Shown piece by piece: positions 1-37,658 of a DNA stretch of 37,658 nucleotides. The notes under the pieces are model-generated. The model ran no database searches and was not told the origin of the DNA. It saw only the letters and a list, made by a program, of their open reading frames with translations. A program made the position numbers and the translations under genes. The stretch's first letter is position 1, and every line of letters starts with the position of its first letter. The stretch covers positions 1-37,658 of the forward strand of contig NZ_KB899309.1 in NCBI RefSeq assembly GCF_000378145.1, written 5' to 3'. The stretch is from Saccharibacillus kuerlensis DSM 22868 (GTDB taxonomy: Bacteria; Bacillota; Bacilli; Paenibacillales; Paenibacillaceae).

Positions 1-2
1 GG

Positions 3-755
3 TATGCGTACGTCAACGGCAATCCGGTGTCGTATATCGATCCGTTTGGCCTAAGTGCAGATGGCGCGACATGGTGGCAGACAGGGCTGAGCTTCGCAGC
101 GGATTCCCTGCCGTTTGTCGGGACGTTCAAAGGGATCCAGGAAGTGTTCACCGGTGTGGACATGATTACCGGACAGCAGATGTCGGTCACGGATCGCGTC
201 GCGACCGGAGTGGGAACGGCGGCGAGCTGGATTCCTTTTGGTAAGCATGTTGGGAAGTATGTGGCGAAGGAAGGGATTGAAGGCGGGGCCTGGCTGGTAG
301 GGAAGATTAAGAAACCTCCCGTGCAGACGACAGAGCCGAGAGACTTCAGTTTGAAGCTGGATTTGCAGTTGTTTGCTAAGGGTGATAGAGAAGCTAATTT
401 AAAGAAACTAGGGTTTCAAGATCACCATATCATTAGTGACAAAAACAAATTAACGAAAAATCACGATTTGCTAGATGAGGTTGGATACAATTTACAATCT
501 CGAAATAATAAAATGTTTTTACCGACTAACGATTCCTTACATCCCACAAGAAGTATTCATAAGGGGAGGCATAGTAATAGTGTTAGTGAAAATTTAGCAA
601 ATCAAATGGATGAAGTTCTTGAATATGGAAGAGCAAATGGATGGACTCAACAACAATACAATGATGCTCTTCGCGATATAATAAATGGAGAAAGGAAGTT
701 GTTACGAGATGGAAGTAGGGCTTTAAATAAAAATAAACGTCCTAATGCTAATTAA
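3..755 (+). CDS. RHS-family polymorphic toxin, C-terminal part with AHH-type nuclease tip (5' end outside window)
   Basis: The reading frame is open from the left edge, so only the last 250 residues are present. The first residues read YAYVNGNPVSYIDPFGLS, the classic end of an RHS repeat-associated core. A Gly/Ala-rich pre-toxin region follows (about residues 20-110), then the linker LDLQLFAKGD often seen before toxin tips in Bacillota. The final ~125 residues hold a DHHIIS motif followed by HPTRSIHKGRHS, resembling the AHH branch of the HNH/Endonuclease VII superfamily, so the tip is probably a DNase or RNase delivered in contact-dependent competition. Base composition drops sharply to AT-rich near base 370, exactly where the toxin tip begins, which fits the module exchange known for these genes. 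An immunity gene follows 15 bases later. The RHS assignment is firm; the nuclease subtype is inferred from motifs. Confidence 0.88.
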   Translation, partial: YAYVNGNPVSYIDPFGLSADGATWWQTGLSFAADSLPFVGTFKGIQEVFTGVDMITGQQMSVTDRVATGVGTAASWIPFGKHVGKYVAKEGIEGGAWLVGKIKKPPVQTTEPRDFSLKLDLQLFAKGDREANLKKLGFQDHHIISDKNKLTKNHDLLDEVGYNLQSRNNKMFLPTNDSLHPTRSIHKGRHSNSVSENLANQMDEVLEYGRANGWTQQQYNDALRDIINGERKLLRDGSRALNKNKRPNAN

Positions 756-770
756 TAATGAGGTGATTAC

Positions 771-1307
771 TTGTTGTGGATATGGTCTGTTCCAGAAAAA
801 TTTCCAAATAAAAAAATGGGGGAATACGTAAAAGGTAGTGGTACTGATAGATTTGTTTTTAGAGAGGGAAGAGAATTAACCGAGCAAGTAATTCCCCCAA
901 AAATTGTATTTGAATGTTTAGAAAAGCACTTGAATGATGTGTTGCCGAATAGTGGATTATTATTGATCGTTTCGAAAAAAGTAATAGAAATTCTAGAAGG
1001 TATTTGTCCTCAAGATATTCAAGTGTTTAAAGCAAATGTTTATGTAGGAGAAAAGAGAATTCCTCATTACTACCTTTTAAATATAGTAAATGCTGTTGAG
1101 GTAGTAGATAAAGATAAATCAGAATATACTACCATTAAAGGAACTGAGGCAATTCTGAATTTCAAGAAGATTGTATATAAATTTGGTGTTTTGCCAAACA
1201 ATCATCATATAGTCAGAAATCTTGATTATAAATCTCATGTTCTAGTATCTGATGATCTTAGAGACGTGTTTGAAAGACATAGCATCAAAGGAGTTCAATT
1301 TATTTGA
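771..1307 (+). CDS. Imm11-like (DUF1629) immunity protein for the adjacent RHS toxin
   Basis: A protein of 178 residues begins at a TTG (a second TTG follows directly) preceded by GAGGTGAT. The C-terminal half has the pattern I associate with the Imm11/DUF1629 family: a YYLLNIVNAVEVVD strand with a following SEYTTIKG segment, then a C-terminal VSDDLRDVFERHSIKGVQFI-type ending. Its gene lies 15 bases after the toxin stop and shares the AT-rich composition of the toxin tip, unlike the GC-richer RHS core. Its expected role is to bind and neutralise the upstream nuclease tip in the cytoplasm of the producer and its kin. Family assignment is from memory of the consensus; position and composition support it independently. 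Confidence 0.75.
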   Translation: MLWIWSVPEKFPNKKMGEYVKGSGTDRFVFREGRELTEQVIPPKIVFECLEKHLNDVLPNSGLLLIVSKKVIEILEGICPQDIQVFKANVYVGEKRIPHYYLLNIVNAVEVVDKDKSEYTTIKGTEAILNFKKIVYKFGVLPNNHHIVRNLDYKSHVLVSDDLRDVFERHSIKGVQFI

Positions 1308-1315
1308 TGATATGT

Positions 1316-1353
1316 ACCTTGATTGGCTCTATGCCTTTCAAGGTTTCTTTTTT
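1316..1353 (+). terminator. Rho-independent terminator after the toxin/immunity pair
   Basis: ACCTTGA (1316-1322) pairs with TCAAGGT (1338-1344), followed by a T-rich run to 1353. It starts 9 bases after the immunity stop codon. Confidence 0.7.
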
Positions 1354-1407
1354 AGAACATAAACAATGAAATGATAACTAAGGTTGATTCAGTTGCGAAG
1401 GTGAAAG

Positions 1408-1470
1408 AGTCTATATATGATACATGCCCACTACTACAACCCGGAGATTAAGCGGTTTGTGAATCGAACC
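1408..1470 (+). pseudogene. Orphan RHS-core fragment
   Basis: In one frame this stretch reads SLYMIHAHYYNPEIKRFVN, the highly conserved RHS-core block (typically RYYNPEIKRFVN) that lies shortly before the YAYVNGNPVSYIDPFG motif in intact RHS proteins. It is bounded by a stop just upstream and loses RHS similarity right after the Asn-Arg-Thr. It lies downstream of the immunity gene, where displaced toxin/immunity cassettes usually accumulate, so I read it as the remnant of a former RHS tip cassette left by recombination. Confidence 0.65.
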
Positions 1471-1534
1471 GAGATGCCTACTGCCCAAATCTCTTACAGT
1501 CGGCCTTTGGGAAAAGATTGAACCTTTCTGGTGA

Positions 1535-1663
1535 GGTTTGGTCCATTTTTCAAAAGGCGGTCGCTGTGTTAAATTGAAAAGGTATGTCCGTGGCTTATCA
1601 AGAGCGGACAAATACATAAAGAAAGTGGAAGAGGAGAAAGATAGAAGGACGGTGCAAAAATGA
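1535..1663 (+). pseudogene. Possible decayed gene tail, ATGA-overlapped with the next gene
   Basis: This frame is open for 42 codons without a convincing start and ends in a charged stretch (ADKYIKKVEEEKDRRTVQK). Its TGA overlaps the ATG of the following gene as ATGA, an arrangement typical of translationally coupled operon genes. It may be the 3' end of a gene whose beginning was removed by the RHS rearrangements immediately to the left. I do not recognise the sequence, and a chance open frame is possible. Confidence 0.25.
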
Positions 1664-2187
1664 ATGGGTTTACTATATGGATGATCGTAATCAATACGTC
1701 ATTTTGGTTAATTTGCTGCTTTGGCACAGCCCACTTGGTTCGATTCCTGCCTAAGTCATGGTATGAAAAAAATCAGTGGTTCTTTGCGGAACGTTCTTTT
1801 GAAAGAAAAGTATATAAAAGAATTGGGCTCGATCGATGGAAAGATAGGCTTCCGGAATGCGGGAAAGTGTGGAACTTTCAGAAGAAAAATCTCAATGAGG
1901 ACCTTACTTTGAGTTATGCGGATAAGTTCATTTTAGAAACGAAGTATGCGGAAGTCGGACATTTGGGCATGGCTGTACTGGGGTTTGCTTGTATATGGGT
2001 GAATCCAAGTGATTATGCGCTGATGGCTTTCATTCTTGCGGGAGTGAATGTGATTGTTCAGATCCCGTTTTGTTTGATTCAGAGATATAATAGACCGCGG
2101 CTGCTTCGTTTGAGATCGCGTTTAGCACGCAAGAGCAGAGAATCTTATACAAATACAAATAACCCCCAAACCGGTTCCGACATTTAA
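1660..2187 (+). CDS. CrtO-like membrane protein (glycosyl-4,4'-diaponeurosporenoate acyltransferase family)
   Basis: This is a 175-residue protein with an N-terminal hydrophobic segment (about residues 5-28) and two further membrane segments (about 100-140). It shows the family blocks RWKDRLPECGKVW, YADKFILETKYAEVGH and IQRYNRPRLLRLRSR, which match my recollection of the CrtO acyltransferase family that attaches a fatty acid to the sugar of staphyloxanthin-type carotenoids. The His of AEVGH replaces the more usual AEWTHW arrangement. No other carotenoid gene (crtM, crtN, crtP, crtQ) is in the window, so a role in pigment synthesis is uncertain and this may be a paralogue of unknown substrate. 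AAGGA lies 10 bases before the ATG. The last codons run into the left arm of the terminator. Confidence 0.65.
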   Translation: MNGFTIWMIVINTSFWLICCFGTAHLVRFLPKSWYEKNQWFFAERSFERKVYKRIGLDRWKDRLPECGKVWNFQKKNLNEDLTLSYADKFILETKYAEVGHLGMAVLGFACIWVNPSDYALMAFILAGVNVIVQIPFCLIQRYNRPRLLRLRSRLARKSRESYTNTNNPQTGSDI

Positions 2188-2215
2188 CGGAGCAGGCTTG
2201 GGGGTTATTTTCTTA
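2161..2215. terminator. Bidirectional terminator between the convergent CrtO-like gene and nspC
   Basis: AACCCCCAAACC (2161-2172) pairs with GGCTTGGGGGTT (2195-2206), with one mismatch, followed by ATTTTCTT on the plus strand. The minus strand has a T-rich tail after the mirror arm, so it could serve both convergent genes. The left arm lies inside the end of the upstream coding region. Confidence 0.7.
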
Positions 2216-2217
2216 AC

Positions 2218-3360
2218 TTAAGACAACCGCGAACTATAATCCTCGAACTTGAACTCGCGGATTACTTTGATTCCTTCTTCGTCGCTGTAAGTCGCGATCG
2301 AAGGCAGGTTCACGCCGTTGAACATATGGTTCTTAACCATCGTGTAATGCGCCATGTCGCCGAAGACCAGCTTATCGCCGATTTCAAGCGGACGGTCGAA
2401 CGAGTAATCGCCGATGACGTCGCCGGCCAGGCAGGTCATGCCGCCGAGACGGTACGTGATCGCTTTCTCGCCCGGCATACCGGCGCCAGCGATGTTCGGA
2501 CGGTATGGCATAGCCAGTACGTCCGGCATGTGGCATTCTGCCGATGTGTCGAGAATGGCGATGTCCATGCCGTTCTTGATCGTATCGAGTACGGTTGCCA
2601 CCAGGTATCCGGTGTTCAGCGCGATCGCTTCGCCCGGCTCCAGGTAGACCTGCACGTCGTACTTATCGCGCGCGAACTCGATGCAGCGGATAAGGCGTTC
2701 TACGTCATAATCCGGACGCGTGATGTGGTGCCCGCCGCCGAAGTTCAGCCATTTCATGTTTTTGATGACATGGCCGAATTTCTCGTCGACGACTTTGAGC
2801 GTGTTCTCCAGCGTATCGGAGTTCTGCTCGCACATCGTATGGAAATGCAGGCCGTCGATGCCTTCCAGATCCGATTCGTCAAAGTTCTCCAGCGTAATGC
2901 CCATGCGGGAGTAAGGCGAGCACGGATCGTACAGAGGCACTTCAAGCTCCGAATATTCCGGGTTGATGCGCAGGCCCACTTCAATCTTGCGGCCTGGGTA
3001 GTTCAGGACTTTGTCCTTGAACTTGCGCCACTGGGCGAACGAGTTGAAGACGATGTGATCCGTATAGCTCAGCAGCTCGTCGAACTCGCGGTCCACGTAA
3101 GCCGGCGCGTACACATGCACTTCTTTGCCCATTTTCTCGTAACCCAGTCGTGCTTCGAACAGCGAGCTTGATGTGACGCCTGCCAGATACTTGCCGACCA
3201 GAGGATACTCCGCGAACATGGAGAATCCTTTCTGGGCGAGCAGAATTTTGGCACCGGTGCGCTCTTGAACGGAACCGAGCAGCTCAAGGTTCTTGGTCAG
3301 CAGGCGCTCGTCCACGACGTAGCAGGGAGACGGGACGGCGCTGAAATCGATGTCTGTCAT
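2218..3360 (-). CDS. nspC: Carboxynorspermidine/carboxyspermidine decarboxylase
   Basis: A 380-residue PLP enzyme of the alanine-racemase/ornithine-decarboxylase fold. Lys44 in LLAQKGFS is the expected Schiff-base lysine, GLHFHTMCEQ and NFGGGHHITR match the PLP phosphate-binding and barrel blocks, and Cys276 in AECHMPD is the conserved catalytic cysteine region of the family. It removes the carboxyl group from carboxy(nor)spermidine to give (nor)spermidine. The preferred ATG has AGGAG 7 bases upstream. It lies 20 bases downstream of the dehydrogenase that makes its substrate, so the two are almost certainly one operon. In Bacillota the product is usually spermidine made from putrescine; the sequence alone does not decide between spermidine and norspermidine. 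Confidence 0.93.
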   Translation of the reverse strand: MTDIDFSAVPSPCYVVDERLLTKNLELLGSVQERTGAKILLAQKGFSMFAEYPLVGKYLAGVTSSSLFEARLGYEKMGKEVHVYAPAYVDREFDELLSYTDHIVFNSFAQWRKFKDKVLNYPGRKIEVGLRINPEYSELEVPLYDPCSPYSRMGITLENFDESDLEGIDGLHFHTMCEQNSDTLENTLKVVDEKFGHVIKNMKWLNFGGGHHITRPDYDVERLIRCIEFARDKYDVQVYLEPGEAIALNTGYLVATVLDTIKNGMDIAILDTSAECHMPDVLAMPYRPNIAGAGMPGEKAITYRLGGMTCLAGDVIGDYSFDRPLEIGDKLVFGDMAHYTMVKNHMFNGVNLPSIATYSDEEGIKVIREFKFEDYSSRLS

Positions 3361-3380
3361 GATGTTCTCCTACGCCCCTT

Positions 3381-4580
3381 TTAGTCCAGCAGCGTCGGCG
3401 AGAAATCCTCTACCCACGGCAGGCCTTGTTTGTTCAGTTCTTCCATGAATGGGTCCGGATCGAACTCTTCCACGTTGTACACGCCCGGCTTTTTCCAGAG
3501 GCCTTTGAGGACCATCATGGCACCGATCATTGCCGGCACGCCAGTTGTGTAGGAGATCGCCTGGGAACCCACTTCACGGTAGCATTCTTCGTGATCGCAT
3601 ACGTTGTATACGTAGTACGTTTTTGGCTCTCCATTTTTGGTGCCTTGGAAAATGCAGCCGATGTTCGTTTTGCCTTTCGTTCTCGGTCCGAGCGATGCCG
3701 GGTCCGGAAGGACGGCTTTCAGGAACTGAAGCGGCGCGATTTTCTGGCCTTCGAATTCGATCGGCTCGATGGAAGTCATGCCGACGTTTTCGAGTACCTT
3801 GAGGTGGTTCAGGTAGTTTTGCGAGAACGTCATCCAGAAGCGGATTTTCTTCAGGCCAGGCATGTTCTGGGCCAGGGACTCCAGCTCTTCATGATAGAGG
3901 AGGTAGATGTCTTTAGGTCCGATTTCCGGCAGGTCGTAGACTTTCTTCTCGGAAAGAGGTTCAGTCTCGATCCATTCGCCATTTTCCCAGTAGCGGCCCT
4001 TCGCCGTGATCTCGCGAATATTGATCTCCGGGTTGAAGTTGGTCGCAAACGGATAACCGTGGTCGCCTGCGTTGGCATCCACGATATCGATCTGGTGGAT
4101 CTCGTCGAAGTAGTGCTTCAGCGCGTAAGCGCTGAATACGCCGGTTACGCCTGGGTCAAAGCCGCTGCCGAGAACCGCCGTAAGGCCGGCTTTCTCGAAT
4201 TTCTCGCGGTAAGCCCACTGCCATTTATATTCGAATTTCGGATTGTCGAGCGGCTCGTAGTTGGCCGTATCCAGGTAATGTACGCCCGTTTCAAGGCAGG
4301 CATCCATGATGGTCAGATCCTGATAAGGGAGCGCCACGTTGATTACGATGTCCGGGCCGAAACTTTTGATCAGCTCCACGACTTCTTCCGTACGGTCGGC
4401 GTCAACCTGAGCAACCGAAATCTTCGTGCGTCCTCCGTCCAACTTATTTTTCAAAGCTTCACACTTCGACAGCGTGCGACTTGCGATACAAATTTCCTCA
4501 AATACGTCAGGATTCTGGACACACTTATGCACGACAACGCTAGCTACGCCGCCGGCACCGATAATCAATGCTTTTCCCAA
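3381..4580 (-). CDS. Carboxy(nor)spermidine dehydrogenase (saccharopine dehydrogenase family)
   Basis: This protein starts with a Rossmann NAD(P)-binding loop (ALIIGAGGVASVVVHK) and has the saccharopine-dehydrogenase-like fold, including YLDTANYE and GFDPGVTGVFSAYALKHYFD. It reductively condenses aspartate semialdehyde with putrescine or diaminopropane to carboxyspermidine or carboxynorspermidine, the substrate of the following decarboxylase. Two TTG codons compete as start: the one at 4580 (399 residues) is 8 bases from the GGGGG of AAGGGGGA, whereas the one at 4586 is too close to it, so I chose 4580. The gene is the first of a two-gene minus-strand operon. Assignment rests on family blocks and partner; lysine-forming saccharopine dehydrogenase is less likely because of the decarboxylase neighbour. 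Confidence 0.9.
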   Translation of the reverse strand: MGKALIIGAGGVASVVVHKCVQNPDVFEEICIASRTLSKCEALKNKLDGGRTKISVAQVDADRTEEVVELIKSFGPDIVINVALPYQDLTIMDACLETGVHYLDTANYEPLDNPKFEYKWQWAYREKFEKAGLTAVLGSGFDPGVTGVFSAYALKHYFDEIHQIDIVDANAGDHGYPFATNFNPEINIREITAKGRYWENGEWIETEPLSEKKVYDLPEIGPKDIYLLYHEELESLAQNMPGLKKIRFWMTFSQNYLNHLKVLENVGMTSIEPIEFEGQKIAPLQFLKAVLPDPASLGPRTKGKTNIGCIFQGTKNGEPKTYYVYNVCDHEECYREVGSQAISYTTGVPAMIGAMMVLKGLWKKPGVYNVEEFDPDPFMEELNKQGLPWVEDFSPTLLD

Positions 4581-5082
4581 AATCAAGTCCCCCCTTAGTC
4601 CGTTTAAAAAGATAGGTTTTCGCTGAATAACTAAACGATGGTTAAAAAATCAACAAGAAGGATTATACAAATAATCGCGCAAAAATACAAGAAAAACGTG
4701 AAAAAATCGGCAGTTTTCCGAATCGTTCTGGGATTTTAACATGGTTTTAACAGAAATACTCCGTAATTCGTCGTATTTCTCCGTTTTCTCCGTGCGGCAG
4801 CGCCATTAAGCGGCCTCAAGGAGCACAGCCGACCGATAGGAGCTTTCAGGTATTTCTTCCTCTTATTAACCGATTGGCCGCAGCGGCAATCGAAAAGCAC
4901 AGCATAAAAAATGGAAAGAAAAAGCGTCCGCGCATCTCATAGTGACTTGTCTCAATCAGATGTACGGTTTCGTTCGGCTGAGATTTCGTATCTAATCCGT
5001 GTAAGAAGTCTCCGACGGAATCGCACCTAAACCATGTACAACTCAGCCGAACGAAATCCTACTATTTAAATAGAATAAGCTG
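4581..5082. other. Gene-free stretch between the polyamine operon and the araC-type gene
   Basis: No convincing gene was found. The first 150 bases are AT-rich and should hold the promoter of the polyamine operon. A short hairpin AGAAATAC...GTATTTCT lies near 4755-4785. Towards the right end is the 15-bp perfect inverted repeat described separately. No T-run follows either structure, so neither looks like an ordinary terminator. Confidence 0.5.
4968..5056. repeat. 89-bp element bounded by perfect 15-bp inverted repeats
   Basis: TTTCGTTCGGCTGAG (4968-4982) and CTCAGCCGAACGAAA (5042-5056) are exact reverse complements enclosing 59 bases. Inside are two related motifs, CTAATCCGTGTA and CTAAACCATGTA, in the same orientation. 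The size and termini resemble a small palindromic intergenic element or MITE remnant, but no flanking target duplication is clear. Confidence 0.6.
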
Positions 5083-5949
5083 CTAGGACGGCGAACACTG
5101 CTGGCGGTAATGCTTGGGCGGCAGACCGGTGTATTTCTTGAATGCTTTGGAAAAAGAAAAGAGGTCGGGATAACCGACAGACAGGGCGATTTCCGACAGT
5201 GAGTAATGGGTCTGGGTCAGCAGCATGCGCGCTTCATCCAGCTTAAGCTTCTGCATATGGCTGACCGGAGTGTGTCCGTAACGTTCATGGAACTTTTTGC
5301 TGAAGTGGGTTCGTCCAACACCGGCATACCGGGCAGCCTCTTCGACCGTAATGCCGTCGGCATAGTGCATCTCCATATACTCCAGTCCGCGCTGCAGCCA
5401 AGAAATCGTATCCGGTTCGTCGTCTTCAAAGACAGCAGTACGTTCAAGCGCGGCAAAGAGTCGATAAAATTCGGCGAGACGATCGAGATCGGAAGTGTCG
5501 GAGGCTGTCTTGGCCAGAAATGCGCGCAGATCGGCTGCGATTTCATCGGAAGAGGATGATTGCAGATGGGGACGCTGCGAAGTCAGGCCGATGCGGCGCA
5601 GCAGCTCTACAGCCATCCTCCCATCGAAAGCGAGGAACATTGTGCGCAGAGGCGCTTCGGGATCGGTTCGGTATTCGTGCAGAACCTGAGGGAACAGGCA
5701 GTAGAGGTCGCCGGCTGCAAGCGGATGAGTTTTGCCGTTCTGCGTGAAAAATCCCGTCCCTTCCAACACGAGAATCATATAGTAGTAGGCAGTTGTACGG
5801 GGCCCGATATGGTAGTTGGGTTTGGCCAGACTTGAGCCAAGGCGGATCGGCCAAGCCGGACCGGATCTCTCGTACTCGGACGGCGTGAAAAAATGGACCC
5901 GCAGGTATTCGTGATGATCTTCCTTCGCATACTCCGTATCAATCGGCAT
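5083..5949 (-). CDS. AraC-family transcriptional regulator
   Basis: A 288-residue protein with an N-terminal cupin-like sensing domain (YYYMILVLEGTGFFTQNGK, then PLAAGDLYCLFPQVLHEY) and a C-terminal double helix-turn-helix of the AraC/XylS type. The second HTH is recognisable as SLSEIALSVGYPDLFSFSKAFKKYTG, which extends over about residues 250-275, ending in PKHYR. The start at 5949 is preceded by AAAGGAG at 8 bases; the open frame runs further upstream but without a ribosome binding site. It is divergent from the SsuD-type monooxygenase across about 200 bases and may regulate it or itself; the effector cannot be told from sequence. Confidence 0.9.
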   Translation of the reverse strand: MPIDTEYAKEDHHEYLRVHFFTPSEYERSGPAWPIRLGSSLAKPNYHIGPRTTAYYYMILVLEGTGFFTQNGKTHPLAAGDLYCLFPQVLHEYRTDPEAPLRTMFLAFDGRMAVELLRRIGLTSQRPHLQSSSSDEIAADLRAFLAKTASDTSDLDRLAEFYRLFAALERTAVFEDDEPDTISWLQRGLEYMEMHYADGITVEEAARYAGVGRTHFSKKFHERYGHTPVSHMQKLKLDEARMLLTQTHYSLSEIALSVGYPDLFSFSKAFKKYTGLPPKHYRQQCSPS

Positions 5950-5981
5950 GAACTGTGCTCCTTTCCAAATGGAAGAGACAT

Positions 5982-6016
5982 ACAAAATGACAAAGAGACG
6001 AAGCGACAAAATGACA
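5982..6016. repeat. Octanucleotide-type direct repeats in the araC/ssuD intergenic region
   Basis: ACAAAATGACA occurs exactly at 5982-5992 and again at 6006-6016, with two related octads between them (ACAAAGAG, ACGAAGCG), giving an 8-bp period. It could be a pair of AraC-type operator half-sites 24 bp apart or a simple-sequence repeat like the one at 10132-10291. Confidence 0.5.
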
Positions 6017-6155
6017 TGTACTATTTATGTAGGCCCTGCTATTATTCTAACAAAAGTATTCCAACTAGTTTAGTCGGTATATTCACCTTAAATTTTTTAT
6101 ATATAAATATAAACAAAATTTCTCGTCAAAGAGAAAGAGGAAGGATGAATCCGCT

Positions 6156-7346
6156 ATGGCAAACGGCAATCGGCAGGACCGGGAAGTCGAATTCGGCTGG
6201 TTTCTGCCTACGGCAGGAGACGGGAAATATGTAGGTGTGGCACCGGAGCGTCCGGCAACGCTGGATTATCTGACGGAAGTGGCGCAGACCGCGGAAAAAG
6301 CCGGCTTCGAATTTGTATTGATTCCGACCGGTGGGCCGTGCCTGGACGCATGGGTCGTCGGCTCGGCAGTGATGAGCCGTACAGAGACGCTGCGTCCGCT
6401 CGTAGCGGTACGTCCCGGCTTGACAGCACCCGTTCTGTCTGCACGGATGGGAGCGGCGCTGGACCAGCTTTCCGGGGGCCGTGCGATGATCAACGTAGTG
6501 ACCGGCAGTTCCGTGCAGGATCTGGAAGAGCTCGGCGATCCTCTCGCTCACTCGCATGATGAGCGTTATGAGCGAGCGGACGAATATCTGGAAGTGATGA
6601 AGCGGACCTGGGCCAACGGAGACAACCCGCATGCATCGGAATTTGCAGCGGGGGGCTTGAACGGAGAAGCACCGAGAGAGCCTTTCCGCGGCAAGCATTA
6701 TACGTTTGAGCGCGAGTCAAGCTCGCCGCAGACCGTTCAGAATCCGCATCCGCCGTTCTATCTTGGCGGAAGCTCGGTTATGGCGAAGAAAATTGCGATT
6801 CGTCATGCGGATACATTCTTGATGTGGGGAGAGCCGCATGCCTGGATTCAAGAGCAGATCGAAGAGATTGACGAAATGCGCCGCGAACATGTCCATCAAG
6901 GCGGCGAGGACCGGGAGATGCGCTACGGAATGAGAGCGCAGGTACTCGTCCGTGATACGGAAGAGGAAGCCTGGGCTGCCGCTTGGGACATTATCAGCAA
7001 AGTGTCGCCGGAAGCGATTGAACGGGCGGAGAAAGAGTTTGCTGCTACGGACGCGACCAACCAGCGGCGCCAGAACGAGCTGCGCGAGCTGTCCAAGGCG
7101 GAGCAGTTCGTTGTTGGTCCGAATCTGTGGACGGGATTGTCAGTTGTACGTTCCGGCGGAGCGATCCTGATTGTTGGAACTCCCGATCAGGTCTCGCAGC
7201 GTCTGATCGAATATGCGGAACTTGGCGTGTCTACCTTTATTCTATCGGGCTACCCTCATCTGGAGGAAGCGGAAATTTTCGGACGCGAAGCGCTGCCGCT
7301 ATTCAAGGAGAAGTGGGCCAACCTTCAGAAGCAGGCAGTACGGTAA
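6156..7346 (+). CDS. ssuD: LLM-class flavin-dependent monooxygenase, alkanesulfonate monooxygenase (SsuD) type
   Basis: A 396-residue protein of the bacterial luciferase-like superfamily. EFGWFLPTAGDGKYVG at the N-terminus, the FEFVLIPTGG strand, AVRPGLTAPVLSARMGAALDQLSGGR, NVVTGSSVQDLEELGDPLAHSHDERYERADEY and FYLGGSSV blocks are characteristic of the SsuD group, which uses reduced FMN and O2 to cleave alkanesulfonates to aldehyde and sulfite (the conserved His-Asp-Glu-Arg stretch matches the family). Residue 222 onward is the usual substrate-lid and C-terminal barrel region. There is no ssuABC transporter or flavin reductase next to it, so the true substrate could be another sulfonate or sulfone. 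AGGAAGG lies about 11 bases before the ATG. A divergent AraC regulator sits upstream. Confidence 0.85.
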   Translation: MANGNRQDREVEFGWFLPTAGDGKYVGVAPERPATLDYLTEVAQTAEKAGFEFVLIPTGGPCLDAWVVGSAVMSRTETLRPLVAVRPGLTAPVLSARMGAALDQLSGGRAMINVVTGSSVQDLEELGDPLAHSHDERYERADEYLEVMKRTWANGDNPHASEFAAGGLNGEAPREPFRGKHYTFERESSSPQTVQNPHPPFYLGGSSVMAKKIAIRHADTFLMWGEPHAWIQEQIEEIDEMRREHVHQGGEDREMRYGMRAQVLVRDTEEEAWAAAWDIISKVSPEAIERAEKEFAATDATNQRRQNELRELSKAEQFVVGPNLWTGLSVVRSGGAILIVGTPDQVSQRLIEYAELGVSTFILSGYPHLEEAEIFGREALPLFKEKWANLQKQAVR

Positions 7347-7421
7347 ATAAACGGCTGCTCGAAGAGCGTTTTGTGGTCAACAGACTCTTGGAGCGAGAAC
7401 ACCAAGCTCGATACGATGCTG

Positions 7422-7446
7422 AAGCCTTCCGTTGGGGAGGCTTTTT
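7422..7446 (+). terminator. Terminator after the monooxygenase gene
   Basis: AAGCCTTCC (7422-7430) pairs imperfectly with GGGAGGCTT around a short loop, followed by TTTT. It lies about 75 bases after the stop codon. Confidence 0.6.
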
Positions 7447-7566
7447 CATCATGATTTTTGCAAAAGCTCATGCTCGCTCGACTTCGTGCTGACTATCTTC
7501 GTATAATAGAAGAAAAGAGCGAGTCTGACTTTGATTGGGCACGTGAGTCTGGAGAGGAGCCAGGTT

Positions 7567-8673
7567 TTGATTATCGGGGTAGTCATTTTTTTGCTTATTT
7601 ATCATGCGTTTCTTTCCTATATTGGCTGGAACTTGTGGAAAGGAATCAAGGTGTTCTTTCCACAGGCAGGCCGAAGTGCACTGCTTATCATGTCCGCGCT
7701 GCTGCTAATTGCCGCTTGGTCGATGTTTTTCCGTTTCCGTTTCAGTGAGTATGCTTGGTCGCATTGGGTATCGGGAATTTGGCTGATTCTGATTTATCTT
7801 ATGGTCTTTATTCTGCCGCCAACAAATATTGTAGTTCTGTTCCTAAAGCGTTTTACCCAAATTGCACGGATCAAGCTCATTCGGGGGGCTGCTCTTGCCG
7901 TAGTCGCGCTGACGGTGCTGCTGATGAGCTTGGGCTTTTATAATGCCTACAGTCCTGTCGTGCGCACTTACGATATCGCAATCGATAAGCCTGCATTGGA
8001 CGGCCGTTCGTCGGTGAAGATTGTGATGGCGGCAGATATGCACTTTGGTGCGCTGTCGGGACCGGCACATGCTCGCAGGCTGGTCGAACGGATCAACGAG
8101 ATTCAGCCGGATTTTGTCTTGTTCCCGGGAGATTTGGTCGACGACGATATTGTGCAGTACGTGAAGCAGGGGGTTCCCGAGATTCTGCGCGGCATCGAAG
8201 CTCCGGTCTATACTTCGCTGGGCAACCACGATCGTATAGAAGCGGGAGACACCGAGCTGATCCGCACACTCGAAGACAGCGGAATGAATCTGCTGTACGA
8301 CGAAGTGATCAGCGAAGGGCTGCCGTTTACGCTTGTCGGCCGCAAAGACCGCACCGACAAGCAGCGTATGAGTATCGCGGAACTGGTGGCACAGGCCGAT
8401 CCGGCTTCGCCGATTATCATGCTGGATCATCAGCCGTACGAGCTGGATGAGGCGGAGGCGGCGGGCGTCGATCTGGACGTGTCGGGCCATACGCACCGCG
8501 GTCAGGTGTTCCCGGGAGGCTTGATTACGAACCGGATATACGAGAACGATTACGGCTACCTGCAAAAAGGGCAGATGCATTCGATCGTGACTTCCGGCTA
8601 CGGATTCTGGGGACTGCCGATGCGGCTTGGAACGCGGTCGGAGATCACGGTGATTAATGTGAGTTTTCAATAA
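7567..8673 (+). CDS. Membrane-anchored metallophosphoesterase
   Basis: This 368-residue protein begins with four to five hydrophobic segments (about residues 1-135) and continues with a calcineurin-like phosphoesterase domain. All the metal-ligand blocks are present in order: AADMHFG, FPGDLVDDD, TSLGNHDR, IMLDHQPYEL and VSGHTHRGQVFPG. It resembles the YkuE/YpbG-type phosphoesterases, for which the physiological substrate is poorly defined (lipid pyrophosphates have been proposed for some). I chose the TTG at 7567 because GAGAGGAG lies 7 bases upstream; the open frame extends to a TTG at 7531 that has no ribosome binding site. It is probably transcribed alone, being bounded by terminators on both sides. 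Confidence 0.88.
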   Translation: MIIGVVIFLLIYHAFLSYIGWNLWKGIKVFFPQAGRSALLIMSALLLIAAWSMFFRFRFSEYAWSHWVSGIWLILIYLMVFILPPTNIVVLFLKRFTQIARIKLIRGAALAVVALTVLLMSLGFYNAYSPVVRTYDIAIDKPALDGRSSVKIVMAADMHFGALSGPAHARRLVERINEIQPDFVLFPGDLVDDDIVQYVKQGVPEILRGIEAPVYTSLGNHDRIEAGDTELIRTLEDSGMNLLYDEVISEGLPFTLVGRKDRTDKQRMSIAELVAQADPASPIIMLDHQPYELDEAEAAGVDLDVSGHTHRGQVFPGGLITNRIYENDYGYLQKGQMHSIVTSGYGFWGLPMRLGTRSEITVINVSFQ

Positions 8674-8694
8674 AGCGAACATGCTGTAGATGAT

Positions 8695-8729
8695 AAAAAG
8701 AGACTGCGGATATTCCGCAGTCTCTTTTT
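8695..8729. terminator. Strong bidirectional terminator
   Basis: AAAAAGAGACTGCGGA and TCCGCAGTCTCTTTTT form a perfect stem with a three-base loop, with T-runs on both strands. It separates the convergent phosphoesterase and mtlD genes. Confidence 0.92.
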
Positions 8730-8772
8730 GGTCAGGAGGCGTTTAAGTGACTCAGATTGCTTAAGCCAAACG

Positions 8773-9921
8773 TTACTTTTTCAGCGATTCGTAAGCGTCC
8801 GCGATTTTCGCGTTCTCGCCGCTGTCTTCGGTAAATCCGGTCGCTTGGGCAATGGCGCCTTCCAGACCGTTCTCCTGGATCGAAGTCTGCAGTTCGACGG
8901 ACTGTTTGTCTTCCGGATTGTTGTAGTGCAGAGCGGCAGCAATGCCGGTCAACAAGTTGTCTACCGGGAGGTCGAAGCCCAGCGCCATACGGACAGGTCC
9001 GCTCAGGCGGTCTTTTTCACCCAATTTGCGCAGCGGCTCGCGGCCGACACGGCTGACATCGTCGTTGAGGTACGGGTTGCGGAAACGCTTCTCGATCTTG
9101 TCGATGTATTTGGCGTGTTCGTTCGCGTCGAAGCCGTGTTCCTTAACGAGCGCTGCGCCGCTTTCTTCCATCGCTCCGCGTACAATCTGACGAACCGAAT
9201 CGTCTTCGATCGCTTTGTCGACGGTCGGCAGTCCTTTGAGATAACCCAGGTAAGCCGTAATCGCGTGGCCTGTGTTCAAAGTGAACAGTTTGCGCTGCAC
9301 GTAAGCGACCAGCGTATCGGTCAGCTTCATGCCTTCGATATTCGGCACGCCGCCCTTGAACGCAGGCTCTTCGACGATCCATTCGAAGAACGATTCAACG
9401 CCTACGTCCAGCAGGTTGTCGCCTTTGAACGGAGGCACGATCCGGTCGACAGAGCAGTTCGGGAAGCCGACATGCTCATCCGCGTAAGCTTTGGCTTCGT
9501 CGGACAAATGGGTGTAGACCTGTTCTTTCAGATGGGTGCTGGCGCCGACCATATTCTCGCAGGCGATGATGTTCAGTGCACCCGCGCCGGTTTTAGCACG
9601 TTTTTCGAGACCTGCGGCGATATTGACCGCGATAAACTTAAGTACGTTAGGGCCTACGGCCGTGGTGATGATCTCGGCTTCGGCGATATGCTTGGACATT
9701 TCCGGACTGTTCGAGAGGCAGCCGGACACGCCGGTAACCGGAATCTCGCGTTTGTCGAGGTCGAGGATATGGATGGTATAGCCGTGCTTTTCATTCAGTT
9801 CGTTAATCATCTCTTCGTTGACATCAGCAAAAACCAGCTCATAGCCCGCTTCGACAAGCAGGGCTCCGATAAAGCCGCGGCCGATATTGCCGGCTCCGAA
9901 TTGAATCGCTTTTTTGGACAT
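8773..9921 (-). CDS. mtlD: Mannitol-1-phosphate 5-dehydrogenase
   Basis: A 382-residue protein of the polyol-specific long-chain dehydrogenase family, the normal length for MtlD. It opens with the NAD-binding stretch AIQFGAGNIGRGFIG, followed by AEIITTAVGPNVLKFIA, IIACENMVGAS and FPNCSVDRIVPP, with GHAITAYLGYLKG in the catalytic domain. It oxidises mannitol 1-phosphate from the PTS to fructose 6-phosphate. The start at 9921 has GGAGG 8 bases upstream; an upstream extension of the frame lacks one. It lies downstream of mtlA on the same strand but 541 bases away, with a hairpin and a tandem repeat between them, an unusual gap for an mtl operon. Confidence 0.95.
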   Translation of the reverse strand: MSKKAIQFGAGNIGRGFIGALLVEAGYELVFADVNEEMINELNEKHGYTIHILDLDKREIPVTGVSGCLSNSPEMSKHIAEAEIITTAVGPNVLKFIAVNIAAGLEKRAKTGAGALNIIACENMVGASTHLKEQVYTHLSDEAKAYADEHVGFPNCSVDRIVPPFKGDNLLDVGVESFFEWIVEEPAFKGGVPNIEGMKLTDTLVAYVQRKLFTLNTGHAITAYLGYLKGLPTVDKAIEDDSVRQIVRGAMEESGAALVKEHGFDANEHAKYIDKIEKRFRNPYLNDDVSRVGREPLRKLGEKDRLSGPVRMALGFDLPVDNLLTGIAAALHYNNPEDKQSVELQTSIQENGLEGAIAQATGFTEDSGENAKIADAYESLKK

Positions 9922-9946
9922 AATCGATAACCTCCAGTATTGGAAT

Positions 9947-9990
9947 AAGGCTGTCACGGAGCGCAAAAATGCCGGTTCCGTGACAGCCTT
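9947..9990 (-). promoter_or_regulatory. 14-bp perfect inverted repeat just upstream of mtlD
   Basis: AAGGCTGTCACGGA (9947-9960) and TCCGTGACAGCCTT (9977-9990) are exact reverse complements with a 16-base loop. No T-run follows on the minus strand, so it may be an attenuator, an RNA-processing or stability hairpin for mtlD mRNA, rather than a terminator. Confidence 0.5.
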
Positions 9991-10131
9991 TCCTGTGTGT
10001 GCGGCTCGTTTCTTGCCCTTGTCGCTCAGGTTGTTTCCCTTCGGGAAGCCAAAAGTCGCTCCAAGTGCAAGAAGCTCGCCAAGTGGCGGAAAGGGGGCCT
10101 TTCCTTAGAAGATCAAACCGTTTCGTTGAAA

Positions 10132-10291
10132 GAGAAACGGTGAAATCGTGAAACTGAAAAACCGTGGAACCGTGAAATTGGAAAACCGTAAAACTATGAA
10201 ATTGCAAAACTGTAAAACTGTAAAACTGTAAAACTGTAAAACTGTGAAATCGTAAAATTACAAAACCATGAAAACAGGAAACCGTGAAGGC
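10132..10291. repeat. Degenerate 8-bp tandem repeat array, about 20 units
   Basis: From 10140 the sequence parses without gaps into 19 octads of the form GTGAAAnn or GTAAAACT, with one degenerate unit before. The core is five exact AAAACTGT copies (10206-10245). Flanking units vary at two or three positions but keep the 8-bp phase throughout. It lies in the mtlA-mtlD spacer and is not coding in any convincing way. Confidence 0.9.
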
Positions 10292-10391
10292 ACGATATTA
10301 CAGAGTACAGGTAGACAAGATTCAACGGCTTCATACGATACGACTTTTTGAGATAACTGCCAAATTAGCTTGGGAAAAGTCAAAGCCGAAA

Positions 10392-10415
10392 CCGGCAGAG
10401 GGGGCTCCCTGCCGG
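10392..10415 (-). terminator. GC-rich hairpin after mtlA
   Basis: CCGGCAG (10392-10398) pairs with CTGCCGG (10409-10415). It lies about 50 bases after the mtlA stop; the minus-strand sequence after it is GGTTTCGGCTTTGACTTTT, only weakly T-rich, so termination may be partial. Confidence 0.45.
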
Positions 10416-10462
10416 CTGTCGACTCTTACGCTGACTAAATGATGACTTAACGATAACTTCCT

Positions 10463-12454
10463 TTACTCAGGCTGCACGCTGAGCGTGTTGTAAATGTCAT
10501 TGACGTCTTTGGTATTGGACAGACGCTGTACCGTCGACTCGTCTTCGATCGCTTCGGCGATCTTGGTCAGAATCTTCAGGTGCTCGCCGCGGGCTCCGGC
10601 GATGCCGATGACCAGGTAAGCTGTACCGGCTTCAAATTCGACACCGTTCGGGTACTGCAGAACGACAATACCGGAATTTTCAATCTCGTTCTTGGCCGTG
10701 CCTACGCCATGAGGGATTGCGACACCGTTGCCGATGTAAGTCGAAGCAACACCTTCGCGCTCAAGCATGGCATCCACATAACCCGGTCTAACATAACCGG
10801 AGGCAGAGAGGAGGCGTCCCGCTTCGCGGATCGCATCTTCTTTGCTGACGCTAGGCAGACCCAGATAGATATTTTCTTTGCGCAGGATGTCTGCGTCTGC
10901 CGCTGTACCACGCTGCTCGGCGGCATGATCGGCTGCGTTCTGAGGAGCGGCTTTGTCCAGCGCATTGTCGATATCCCACTGCGCGTCGCCCGTTGTTGCG
11001 GTCGTGTTGCGTTCTGCAGGAGAAGGGCCGGACTCTGCAGCTTTCAACTCTTCGATCAGGTCTTCATAGACCGGATTATTGATGAAGTTGTCGATCGAAA
11101 CGTGATGGGCGTTCGGAGCTTTCGCTCTGGCACGGTCGGTCAAGTTCTGCTGAGTCACTACGATATCGGCATCCGCAGGGATGTTTTCGATCGCCGTATT
11201 CGTAACGTTGATCGGCAGACCGGCTGCTTTGACTTTTTTACGGAAGGACGAAGCGCCCATTGCGCTCGAGCCCATGCCCGCATCGCAGGCAAATACGATT
11301 TTCTCCACTTTGCCGTTTACACGGACAGTTGAGCCGCCCGTGGAGCCTGCTGTATTGGTGCTCTTCATGGCTTGCGAAGCTTCGCGCGCTTTAGCCAAAT
11401 CTTCGTCGTTAGCCTTGTAGTTGCGCAGGAAGAACGCGGATACGAGGAACGATACGAGAGTTGCTGCGGCAACGCCGGCGAGTATTTCGAGCTGCCCGCC
11501 CTTAGGCGATACCAGCATCAAAGCGATGATACTGCCTGGAGAAGCGGCGGATACGAGGCCGGCTCCAGTCAGGACGAAGGTGAATACGCCGGCCATACCG
11601 CCCAAAATAACGGACAGAATCAGAGCCGGTTTCATCAGCACGTACGGGAAGTAAATCTCGTGAATACCGCCCACAAAGTGAATGATGATTGCGCCAGGAG
11701 CCGAGCTTCTGATCGAGCCTTTGGCAAATACCAAATACGCCAGCAGAACGCCCAGACCCGGTCCCGGGTTGGATTCGATCAGGAAGAAGATCGATTGGCC
11801 GAGGCGCTGCGACTCTTCCAGACCGAGAGGACTGAAGATACCGTGGTTGATTGCATTGTTGAGGAACAGAATTTTGCCGGGCTCGACGAAGATCGAAACG
11901 AGCGGCAGAACACCCCAGCTTACGATCGTCTGTACGCCGGATTCCAAAATTTGTGTGAATGCGCCGATCAGCGGGCCAATGCCATAGTAACCGCCGACAG
12001 CAAGAATGGCACCAAAGATACCGAGCGAGAAGTTGTTGATCAGCATTTCAAAGCCTGCCGGGATCTTACCTTCTATGGCACGGTCGAACAGCTTGATGAG
12101 CCAACCGGCGAGCGGGCCCATAACCATGGCGCCGATAAACATCTTAATATCGCCGGCACCGACGATAACGCCCATCGTCGCGATAGCGGCTATGACACCG
12201 CCGCGGTGGTCGGCGAACATCTTACCGCCGCTGTAGGCGATCAGAAGCGGCAGCAGATACGTAATCATTGGGTCGATCATGGAAGTGATCTCTTTATTCG
12301 GGAAATAACCGTCCGGAATAAAGAGGGCGGTCAAGAGACCCCATGCAATAAACGCGCCGATATTCGGCATAACCATCGCGCTCAGGAAGCGTCCGAATTT
12401 CTGGACGCCCTGTCTGGCGCCGCCCGACTTTGCAGGCGTTGATACGCTGCTCAT
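10463..12454 (-). CDS. mtlA: Mannitol-specific PTS permease, fused IICBA
   Basis: A 663-residue phosphotransferase enzyme II. The N-terminal ~350 residues form the membrane IIC channel (FGRFLSAMVMPNIGAF, then INHGIFSPLG and the GGIHEIYFPYV substrate-site block). The IIB domain follows a Thr/Ser/Gly linker and has its phosphorylated Cys390 in FACDAGMGSSAMG. The IIA domain occupies about residues 515-663, with His582 in AIPHGVGTAK as the first phosphoryl acceptor. It imports mannitol as mannitol 1-phosphate using phosphate from HPr. In Bacillus subtilis IIA is a separate protein (MtlF); here it is fused as in enteric bacteria, with an Ala/Thr-rich linker between IIB and IIA. Its ATG overlaps the mtlR stop as ATGA, implying translational coupling. 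Confidence 0.95.
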   Translation of the reverse strand: MSSVSTPAKSGGARQGVQKFGRFLSAMVMPNIGAFIAWGLLTALFIPDGYFPNKEITSMIDPMITYLLPLLIAYSGGKMFADHRGGVIAAIATMGVIVGAGDIKMFIGAMVMGPLAGWLIKLFDRAIEGKIPAGFEMLINNFSLGIFGAILAVGGYYGIGPLIGAFTQILESGVQTIVSWGVLPLVSIFVEPGKILFLNNAINHGIFSPLGLEESQRLGQSIFFLIESNPGPGLGVLLAYLVFAKGSIRSSAPGAIIIHFVGGIHEIYFPYVLMKPALILSVILGGMAGVFTFVLTGAGLVSAASPGSIIALMLVSPKGGQLEILAGVAAATLVSFLVSAFFLRNYKANDEDLAKAREASQAMKSTNTAGSTGGSTVRVNGKVEKIVFACDAGMGSSAMGASSFRKKVKAAGLPINVTNTAIENIPADADIVVTQQNLTDRARAKAPNAHHVSIDNFINNPVYEDLIEELKAAESGPSPAERNTTATTGDAQWDIDNALDKAAPQNAADHAAEQRGTAADADILRKENIYLGLPSVSKEDAIREAGRLLSASGYVRPGYVDAMLEREGVASTYIGNGVAIPHGVGTAKNEIENSGIVVLQYPNGVEFEAGTAYLVIGIAGARGEHLKILTKIAEAIEDESTVQRLSNTKDVNDIYNTLSVQPE

Positions 12455-14574
12455 AATTGTTCAACCTCCAATGTATATTGTTCGATTTTTCTTGCGTAGA
12501 GCTCTCGCATCATGTCCGCGATCTCGCCGCGAAGCTTATCCGGCTCCGAGGAGGAAAGTCTCGCGGCGAATCCGGGACGGTCGATCAGCGACTTGCTGAT
12601 TTCGCCGGCCGCTTGAAGGTAGGATTTGCCGCTGGCTTTGGGAGCCAGCAGCAGCAGTGCCGCTTTAAGCCGCAGCGGCTTGTCTTCCGACTCGGCAGCC
12701 ATGCCGTGCGGGAAACGGAAGACGCCGAGCGTCAGCCTGGCGATCACTTCGGAGCGGCAGTGCAGCAGGATCAGTCCGTCCTGCGACAGCACCGTTTCGC
12801 CCAGCCGCTCGCGTTCATGCAGTTCGCGTTCGAGAACGACCGCATCTCCGGCATTTGCGGTGAAGCGTTCCGAGATGGCGTGAATGAGCTCATCGACATT
12901 GCGAGCCTTCAGATCTTCCGCAATATCGACATTTTTGACGAGATCGAGAATGCCTTCAAGCGTCTGTCGATGATCTTCAAGAGTGCCGACCAGATCGGTA
13001 TGAAGAGTCTGGCGCTGCTTTCTTTTGACGAAGTGACGCTGCTTTTCATTGACGAAGCGCCGGATATGCTCGACATCTTGAAAAGACAGCAGCACGGACA
13101 CCCGAACAACGGGAACGTCGGTCTCGATGTCGACCGTCGTAATAATGAAGTCCGCTTCGTGATTCTCGGACGCTTCGGAAGCGGAAGCGAGACCGATCAG
13201 GTTGAAGGACGGGAACTCTTTGCGGACTCTTGCCATGAGCAGACCCGAAGTACCCATACCGCTTGCGCAGGCGATCAGCACTTTGGGCGAAGGTCGTTCG
13301 GCCCGCGCATACTCGCTCATTGCCCCGAGATGCATGGCGATGTAGCCGATCTCCGATTCCGGCACGCTGCGGTCGACGTAATCGGCGAGGATCTTGGCGC
13401 ATTTGGCAGCAACACCAAAAACGTCTTCGTATTGTTCGCGGATCTGCCGCAGCAGCGGATTGCGAATATCGAGTCCCAATTTGAGTCTTTCGACGGCGGG
13501 ACCCAGATGATGAACGAATCCGGCGAACAACTTGCTGCTGCCCTTGAGCTCGTAGCCGAACTCCGCTTCCGCGGCCTTGAGCATGTTGCGAGCCAATCGT
13601 ACGAGTTCGAAGCTGACGTGGTCGTAGTAATTGTCTCCGTCCCCGTCAAGCCGCGTTTCCGCGCCTTTGAGATGCATCGTGATATAACCGACTTCGTCTT
13701 CCGGGATCTCCAGGCCGAGTACTTCTTCGAGCCTGACGGCCAGCTTGCTGGCTTTTTCGAACTCGTTCAGCTTTTTCAGACCGTGAAGGACACGTGGGTC
13801 GATGACAATACGCTGCCCTGAGCGAATCCGCTGAATCGCGAGTGCCAGATGCACAGCAAGTCCGATGTAAGCCGTATCGGTGAGCTTCAAGTCAAGGCTT
13901 CTCTCCAGCTCCTCAACCAGCTGCTGCAGCCGTTCGGCCGCGTCTTCGTCGATCAGGTTCAGCAGCCGGCTGCGGATATGGGTCCGGATTCTTGCGGGTA
14001 CGTCCGACGTATCCGGCGTCTGACCGTTGAGCAGGCCGACCAGTTGGTCTTCCGTCATGCTCTCGTACATCAACTGGATCAGAGCGGATCGAATCGCATT
14101 TTCTTCGCCTTCGACGTACACGCCGTATCCGGGCTTGCGGATCAGTCTGAGATCAAACGGCTCCAGCCACTCTGCCGCCCGGTCCAGATCGGCACTAAGT
14201 GTACTTTCAGTTACTTTGAACTGAGAGGCGAAGCTGTACGATTTAACGGGTTCATTTGCAAGCAGCAGCTCGCTGATTAGGAAATAATGCCGTTCGTCAC
14301 GGGTGTAGTCCCTAATCGGTCCGGCTGCGCTTATTTCCTCTATTAAGGCGTCAAGCTGCTCAGGTGCAGCTTCCAGTCTGACTCCGGCTCCCGGTTTGCG
14401 GATCAATGCTGCCCCTCTTGCCGAGAGCCAATGTTCCAGACCGGGAAGTTCGCGTTTGATTGTTCTTTCGCTGACGTCCAATGCATCCGACAGATCCCGA
14501 ACCGTAACGAACTCTCCCCCGGAAGCGAGAAGGCGCTTCAGGATCGGCAGCAATCGTCCGGTCGGTTTGTCCAC
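12451..14574 (-). CDS. mtlR: Mannitol operon transcriptional activator with PRD and PTS domains
   Basis: A 707-residue regulator. Order of domains: N-terminal DeoR/HTH_11-type helix-turn-helix (VRDLSDALDVSERTIKREL), an Mga-type HTH, two PTS regulation domains with conserved His (AYIGLAVHLALAI and GYITMHLKGAE in the first, GFVHHLGPAVERL and GYIAMHLGAMSEYA in the second), a GatB-like IIB domain with Cys in LIACASGMGTS, and a C-terminal IIA-like domain (ILLHCRSEVIARLTLGVF). Phosphorylation of these sites by HPr and the mannitol EII sets its activity in Bacillus. The GTG at 14574 is chosen because AAAGGAGG lies 7 bases upstream; the frame extends further without a site. It is promoter-proximal and overlaps mtlA by 4 bases, whereas in B. 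subtilis mtlR is distant from mtlAFD. Confidence 0.94.
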   Translation of the reverse strand: MDKPTGRLLPILKRLLASGGEFVTVRDLSDALDVSERTIKRELPGLEHWLSARGAALIRKPGAGVRLEAAPEQLDALIEEISAAGPIRDYTRDERHYFLISELLLANEPVKSYSFASQFKVTESTLSADLDRAAEWLEPFDLRLIRKPGYGVYVEGEENAIRSALIQLMYESMTEDQLVGLLNGQTPDTSDVPARIRTHIRSRLLNLIDEDAAERLQQLVEELERSLDLKLTDTAYIGLAVHLALAIQRIRSGQRIVIDPRVLHGLKKLNEFEKASKLAVRLEEVLGLEIPEDEVGYITMHLKGAETRLDGDGDNYYDHVSFELVRLARNMLKAAEAEFGYELKGSSKLFAGFVHHLGPAVERLKLGLDIRNPLLRQIREQYEDVFGVAAKCAKILADYVDRSVPESEIGYIAMHLGAMSEYARAERPSPKVLIACASGMGTSGLLMARVRKEFPSFNLIGLASASEASENHEADFIITTVDIETDVPVVRVSVLLSFQDVEHIRRFVNEKQRHFVKRKQRQTLHTDLVGTLEDHRQTLEGILDLVKNVDIAEDLKARNVDELIHAISERFTANAGDAVVLERELHERERLGETVLSQDGLILLHCRSEVIARLTLGVFRFPHGMAAESEDKPLRLKAALLLLAPKASGKSYLQAAGEISKSLIDRPGFAARLSSSEPDKLRGEIADMMRELYARKIEQYTLEVEQL

Positions 14575-15023
14575 GCGGATTCCTCCTTTTTGATAATCGC
14601 CTCTTTTTTTGGAAACGGTATCAATTACTGTGTGATCGGATGGAGACGAACAGAGGCGGCAATAAGCACAGCTCGTAGGAACTCGTCTTCCTCTCAAATT
14701 TTAAGCACCTCACTTCGGAATAGCAAAGGAAAGATGCCAGATTTTGTCCCGAATCAACCGGTGACAAACTTGAATAACGACGGGGTTTTCCTTTGATAGA
14801 CAACTGGCGGACAATAGATTTGCATTCCTTTATTACTCATCACAGCTATAAATCAATCAAATTAAAACTGTAAACGTGCATATTTTTCATAGGTTTTTAT
14901 CATTTGTCGGCGAATAGACGTGTGATGGGAATAAAGAGGGCGCTTGGGAAAGAAAAAAAGTGAAGCGAGGAAAGGAGAGGAAAAGAGAGGAAAGGGAAAG
15001 GGAAAGTATTCGAATCTGCAAAA
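14575..15023. other. Gene-free region between mtlR and the truncated HAD gene
   Basis: It holds the presumed mtl promoter and the cre-like site near 14610. An AT-rich stretch (14815-14900) and a purine-rich run at 14941-15008, made of GAGGAAAG/GGGAAAG-type units, follow. I saw no supported gene. Confidence 0.5.
14610..14623. promoter_or_regulatory. cre-like catabolite control site upstream of mtlR
   Basis: TGGAAACGGTATCA matches the CcpA consensus TGWAANCGNTNWCA at all but one position (G at position 3). It lies 36 bases before the mtlR GTG, where CcpA binding would block transcription of the mtl operon when glucose is available. Confidence 0.6.
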
Positions 15024-15052
15024 AGAAGCTGTCCTCGTAAAGGATAGCTTCT
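15020..15052 (-). terminator. Terminator inside the truncated HAD gene
   Basis: On the minus strand AGAAGCTATCC, a 7-base loop and GGACAGCTTCT form an 11-bp stem with one wobble pair, followed by TTTTT. It ends the acetyltransferase transcript. Confidence 0.82.
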
Positions 15053-15124
15053 ACATGGAATTGAATCGCAAAGCGTACCGTCCAAATCGAAAGCGACCAT
15101 CTTCAATCGATCCCGTCTATCCAT
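15053..15124 (-). pseudogene. Truncated HAD-family hydrolase N-terminus
   Basis: The frame starts at an ATG overlapping the acetyltransferase stop (ATGGATAG) and reads KMVAFDLDGTLCDSIP, the motif I signature of haloacid dehalogenase phosphatases with the DxDGT nucleophile. Family identity stops abruptly after Ile-Pro, exactly where a terminator hairpin begins; the rest of the frame is low-complexity Ser/Phe/Leu sequence from a purine tract. I take it as the remnant of a full HAD gene once co-transcribed with the acetyltransferase and cut off by deletion. Confidence 0.65.
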
Positions 15125-15707
15125 TGATTGTTCGGATGACCCGACAAGGATTGCCGACAGCAGTGGAATTGGCCGGTATGTCTTTGGTCACTACGCTCCC
15201 GGCACCGATCACGCAGCCTTTTCCAATAGTGACGCCCGGAAGCAGGATGGCGCCTCCGCCGATCCAACAGTCGTCTTCGATCCTAACAGGCAGTGCATAG
15301 GTTCGCCAAAAGTATTCTCCGCTCTCCTCCGACCAATTGGGGGTAAGACGTTCGTCCAGCTCAATCGGATGCGCAGCGGTATAGATTTGTACATTGGAAG
15401 CGATCAGAACACGGTTTCCGATCGTAATTTTGTTGCAATCCACGAAAGTGCAGTTCATGTTGATCGATACCTGGTCTCCAATCTCGATGTTGCGACCGTA
15501 ATCGCAGATAAAGGGCGTTCCTACGGAAACCCGGTTTCCCATACTTCCAAACAACTTCTCCAACACCTCTCTTTTTTCGGATTTTTGTTCGTAAGGTAAG
15601 CCGTTGTACTTCGATAAGAGTTTGCGGGCATTCGTTTTCATATTCAAAAAGATCTCGTCGTGGCAGTTGTAGTATTCGCCGGCCAGACATTTTTCCAGTT
15701 CCGTCAT
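15117..15707 (-). CDS. Sugar O-acetyltransferase, left-handed beta-helix (Maa/LacA type)
   Basis: A 196-residue protein matching maltose/galactoside acetyltransferases. The N-terminal Mac domain is present (EKCLAGEYYNCHDEIF, with KTNARKLLSKYN), followed by hexapeptide repeats including IGNRVLIASNVQIYTAAHP, where the His of TAAHP is the expected catalytic base, then IEDDCWIGGGAILLPGVTIG and the closing AVGNPCRVIR. It transfers acetyl from acetyl-CoA to a sugar, perhaps as detoxification of non-metabolised sugars. The ATG at 15707 has AAGGAGG 7 bases upstream; the frame runs six codons further without one. It is downstream of the RpiR gene, separated by a terminator, and followed directly by the truncated HAD gene. 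Confidence 0.9.
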   Translation of the reverse strand: MTELEKCLAGEYYNCHDEIFLNMKTNARKLLSKYNGLPYEQKSEKREVLEKLFGSMGNRVSVGTPFICDYGRNIEIGDQVSINMNCTFVDCNKITIGNRVLIASNVQIYTAAHPIELDERLTPNWSEESGEYFWRTYALPVRIEDDCWIGGGAILLPGVTIGKGCVIGAGSVVTKDIPANSTAVGNPCRVIRTING

Positions 15708-15741
15708 TGCGCAGCCTCCTTCCATTTTTGTACAAGCATAG

Positions 15742-15780
15742 AAAACACCCTGTTACTTGTCGAGTAACAGGGTGTTTTTT
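15742..15780. terminator. Perfect terminator between rpiR-like gene and acetyltransferase
   Basis: AACACCCTGTTACT (15744-15757) and AGTAACAGGGTGTT (15763-15776) pair perfectly around TGTCG, with T-rich tails on both strands. On the minus strand it ends the maltose phosphorylase/RpiR transcript. Confidence 0.92.
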
Positions 15781-15788
15781 GGGGCGGA

Positions 15789-16502
15789 TTACATTCTTCT
15801 TGCCAAGACCTCCATCAAAAACAGCACGGGAACCTGGGACGTCGCATTAAATCCGCCGTTCACCCGCTGCATATCCAAAGGGTAGGAAATACTCCAGTCG
15901 GACATTTTGGAAATGGTGGAATGAGGCTGACTGGTAACGCTGAGGATCTTGCCGCTGCCGGTTTGGAAATTCCGCATAAGATCCACGATTTCTTTTGTCT
16001 CGCCGGAGACGGAAAGAACGATCAAAGCTGCTTTTTTGCCTCCAATGTCCTTTACCGGGTAGTAAGGGTCTTCCAGACCGATCGAAAATTTGCCCAAATT
16101 CGAAAAGTATCTGGAACCGTACCGGGCAAGCGTTCCGGAAGAACCCAAGCCGACAAACAGAATCATCTCCGCTTCGTTAAGGATTTTTGCACCTTGTTCG
16201 ATTTTGGCTTCGAATGCGCTGGTGTTGGTTCCCTGAAAATAGTGAAGCAGGGCTTCCAAATCGCTTTGCGGAGAGAGATTGGCTGTTTCTTTTAAGTTCT
16301 CTTTCAACTGCTGTTTGAATTCGGAATAATTTTCGCATGCTGCTTTATGACAGAACCTTAAGATTGTAGAGGTGGAAACTCCCGTTTCTTTCGCCAGTTC
16401 ACGAATAGTCATGAAAAGGACCTTGTCTCGGTTTGCCGCTATATATTTGTAGATGGAAATCTCGGTTTCATTGAATCGTTGAATCGTATCGTACGAAAAC
16501 AT
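15789..16502 (-). CDS. MurR/RpiR-family sugar-phosphate-responsive regulator
   Basis: A 237-residue protein, slightly short for the family (usually 250-290). The N-terminal HTH_6 is visible as MTIRELAKETGVSTSTILRF, followed by the FKQQLKENL helix. A SIS domain spans about residues 105-225, with LFVGLGSSGTLARYGS and LIVLSVSGETKEIVDL as the sugar-phosphate-binding loops. It is 23 bases downstream of the maltose phosphorylase stop on the same strand, so it is probably co-transcribed. The target is unknown; glucose or glucosamine phosphates are typical effectors for the family. RBS-like AAGGGATG lies 7 bases before the ATG. Confidence 0.9.
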   Translation of the reverse strand: MFSYDTIQRFNETEISIYKYIAANRDKVLFMTIRELAKETGVSTSTILRFCHKAACENYSEFKQQLKENLKETANLSPQSDLEALLHYFQGTNTSAFEAKIEQGAKILNEAEMILFVGLGSSGTLARYGSRYFSNLGKFSIGLEDPYYPVKDIGGKKAALIVLSVSGETKEIVDLMRNFQTGSGKILSVTSQPHSTISKMSDWSISYPLDMQRVNGGFNATSQVPVLFLMEVLARRM

Positions 16503-16525
16503 AGCATTTCATCCCTTGGGTCCGC

Positions 16526-18877
16526 TTACGACACTTCCGCGCCTTCCGGTGCACCGGCCTGCGGATTGCGCTCGCCGGATACATTTTCTCCCGCCGGCAG
16601 ATCGACTTCGCGGCCGTAGAGGGTCAGCGAAGCCGCTGCCGGTCCTTCGTTCTCGACCGTTGTGCGGCCGCCGGTGACCTTCACTTTGAGACGCGCTCCG
16701 CGGAAGCCTACCTTGAACGACAGCGACTTCCAGCTTTCCGGAGCAAACGGGTTCAGGATCAGACGTCCGTCTTGAACACGCAATCCGCCGAAGCCGTGTA
16801 CGACGGACATCCAAGTGCCGGCCATGCTGGTCGTATGGCAGCCGTCTTCCGTATCATTGTTGTAGTTGTCGAGATCGAGGCGCGAGGTACGCAGATACAT
16901 CTCGTACGCTTTGTCCGTGTAACCGAGCTCGCCGGCAAGAATGGCGTGCACGCATGGCGACAGCGAAGATTCGTGCACGGTGATCGGCTCATAGAAGTCG
17001 AAATTGCGGCGTTTCGTCTCCAGGTCGTAGCGGTCGCCGAGGAAGAACAATCCCTGCAGCACGTCGGCCTGTTTGATATAACATGAGCGAAGAATGCGAT
17101 CCCACGACCATTTCTGATTAAGCGGCAGATTCGACGGATCGAGCTGCGCGACAGGCAAAATTTCTTTGTCCAGGAAACCGTCCTGCTGAAGGAATACACC
17201 GAGCTCCGCATCTTCCGGCTGGTACATACGCGCCGTGATATCGGCCCACTTCTCCGTTTCGTCCGCTGTCAATCCGATTCGTTCTGTGACAGAGGCATAT
17301 GTGCTTGGCTCTTCTGCTTTCAGCTTGTTCGCAACTTCCAGCGTATATTCCAGCGTCCAGGCCGCCATCCGGTTCGTATACCAGTTGTTATTGACGTTGT
17401 TTTCATATTCGTTCGGGCCGGTAACGCCGAGAATCATATAGACGCCTTTGCGTTCCGAATAGGTGACGCGTTCTTCCCAGAATCGGGACAGTTCGGCCAG
17501 CACTTCGAAGCCGTATTCGCCGAGGTAGGAGGTGTCGCCGGTGTACTCCACATAGTTATAAATGGCGTAGGCAATCGCACCGTTACGGTGGATTTCCTCG
17601 AATGTAATCTCCCATTCATTGTGGCATTCTTCGCCGTTCATCGTGACCATCGGATAGAGGGCGCCTTTGGAGAAGCCCAATTTGGCGGCGTTCTCTTTCG
17701 CTTTTTCCAAATGCTTATAGCGGTAGATCAGCAGGTTGCGCGCGACATGAGAATCGGCAGTGCTCAGATAGAAAGGCAGGCAGTACGCTTCGGTGTCCCA
17801 ATAAGTGCTGCCGCCGTACTTTTCGCCCGTAAAGCCTTTCGGTCCGATATTGAGCCGGTCATCTTCGCCCGTATACGTCTGGTGCAGCTGGAAAATGTTG
17901 AACCGGATCGCCTGCTGTGCTTTTTCGTCGCCTTCGATCACGATATCGCCGTCACGCCATTTCTCTGCCCATGCTTCACGCTGCGCATCCAGCAGAGCAT
18001 CGAATCCTTGATCGCGCGCCTGCTCGGCTAACTGCTGCGCCATATCCGCGAGCGTTTCCGGCAGATGATCGCGCGAAGTGACGTTGGCCACGTATTTGTA
18101 CAGAGTAATGCTTTGTCCGGCTTCGGCACGCAGCGAGAGCGTCACGCCGGCGAATTTCTCACGGCTGTGCGTTTCCGCTTCCACATAGAACTCTTGATCC
18201 TCGTCGCCTGCCGCCGCCAAATCGTACACCATATGGGAAGTGACGTGGAAATCGAGCTTTTTGGTTCGCACTTCGACGCTGGCGTAATCAACGGCTGCAT
18301 GTTGGGAAAGGGCATCCCAAAATTTCTCCTCGTAGTTGGAATCCTTGTTCACGACATCCGCATCGAGATACGGAGTCAGCTTAAGCTGTACGGCTTCATC
18401 CAGCGGAGTGACTGAATAGCGGATCGCGCCGATCTCTTTGAACGGCACACTGACGAAGCGCAGTGACTCGATACGTACCTTTCTGCCGCTTGGCAGGACC
18501 GCGGTCAGCGAACGGCTGAGCGTGCCTTCGCGCATATCCAATGTCCGCACAAAATCCAATACTTGGCACTGGGAGAGATCCAGCGTCTCGCCGTCAACTT
18601 CCACGTCGATGCCGATCCAATTGACGGAATTCAGCACCTTGGCAAAATATTCGGGATAGCCGTTTTTCCACCAGCCAACTCGCGTTTTGTCCGGATAATA
18701 CACGCCGGCCATGTAGCTGCCTTGCAGCGATTTTCCGCTGTACTGCTCCTCGAAATTCGCTCTCTGTCCCATGTAACCGTTACCGATACTGAATACACTT
18801 TCGGATACCTCGTTCAAAGCAGGGTCGAAGCCTTCCTCAATGATGCGCCATTCGTTGACCTTCAGATACGGTTTCAT
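16526..18877 (-). CDS. mapA: GH65 maltose phosphorylase
   Basis: A 783-residue glycoside hydrolase family 65 enzyme of maltose-phosphorylase length. Typical blocks are NGYMGQRANFEE, QGSYMAGVYYPDKTR, WWKNGYPEYFAKVLN, YGGSTYWDTEAYCLPFYL and the CHNEWEITFEEIHRNG segment (residues 418-433), which carries the catalytic acid Glu of the family, followed by a phosphate-site region near TTSMAGTW. It splits maltose with phosphate into glucose and beta-glucose 1-phosphate in the cytoplasm. Kojibiose or trehalose phosphorylase are alternatives, but the WWKNGYPEYFAK block fits maltose phosphorylases best. No beta-phosphoglucomutase gene, its usual partner, is nearby. The start at 18877 is preceded by AAGGAGAG; a 12-codon upstream extension is unlikely. 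A LacI-type operator lies just upstream. Confidence 0.92.
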   Translation of the reverse strand: MKPYLKVNEWRIIEEGFDPALNEVSESVFSIGNGYMGQRANFEEQYSGKSLQGSYMAGVYYPDKTRVGWWKNGYPEYFAKVLNSVNWIGIDVEVDGETLDLSQCQVLDFVRTLDMREGTLSRSLTAVLPSGRKVRIESLRFVSVPFKEIGAIRYSVTPLDEAVQLKLTPYLDADVVNKDSNYEEKFWDALSQHAAVDYASVEVRTKKLDFHVTSHMVYDLAAAGDEDQEFYVEAETHSREKFAGVTLSLRAEAGQSITLYKYVANVTSRDHLPETLADMAQQLAEQARDQGFDALLDAQREAWAEKWRDGDIVIEGDEKAQQAIRFNIFQLHQTYTGEDDRLNIGPKGFTGEKYGGSTYWDTEAYCLPFYLSTADSHVARNLLIYRYKHLEKAKENAAKLGFSKGALYPMVTMNGEECHNEWEITFEEIHRNGAIAYAIYNYVEYTGDTSYLGEYGFEVLAELSRFWEERVTYSERKGVYMILGVTGPNEYENNVNNNWYTNRMAAWTLEYTLEVANKLKAEEPSTYASVTERIGLTADETEKWADITARMYQPEDAELGVFLQQDGFLDKEILPVAQLDPSNLPLNQKWSWDRILRSCYIKQADVLQGLFFLGDRYDLETKRRNFDFYEPITVHESSLSPCVHAILAGELGYTDKAYEMYLRTSRLDLDNYNNDTEDGCHTTSMAGTWMSVVHGFGGLRVQDGRLILNPFAPESWKSLSFKVGFRGARLKVKVTGGRTTVENEGPAAASLTLYGREVDLPAGENVSGERNPQAGAPEGAEVS

Positions 18878-18910
18878 CGCGGGATCTCTCCTTGTCAGAT
18901 AAGGTTTGTG

Positions 18911-18927
18911 CAAACGTTTGAATTATA
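18911..18927 (-). promoter_or_regulatory. LacI-family operator overlapping the mapA promoter
   Basis: CAAACGTTTG (18911-18920) is a perfect 10-bp palindrome with the central CG typical of LacI/MalR operators. On the minus strand it sits immediately downstream of a TATAAT -10 box (18922-18927), where a bound repressor would block initiation. The -35 is poor (TCGTTT at 17-bp spacing). Confidence 0.72.
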
Positions 18928-18997
18928 CTATAAGCTTGACCGGGAAACGAGGATACCAAGCGAGTAATCGACGTTTCCCGACCTGCATACAGCCGGT

Positions 18998-20035
18998 TTA
19001 TATGTTGTTGATGGGTGAAAAAAGGGAAGATTCGCGCACGATCAGACGATGCGCAATGATATGCCGAACCGGCATACGCTCCCCGCGTGGAGTTTCGACC
19101 GTGTGGATCAATGTCTGGGAAGCCGTATAGCCAAGCTGATAGCTGCCGATATCGACGCTGCTGATCGGCGGGCTGGACAGCTCGGCAACCGCCAGATTGT
19201 TGAAGCTGACGATGCTCAGATCTTGAGGAATCCGATATCCCAATTCATTCAGACCCCGGATGACGCCGAATGTGACGAAGTCGTCGACAACGAGCATCCC
19301 GCTTGGCCGTTCGGGAAGGTTCATCAGCAGGGACATGGCCTGGTAGCCGCTGTCCTGCAGAAATTCGCCTTCCACAATCCAGTCCTGGCGCAGCGGAAGA
19401 TTGGCTTCCTCAAGCGCTTTGCGGTAGCCGTTCATTCGGTCTATGGAGACAACCATATTTGGCGGACCGCCCACGAATCCAATACGCTCATGTCCGAGCG
19501 AGATCAGATGACGTGCAGCGTCGTAAGCGGCCTGCACATTGTCGGTATCGACCGAGAGGATATCAGGATGACGCTCGCTCCGACCGACAAGCACGAACGG
19601 AAATTCGCGTTCCTGCAGAAACTCGACAACCGGATCGTCTTTGCGCGAGTAGAGCAGAACGGCTCCGTCGACACGGCGGCCGTTCACGAGGCGGGCGACC
19701 GCTTCGACCTCTTCAGCTTCATTCGCTCCGGAACTGATGAGCACATCATAACCCGAGCGGGCAGCTTGAGCCACGATTCCCCGGATCAATTCCATGAAGA
19801 ACAGGTTCAAGAACAGCTCCTCCGCCGGTTTGGGCAAAATCACGCAAATACTTTTTGTCGTTTTGGAGACGAGACTTTTCGCCATCATATTCGGATGATA
19901 GCCCATTTCCTCCATAATCTCCCGCACTTTGCGCGATGTGGCGGCGCTGATCCGCGGATGATTGGAGAGTACACGAGACACGGTAGAAGGCGAAACGCCT
20001 GCCTTTTTGGCGACGTCCTTGATGGTAACGGACAT
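18998..20035 (-). CDS. LacI-family transcriptional regulator of the maltose locus
   Basis: A 345-residue regulator with an N-terminal LacI helix-turn-helix (VTIKDVAKKAGVSPSTVSRV, hinge in KVREIMEEMGYHPN) and a periplasmic-binding-protein-like effector domain (residues 60-345) containing RVDGAVLLYSR, SVDTDNVQAAYDAARHLI and the ISSVDIGSYQLGYTA ending. The start at 20035 has GGAGG 6 bases upstream. It precedes maltose phosphorylase on the same strand, and a CAAACGTTTG operator lies between them, so it most likely represses mapA and responds to maltose or a derivative, like MalR. A half-site in its own promoter suggests autoregulation. Confidence 0.92.
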   Translation of the reverse strand: MSVTIKDVAKKAGVSPSTVSRVLSNHPRISAATSRKVREIMEEMGYHPNMMAKSLVSKTTKSICVILPKPAEELFLNLFFMELIRGIVAQAARSGYDVLISSGANEAEEVEAVARLVNGRRVDGAVLLYSRKDDPVVEFLQEREFPFVLVGRSERHPDILSVDTDNVQAAYDAARHLISLGHERIGFVGGPPNMVVSIDRMNGYRKALEEANLPLRQDWIVEGEFLQDSGYQAMSLLMNLPERPSGMLVVDDFVTFGVIRGLNELGYRIPQDLSIVSFNNLAVAELSSPPISSVDIGSYQLGYTASQTLIHTVETPRGERMPVRHIIAHRLIVRESSLFSPINNI

Positions 20036-20101
20036 GAACAGCCTCCTTTTCGTGACGCTTACCGCGTTTTCCCAAGCCAAGAGGCATTTCGGTTCGCCTT
20101 C

Positions 20102-20130
20102 ATGTTAATTCAAACGACAAGCCTTGTAAA
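20102..20130 (-). promoter_or_regulatory. Promoter of the lacI-type gene with an operator half-site
   Basis: On the minus strand TTTACA (complement of 20125-20130) and TAACAT (20102-20107) are separated by 17 bases. The spacer contains CAAACG on the plus strand (20111-20116), half of the operator seen before mapA, which would fit autorepression. Confidence 0.5.
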
Positions 20131-20218
20131 TGCGCATTTTTTCAAAATTGAATCTGCGGCATAACCTCGTCATAATAACCTCGTTGCATGAGGAGATCGG
20201 CCCAAGTTAGCGAACAGG

Positions 20219-20276
20219 AAAAAGCAGCCTTGCACTGCCGACTCCCTATCAAGGGCGGCGGTGCAGGCTGCTTTTT
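20219..20276. terminator. Terminator downstream of the GGDEF gene
   Basis: AAAAAGCAGCCTTGCAC and GTGCAGGCTGCTTTTT form a long stem with one bulge around a 25-base loop, with T-runs on both strands. It ends the minus-strand GGDEF transcript. Confidence 0.8.
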
Positions 20277-20319
20277 GGATGCAGCAGCATATTCCGGTGA
20301 TGAGAACGCGCGGAAGGAA

Positions 20320-21783
20320 TCAGTTGACCGGCCCTCGAGAAAGTTCCACTCCGGTTCCGGTAAGGACAAAACGAGCTCGGCCTTCAGCCTTGGCTTGATA
20401 CAGTGCCGCATCGGCTTTGCTGATCAGCTCATTGGCGTTGAAGTGTTCGCCCGGTCTCATCGTAAAACCGCCCACACTGATCGTAATCTGATTCGAAACG
20501 CTGGAATACTGATGCGGAATCGACAGTGAACGTACACTTTCGATGAGAAGCTCCGCAATCTGTTCCGTTTCGCGTTCGCTGTGGCCCGGAAGAATTACCG
20601 CGAATTCTTCGCCGCCGTAACGGGCGGTAAATCCGAAATGAGCAAGTGCTTCCGTCTCAAGTCTGGATGCGACGCTGCGCAGCACCATATCTCCGCCAAG
20701 ATGACCGTAATGATCGTTATACGCTTTAAAATAATCGACATCGATCAGCAGCAGCGACAAAAATTCCTTTTCACGCTGCGGAGCATCAAGCTCTTGGGCA
20801 AGAACTTCGTCAAACTGGCGGCGGTTGGCGATTCGGGTCAATCCGTCCACCAGGGACAGCTCTTTCAGGCGCTTATTGGCTTCCTCAAGTGCCTGTTTCG
20901 ATTCTTCAAGTTCTTCGTGCTGGCGAGTCAGTCTGACGAACAGTTTGTTGACCTCGGCAATAAGCGCCAGCAGAACAATGACCGAAGCGATCAAGGAATC
21001 TACACGAGCGCCGTACCAGCCGATCGTGTAACGTTCACCGGCTACCAGGCTAAGCGTCAATCCCAGCAGGAAAGCCAGCATGGCCACAATGATCCAGATT
21101 CGCAGCACGCCGCGCTTTCGATAAGGAAGCAGTACAGACAGAAAAGCAGCAAGGCTCAGCAGCCAGAGCACGGGACCAACTCCCGAAGTGAGCAGCCTGC
21201 CGTAATCGCCGTTTTCAATCAGTTTAGGCAGCAGTGAGTCTCCAAACGTTCCGAACAGGAACAGTCCGGCTGCTCCCAGCAGTACAATGCTCGTCCCTAC
21301 AAACAGATAACGGGGCAAGTGCTGCAGCGGAACCCTATCCGATTGTTTGCGAATCGAGTGGGAAAACACCAGAATCCCGCAGGGAAAGCTAAGCTGCCAG
21401 AAGCACCAGAACCATATCGACGTTTGCGCATTCGGAGCAAAAGGACCAGAGTCCGGCAGTACGCCCGTTAACGCAAGCAAATAAAATAGACTTACCAATC
21501 CAGTAAACAAGTACGTGCAGCCCAATACCAGAAGAGGCCGAATGCGCGAAGCACGGAATTGATTGAATAGAATGAATGCAGTCAGAATATCCCCCAACAC
21601 GCCCCAGGCACCGAGTGCCGGAAAGAATAGGACTAGCTTGGGCAAATGTATATGTGCGAAAAAAATAATAACGACTGTAAATAGAATTAGCGCCAATGAA
21701 AGGATGAGAGCGATTCGGCGCTGCCGAGGGCTTACATGGAAGAGAGGGTCCTGTTCCGAACCGCTGTCAAATAATATATTCAA
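20320..21783 (-). CDS. Membrane diguanylate cyclase (GGDEF domain)
   Basis: A 487-residue protein. The N-terminal ~280 residues have about eight hydrophobic segments and look like a membrane sensor domain of the MASE4 type, followed by a coiled coil (residues about 290-320, EELEESKQALEEANKRL). The GGDEF domain starts at SLVDGLTRIANRRQFD and contains LLLIDVDYFKAYNDHYGH and the active-site GGEEF near residue 390, so it should make cyclic di-GMP from two GTP. I do not see a clear RxxD inhibitory site in front of GGEEF. The TTG at 21783 is favoured, with AAAGGAAGG 7 bases upstream. It appears monocistronic. Confidence 0.9.
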   Translation of the reverse strand: MNILFDSGSEQDPLFHVSPRQRRIALILSLALILFTVVIIFFAHIHLPKLVLFFPALGAWGVLGDILTAFILFNQFRASRIRPLLVLGCTYLFTGLVSLFYLLALTGVLPDSGPFAPNAQTSIWFWCFWQLSFPCGILVFSHSIRKQSDRVPLQHLPRYLFVGTSIVLLGAAGLFLFGTFGDSLLPKLIENGDYGRLLTSGVGPVLWLLSLAAFLSVLLPYRKRGVLRIWIIVAMLAFLLGLTLSLVAGERYTIGWYGARVDSLIASVIVLLALIAEVNKLFVRLTRQHEELEESKQALEEANKRLKELSLVDGLTRIANRRQFDEVLAQELDAPQREKEFLSLLLIDVDYFKAYNDHYGHLGGDMVLRSVASRLETEALAHFGFTARYGGEEFAVILPGHSERETEQIAELLIESVRSLSIPHQYSSVSNQITISVGGFTMRPGEHFNANELISKADAALYQAKAEGRARFVLTGTGVELSRGPVN

Positions 21784-21892
21784 GGGAAAGCCTTCCTTTC
21801 TCCAAAACGCGCTGAGCAAAACCGCATGATTCCGCTTTTGATACGCATACTTTTCAGTAAGTTAACGTTAGGTGATATTTGGAGGGAAATCA

Positions 21893-22006
21893 ATGAGAAA
21901 AAGGGGGGATTATTTTAAAAAAAGGCAGAACAAAACTTTGGTAGCAGGGCTACAACCAAGCAAGGGAATTCGGCGGTTTGTCTTGGGAAAAGAGAGCGCG
22001 AGTTAG
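21893..22006 (+). CDS. Possible small basic protein, 37 residues
   Basis: This short frame starts at an ATG with GGAGG seven bases upstream and lies alone on the plus strand between two minus-strand genes. A strong hairpin terminator follows 30 bases after its TAG. The product begins MRKRGDYFKKRQNK and has 11 Lys/Arg in 37 residues, so it would bind nucleic acid or membranes or be a simple decoy. I do not recognise it. The good ribosome binding site and terminator favour a real gene; no promoter is certain and there is no homology argument available. Confidence 0.4.
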   Translation: MRKRGDYFKKRQNKTLVAGLQPSKGIRRFVLGKESAS

Positions 22007-22035
22007 TATGGAACATGTGCAGTCTTTAGATAGAA

Positions 22036-22075
22036 AAGAGCCTCGTACCTGCTGGTGGGCGGGTACGAGGCTCTT
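22036..22075. terminator. Bidirectional terminator before the Old Yellow Enzyme gene end
   Basis: AAGAGCCTCGTACC (22036-22049) and GGTACGAGGCTCTT (22062-22075) are exact reverse complements with a 12-base loop. It serves the minus-strand oxidoreductase and would also end any plus-strand transcript of the 37-residue ORF. Confidence 0.85.
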
Positions 22076-22120
22076 GTATTCATCATGACCTTATGATTCG
22101 CTTGACTCGATTAGTCGTTC

Positions 22121-23254
22121 TTACTCGGCTGTTTCGGCTTCAACGATCGGGAACCAGCCCGGTACGCCGAGAATCATGCCCCAGAGCGGATCGGGAAGTA
22201 CGAGGCGCTCTTGGTCGTCTTTGCTCAGAGTGCGAGCGATGTCGGCTTCTTGGCCTGCTTCGACTTTTTGGACCCAATCCGGCTCGATGATCAATTCACG
22301 GCCGAGAGCGACCATGGCAGCGCCGAGTTCCAGTGCTTCGACAGCCTGTTCCGGCGTGTGGATGGAGCCGACACCGATAACTGGAGTGCCAGGTGCCGCT
22401 GCTACGATCTGTTCCAGACGGGTACGATTCAAGTCGCCGCCGCGGCGCGGCTTGGAGTCGTACTCCATCAGGGAGACGTGCAGGTAGCTCAGGTTTTTGG
22501 CATCCAGCGCTTTGAGCAGCGTGAACGTGTGATCCATCGTCAGGCCTTCTTCCTGCGGCTCTTCCGGCGAGAAGCGGTAACCGATGATGAACGGCTCTTT
22601 TGTTTCCGCGGAAACCGTACGCTGCACTTCATCAACGACAGCCAGCGGGAATGCCAGACGAGCTTCGACATCGCCGCCCCATTTGTCTTCGCGGCGGTTG
22701 GACCAGCCGGAGAAGAACTGCTGGATCAGGTAGCCGTTGGCGCCGTGGATTTCCACGCCGTCGAATCCGGCACGAATCGCCAGAGAAGTAGCACGGCCGA
22801 AATCGAGTACGATCGATTCGATTTCTTCATTACTTAGCTCACGCGATTGCGAACCGTCCGGCAGTTCGATTGCACTTGGTCCAACAACGTCGCCGTTTGG
22901 TACAAGGTTGCGAGGACTTTGAATGCCTGCATGGAAAATCTGCAGTACGGCTTTGGCTCCGCCTTTTTTCAGCGATGCGGCCAGCTTGGTCAAGCCCGGC
23001 AGATTCTCTTCGCCAAAAGCAGCGAACTGATTCTGGAAACCGATGCCGCCCGGCATAATGTGAGCAACTGCAGTGATGGCAAGACCCAGCTTGTCTGTAC
23101 GGCGCTCATAGTAGCTGAGCTCAGCGTCGGACACGCTCAGATCGGGATTGGAAGAAGAGTGCGTCATTGGAGCGAGCACGATCCGGTTTTGCAGCTTGAT
23201 GCCGTCTTTCAGTTCAACCTGCTCGAAAAGTTTAGAGAATGCTGGATTAGTCAT
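22121..23254 (-). CDS. NADH:flavin oxidoreductase, Old Yellow Enzyme family
   Basis: A 377-residue FMN enzyme with the (beta/alpha)8 barrel of the OYE family. The N-terminus has LQNRIVLAPMTHSSSNPD, where the Met-Thr of APMTHSS is in the FMN-binding region, followed by GAKAVLQIFHAGIQSPR, GFDGVEIHGANGYLIQQF (the HGANGYL active-site signature) and SNRREDKWGGD. TPVIGVGSIHTPEQA and AAMVALGRELIIEPDW complete the phosphate-binding part of the barrel. It probably reduces alpha,beta-unsaturated carbonyls or nitro compounds in stress responses, related to Bacillus YqiG-type proteins. AAGGAGG lies about 9 bases before the ATG. It appears to be a single-gene transcript. Confidence 0.92.
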   Translation of the reverse strand: MTNPAFSKLFEQVELKDGIKLQNRIVLAPMTHSSSNPDLSVSDAELSYYERRTDKLGLAITAVAHIMPGGIGFQNQFAAFGEENLPGLTKLAASLKKGGAKAVLQIFHAGIQSPRNLVPNGDVVGPSAIELPDGSQSRELSNEEIESIVLDFGRATSLAIRAGFDGVEIHGANGYLIQQFFSGWSNRREDKWGGDVEARLAFPLAVVDEVQRTVSAETKEPFIIGYRFSPEEPQEEGLTMDHTFTLLKALDAKNLSYLHVSLMEYDSKPRRGGDLNRTRLEQIVAAAPGTPVIGVGSIHTPEQAVEALELGAAMVALGRELIIEPDWVQKVEAGQEADIARTLSKDDQERLVLPDPLWGMILGVPGWFPIVEAETAE

Positions 23255-23648
23255 ATAAAAAGTTCCTCCTTAAGATGGATGATGAACGTTTATCAAAAAC
23301 ACATAAGTATATTATAGTAAGAAGGTATACACTTTTCAATGTTTTGAGCAAAATAAATTTTTCGTTATTTAATTTTGTTCAATTAAAATAGAAGATAAGA
23401 TAAAATAAATAAGTGATGGCTAGTCATCTACTCGGAAAATGGGTAAAAACAATCGTTATGCCCTTTTGCGAAAACCTCTTTTTACCAGCTTACATATTGT
23501 GTGATGTTAACCGGCGTAAGCCATCCATATTTACCCTTTATTGAATTTGACAAAAAAATGTTGCGCAGGCATGGTCAATAGCTCACAACTCATGTAAAAT
23601 GAAGTGAAAATTCAAAAGCCGCGCAGAGCGACTGGAGGAAAGTTTGGC
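23255..23648. other. AT-rich divergent intergenic region
   Basis: This region separates the oxidoreductase from the amino-acid transporter and should hold both promoters. A TTGACA hexamer occurs at about 23547-23552, but its downstream -10 is not clear. A GTGTGATGTTAAC motif lies near 23500. No RNA leader or riboswitch structure was recognised. Confidence 0.4.
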
Positions 23649-25121
23649 ATGCAGAAAAAAATAATGGGGTTTTTAGCTTTATTAATCTTCTTCTTCTCCT
23701 TCGTGGGAAGTTTGGTGCCGTCGGCGAATGCCGCCGAAGCCAAAAAGACGTATACAATCGCGACGGACACGACGTTCCCGCCGTTTGAGTACCAAGATGC
23801 AAGCGGAAATTATGTCGGAATCGACTTGGATCTGCTTAAGGCAATTGCCGAGGATCAAGGCTTTGAGTATCGCCTGCAGCCTCTCGGATTCAATGCGGCG
23901 GTTCAAGCGCTGCAGTCCAACAATGTCGACGGCGTCATCGCCGGCATGAGCATCACCGACGAGCGCAAGCAGACGTTCGATTTCTCCGATCCGTATTTCG
24001 AGGCGGGTCCGATCATGGGCGTTGACGAGCAAAATACGGCAATCATGTCCTATGAAGATCTGCGAGGACTGCGCGTAGCGGTTAAGACGGGTACGGAAGG
24101 GGCGGCCTTTGCCGAATCGATCCGGGATCAATACGGGTTCACTATCGTAACTTTCGATGATTCTACCCAACTGATCGAGGAAGTCAAAGCCGGCGGATCG
24201 GCCGCTTATTTCGAAGATTATCCAGTTGTTGCTTACGGAATCGCACAGGGCAACGGCATGAAGACGCCTCTGGGTAAGGAAGCGGGCGGTTCGTACGGAT
24301 TTGCCGTCAACAAAGGACAGAATGCCGAGCTGCTTGAGATGTTTAATGCAGGCTTGGCCAATCTTCGGGAAAATGGAAAGTACGATGAGATTATGGCCAA
24401 GTATTTAGGCGAATCGTTCGCATCCGAAGGCGGCGAGATCGAAATTGCCGCAACACCGCAGATGAGAGGTTTGGAGCTGATCGGGGCTTCGATGCCTGCC
24501 TTCCTTAAAGGGATGGGTCTGACTTTGTACTACACGATTGTTTCACTGTTTTTCGCGTTCATTCTGGGTTTGATCTTCGGTTCCATGAAAGTCAGCCACA
24601 ACAAAGTGCTGCGTGGAATCGCAACGGTGTTCGTCGATATTTTCCGCGGCATTCCGCTGCTGATTCTGGCATTCTTCATCTACTTTGGCATTCCGCAGGC
24701 GTTTGGCTTCACGATGCCGGGGTGGACGGGGACGGCTGCGGTCCTGGCACTGTCCTTGAATGCGGGAGCTTACGTGACCGAAATCATTCGCGGTGGCATT
24801 CAGTCGATCGACAAAGGGCAGATGGAGGCTGCGCGCTCGCTCGGGGTTCCTTACCGGACCGCGATGCGCAAAATCATTATGCCGCAGGCAATCAAAGTCA
24901 TGGTGCCTTCGTTCATTAACCAGATGGTCATTACGCTCAAAGATACGTCCATCATGTCGATTATCGGCCTGATCGAGCTGACCCAATCGGGTAAATTGGT
25001 CGTGGCACGCACGTTCCAATCGTTCGAAGTATGGCTGATTATCGGTATTATGTACCTGATCGTCATCACGATCCTGACTAAGATTGCGGATCGTCTCGAA
25101 AGGAGAATAAGCCGTGGATAA
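23649..25121 (+). CDS. Polar amino-acid ABC transporter, fused binding protein-permease
   Basis: A 490-residue fusion. Residues 1-28 are a signal peptide with hydrophobic core and a SANA/A cleavage site. Residues about 33-265 are a family 3 solute-binding domain ([38 protein letters not shown]). Residues about 280-490 are a BPD_transp_1 permease, with the [20 protein letters not shown] loop that contacts the ATPase. Such fusions are known for glutamine/glutamate transporters in Gram-positives, with the substrate-binding part outside the membrane. I chose the ATG at 23649, preceded by GGAGG about 10 bases upstream, because it starts a proper signal peptide. Its stop overlaps the ATPase start by 8 bases. 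Confidence 0.92.
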
Positions 25122-25842
25122 AATCAAAGTTACCGGTCTCAAAAAAAGCTTCGGGAGTAACGAAGTACTCAAAGGCATCGATATGGAAGTTCGCGAAGGT
25201 GAAGTTGTGTGTGTGATCGGCCCTTCCGGCTCCGGCAAAAGCACGTTCCTGCGCTGCTTGAATCTGCTGGAGGAGATCGACGGAGGCCAAGTCATTGTAG
25301 ACGATCACGACCTGAGCAATAAAAACTCGGATATCAATAAAATTCGCGAAAATATCGGGATGGTATTCCAGCATTTTAATCTATTCCCGCATATGAACGT
25401 GATGCAAAATATCATGTTCGCGCCAACCGAATTGAAAAAACAGACCAAAGAAGAAGCGCGCAAGCAGGCATTGGCTCTGCTTGAGCGTGTCGGTCTGTCT
25501 GACAAAGCGGATGCGTACCCGTCCTCGCTCTCGGGCGGTCAGAAGCAGCGTGTGGCGATTGCCCGCGCGCTGGCGATGAACCCGGATGTCATGCTGTTCG
25601 ACGAACCGACATCCGCACTCGATCCGGAAATGGTCGGCGAAGTGCTCGGCGTTATGCAAGATCTGGCTCGCGAAGGCATGACCATGGTCATCGTGACACA
25701 CGAAATGGGCTTTGCCCGCGAAGTCGGCCACCGGGTCATCTTCATGGACGGCGGCTATATCGTGGAAGAAGGTACGCCTGCGGAAGTGTTCGGCAATCCA
25801 AAGCACGAGCGGACGATCAGCTTCTTGGAGAAAGTGCTGTAA
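25114..25842 (+). CDS. glnQ: Polar amino-acid ABC transporter ATP-binding protein (GlnQ type)
   Basis: A 242-residue ATPase with Walker [10 protein letters not shown], the Q-loop region [10 protein letters not shown], signature [15 protein letters not shown], Walker [13 protein letters not shown] and the H-loop [13 protein letters not shown]. The GTG start lies inside the last codons of the fused binding protein-permease, with AAAGGAG upstream, so the two are translationally coupled. The ATPase energises amino acid import, most likely glutamine or a related polar residue; the exact substrate cannot be read from the sequence. Confidence 0.95.
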
Positions 25843-25924
25843 GCGAACGGTTGATGTTGAAAGTAAGCTGTGAAGGTTAGAAGTAAGCTTTACGGCAGCA
25901 GTAGAACCAAATTTTACGGTAAGG

Positions 25925-25958
25925 AAAAGAGGCCGCTCTATATGGAGCGGCCTCTTTT
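25925..25958. terminator. Terminator after the amino-acid transporter operon
   Basis: AAAAGAGGCCGCTC (25925-25938) and GAGCGGCCTCTTTT (25945-25958) are exact complements with a short loop and a T-run. Confidence 0.92.
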
Positions 25959-26068
25959 TGTCCAGTCACTTCGCGTTCATTCTGCTGCGTGTTGGCCTGT
26001 CTTCCTCGCTGTTTGGAAAGCCTGGGTGGAAGGTAGTAGTGGAGAGATCTGCTCCTCTTTCCACTGAA

Positions 26069-26791
26069 TCAGCCCAACTTCCTCGGCTTTGCCTTATACC
26101 GTCTGCCCTGAGGGTGCCGACCGTCGAGCCTGGCTTTCTTGCGCAGGCGGCGGTAAATCCAGCGGATGCCGTCCATCGACCAATCCGGCATTGGAAAAGG
26201 CCGTTTCGGCATCAGCGGTTTATACAGCTTAAAGTAAGCTTTCTTGAGGTCTTTCCACATGACGCAGGGTCCTGCCTGCAGAAAATCGGAAACGTCTACG
26301 ACCAGGCCGCAGCCGTCTTTGAGCATGATGTTTTTGCCGTGTACATCTTTTGGATTCAAGCCGCGGGACCGTGCATAATCCAGCGCGCTATCCACATCAC
26401 GGACCGCTTTTTCCGGAATATACGTACCGTCGCGAAGGCAGTTATAGAACGTTTTGCCTTCGAGCTTTTTGAGCACCAGATAATATTTGTCATCAAGCAA
26501 GCCCGAAGCATACAGCTCGGAGTAAGCGGGATGAACACCCAATTTCTGATACACGTCGCATTCTTCTTGCCAGCCCGGCCGCCCCGGCGCATAGACTTTG
26601 ACAACTTTGCCGGGCAGCAGTCGATGCTCGAATACGGCCGCGTAGTTGCCTGCACCAAGCATTTTCCAATCTGCGGGCGTATAGCTTACGACGATCGGAT
26701 TAAATGGATCAATGCTTTCCAGACGCAGACCCGGAAGCAGAGTATCTTCAATCAGACGGGTCATGGGCTCTCGTTCGCCGCTCTGGACCAT
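26069..26791 (-). CDS. Small Ser/Thr protein kinase-like protein (YrzF/YbdM type)
   Basis: A 240-residue protein with the core of a bacterial eukaryotic-like kinase. A glycine loop is visible as LGAGNYAAVFEH, followed by the ATP-binding Lys in GKVVKVYAPG, the catalytic-loop motif PKDVHGKNIML (Asp in place of the usual HxD order, as in the YrzF group) and VVDVSDF for the metal-binding DFG site. It lacks the C-terminal lobe length of PrkC-type kinases and has a basic C-terminal tail. Similar proteins in Bacillus phosphorylate few known targets. AAGGAG lies 9 bases before the ATG. It is divergent from the GNAT gene. Confidence 0.8.
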   Translation of the reverse strand: MVQSGEREPMTRLIEDTLLPGLRLESIDPFNPIVVSYTPADWKMLGAGNYAAVFEHRLLPGKVVKVYAPGRPGWQEECDVYQKLGVHPAYSELYASGLLDDKYYLVLKKLEGKTFYNCLRDGTYIPEKAVRDVDSALDYARSRGLNPKDVHGKNIMLKDGCGLVVDVSDFLQAGPCVMWKDLKKAYFKLYKPLMPKRPFPMPDWSMDGIRWIYRRLRKKARLDGRHPQGRRYKAKPRKLG

Positions 26792-26987
26792 ATCTCTTCA
26801 CTCCTTGGAGGAAATGGGCACTTGACCCAACTTTCGAATGTTTGCCCTATCATCATAGTCCCGGCGCTCTGCCAAGGCATCCGTCTTAAGACGGAATTCA
26901 AAGCATAGAATAGGAGGAGACGAATGGATTTTTGGAAGTGCGTTTGATAGATTAAAGGATACATGACATAGACGAGGAGAGCCTGCA

Positions 26988-27476
26988 ATGAACATCGACA
27001 ACGTAGAAATCAGGAAAGCGCGCAGCACGGAGCGCAAATTGTTCGAGCAGCTCTGGCAGCTATATTTGTACGATTTCAGCGAATTCACGGCAATGGATGT
27101 ACGCTCCGACGGAACTTATCCGTATTTTGCGGAGTTCGATCTCTATTGGAGAAGATGGGGCGGCAACTTCGCTTACCTCATTATAGCGGATGGACAGATT
27201 GCGGGATTCGCAATGGTGCATGAGTTTTGGGAAAATGAAGCGGCCTATCTATCGCAATTTTTCATTATGCGCAAATACCGCCGCTCCGGCGTTGGCAGAC
27301 GGGCGGCCCGACTTGTTTTCGAGACAAAAAAAGGCCGTTGGGGGCTGCACCAGCTGGCAAACAATATCCCGGCGCAGCGATTCTGGGACCGAATCATTCT
27401 CGATCTGACCGGCGCTCCCTCGCTGATTGAGAAGATGGAGGAAGATCGACGGTTTCAGCTGTTTGAGATGAAGTGA
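26988..27476 (+). CDS. GNAT-family N-acetyltransferase
   Basis: A 162-residue protein with the GNAT fold. The IADGQIAGFAMVHEF strands are followed by the acetyl-CoA pyrophosphate loop MRKYRRSGVGRRAARLVFE (Q/RxxGxG/A type), and the C-terminal strand ends in QRFWDRI. The acceptor substrate is not predictable. GAGGAG lies 8 bases before the ATG. It is the only gene between the kinase-like gene and the glycosidase and is likely transcribed alone, ending at a strong terminator. Confidence 0.88.
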   Translation: MNIDNVEIRKARSTERKLFEQLWQLYLYDFSEFTAMDVRSDGTYPYFAEFDLYWRRWGGNFAYLIIADGQIAGFAMVHEFWENEAAYLSQFFIMRKYRRSGVGRRAARLVFETKKGRWGLHQLANNIPAQRFWDRIILDLTGAPSLIEKMEEDRRFQLFEMK

Positions 27477-27496
27477 AGTGCAGTGCAAAGAAAAAG

Positions 27497-27535
27497 AAAA
27501 CGGACGGAGAGCTTTAGAGCTCTCGTCCGTTTTTT
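27497..27535. terminator. Bidirectional terminator between the GNAT and glycosidase genes
   Basis: AAAACGGACGGAGAGCT and AGAGCTCTCGTCCGTTTT pair with one wobble or bulge around a TT-containing loop, with T-runs on both strands, between convergent genes. Confidence 0.85.
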
Positions 27536-27567
27536 CTATCCTGATACAAATCCAATGTTCGCTCTGC

Positions 27568-29382
27568 TTATTCCGCCCGAAGTACCGCATATCCATAAGC
27601 CGGAAGAGCAATCGTCAGCTTACCGCCGTTTGCGCTCAGGCTGCCTTCGCTCTTGGACTCCGTATCGGCACCGCCTGCGTAGAGAACACTCCAAGAACCG
27701 CCTTCTCCGTTCTGCTGCCCGGCTCCGTTCTTCGCCTCGCCCTTCACTTCGATTCCGACTTCAGCCGACTGCTCCTTCTCCGAAGCGTTCAATGCTACGA
27801 TGAACGTACCGGATTCATCCTGACGCCGGTAGACGACAACACTGCCGCCTTTCTCGGCGTGCAGGAAGTCGAAGCTTCCGGTGCGCAGCGCGCTGTGCTC
27901 AAGGCGCAGAGCGATCATTTTTTTATAGAAAGCATGCAGGTCCAGATCTTGTTTCGACTCGTCCCATTCCATACACTTGCGGCAGTCCGGGTCCGGTCCG
28001 CCGTCGATGCCGATCTCGTTACCGTAGTAGATGCACGGTGTGCCAGGATACGTCAGCTGGAACGCGGCGGACAGCTTCAGCTTGTTCTTGTCGCCTTCGG
28101 CAATCGTTAGTGCGCGCGGTGTGTCGTGGCTGTCCAGCAGGTTGAACGCGGACTGCATGACCGGCTCCGGATAACGCGCCAGCTGCGTGGCAATGGAATG
28201 CGAGAACTTCTGCGCGTCCGTCTTGCCTTTTGCGAAAAAGTCCAGCGTCGCATACGTGAACGGATAGTTCATCGCGGAGTCGAACTGGTCGCCCTGCAGC
28301 CAAGGTGTCGCTTCATGCCACAGTTCACCGAGGATATACGCTTCCGGATTGGCTTCCTTGACGATTGTACGGAATTCGCGCCAGAAGCGGTGGTCCACTT
28401 CGTCCGCCACGTCAAGCCGCCAGCCGTCGAAGCCGATCTCGCCGATCCAGTAACGGGCCGCTTCCAGCAGATACTTTTTGACTTCCGGATGTCCGGTATT
28501 GAACTTCGGCATATAAGCCTCGAAGCTGAACGTCTCGTACGTCGGCATTCCGTCTTTGACACCGAGCGGGAATTCACGAATGTGGAACCAGTCTTTGTAC
28601 TGCGAATCTTCCCCCTTCTCTTGCACGTCCACGAAGGGCTGGAATGTCTTGCCGGAATGGTTGAACACGGCGTCGAGCAGCACGCGGATTCCACGCTCGT
28701 GACATTCTGCGATCAGCTTCTTCAATGTGTCGATATCGCCGAAATGCGGATCGAGCTGCATATAATCTTCCGTATCATATTTATGGTTGCTCGGCGCTTT
28801 GAAGATCGGGGTGAAATAGATGGCGTTAACGCCGAGATCGCTGATGTAATCCAGATGCTGGCGTACCCCTTCCAGGTCACCGCCGAAAAAGCTGTCGACT
28901 TCCGGTTTGCCGCCCCAAGGCTGCACGTTTTCCGGATCGCGTGATGAATCGCCGTTTGCGAAGCGTTCCGGGAAAATCTGATAAAAGACCGCATTTTTGG
29001 CCCAGTCCGGCGTAGTCAGAATATCTTCCGGATTGATATAGGCAATCTCGAAGAAGTCATCGAATGTTGGAAGCTCTTCATTGAAGAAACCGTCCTCGTT
29101 CATCCAGACTTTCTCCGATCCGCTTTCCAGCCGGAATCCGTACTTCAGACGACGATAAGGAGGCTTGACCTCGCATTCCCAGTAGTCGAACAAGGCATCG
29201 GTGGCAAAAATGCGCATGGCTGTTTCTTCTTTGGTACGATCCCAGGCATATTTGTCTCCACCGATCACAAACACGCGCTCTACGTCGTTCTTCTTCGTAC
29301 GAATACGCAGGTGAACCGTCTCTTTGTCCACCGTATAGGCCCAGTTCAGCTTCGGCCGGTGCTCAATCGCTTCAAGCAGCAT
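27568..29382 (-). CDS. GH13 alpha-glycosidase (neopullulanase/cyclomaltodextrinase type)
   Basis: A 604-residue amylase-family enzyme. Residues 1-~120 form a CBM34-like N-domain (AIEHRPKLNWAYTVDKE). The barrel carries FYQIFPERFANGD, LLDAVFNHSG, nucleophile Asp324 in GWRLDVADE, acid/base Glu353 in ILGELWHE and Asp420 in LLDSHDTPR. The N-domain makes it typical of the cytosolic neopullulanase, cyclomaltodextrinase and maltogenic amylase group, which degrades cyclodextrins and maltodextrins to maltose. That would feed the maltose phosphorylase 9 kb away. No signal peptide is present. The C-terminal beta domain has an unusual Gly/Asn/Glu-rich insertion (about residues 550-575). GGGGGA lies about 7 bases before the ATG. 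Confidence 0.92.
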   Translation of the reverse strand: MLLEAIEHRPKLNWAYTVDKETVHLRIRTKKNDVERVFVIGGDKYAWDRTKEETAMRIFATDALFDYWECEVKPPYRRLKYGFRLESGSEKVWMNEDGFFNEELPTFDDFFEIAYINPEDILTTPDWAKNAVFYQIFPERFANGDSSRDPENVQPWGGKPEVDSFFGGDLEGVRQHLDYISDLGVNAIYFTPIFKAPSNHKYDTEDYMQLDPHFGDIDTLKKLIAECHERGIRVLLDAVFNHSGKTFQPFVDVQEKGEDSQYKDWFHIREFPLGVKDGMPTYETFSFEAYMPKFNTGHPEVKKYLLEAARYWIGEIGFDGWRLDVADEVDHRFWREFRTIVKEANPEAYILGELWHEATPWLQGDQFDSAMNYPFTYATLDFFAKGKTDAQKFSHSIATQLARYPEPVMQSAFNLLDSHDTPRALTIAEGDKNKLKLSAAFQLTYPGTPCIYYGNEIGIDGGPDPDCRKCMEWDESKQDLDLHAFYKKMIALRLEHSALRTGSFDFLHAEKGGSVVVYRRQDESGTFIVALNASEKEQSAEVGIEVKGEAKNGAGQQNGEGGSWSVLYAGGADTESKSEGSLSANGGKLTIALPAYGYAVLRAE

Positions 29383-29749
29383 CGAATTTCCCCCTTGATT
29401 GTTGGAATGGTTAGGTTGAACGAATGTTGCGGTCTATAAACCGACAACAAGGTATTACCATCAAAAAGGAAGCGAGAAACAGAGCGACAGAAGGAGGAAT
29501 AAACCCCAAAGCGAAAAAGGAAGAAGTTATATAGATGGAAAGGTAAGCACGAGGTATATTGAACATAAAAAAGACCTGCTTCCCGGCAGATGCAGGGGGA
29601 GCGGGTCTACTGGCCGTCTTCAAAAAAGTTCCACGTGGAATAGGTTGGTAACCGACAGATGCCAACTGCGCTGCAAGCTGGGTTTCGAACTGTGCTTTAA
29701 GCTTTGTCAGCGGTGTCTGCTGAAGCGTACGCACTTCGGTCTTTGAACG
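29383..29749. other. Gene-poor region with hairpin and parS-like palindrome
   Basis: It contains a weak hairpin (AGACCTGCTTCCC...GGGGGAGCGGGTCT, about 29569-29607), the parS-like palindrome listed separately and a GGTTGGTAACC repeat around 29643. A frame of 107 residues is open on the minus strand (29411-29734) but begins at GTG without a ribosome binding site, so I do not annotate it as a gene. Confidence 0.4.
29627..29642. promoter_or_regulatory. parS-like palindrome (degenerate)
   Basis: AGTTCCACGTGGAATA matches the Bacillus parS consensus TGTTNCACGTGAAACA at 13 of 16 positions, including the central CACGTG. The inner 12 bases TTCCACGTGGAA are a perfect palindrome. It may be a weak Spo0J/ParB site or a coincidental palindrome. 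Confidence 0.4.
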
Positions 29750-30139
29750 TTACAGCGGCATGAGGTCGCGGTTTTTGGCCGCTTTGCGGCATTCCTTGCA
29801 GACGCCGAGCAGATTGCCGTAATCGTCGACGAAAAAGCCGACCGAATCGCTTTTCTTGTGACAGCGGGAGCAGGGCTGCTGCCGTTCTTCGCTGCTTTTT
29901 GGCGTAAAGCGCCGAATCTCCGCACCTTTCGAGGAGCGGACGGTACGTTTGGACTTGAGAGGTGCTTCAGGTTTGATTGTCTTGGTTCCTTCTTTTAACT
30001 TGCGGCGGCGGGCGGTAGAGAGATCGACGACGTTGCTCGCCGCTTGGCGGCTGCGTTTGGCACGGACGACCAGAAATACGGCAAGAGCGCCGACCAGAAT
30101 GGCCGCGCCCAACATCCAGGCGATTGTAACAGGCATCAT
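29750..30139 (-). CDS. Membrane-anchored zinc-ribbon protein of unknown function
   Basis: This 129-residue protein has an N-terminal membrane segment (about residues 3-25), a basic linker (residues 28-85, rich in Lys/Arg/Ser) and a C-terminal zinc-ribbon-like knuckle with two CxxC pairs (CSRCHKK, then VCKECRK) about 25 residues apart. The domain probably faces the cytoplasm given the positive residues after the membrane helix. I know no named family for it. The start is supported by GAGGAGGG 7 bases upstream. It stands alone on the minus strand, divergent from the two-component system. Confidence 0.75.
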   Translation of the reverse strand: MMPVTIAWMLGAAILVGALAVFLVVRAKRSRQAASNVVDLSTARRRKLKEGTKTIKPEAPLKSKRTVRSSKGAEIRRFTPKSSEERQQPCSRCHKKSDSVGFFVDDYGNLLGVCKECRKAAKNRDLMPL

Positions 30140-30429
30140 AACAATTCCCTCCTCAATGATGTCATAAAAATTATGCTTAACAGACGCGACTATGGAATGG
30201 GAGATTGGATGAGTTTGAGGCAGGCGAAAATAGCATAAAGATATTCAAAATAGTAACTCTTATTACCCGCATGCAGGGAGAGCAGAAACGGAATTTTGCC
30301 ATGAAAATCCAATTTGCGAAAAGTGTTCGCATCCCTGCCGGAGTAAATACTGCTATCATGGATACAGGGGAAGAGAAGCAGTTGTACGGAAGGTTTGACT
30401 ACCAGTGTTCCAAGTAGGAGGCTTTGAAA

Positions 30430-31107
30430 ATGATAAGCAAAACGGTGCTCTATATTGAAGATGAACGGGAGATCGGCGAATGGGTCGTCCGAAATTTGGA
30501 AGAACGCGGCTACGAAGTCGTCTGGCTGAAAAGTGGGGATGGAGCTTCGGAGGCTGCGGAAAGATGCGACGCGGCTGTGCTGGATATCATGCTGCCCGGA
30601 CTAGATGGCTTTACAGTTGGGCAGCGGTTGAAGCGGGATCATCCCGCCATGCCGCTCATGATGCTGTCAGCCCGTACGGCGATCGACGATAAGCTCGAAG
30701 CGCTGAAGTTTGCCGACGATTACCTGACCAAGCCGTTTCATCCTGACGAGCTGGCGGCTCGCATCGAAGTCATGTTAAGGCGCAGCACACCGGCCCAGCC
30801 GGAAGCTCGGCGGATCGGACATTTGCTTGTCTGCGAAAGCGAAAACCGAGTGACGGATGCGGAAAGCGGAGAAGAAATTTCATTGACGGGCAAGCAGTTT
30901 CATATCTTTATGTACTTCCTGCGCCATCTCGGCCAGATCCTGACGAAGGAGCAGATTTATGAAGCGGTATGGGGCGAGCCATATCTTGATGGAGATAAGA
31001 CGCTGATGGTCCATATTCGGTATTTGCGCGAAAAAATCGAACGCGATCCCGGCAGTCCGACCATCATCGAGACCATTCGGGGAATCGGCTACCGGGTGAG
31101 AGGGTGA
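30430..31107 (+). CDS. OmpR-family response regulator
   Basis: A 225-residue regulator. The receiver domain has the acidic pair in YIEDERE, phosphoacceptor Asp52 in AVLDIMLPGLDGF, Ser in MLSARTA and Lys in YLTKPFHP. The C-terminal winged helix shows LTGKQFHIFMYFLRH and IRGIGYRVRG. AGGAGG lies exactly 8 bases before the ATG at 30430, which I prefer over the TTG two codons earlier. Its partner kinase begins 4 bases after its stop. Targets are not indicated by the neighbours. Confidence 0.94.
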   Translation: MISKTVLYIEDEREIGEWVVRNLEERGYEVVWLKSGDGASEAAERCDAAVLDIMLPGLDGFTVGQRLKRDHPAMPLMMLSARTAIDDKLEALKFADDYLTKPFHPDELAARIEVMLRRSTPAQPEARRIGHLLVCESENRVTDAESGEEISLTGKQFHIFMYFLRHLGQILTKEQIYEAVWGEPYLDGDKTLMVHIRYLREKIERDPGSPTIIETIRGIGYRVRG

Positions 31108-31111
31108 AGGC

Positions 31112-32788
31112 ATGAGAACACGCAGTGAAGCGGCTGTTAAATTCCGTCATTCGCTGATGGCCCGCTATTTGATGCTGGTCGGACTCGCCATTTTTCTGCT
31201 GCCGATCATTCTGATCTTGGTTATGGTTCTCTATCTCGGCTACACCTACCTGATCTGGCAGCCGGGCCAACCGGATGTCGATCGGGGCAAATATGTGAAT
31301 TCATCGACATTGGGTAACGATTGGCATCAGTTGGCTGAGAGTCTGGACGGTGCATCTGCGGACGAGATCGTCCGGGCCGTGAAGGCTTTCCGTACAGAAA
31401 ACCCGCTGGTACAGGTCGCCGCTGTCGATGCAGAAGGCCAAACCCTCTACGAGGAGCCGCAGCGTGACAGTATTCCGGATGCCTGGACGGCAGGCTGGAC
31501 AGCCGAATTTATGAAGCGGGCGACTGCAAATAATTCCGAGGTGTTTGCCGTCGTTGCTTTTGTCGGTGAGAAAGATGATCCTCTGCTTGACCGGCAGCAG
31601 GGATTTATCGTTGCCGAAGTGCCTCGGGCGATGACCGTATCTGCCGTGCCGAATCAGAATGGGAGAATGCCGCAGTTTGTAGCGATATCGCTGTTCGTGC
31701 TGCTGTTTCTGCTGTTCGCTTTTCTGTCCTGGGCATTCTTCTATAGAATACGCAAAAGGCTGGTCCGACTGCAGGAAGCGATGACGGCTTACGATGATGC
31801 GGGTATTCCGCTGCCAGTCGGACCGGGCAAGCGTCAGGACGAGATCACGACGCTGGAAGGAACATTCAATCAGATGGTACACAAGCTGCGGGCAGGACGA
31901 GAACGGGAGCGCGAAGAGGAAGAGCTGCGCAAGAAGCTAATCGCCAATCTGTCGCACGATCTGCGGACACCTCTGACTGTCATCCGCAGCCATGCTTATT
32001 CACTGGAAAGCGAACCGCTCGGCGAACGCGGACGAGAGTCGCTGACGCTGATGGCACGCAAGCTGGACGATCTCGGCGGCCTGATCGACAATCTGCTGTC
32101 GTATACGCTGATTGCGGCCGGACGCTACCCAATGCGAATTGAGGAGACGGACGTGCTGCGCATCGTCCGAACAGCGGCCGCGCAGTGGTATCCGGTATTT
32201 GAAAAGGAAGGCATGGAAGTCGATGCCGATCTGCCCGAGGAATCTATGCTCTGGCATGTCGACCGCGAATGGCTGATTCGCATTCTGGACAATCTGTTCC
32301 AGAATGCGGTGCGTCATGCCAAGGAAGGTCGGTATATCGGTCTGTCGCTCGGCCCGCCGGGACCCGACGGCCGGCGGCCGCTGCAGATCCGGGATAAAGG
32401 CCCGGGGATGCGGGGGGACGAAGCGCTGCAGCCCAGCGCAGTAAAGCCCGACGGATCTGACGCAGCGAAGTCTGACGAGACAGGCTTTAATGGGGCCTCG
32501 TCAGACGATATTCATGCGGAAGAGTCACAACCCGGAGAAGGCCGTGTCCGGCTTGCGGCGAATTCCGCTGTACAAGCTGCCGATATGCCGACCGCTTTGC
32601 AAGAAAATTCGGTTCCCGACGGGCAGCGGGGACACCGCCGGCGAAACCCATTACATGGAGCAGGGATCGGTCTCTCGATCGTGGATCTGATGATCCGTGA
32701 AATGGGCATGAGTTGGAACATGGAGAGCGGCGCAGAAGGGGTGACGGTTACGATCTGGCCGACCGGAAGGCATGAGTCGCAGGAATAA
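31112..32788 (+). CDS. Sensor histidine kinase with an expanded ATP-lid region
   Basis: A 558-residue two-transmembrane sensor kinase. Membrane segments lie at about residues 20-42 and 188-212 around an extracytoplasmic domain of about 145 residues. A HAMP linker follows, then the HisKA helix with His282 in LSHDLRTPLTVIRSH. The ATPase domain has an N-box DNLFQNAVRHAKEG, a G1 box RDKGPGMR and a G2 box GAGIGLSIVDLM. Between G1 and G2 (about residues 436-514) sits roughly 80 residues of low-complexity, Ala/Ser/Asp/Glu-rich sequence, far longer than usual. The gene starts 4 bases after the regulator stop. Its ligand is unknown; its upstream neighbour is unrelated and the downstream neighbour is the RiPP cluster 512 bases away. 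Confidence 0.9.
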   Translation: MRTRSEAAVKFRHSLMARYLMLVGLAIFLLPIILILVMVLYLGYTYLIWQPGQPDVDRGKYVNSSTLGNDWHQLAESLDGASADEIVRAVKAFRTENPLVQVAAVDAEGQTLYEEPQRDSIPDAWTAGWTAEFMKRATANNSEVFAVVAFVGEKDDPLLDRQQGFIVAEVPRAMTVSAVPNQNGRMPQFVAISLFVLLFLLFAFLSWAFFYRIRKRLVRLQEAMTAYDDAGIPLPVGPGKRQDEITTLEGTFNQMVHKLRAGREREREEEELRKKLIANLSHDLRTPLTVIRSHAYSLESEPLGERGRESLTLMARKLDDLGGLIDNLLSYTLIAAGRYPMRIEETDVLRIVRTAAAQWYPVFEKEGMEVDADLPEESMLWHVDREWLIRILDNLFQNAVRHAKEGRYIGLSLGPPGPDGRRPLQIRDKGPGMRGDEALQPSAVKPDGSDAAKSDETGFNGASSDDIHAEESQPGEGRVRLAANSAVQAADMPTALQENSVPDGQRGHRRRNPLHGAGIGLSIVDLMIREMGMSWNMESGAEGVTVTIWPTGRHESQE

Positions 32789-32838
32789 AGCGGAGAAGAT
32801 TGCGGCTTGAGCGGAGATGGGCAGACATAATGGAGACA

Positions 32839-32889
32839 GTGAATAAGTAGAGACATTGAATAAGTAGGGACAATGAATAATGGGAACAG
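32839..32889. repeat. Three 17-bp tandem repeats
   Basis: GTGAATAAGTAGAGACA, TTGAATAAGTAGGGACA and ATGAATAATGGGAACAG follow directly at 32839, 32856 and 32873, the first two differing at only two positions. More degenerate GGAATAG/GGGAACA units continue to about 32930. Confidence 0.8.
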
Positions 32890-32938
32890 GGAATAGTGGA
32901 TAACGAATGGAATAGGGAACAGAGAATAGATGAGATGG

Positions 32939-32980
32939 AACGAGAGCAGGCAGCCTTATATCCGGCTGTCTGCTCTCGTT
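32939..32980 (+). terminator. Terminator of the two-component operon
   Basis: AACGAGAGCAGGCAGCC (32939-32955) and GGCTGTCTGCTCTCGTT (32964-32980) form a 17-bp stem with one wobble pair and an 8-base loop. A short T-run (TTTT) follows. Confidence 0.75.
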
Positions 32981-33183
32981 TTGGTTCTGCTGTTTAGAGG
33001 GCGCAATTGCGGCTGTGGTTTCCGCTGCGCGACTGCTCCTCCGCTTCGTTCGGACCGCCAACCCGACCGCCGTTCAAGGCTTGTGGAATCGTGCGTTACC
33101 TGCAAAAAACAGAGCCGATCAACGCAAAGTGTTTGTGGGAAAACCTTATATCCTTTTCGGTGAAATCTTCTTAAAGGTGGTTT

Positions 33184-33225
33184 ATGATGAAATCAAGCAA
33201 AGGGAACACACACCCGCCGCACTGA
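33184..33225 (+). CDS. Possible leader micro-ORF upstream of the RiPP operon
   Basis: ATGATGAAATCA begins a 13-residue frame ending in THPPH, with AAAGGTGG three bases upstream of the first ATG and six upstream of the second. It lies 75 bases before the TTG of the radical-SAM-like gene. It could be a regulatory leader peptide, but so short a frame is easily a coincidence. Confidence 0.2.
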   Translation: MMKSSKGNTHPPH

Positions 33226-33284
33226 AACGAGAGCCGCTAAGCAAGGCGCGGTTACCGGGCGGGAATGGACATAAGCCCACACAC

Positions 33285-33292
33285 AAAGGAGG
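33285..33292 (+). promoter_or_regulatory. Ribosome binding site deciding a TTG start
   Basis: AAAGGAGG lies 8 bases before the TTG at 33301. The in-frame ATG at 33265 has no such site and precedes this one, so translation should start at the TTG. Confidence 0.85.
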
Positions 33293-33300
33293 CGAAAGAC

Positions 33301-35700
33301 TTGTTCGGATTCACTTACGGAGACGGAGTCACGCTCGTACACTTCCAAGCGCAATCTCCCAGATTATACACAGCCGGCGACAGCCTGAACTGCCAATACA
33401 TAAGAGCTTACTTCAAGCAGAGGGGGGGCAATGCTGCCCAGTATATCGAAGCTCATCTTGCAACCCTGCAGGATTGCGCTGAAGAGATCGAATCTTTTGG
33501 AAGTGCGGTTGTTGCGGTTCAGGTTGAGGCCGAAACGTACTCCCTCTGCCGCAGTCTCTCCCGAACATTGAAGCAGCTGGACAGTGAACTCCGAATCGTT
33601 TGGTTTGGCGAATGGGTCGGTAAACTTCACGGCAGCGATCCCCAAGAAGTTGATGCGGACGCTTTTATCCTCGCCGAGCCGGAAGCGACGATCTGGATGC
33701 TTTCCGAATCGGACAAGGAGTGCTGGGAAAACAGCGGATGCCTTCAGCTTGCGGGAAGTATTCGCGAAGAAGCTGTACGGATCAGTGGGATCGATAAGGA
33801 CGCTGTCGAATCTGACACCCTTACACTGGATCTGCTGGCTTCTCCCGATGAGAGAAAAGGAGCAGCTGTCGAATTCAAAGTACGCTGGGCTGATCGTCAA
33901 GGAGAGACAGTGCGCAACGGAGGTATTCGGCGCCACTCGATGCAGCGCTTTGCCGAAGAAGCGGCAAAGGCAGCTAAGACGGCGGCCGGAACGACGCTGA
34001 GCATAGAAGGTTTCGAATATGCAAATGCACCTGAAGAACTGGCTCGGGGATTCGAGATCATCGCAGCGCATGCACCTACAGTCAAGCTGGAAGTTGGCTT
34101 GAGAATTGACCAACTGCACGCAATGGCGCCGGGTCAACTTGAAGCAGCCGGCATATCCGCTCTCAAGCTTACCATCTGCAGCCCAGATTCTCTTAAAGAC
34201 GCTGCAATTAAGGGTCTGCTGACACAGTGGAGAGCAGGCACTGCCGGAGCAAGAATTCGATTGTGGCTTGACGGCGAGATGGCCGGACAGGGAATGGAAA
34301 CGGCCCGGCACTTGAAGAGTTGGCTAAGCGCAGGACTGATACAGCCTGGAGATGTACGTATCCGGGTAAACGGACTTCAGCAGTTGAATCTGGAAAGCGA
34401 ACTGGCTGATCTCTTGGCCAGCGCAGGCAGCGGCAGTGATCCAGCTCTGCTGAACGGGTACCTGGCTTACAAGACCGGGCAGTATCCGCCGCAGGCACTG
34501 GGAAGCGGAGTGAAGCATATCGGGCTGTCCGATAGGCATATCCCGGATCTTGCCGAATTGGAGCCAAACCAACTGATGGGAATCAACAGCGCCTTTATCT
34601 TAAGTCAAAACTCAGTTTCCTCATCGGAAAAAGAAGATAAATATTTGGATGCCGAAGGAGTCGTCAAGCGGGATCGCACGGGATACAATCGCCTTGCGAA
34701 GGAGCTGGAGAGCAAACATCAGTATGTGCCTCATATTCAGGCGGAAAGTCTTACAGCCGATACGCAGACTCGGCATCTGGAGATGAGTGCTTACGATTTC
34801 GGTCCACCCATTGAAATGGAACTGATGAATTATCGGGAAGCAGCCGGCAGGGAGATCGAAGATCAATCCGGCGTACCCGGTCTGGAGATTCTGGAGGTTG
34901 GGGATGCAGATAATCTACAAGCTTTCCTCGAGGATGTACAGGCTTTCGAGCAGGTGGGCAAATTCCGTCATGGTTATCAGGTGCGGGGTTATGTAACCGA
35001 CAGCTGCCGTTGGTCGGCTGCCGGACAGTGTCCGATCAAGCAGCTTCCCCGACTATCGATCGAAGAGGAAGGGAAGATTGCCGGCTGCGGAGGCTGTGCC
35101 GCAATCGGAAGAGTAGGCGACTCCTACGACAGCCTGCAGCGAGAAGCCTCGGCGGCTTCTACCCGGGAACAGCTGCTGCGCGGATGCGACACCTGCGAAA
35201 TTCGCGATACCTGCTCGAAATGTACATTCCTTCCGGAATATATGACGCGCAGTCAGTACTGCGAGATCCGCAAACGCCATGCCATGCTGCACCGTTACAT
35301 GCAGGTGGCCCAAGTGTTCAAGGGGCTTCGCCAATACACGGTTCTGTTCCGGGATACGGATATCCGCGAAGTCGGCGTCTCACTGCGAACCTGCACGCAT
35401 CTGCTGCCTGCCGCTTATCAGGCTGAAGGCCAATCTTGGGTGCCTGACCATCTGTTTGTACTCTTCGTCGGCGGTCAGCCGCTGCTGTATCAAGCTGCCA
35501 GCGGCAAACTGCTTAAGCTCAGTCCGCTAATGGCACTGGTATTGGAAGCGGGAATCAAGGGACTGTCCGAAGTTTCTCTCAAACGGGCGATCGCGGAAGT
35601 ATTCAAGACTGATGAAACACAGGCGGAGACAGCAGCCGAACAGGTCAGCCGCAAGCTGGACGAAATGGGGATCATATCTGCTGCACGCCGTGCTTCGTAG
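33301..35700 (+). CDS. Degenerate radical SAM/SPASM-like protein with C-terminal PqqD-like RRE domain
   Basis: A 799-residue protein, first in the RiPP operon, starting at TTG 33301. Residues about 20-140 look like a B12-binding-type Rossmann segment (CQYIRAYFKQ, DADAFILAEPEATIW). Residues about 200-400 follow the pattern of a radical SAM barrel but without any CxxxCxxC, so no SAM-cleaving cluster can be bound in the usual way. Residues 569-654 are a SPASM-like segment with nine Cys: 569, 577, 596, 599, 629, 632, 638, 641 and 654 (motifs GCGGCAAIG, GCDTCEIRDTCSKC, YC). The last ~85 residues (QPLLYQAASGKLLKLSPL, then TAAEQVSRKLDEMGII) resemble a PqqD winged helix, the RiPP recognition element that binds leader peptides. 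I infer it recruits the precursors to other enzymes or carries an auxiliary iron-sulfur role. The aminotransferase starts 27 bases later. Confidence 0.8.
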   Translation: MFGFTYGDGVTLVHFQAQSPRLYTAGDSLNCQYIRAYFKQRGGNAAQYIEAHLATLQDCAEEIESFGSAVVAVQVEAETYSLCRSLSRTLKQLDSELRIVWFGEWVGKLHGSDPQEVDADAFILAEPEATIWMLSESDKECWENSGCLQLAGSIREEAVRISGIDKDAVESDTLTLDLLASPDERKGAAVEFKVRWADRQGETVRNGGIRRHSMQRFAEEAAKAAKTAAGTTLSIEGFEYANAPEELARGFEIIAAHAPTVKLEVGLRIDQLHAMAPGQLEAAGISALKLTICSPDSLKDAAIKGLLTQWRAGTAGARIRLWLDGEMAGQGMETARHLKSWLSAGLIQPGDVRIRVNGLQQLNLESELADLLASAGSGSDPALLNGYLAYKTGQYPPQALGSGVKHIGLSDRHIPDLAELEPNQLMGINSAFILSQNSVSSSEKEDKYLDAEGVVKRDRTGYNRLAKELESKHQYVPHIQAESLTADTQTRHLEMSAYDFGPPIEMELMNYREAAGREIEDQSGVPGLEILEVGDADNLQAFLEDVQAFEQVGKFRHGYQVRGYVTDSCRWSAAGQCPIKQLPRLSIEEEGKIAGCGGCAAIGRVGDSYDSLQREASAASTREQLLRGCDTCEIRDTCSKCTFLPEYMTRSQYCEIRKRHAMLHRYMQVAQVFKGLRQYTVLFRDTDIREVGVSLRTCTHLLPAAYQAEGQSWVPDHLFVLFVGGQPLLYQAASGKLLKLSPLMALVLEAGIKGLSEVSLKRAIAEVFKTDETQAETAAEQVSRKLDEMGIISAARRAS

Positions 35701-35727
35701 CAGCGTATCACGAAAGGAGCAATCGCC

Positions 35728-37038
35728 ATGTCTACTGTGCAAAAAGCGGTATACCCGCTGATTCACCCACTGAAAAACGTTCAGCTCGGCGAGTCTTTTA
35801 CTTCGATGTCGAACGGATCGGGAATCTATGTTCAAGATGTTAACGGAAAACCTTATATCGACGGAATCAGCGGCTTGTGGAACGTATCACTGGGCTACGG
35901 GCATCCTGGTATTCGGCAGGCAATTGTGGATCAATTGGATCGGATTCCATTCGTGAATCTGGTCGATCAGACCAATCCGACTACGGTAAAGTTCGCCGAG
36001 GAACTGCTGTCGCTGACACCGGAGCGTTTGTCCCGAGTGATCTATACCTGCACGGGCTCGGAATCCGCGGAATTGGCGATTAAGCTGATGCGCAAATATC
36101 AGAGTCTTCGGGGACTTGAAGAGAAACAAAATATTGTCGCTCTCAGCATCTCTTATCACGGGACGTATTACGGGGCGATGAGCGCCAGCGGAATCGATCA
36201 GGAAATCTCGCAGGGTTACGGTCCCAAAGTTCCCGGATTCTTGTTCCACAATACGCCGCTCAGCGCATTGGGACGCGGCAGCGAAGAAGAGGAACTGCAG
36301 GCGATTGAAGAACTGTTCAACCGAGAAGGAGACCGGATTGCCGGTATGATTGTTGAGCCGATTATCGGCTCGGGCGGTACAATTCCACTGCCGGATGCTT
36401 TTCTAAGAAAAATTCGAGAGCTGTGCGATCGGCATGGCGCGCTGCTTGCATTCGACGAAGTAGCGACAGGCATGGGCCGAACAGGCCGAATGTTCGGCTT
36501 CGAACACAGCGGCGCTGTCCCTGATATTCTCGGCTTATCCAAAGGCATCAACAGCGGTTATCTGCCGCTTGGAGCTGTGCTGTTCAGCGAAAATATCTAT
36601 CGCGAGTTTGCGGCAGCCCATCTGCATATCGAGCACTTGTCGACGCAGAACGGGAATCCGATTGCCTGCGCTGCCGGCCTGGCAACCATCGAAGCCCTAA
36701 AAGAACCGGGTATGATGGAACATATTACCGATATGGGTGAGCTGCTGCGCGGACTGCTGAATGAAGCGCTGGCGGACTGTCCGGCCTTCAAGGAAACCCG
36801 AGGCAAAGGATTAATGACAGGCGTAGCGCTGCGCAGCGATCTGACAGGCGAAGACTGCATGGAAGCCGAGCGTCTCTCGGCACTCGTCGGCCGGCTGAAG
36901 CAGCGAGGACTGATTGTATATCCGTTCTACACGCCGGGTGTCACAACAGGATTCCACCTGTATCCTCCATTCATCATTAATGCGCAGGAAGTGGCGAAGA
37001 TCGTTGGAATCATCAAAAAAACACTGGGAGGCAGGTGA
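35728..37038 (+). CDS. Class III PLP aminotransferase, daptide-type candidate
   Basis: A 436-residue fold-type I enzyme of the omega-aminotransferase class. The phosphate cup is seen in TCTGSESAELAIKL, Asp243 (pairs with the pyridine N) in AFDEVATGMGRTG, and the Schiff-base Lys272 in GLSKGINSGYLPLG. HLSTQNGNPIACAAG and a C-terminal GVTTGFHLYPPF complete the active-site fold. Amines or a peptide ketone are the usual kind of substrate. Because the peptides downstream end in Thr, I propose it transaminates the methyl ketone formed after oxidative decarboxylation of that Thr, as in daptide biosynthesis. AAAGGAGC lies about 8 bases before the ATG, and it follows the RRE protein by 27 bases. Confidence 0.88.
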   Translation: MSTVQKAVYPLIHPLKNVQLGESFTSMSNGSGIYVQDVNGKPYIDGISGLWNVSLGYGHPGIRQAIVDQLDRIPFVNLVDQTNPTTVKFAEELLSLTPERLSRVIYTCTGSESAELAIKLMRKYQSLRGLEEKQNIVALSISYHGTYYGAMSASGIDQEISQGYGPKVPGFLFHNTPLSALGRGSEEEELQAIEELFNREGDRIAGMIVEPIIGSGGTIPLPDAFLRKIRELCDRHGALLAFDEVATGMGRTGRMFGFEHSGAVPDILGLSKGINSGYLPLGAVLFSENIYREFAAAHLHIEHLSTQNGNPIACAAGLATIEALKEPGMMEHITDMGELLRGLLNEALADCPAFKETRGKGLMTGVALRSDLTGEDCMEAERLSALVGRLKQRGLIVYPFYTPGVTTGFHLYPPFIINAQEVAKIVGIIKKTLGGR

Positions 37039-37043
37039 AGAGG

Positions 37044-37145
37044 ATGCAGCGTGAATATCTGTTCGATCCGACCAAAGAAACGTCGGTTTTGGACGGTAGT
37101 GAGTTTCCGGGCGACGAGCCTTTTGAATCAGCTGTATTATTCTAA
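37044..37145 (+). CDS. Small acidic ORF between aminotransferase and precursors
   Basis: A 33-residue frame starts 5 bases after the aminotransferase stop, with GGAGG about 12 bases and GAAGAGG directly upstream of its ATG. It reads MQREYLFDPTKETSV, is rich in Asp/Glu and ends in AVLF, not Thr, so it is not a member of the precursor family. It could be a small accessory protein or an accidental frame. I do not recognise it. Confidence 0.4.
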   Translation: MQREYLFDPTKETSVLDGSEFPGDEPFESAVLF

Positions 37146-37204
37146 ACCGATCACGGATATTCCGGATTTATATAAGAGTTAATTCTGTAAAGGAGGTGAG
37201 AAGA

Positions 37205-37327
37205 ATGGAACAGGTATCGAAAGTCGAAGTCGAAGAGCTGGAGACCGTAATTGCCCCAGCCGGCGGAATGTTCATAGGCGGCCCGCTTATCGGCGTCGTG
37301 GTCGGCGGTATGATCTCTCTGACCTGA
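37205..37327 (+). CDS. RiPP precursor peptide 1, daptide-like (C-terminal Thr)
   Basis: A 40-residue peptide with AGGAGGTGAG ending 4 bases before the ATG. The leader is acidic (VEVEELETVIAP) and the core (from about residue 19) is Gly/Val/Ile-rich without Cys: GGMFIGGPLIG, closing in GGMISLT. The final residue is Thr, as required for daptide-type C-terminal chemistry. The Leu-Glu-x-Val-x-Ala-Pro motif before the core is shared with the next two peptides and probably contains the recognition and cleavage region. Too short to be picked up by usual gene callers. Confidence 0.87.
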   Translation: MEQVSKVEVEELETVIAPAGGMFIGGPLIGVVVGGMISLT

Positions 37328-37387
37328 TTGCTGCCTAACCCTATTACAGATTAACCAACATTTATTCGAGGAAAGGAGGACACGAAA

Positions 37388-37525
37388 ATGAACGAACAAT
37401 ATGTACTGGATCTGGAACTGCTGGAGAATGTAGAAGCGCCGGGAAATTCGAGAGACTTCGTAGAAGGCGTAATTGCCGGAGTGGGCGTTGTAGCAGTTGG
37501 AGCAGGCCTGGTTGCCTTCACTTAA
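37388..37525 (+). CDS. RiPP precursor peptide 2, daptide-like (C-terminal Thr)
   Basis: A 45-residue peptide with AAAGGAGG 8 bases before the ATG. Its leader (LDLELLENVEAP) repeats the Leu-Glu-x-Val-x-Ala-Pro motif of peptide 1. The core starts with a polar segment (GNSRDFVEG) and continues Gly/Val/Ala-rich (VIAGVGVVAVGAG), ending LVAFT. It shares little with core 1 except hydrophobicity, small residues and the terminal Thr, which is the pattern of a leader-guided multi-product cluster. The core could form a membrane-active helix. An AT-rich 8-bp inverted repeat lies 30 bases after its stop. Confidence 0.87.
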   Translation: MNEQYVLDLELLENVEAPGNSRDFVEGVIAGVGVVAVGAGLVAFT

Positions 37526-37611
37526 TCCACAGTAGAAGAGCAGTAGCAGAAAACTGAATTTTTGAAAATTCAAAATTAAAAAACTAAACCCAATCAAAGG
37601 AGCGATTAACA

Positions 37612-37658
37612 ATGGAAAATATGCTGAATGTACAACTGGAAGAACTGGAAGAGGTAGC
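37612..37658 (+). CDS. RiPP precursor peptide 3, N-terminal part (cut by window edge)
   Basis: The frame opens with ATG and CAAAGGAGCGATTAACA upstream (AAAGGAG at 10 bases), reads MENMLNVQLEELEEVA and runs off the window. LEELEEVA matches the leader motif of peptides 1 and 2 up to the Ala preceding Pro. Whether it also ends in Thr cannot be seen. Confidence 0.75.
   Translation, partial: MENMLNVQLEELEEV

Follow-up and report, generated by a model that had tools for sequence, protein, structure and literature searches.

The window (the whole stretch of 37,658 nucleotides that was analysed) ends inside what is probably a Saccharibacillus gene cluster for daptide RiPPs that spans two contigs, and we hold this explanation as a whole with moderate confidence. 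The window is itself a single contig, C33, whose end falls inside the precursor array of the cluster, and judging from the sequence at the two ends a second contig, C41, apparently continues it. The original prediction of a daptide-like RiPP cluster is borne out by the aminotransferase, the protease and the methyltransferase, all of which score above the NCBIfam daptide cut-offs. The features lying within the window are listed in Table 1.

Table 1. Features of the daptide locus within the window, given as feature, position, strand and remarks
dapB, 799-aa adaptor (putative)	33301..35700	+	cobalamin-radical-SAM-like ~5-383 without CxxxCxxC; SPASM-type Cys 569-654; RRE ~712-797
dapD, class III PLP aminotransferase	35728..37038	+	NF041821 (daptide_amino), 510.4 bits against a cut-off of 450; PF00202
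small ORF, 33 aa	37044..37145	+	directly after dapD; conserved
dapA1 precursor, 40 aa	37205..37327	+	core after ..VIAP; ends SLT
dapA2 precursor, 45 aa	37388..37525	+	leader ..ELLENVEAP; ends AFT; NF041808
dapA3 precursor, truncated at the contig end	37612..37658	+	complete copy on C41 (L006:153-278) ends AFT

The product of dapD, correctly named as a class III aminotransferase from the outset, falls on the daptide side of the NF041821 cut-off. The other maturation genes that had been expected to the right of the window were also located: a methyltransferase on C41 (NF041820, 219.8 bits against a cut-off of 175), an intramembrane protease (NF041824, 418 against 300), an SDR-type dehydrogenase on C41 (PF13561) and an ABC ATPase, the part of the exporter that was examined. 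The SDR is of the class reported for Bacillota (PMC10036551) and qualifies, by its sequence, as a candidate NAD(P)-dependent oxidative decarboxylase of the daptide class. Among 398 genomes, 97 contained a match to NF041824 at E ≤ 0.001 and two exceeded its cut-off; neither DapB nor DapD was seen beside three of the weaker matches (L099-L101). Homologues of DapB, DapD and the SDR are present in genome G178 (8 kb read), and a plasmid search with DapD gave 8 records at E ≤ 1e-60, all below 60% identity, while the same search with DapB gave no match. A single-sequence scan of the genome contigs returned 26 pattern stretches and no relative, and an alignment-based scan 32 stretches representing 10 loci.

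The two complete precursors in the window end in Thr as first noted (Table 1), and the third, cut at the contig end, reads ...GGGLIAFT in its complete copy; further Thr-ending precursors follow on C41, bringing the precursors observed to at least 7. DapA2 scored 42 bits on NF041808 (daptide_123; cut-off 25) and DapA1 matched no NCBIfam model at E 0.1. In 12 clusters, including our own, small ORFs preceded by a ribosome binding site were collected from the interval that separates dapD and dapP, and 76 of the 82 end in Thr, a non-circular count; the penultimate residue is Leu or Phe in all 76. A second set, comprising 53 distinct cores, was chosen as T-ended ORFs with an AP motif (with one spurious G721 ORF discarded manually beforehand) and its Thr count is therefore circular. 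The 33-aa ORF that follows dapD occurs in all 4 Saccharibacillus clusters examined, and dN is lower than dS in those pairs that were compared. For the dN/dS estimates each ORF was read from its first start codon, which gave some of them, chiefly DapD of G006 and G015, N-terminal extensions that are not real, and the SagB-like comparison of our own locus with G006 was left out as not computable.

The cluster shares with mpa of Microbacterium paraoxydans, tfDap of Thermobifida fusca and saDap of Streptomyces azureus (PMC10036551, PMC12338566) the Thr-ended precursors with an ELE..AP-type leader as well as a putative RRE protein, a dehydrogenase, a class III aminotransferase, a methyltransferase, a protease and an ABC transporter, and with tfDap and saDap also a YcaO. 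Unlike all three, it has an SDR in place of the PF00465 dehydrogenase, a DapB whose 799 aa begin with a radical-SAM-like part (NF041823 has 331 model positions), a separate ThiF-like partner with a SagB-like gene, an attached comQXPA set, and (Leu/Phe)-Thr ends in every Thr-ending precursor found. It resembles the Bacillota daptides (PMC10036551; e.g. Bacillus cereus B4082 and hominicin) in phylum, PF13561 oxidoreductase and multi-copy precursors. The proposal of a Bacillota version of daptides thus stands as to phylum and falls as to novelty, with 180 Bacillota daptide clusters encoding a PF13561 oxidoreductase already reported (PMC10036551). A novel class confined to the Bacillota was ruled out because Bacillota daptides are already in print (PMC10036551).

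Computed here were the identities of the genes, the fold predicted for DapB and its lack of CxxxCxxC; from published daptide biochemistry we infer the following pathway. The leader of each DapA (..ELE/LLE..AP) would bind the C-terminal RRE of DapB, which would perform no radical chemistry and would hold the peptide in place for the SDR (DapC) to oxidise the C-terminal Thr; loss of CO2 would leave an aminoacetone end, to be transaminated by DapD. After a single methylation by DapM, YcaO and its ThiF-like partner may close the secondary amine onto the penultimate Phe/Leu carbonyl, giving a C-terminal dimethylimidazoline, and a second methylation by DapM instead would give the dimethyl-diamine. 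The SagB-like protein might oxidise the ring or only hold the complex together. The membrane protease DapP would cut after the leader, the ABC exporter would secrete the peptide, and production is probably coupled to cell density through the neighbouring comQXPA genes.

Given the presence of YcaO and its partners, the likely product end is a C-terminal imidazoline, in place of or alongside the plain dimethyl-diamine originally predicted, and it is perhaps oxidised further. The trio of F-protein, YcaO and SagB-like genes occurs in all 12 complete clusters, our own included, which together with the Leu-Thr or Phe-Thr ends of 76/82 ORFs points to the imidazoline. The YcaO (PF02624) ends in PHPFP, a sequence of the PxPxP type, and C-terminal imidazoline chemistry has been described for YcaO daptides (PMC12338566). 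From the (Leu/Phe)-Thr ends and the conserved trio, the masses expected of products with an imidazoline or imidazole end can be calculated exactly. If the leader is removed after its AP, the computed [M+H]+ of core A3 would be 2061.138 as free acid, 2044.195 as dimethyl-diamine, 2012.169 as dimethylimidazoline and 2010.153 as imidazole, and that of core A1, in the same order, 2046.113, 2029.170, 1997.144 and 1995.128. An ordinary daptide with an N,N-dimethyl-propanediamine end, whose trio makes azolines at inner Ser/Thr as in linear azole peptides, is the unlikely alternative to be weighed here: the three genes resemble the classical azole-forming set, and since 38 of the 53 distinct cores contain, apart from the final Thr, a further Ser or Thr, azolines may form inside the core. 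Against it, Cys is absent from all 53 cores and 15 have nothing else to cyclise, the penultimate position of the Thr-ending ORFs admits Leu or Phe only, and for two daptide YcaOs action on the C-terminus has been demonstrated (PMC12338566).

The SagB-like protein has no Pfam match and scored 25.2 bits on TIGR03605 (cut-off 78.4), the family of the azoline dehydrogenase named in the Fig. 1 legend of PMC10036551. Its predicted structure matches SagB folds, the model being of moderate quality (mean pLDDT 67.6; 63 of 244 residues below 50). Azoline oxidases carry an FMN phosphate motif of the R-R-S-x-R type. No such motif is visible in the SagB-like alignment, and by this, the sub-threshold TIGR03605 score and the lack of a Pfam match the protein differs from McbC, BmdC and ThcOx. 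Because the motif is not visible and the model is moderate, a simple imidazole is retained solely within the more far-reaching reading given below; a C-terminal dimethylimidazole was not found as a RiPP end in the literature searched.

The original description of an unusual RRE carrier fits and is understated. The start of dapB is a TTG after AAAGGAGG, and the frame runs back without a stop as far as an ATG at 33265. The PqqD-like C-terminus and SPASM-like Cys-rich segment noted at first reading correspond, respectively, to a weak PqqD/RRE-like match, with a predicted RRE fold at 712-797, and to the cysteines of Table 1. DapB reached 39.7 bits on NF041823 against a cut-off of 150 that none of 398 Bacilli genomes passed, so that a putative role equal to that of MpaB is supported by gene context and the RRE. 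A profile of the DapB C-terminus matched 1 protein in a large protein set, and among PDB sequences the DapB profile had no match at E ≤ 1.

In the predicted structure the front of DapB (~5-383) has a cobalamin radical SAM fold, consisting of a Rossmann domain and a partial barrel. CxxxCxxC or a near variant (C-x2-4-C-x1-3-C) was found in none of 16 DapB sequences, our own and one 416-aa piece included, nor in any of the nine proteins of the repeated HMM-HMM comparison, some of which are the same; the HMM alignment has a gap across part of the CxxxCxxC loop. The SPASM cysteine motif is C-x2-C-x5-C-x2/3-C. This spacing is present in DapB, where 7 Cys are unchanged in all 14 rows, and TIGR04085 itself matched a single member out of 15 (E 0.086). 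The structure model is weak in this part, where pLDDT stays under 50 for the greater part of 565-663. HMM-HMM probabilities for DapB were only 47-56%; the SPASM match had P 1.1e-4, eight column shuffles gave P 0.17-0.54, and the reversed control, at P 0.0039, was not clean. One of the ten proteins in the HMM-HMM set, L154, did not resemble a B12 radical SAM protein and was dropped in the repeat, which moved P from 1.4e-4 to 1.9e-4.

From its predicted fold, DapB looks like a retired cobalamin-type radical SAM-SPASM protein reused as a peptide holder. It differs from the cobalamin-dependent radical SAM enzymes CysS, TsrM, OxsB, TokK and MgmA in having no CxxxCxxC cluster motif and in the SPASM-type cysteines and RRE that follow. 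The origin would be visible in this clade, as a maturase minus its radical site kept to handle peptides for another enzyme. Confirmation would make it an example of a catalytic RiPP enzyme turning into a scaffold, with testable predictions on Fe-S content and binding. Radical SAM enzymes are named in some daptide clusters in the discussion of PMC10036551, and some of these may be proteins like this DapB. A fuller version, in which DapB is an exapted maturase with two SPASM Fe-S clusters and without the radical cluster, presenting peptides to the SDR, the trio makes the imidazoline from Thr and the preceding Phe/Leu, the SagB-like flavoprotein aromatises it to a C-terminal dimethylimidazole and ComX pheromone switches all on, is doubtful and we consider it quite unlikely.

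It is very unlikely that DapB has kept its activity as a cobalamin radical SAM enzyme, binding its cluster through other cysteines and adding a further modification. Such an enzyme would agree with the fold, with nine Cys conserved in 14 or 15 of 16 rows and with purifying selection on dapB (dN/dS 0.12-0.25, five pairs), but the missing motif and the alignment gap over the cluster loop argue against it, and gene position and RRE fit an adaptor.

Homologues of DapB, DapD and the SDR adjoin YcaO and LanB-like genes (the latter recognised by eye only) in Ornithinibacillus and Paucisalibacillus, and LanB-like genes, likewise by eye, adjoin them in G017. A thiopeptide-like or linear azole cluster with a borrowed Thr-decarboxylation module would fit such neighbourhoods; for the present locus it is highly improbable, as the precursor cores have no Cys and the daptide protease, methyltransferase and one daptide precursor exceed their cut-offs. 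That C33 and C41 carry two separate clusters whose matching ends are a mere repeat is likewise highly improbable: the array is repetitive and the match holds two mismatches, yet 197 of 199 positions are identical between the first 199 bases of C41 and window 37460-37658 of the same genome, against 90-92% between array copies (four pairs), the dapB-to-comQ gene set lies on a single contig in three congeners, and all 5 matches from one search of the own genome fell on C33 or C41.

Quorum-sensing comQ genes adjoin 15 of the 16 loci. At the present locus comQ, comX, comP and comA follow in this order, the names being taken from domains and gene order, with no Com-specific model matched, and all 12 ComX-like peptides have a Trp within the last four residues. 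ComQ was found in 85 of 255 genomes of the family, so that its presence alone is no evidence and its adjacency is what counts. There is a precedent for ComX genes beside other RiPP clusters, since in 22 genomes comX has been reported in the vicinity of class II lanthipeptide clusters (PMC12715929), and the attached comQXPA suggests a natural inducer. The corresponding locus of S. brassicae lies in a cluster labelled as terpene in a published antiSMASH run.

The source genome (4.70 Mb) consists of 56 contigs, and the window makes up the whole of contig C33, the right end of which interrupts the third of its daptide precursor genes. The first 199 bases of another contig of the same genome, C41, matched window positions 37460-37658 at 197/199 positions; copies of the precursor array matched each other at 90-92% (four pairs). 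C41 carries five precursors, followed by dapP and the remaining genes of the cluster. Because three congeners, Saccharibacillus brassicae, S. sacchari and S. endophyticus, hold the set from dapB to comQ on a single contig and in the same order, we infer that C41 would continue the cluster from C33. If the two contigs do overlap, the first of the five precursors on C41 would be a complete copy of A3. Together, C33 and C41 bring the precursors of this cluster to at least seven, with any copies lying between the contigs uncounted.

Features of the daptide locus at the right end of the window and on L006, the stretch read of contig C41 (L006 coordinates)
Feature	Stretch	Position	Remark
dapB	window, right end	33301-35700	
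dapD	window, right end	35728-37038	
33-aa ORF	window, right end	37044-37145	directly 3' of dapD
Precursor A1	window, right end	37205-37327	
Precursor A2	window, right end	37388-37525	
Precursor A3	window, right end	from 37612	incomplete, interrupted by contig end
DapP	L006	1302-2438	
SDR	L006	2476-3339	
DapM	L006	3410-4231	
ThiF-like F-protein	L006	4231-4818	
YcaO	L006	4737-6158	
SagB-like	L006	6155-6904	
ComQ	L006	7040-7984	named from domains and gene order
ComX	L006	8225-8404	named from domains and gene order
ComP	L006	8435-10765	named from domains and gene order
ComA	L006	10762-11418	named from domains and gene order
ABC ATPase (of a putative exporter)	L006	11739-12740	

Six products scored above the cut-offs of their NCBIfam models, namely the aminotransferase DapD (510.4 vs 450), precursor A2 (42 vs 25), the protease DapP (418.3 vs 300), the methyltransferase DapM (219.8 vs 175), the F-protein (44.1 vs 36.9) and YcaO (300.2 vs 219.25). 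The proposed adaptor DapB (39.7 vs 150) and the SagB-like protein (25.2 vs 78.4) remained below theirs, and precursor A1 had no NCBIfam match at E 0.1. The 33-aa ORF that follows dapD was alike in the four Saccharibacillus clusters examined, with the pattern MQR.Y.FDP.KET...PGDEP...VLF, and its dN was lower than its dS in the pairs compared.

The nearest relatives of DapB were found within Saccharibacillus, in S. endophyticus, S. sacchari and S. brassicae. Searches with a DapB profile matched 17 of 394 genomes of the family, and a wider DapB profile matched 3/398 genomes in a sample of the class. The 17 genomes were classed as full or reduced by gene content: twelve carry the full gene set (the source genome, G002, G006, G015, G678, G656, G635, G694, G721, G719, G043 and G695), four have reduced or broken loci (G619, G660, G664 and G037), and in G017 the DapB, DapD and SDR homologues adjoin apparent LanB genes, recognised by eye. 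Genes for the F-protein, YcaO and the SagB-like protein are present in all 12 full-set clusters. All eight genes tested gave dN/dS < 0.3 in every computable pair, in a set where some ORFs carry false N-terminal extensions. In the stretch read from G619 (L074), uninterrupted dapB and SagB-like ORFs lie directly 5' of comQXPA and no other daptide gene was matched; either a deletion took place here recently, or these two genes serve a second purpose. Leaderless, proline-rich hydrophobic ORFs of 25-31 aa were also seen between dapD and dapP, as three copies that alternate with precursor genes in P. solani (L076) and as a single ORF each in G719 and G721 (L079 and L080).

Homologues of DapB, DapD and the SDR lie close together in stretches from Ornithinibacillus massiliensis (L095), Paucisalibacillus globulus (L096), G017 (L020) and G178 (L098). 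They are adjoined by LanB-like genes, again recognised by eye, in L020, L095 and L096, and by YcaO in L095 and L096. This three-gene module seems to be common to thiopeptide-like clusters as well.

In the source genome, the comQ-, comX-, comP- and comA-like genes are consecutive and in that order, and a Trp is among the last four residues of 12/12 ComX-like peptides. ComQ occurs in 85 of the 255 family genomes sampled, and therefore it is adjacency to the locus, not presence, that counts. With G017 left out, ComQ adjoins the daptide locus in 15/16 cases, none being seen at G695, while ComX was seen at 12/16 loci and all four com genes at 7/16, in stretches of about 20 kb that often end within the com genes. 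From this position, comQXPA may be linked to daptide production. A ComQ 65% identical to that of the source genome was also observed at G014:C6:179232-180149, in a congener without a DapB match.

The daptide class, its Bacillota members, YcaO tailoring and the occurrence of comX beside another RiPP type are already known; PMC12715929 reports comX close to class II lanthipeptide clusters in 22 genomes. Neither the proposed derivation of DapB from a cobalamin radical SAM enzyme nor comQXPA beside daptide genes was found in the literature searched, and any claim of novelty is limited to these searches. For S. brassicae (L017), a published antiSMASH region 6 (3,188,983-3,209,900), annotated as 'terpene' with cerecidin at 11%, starts within dapB and spans the remainder of the cluster read; the 'terpene' label may be due to ComQ.
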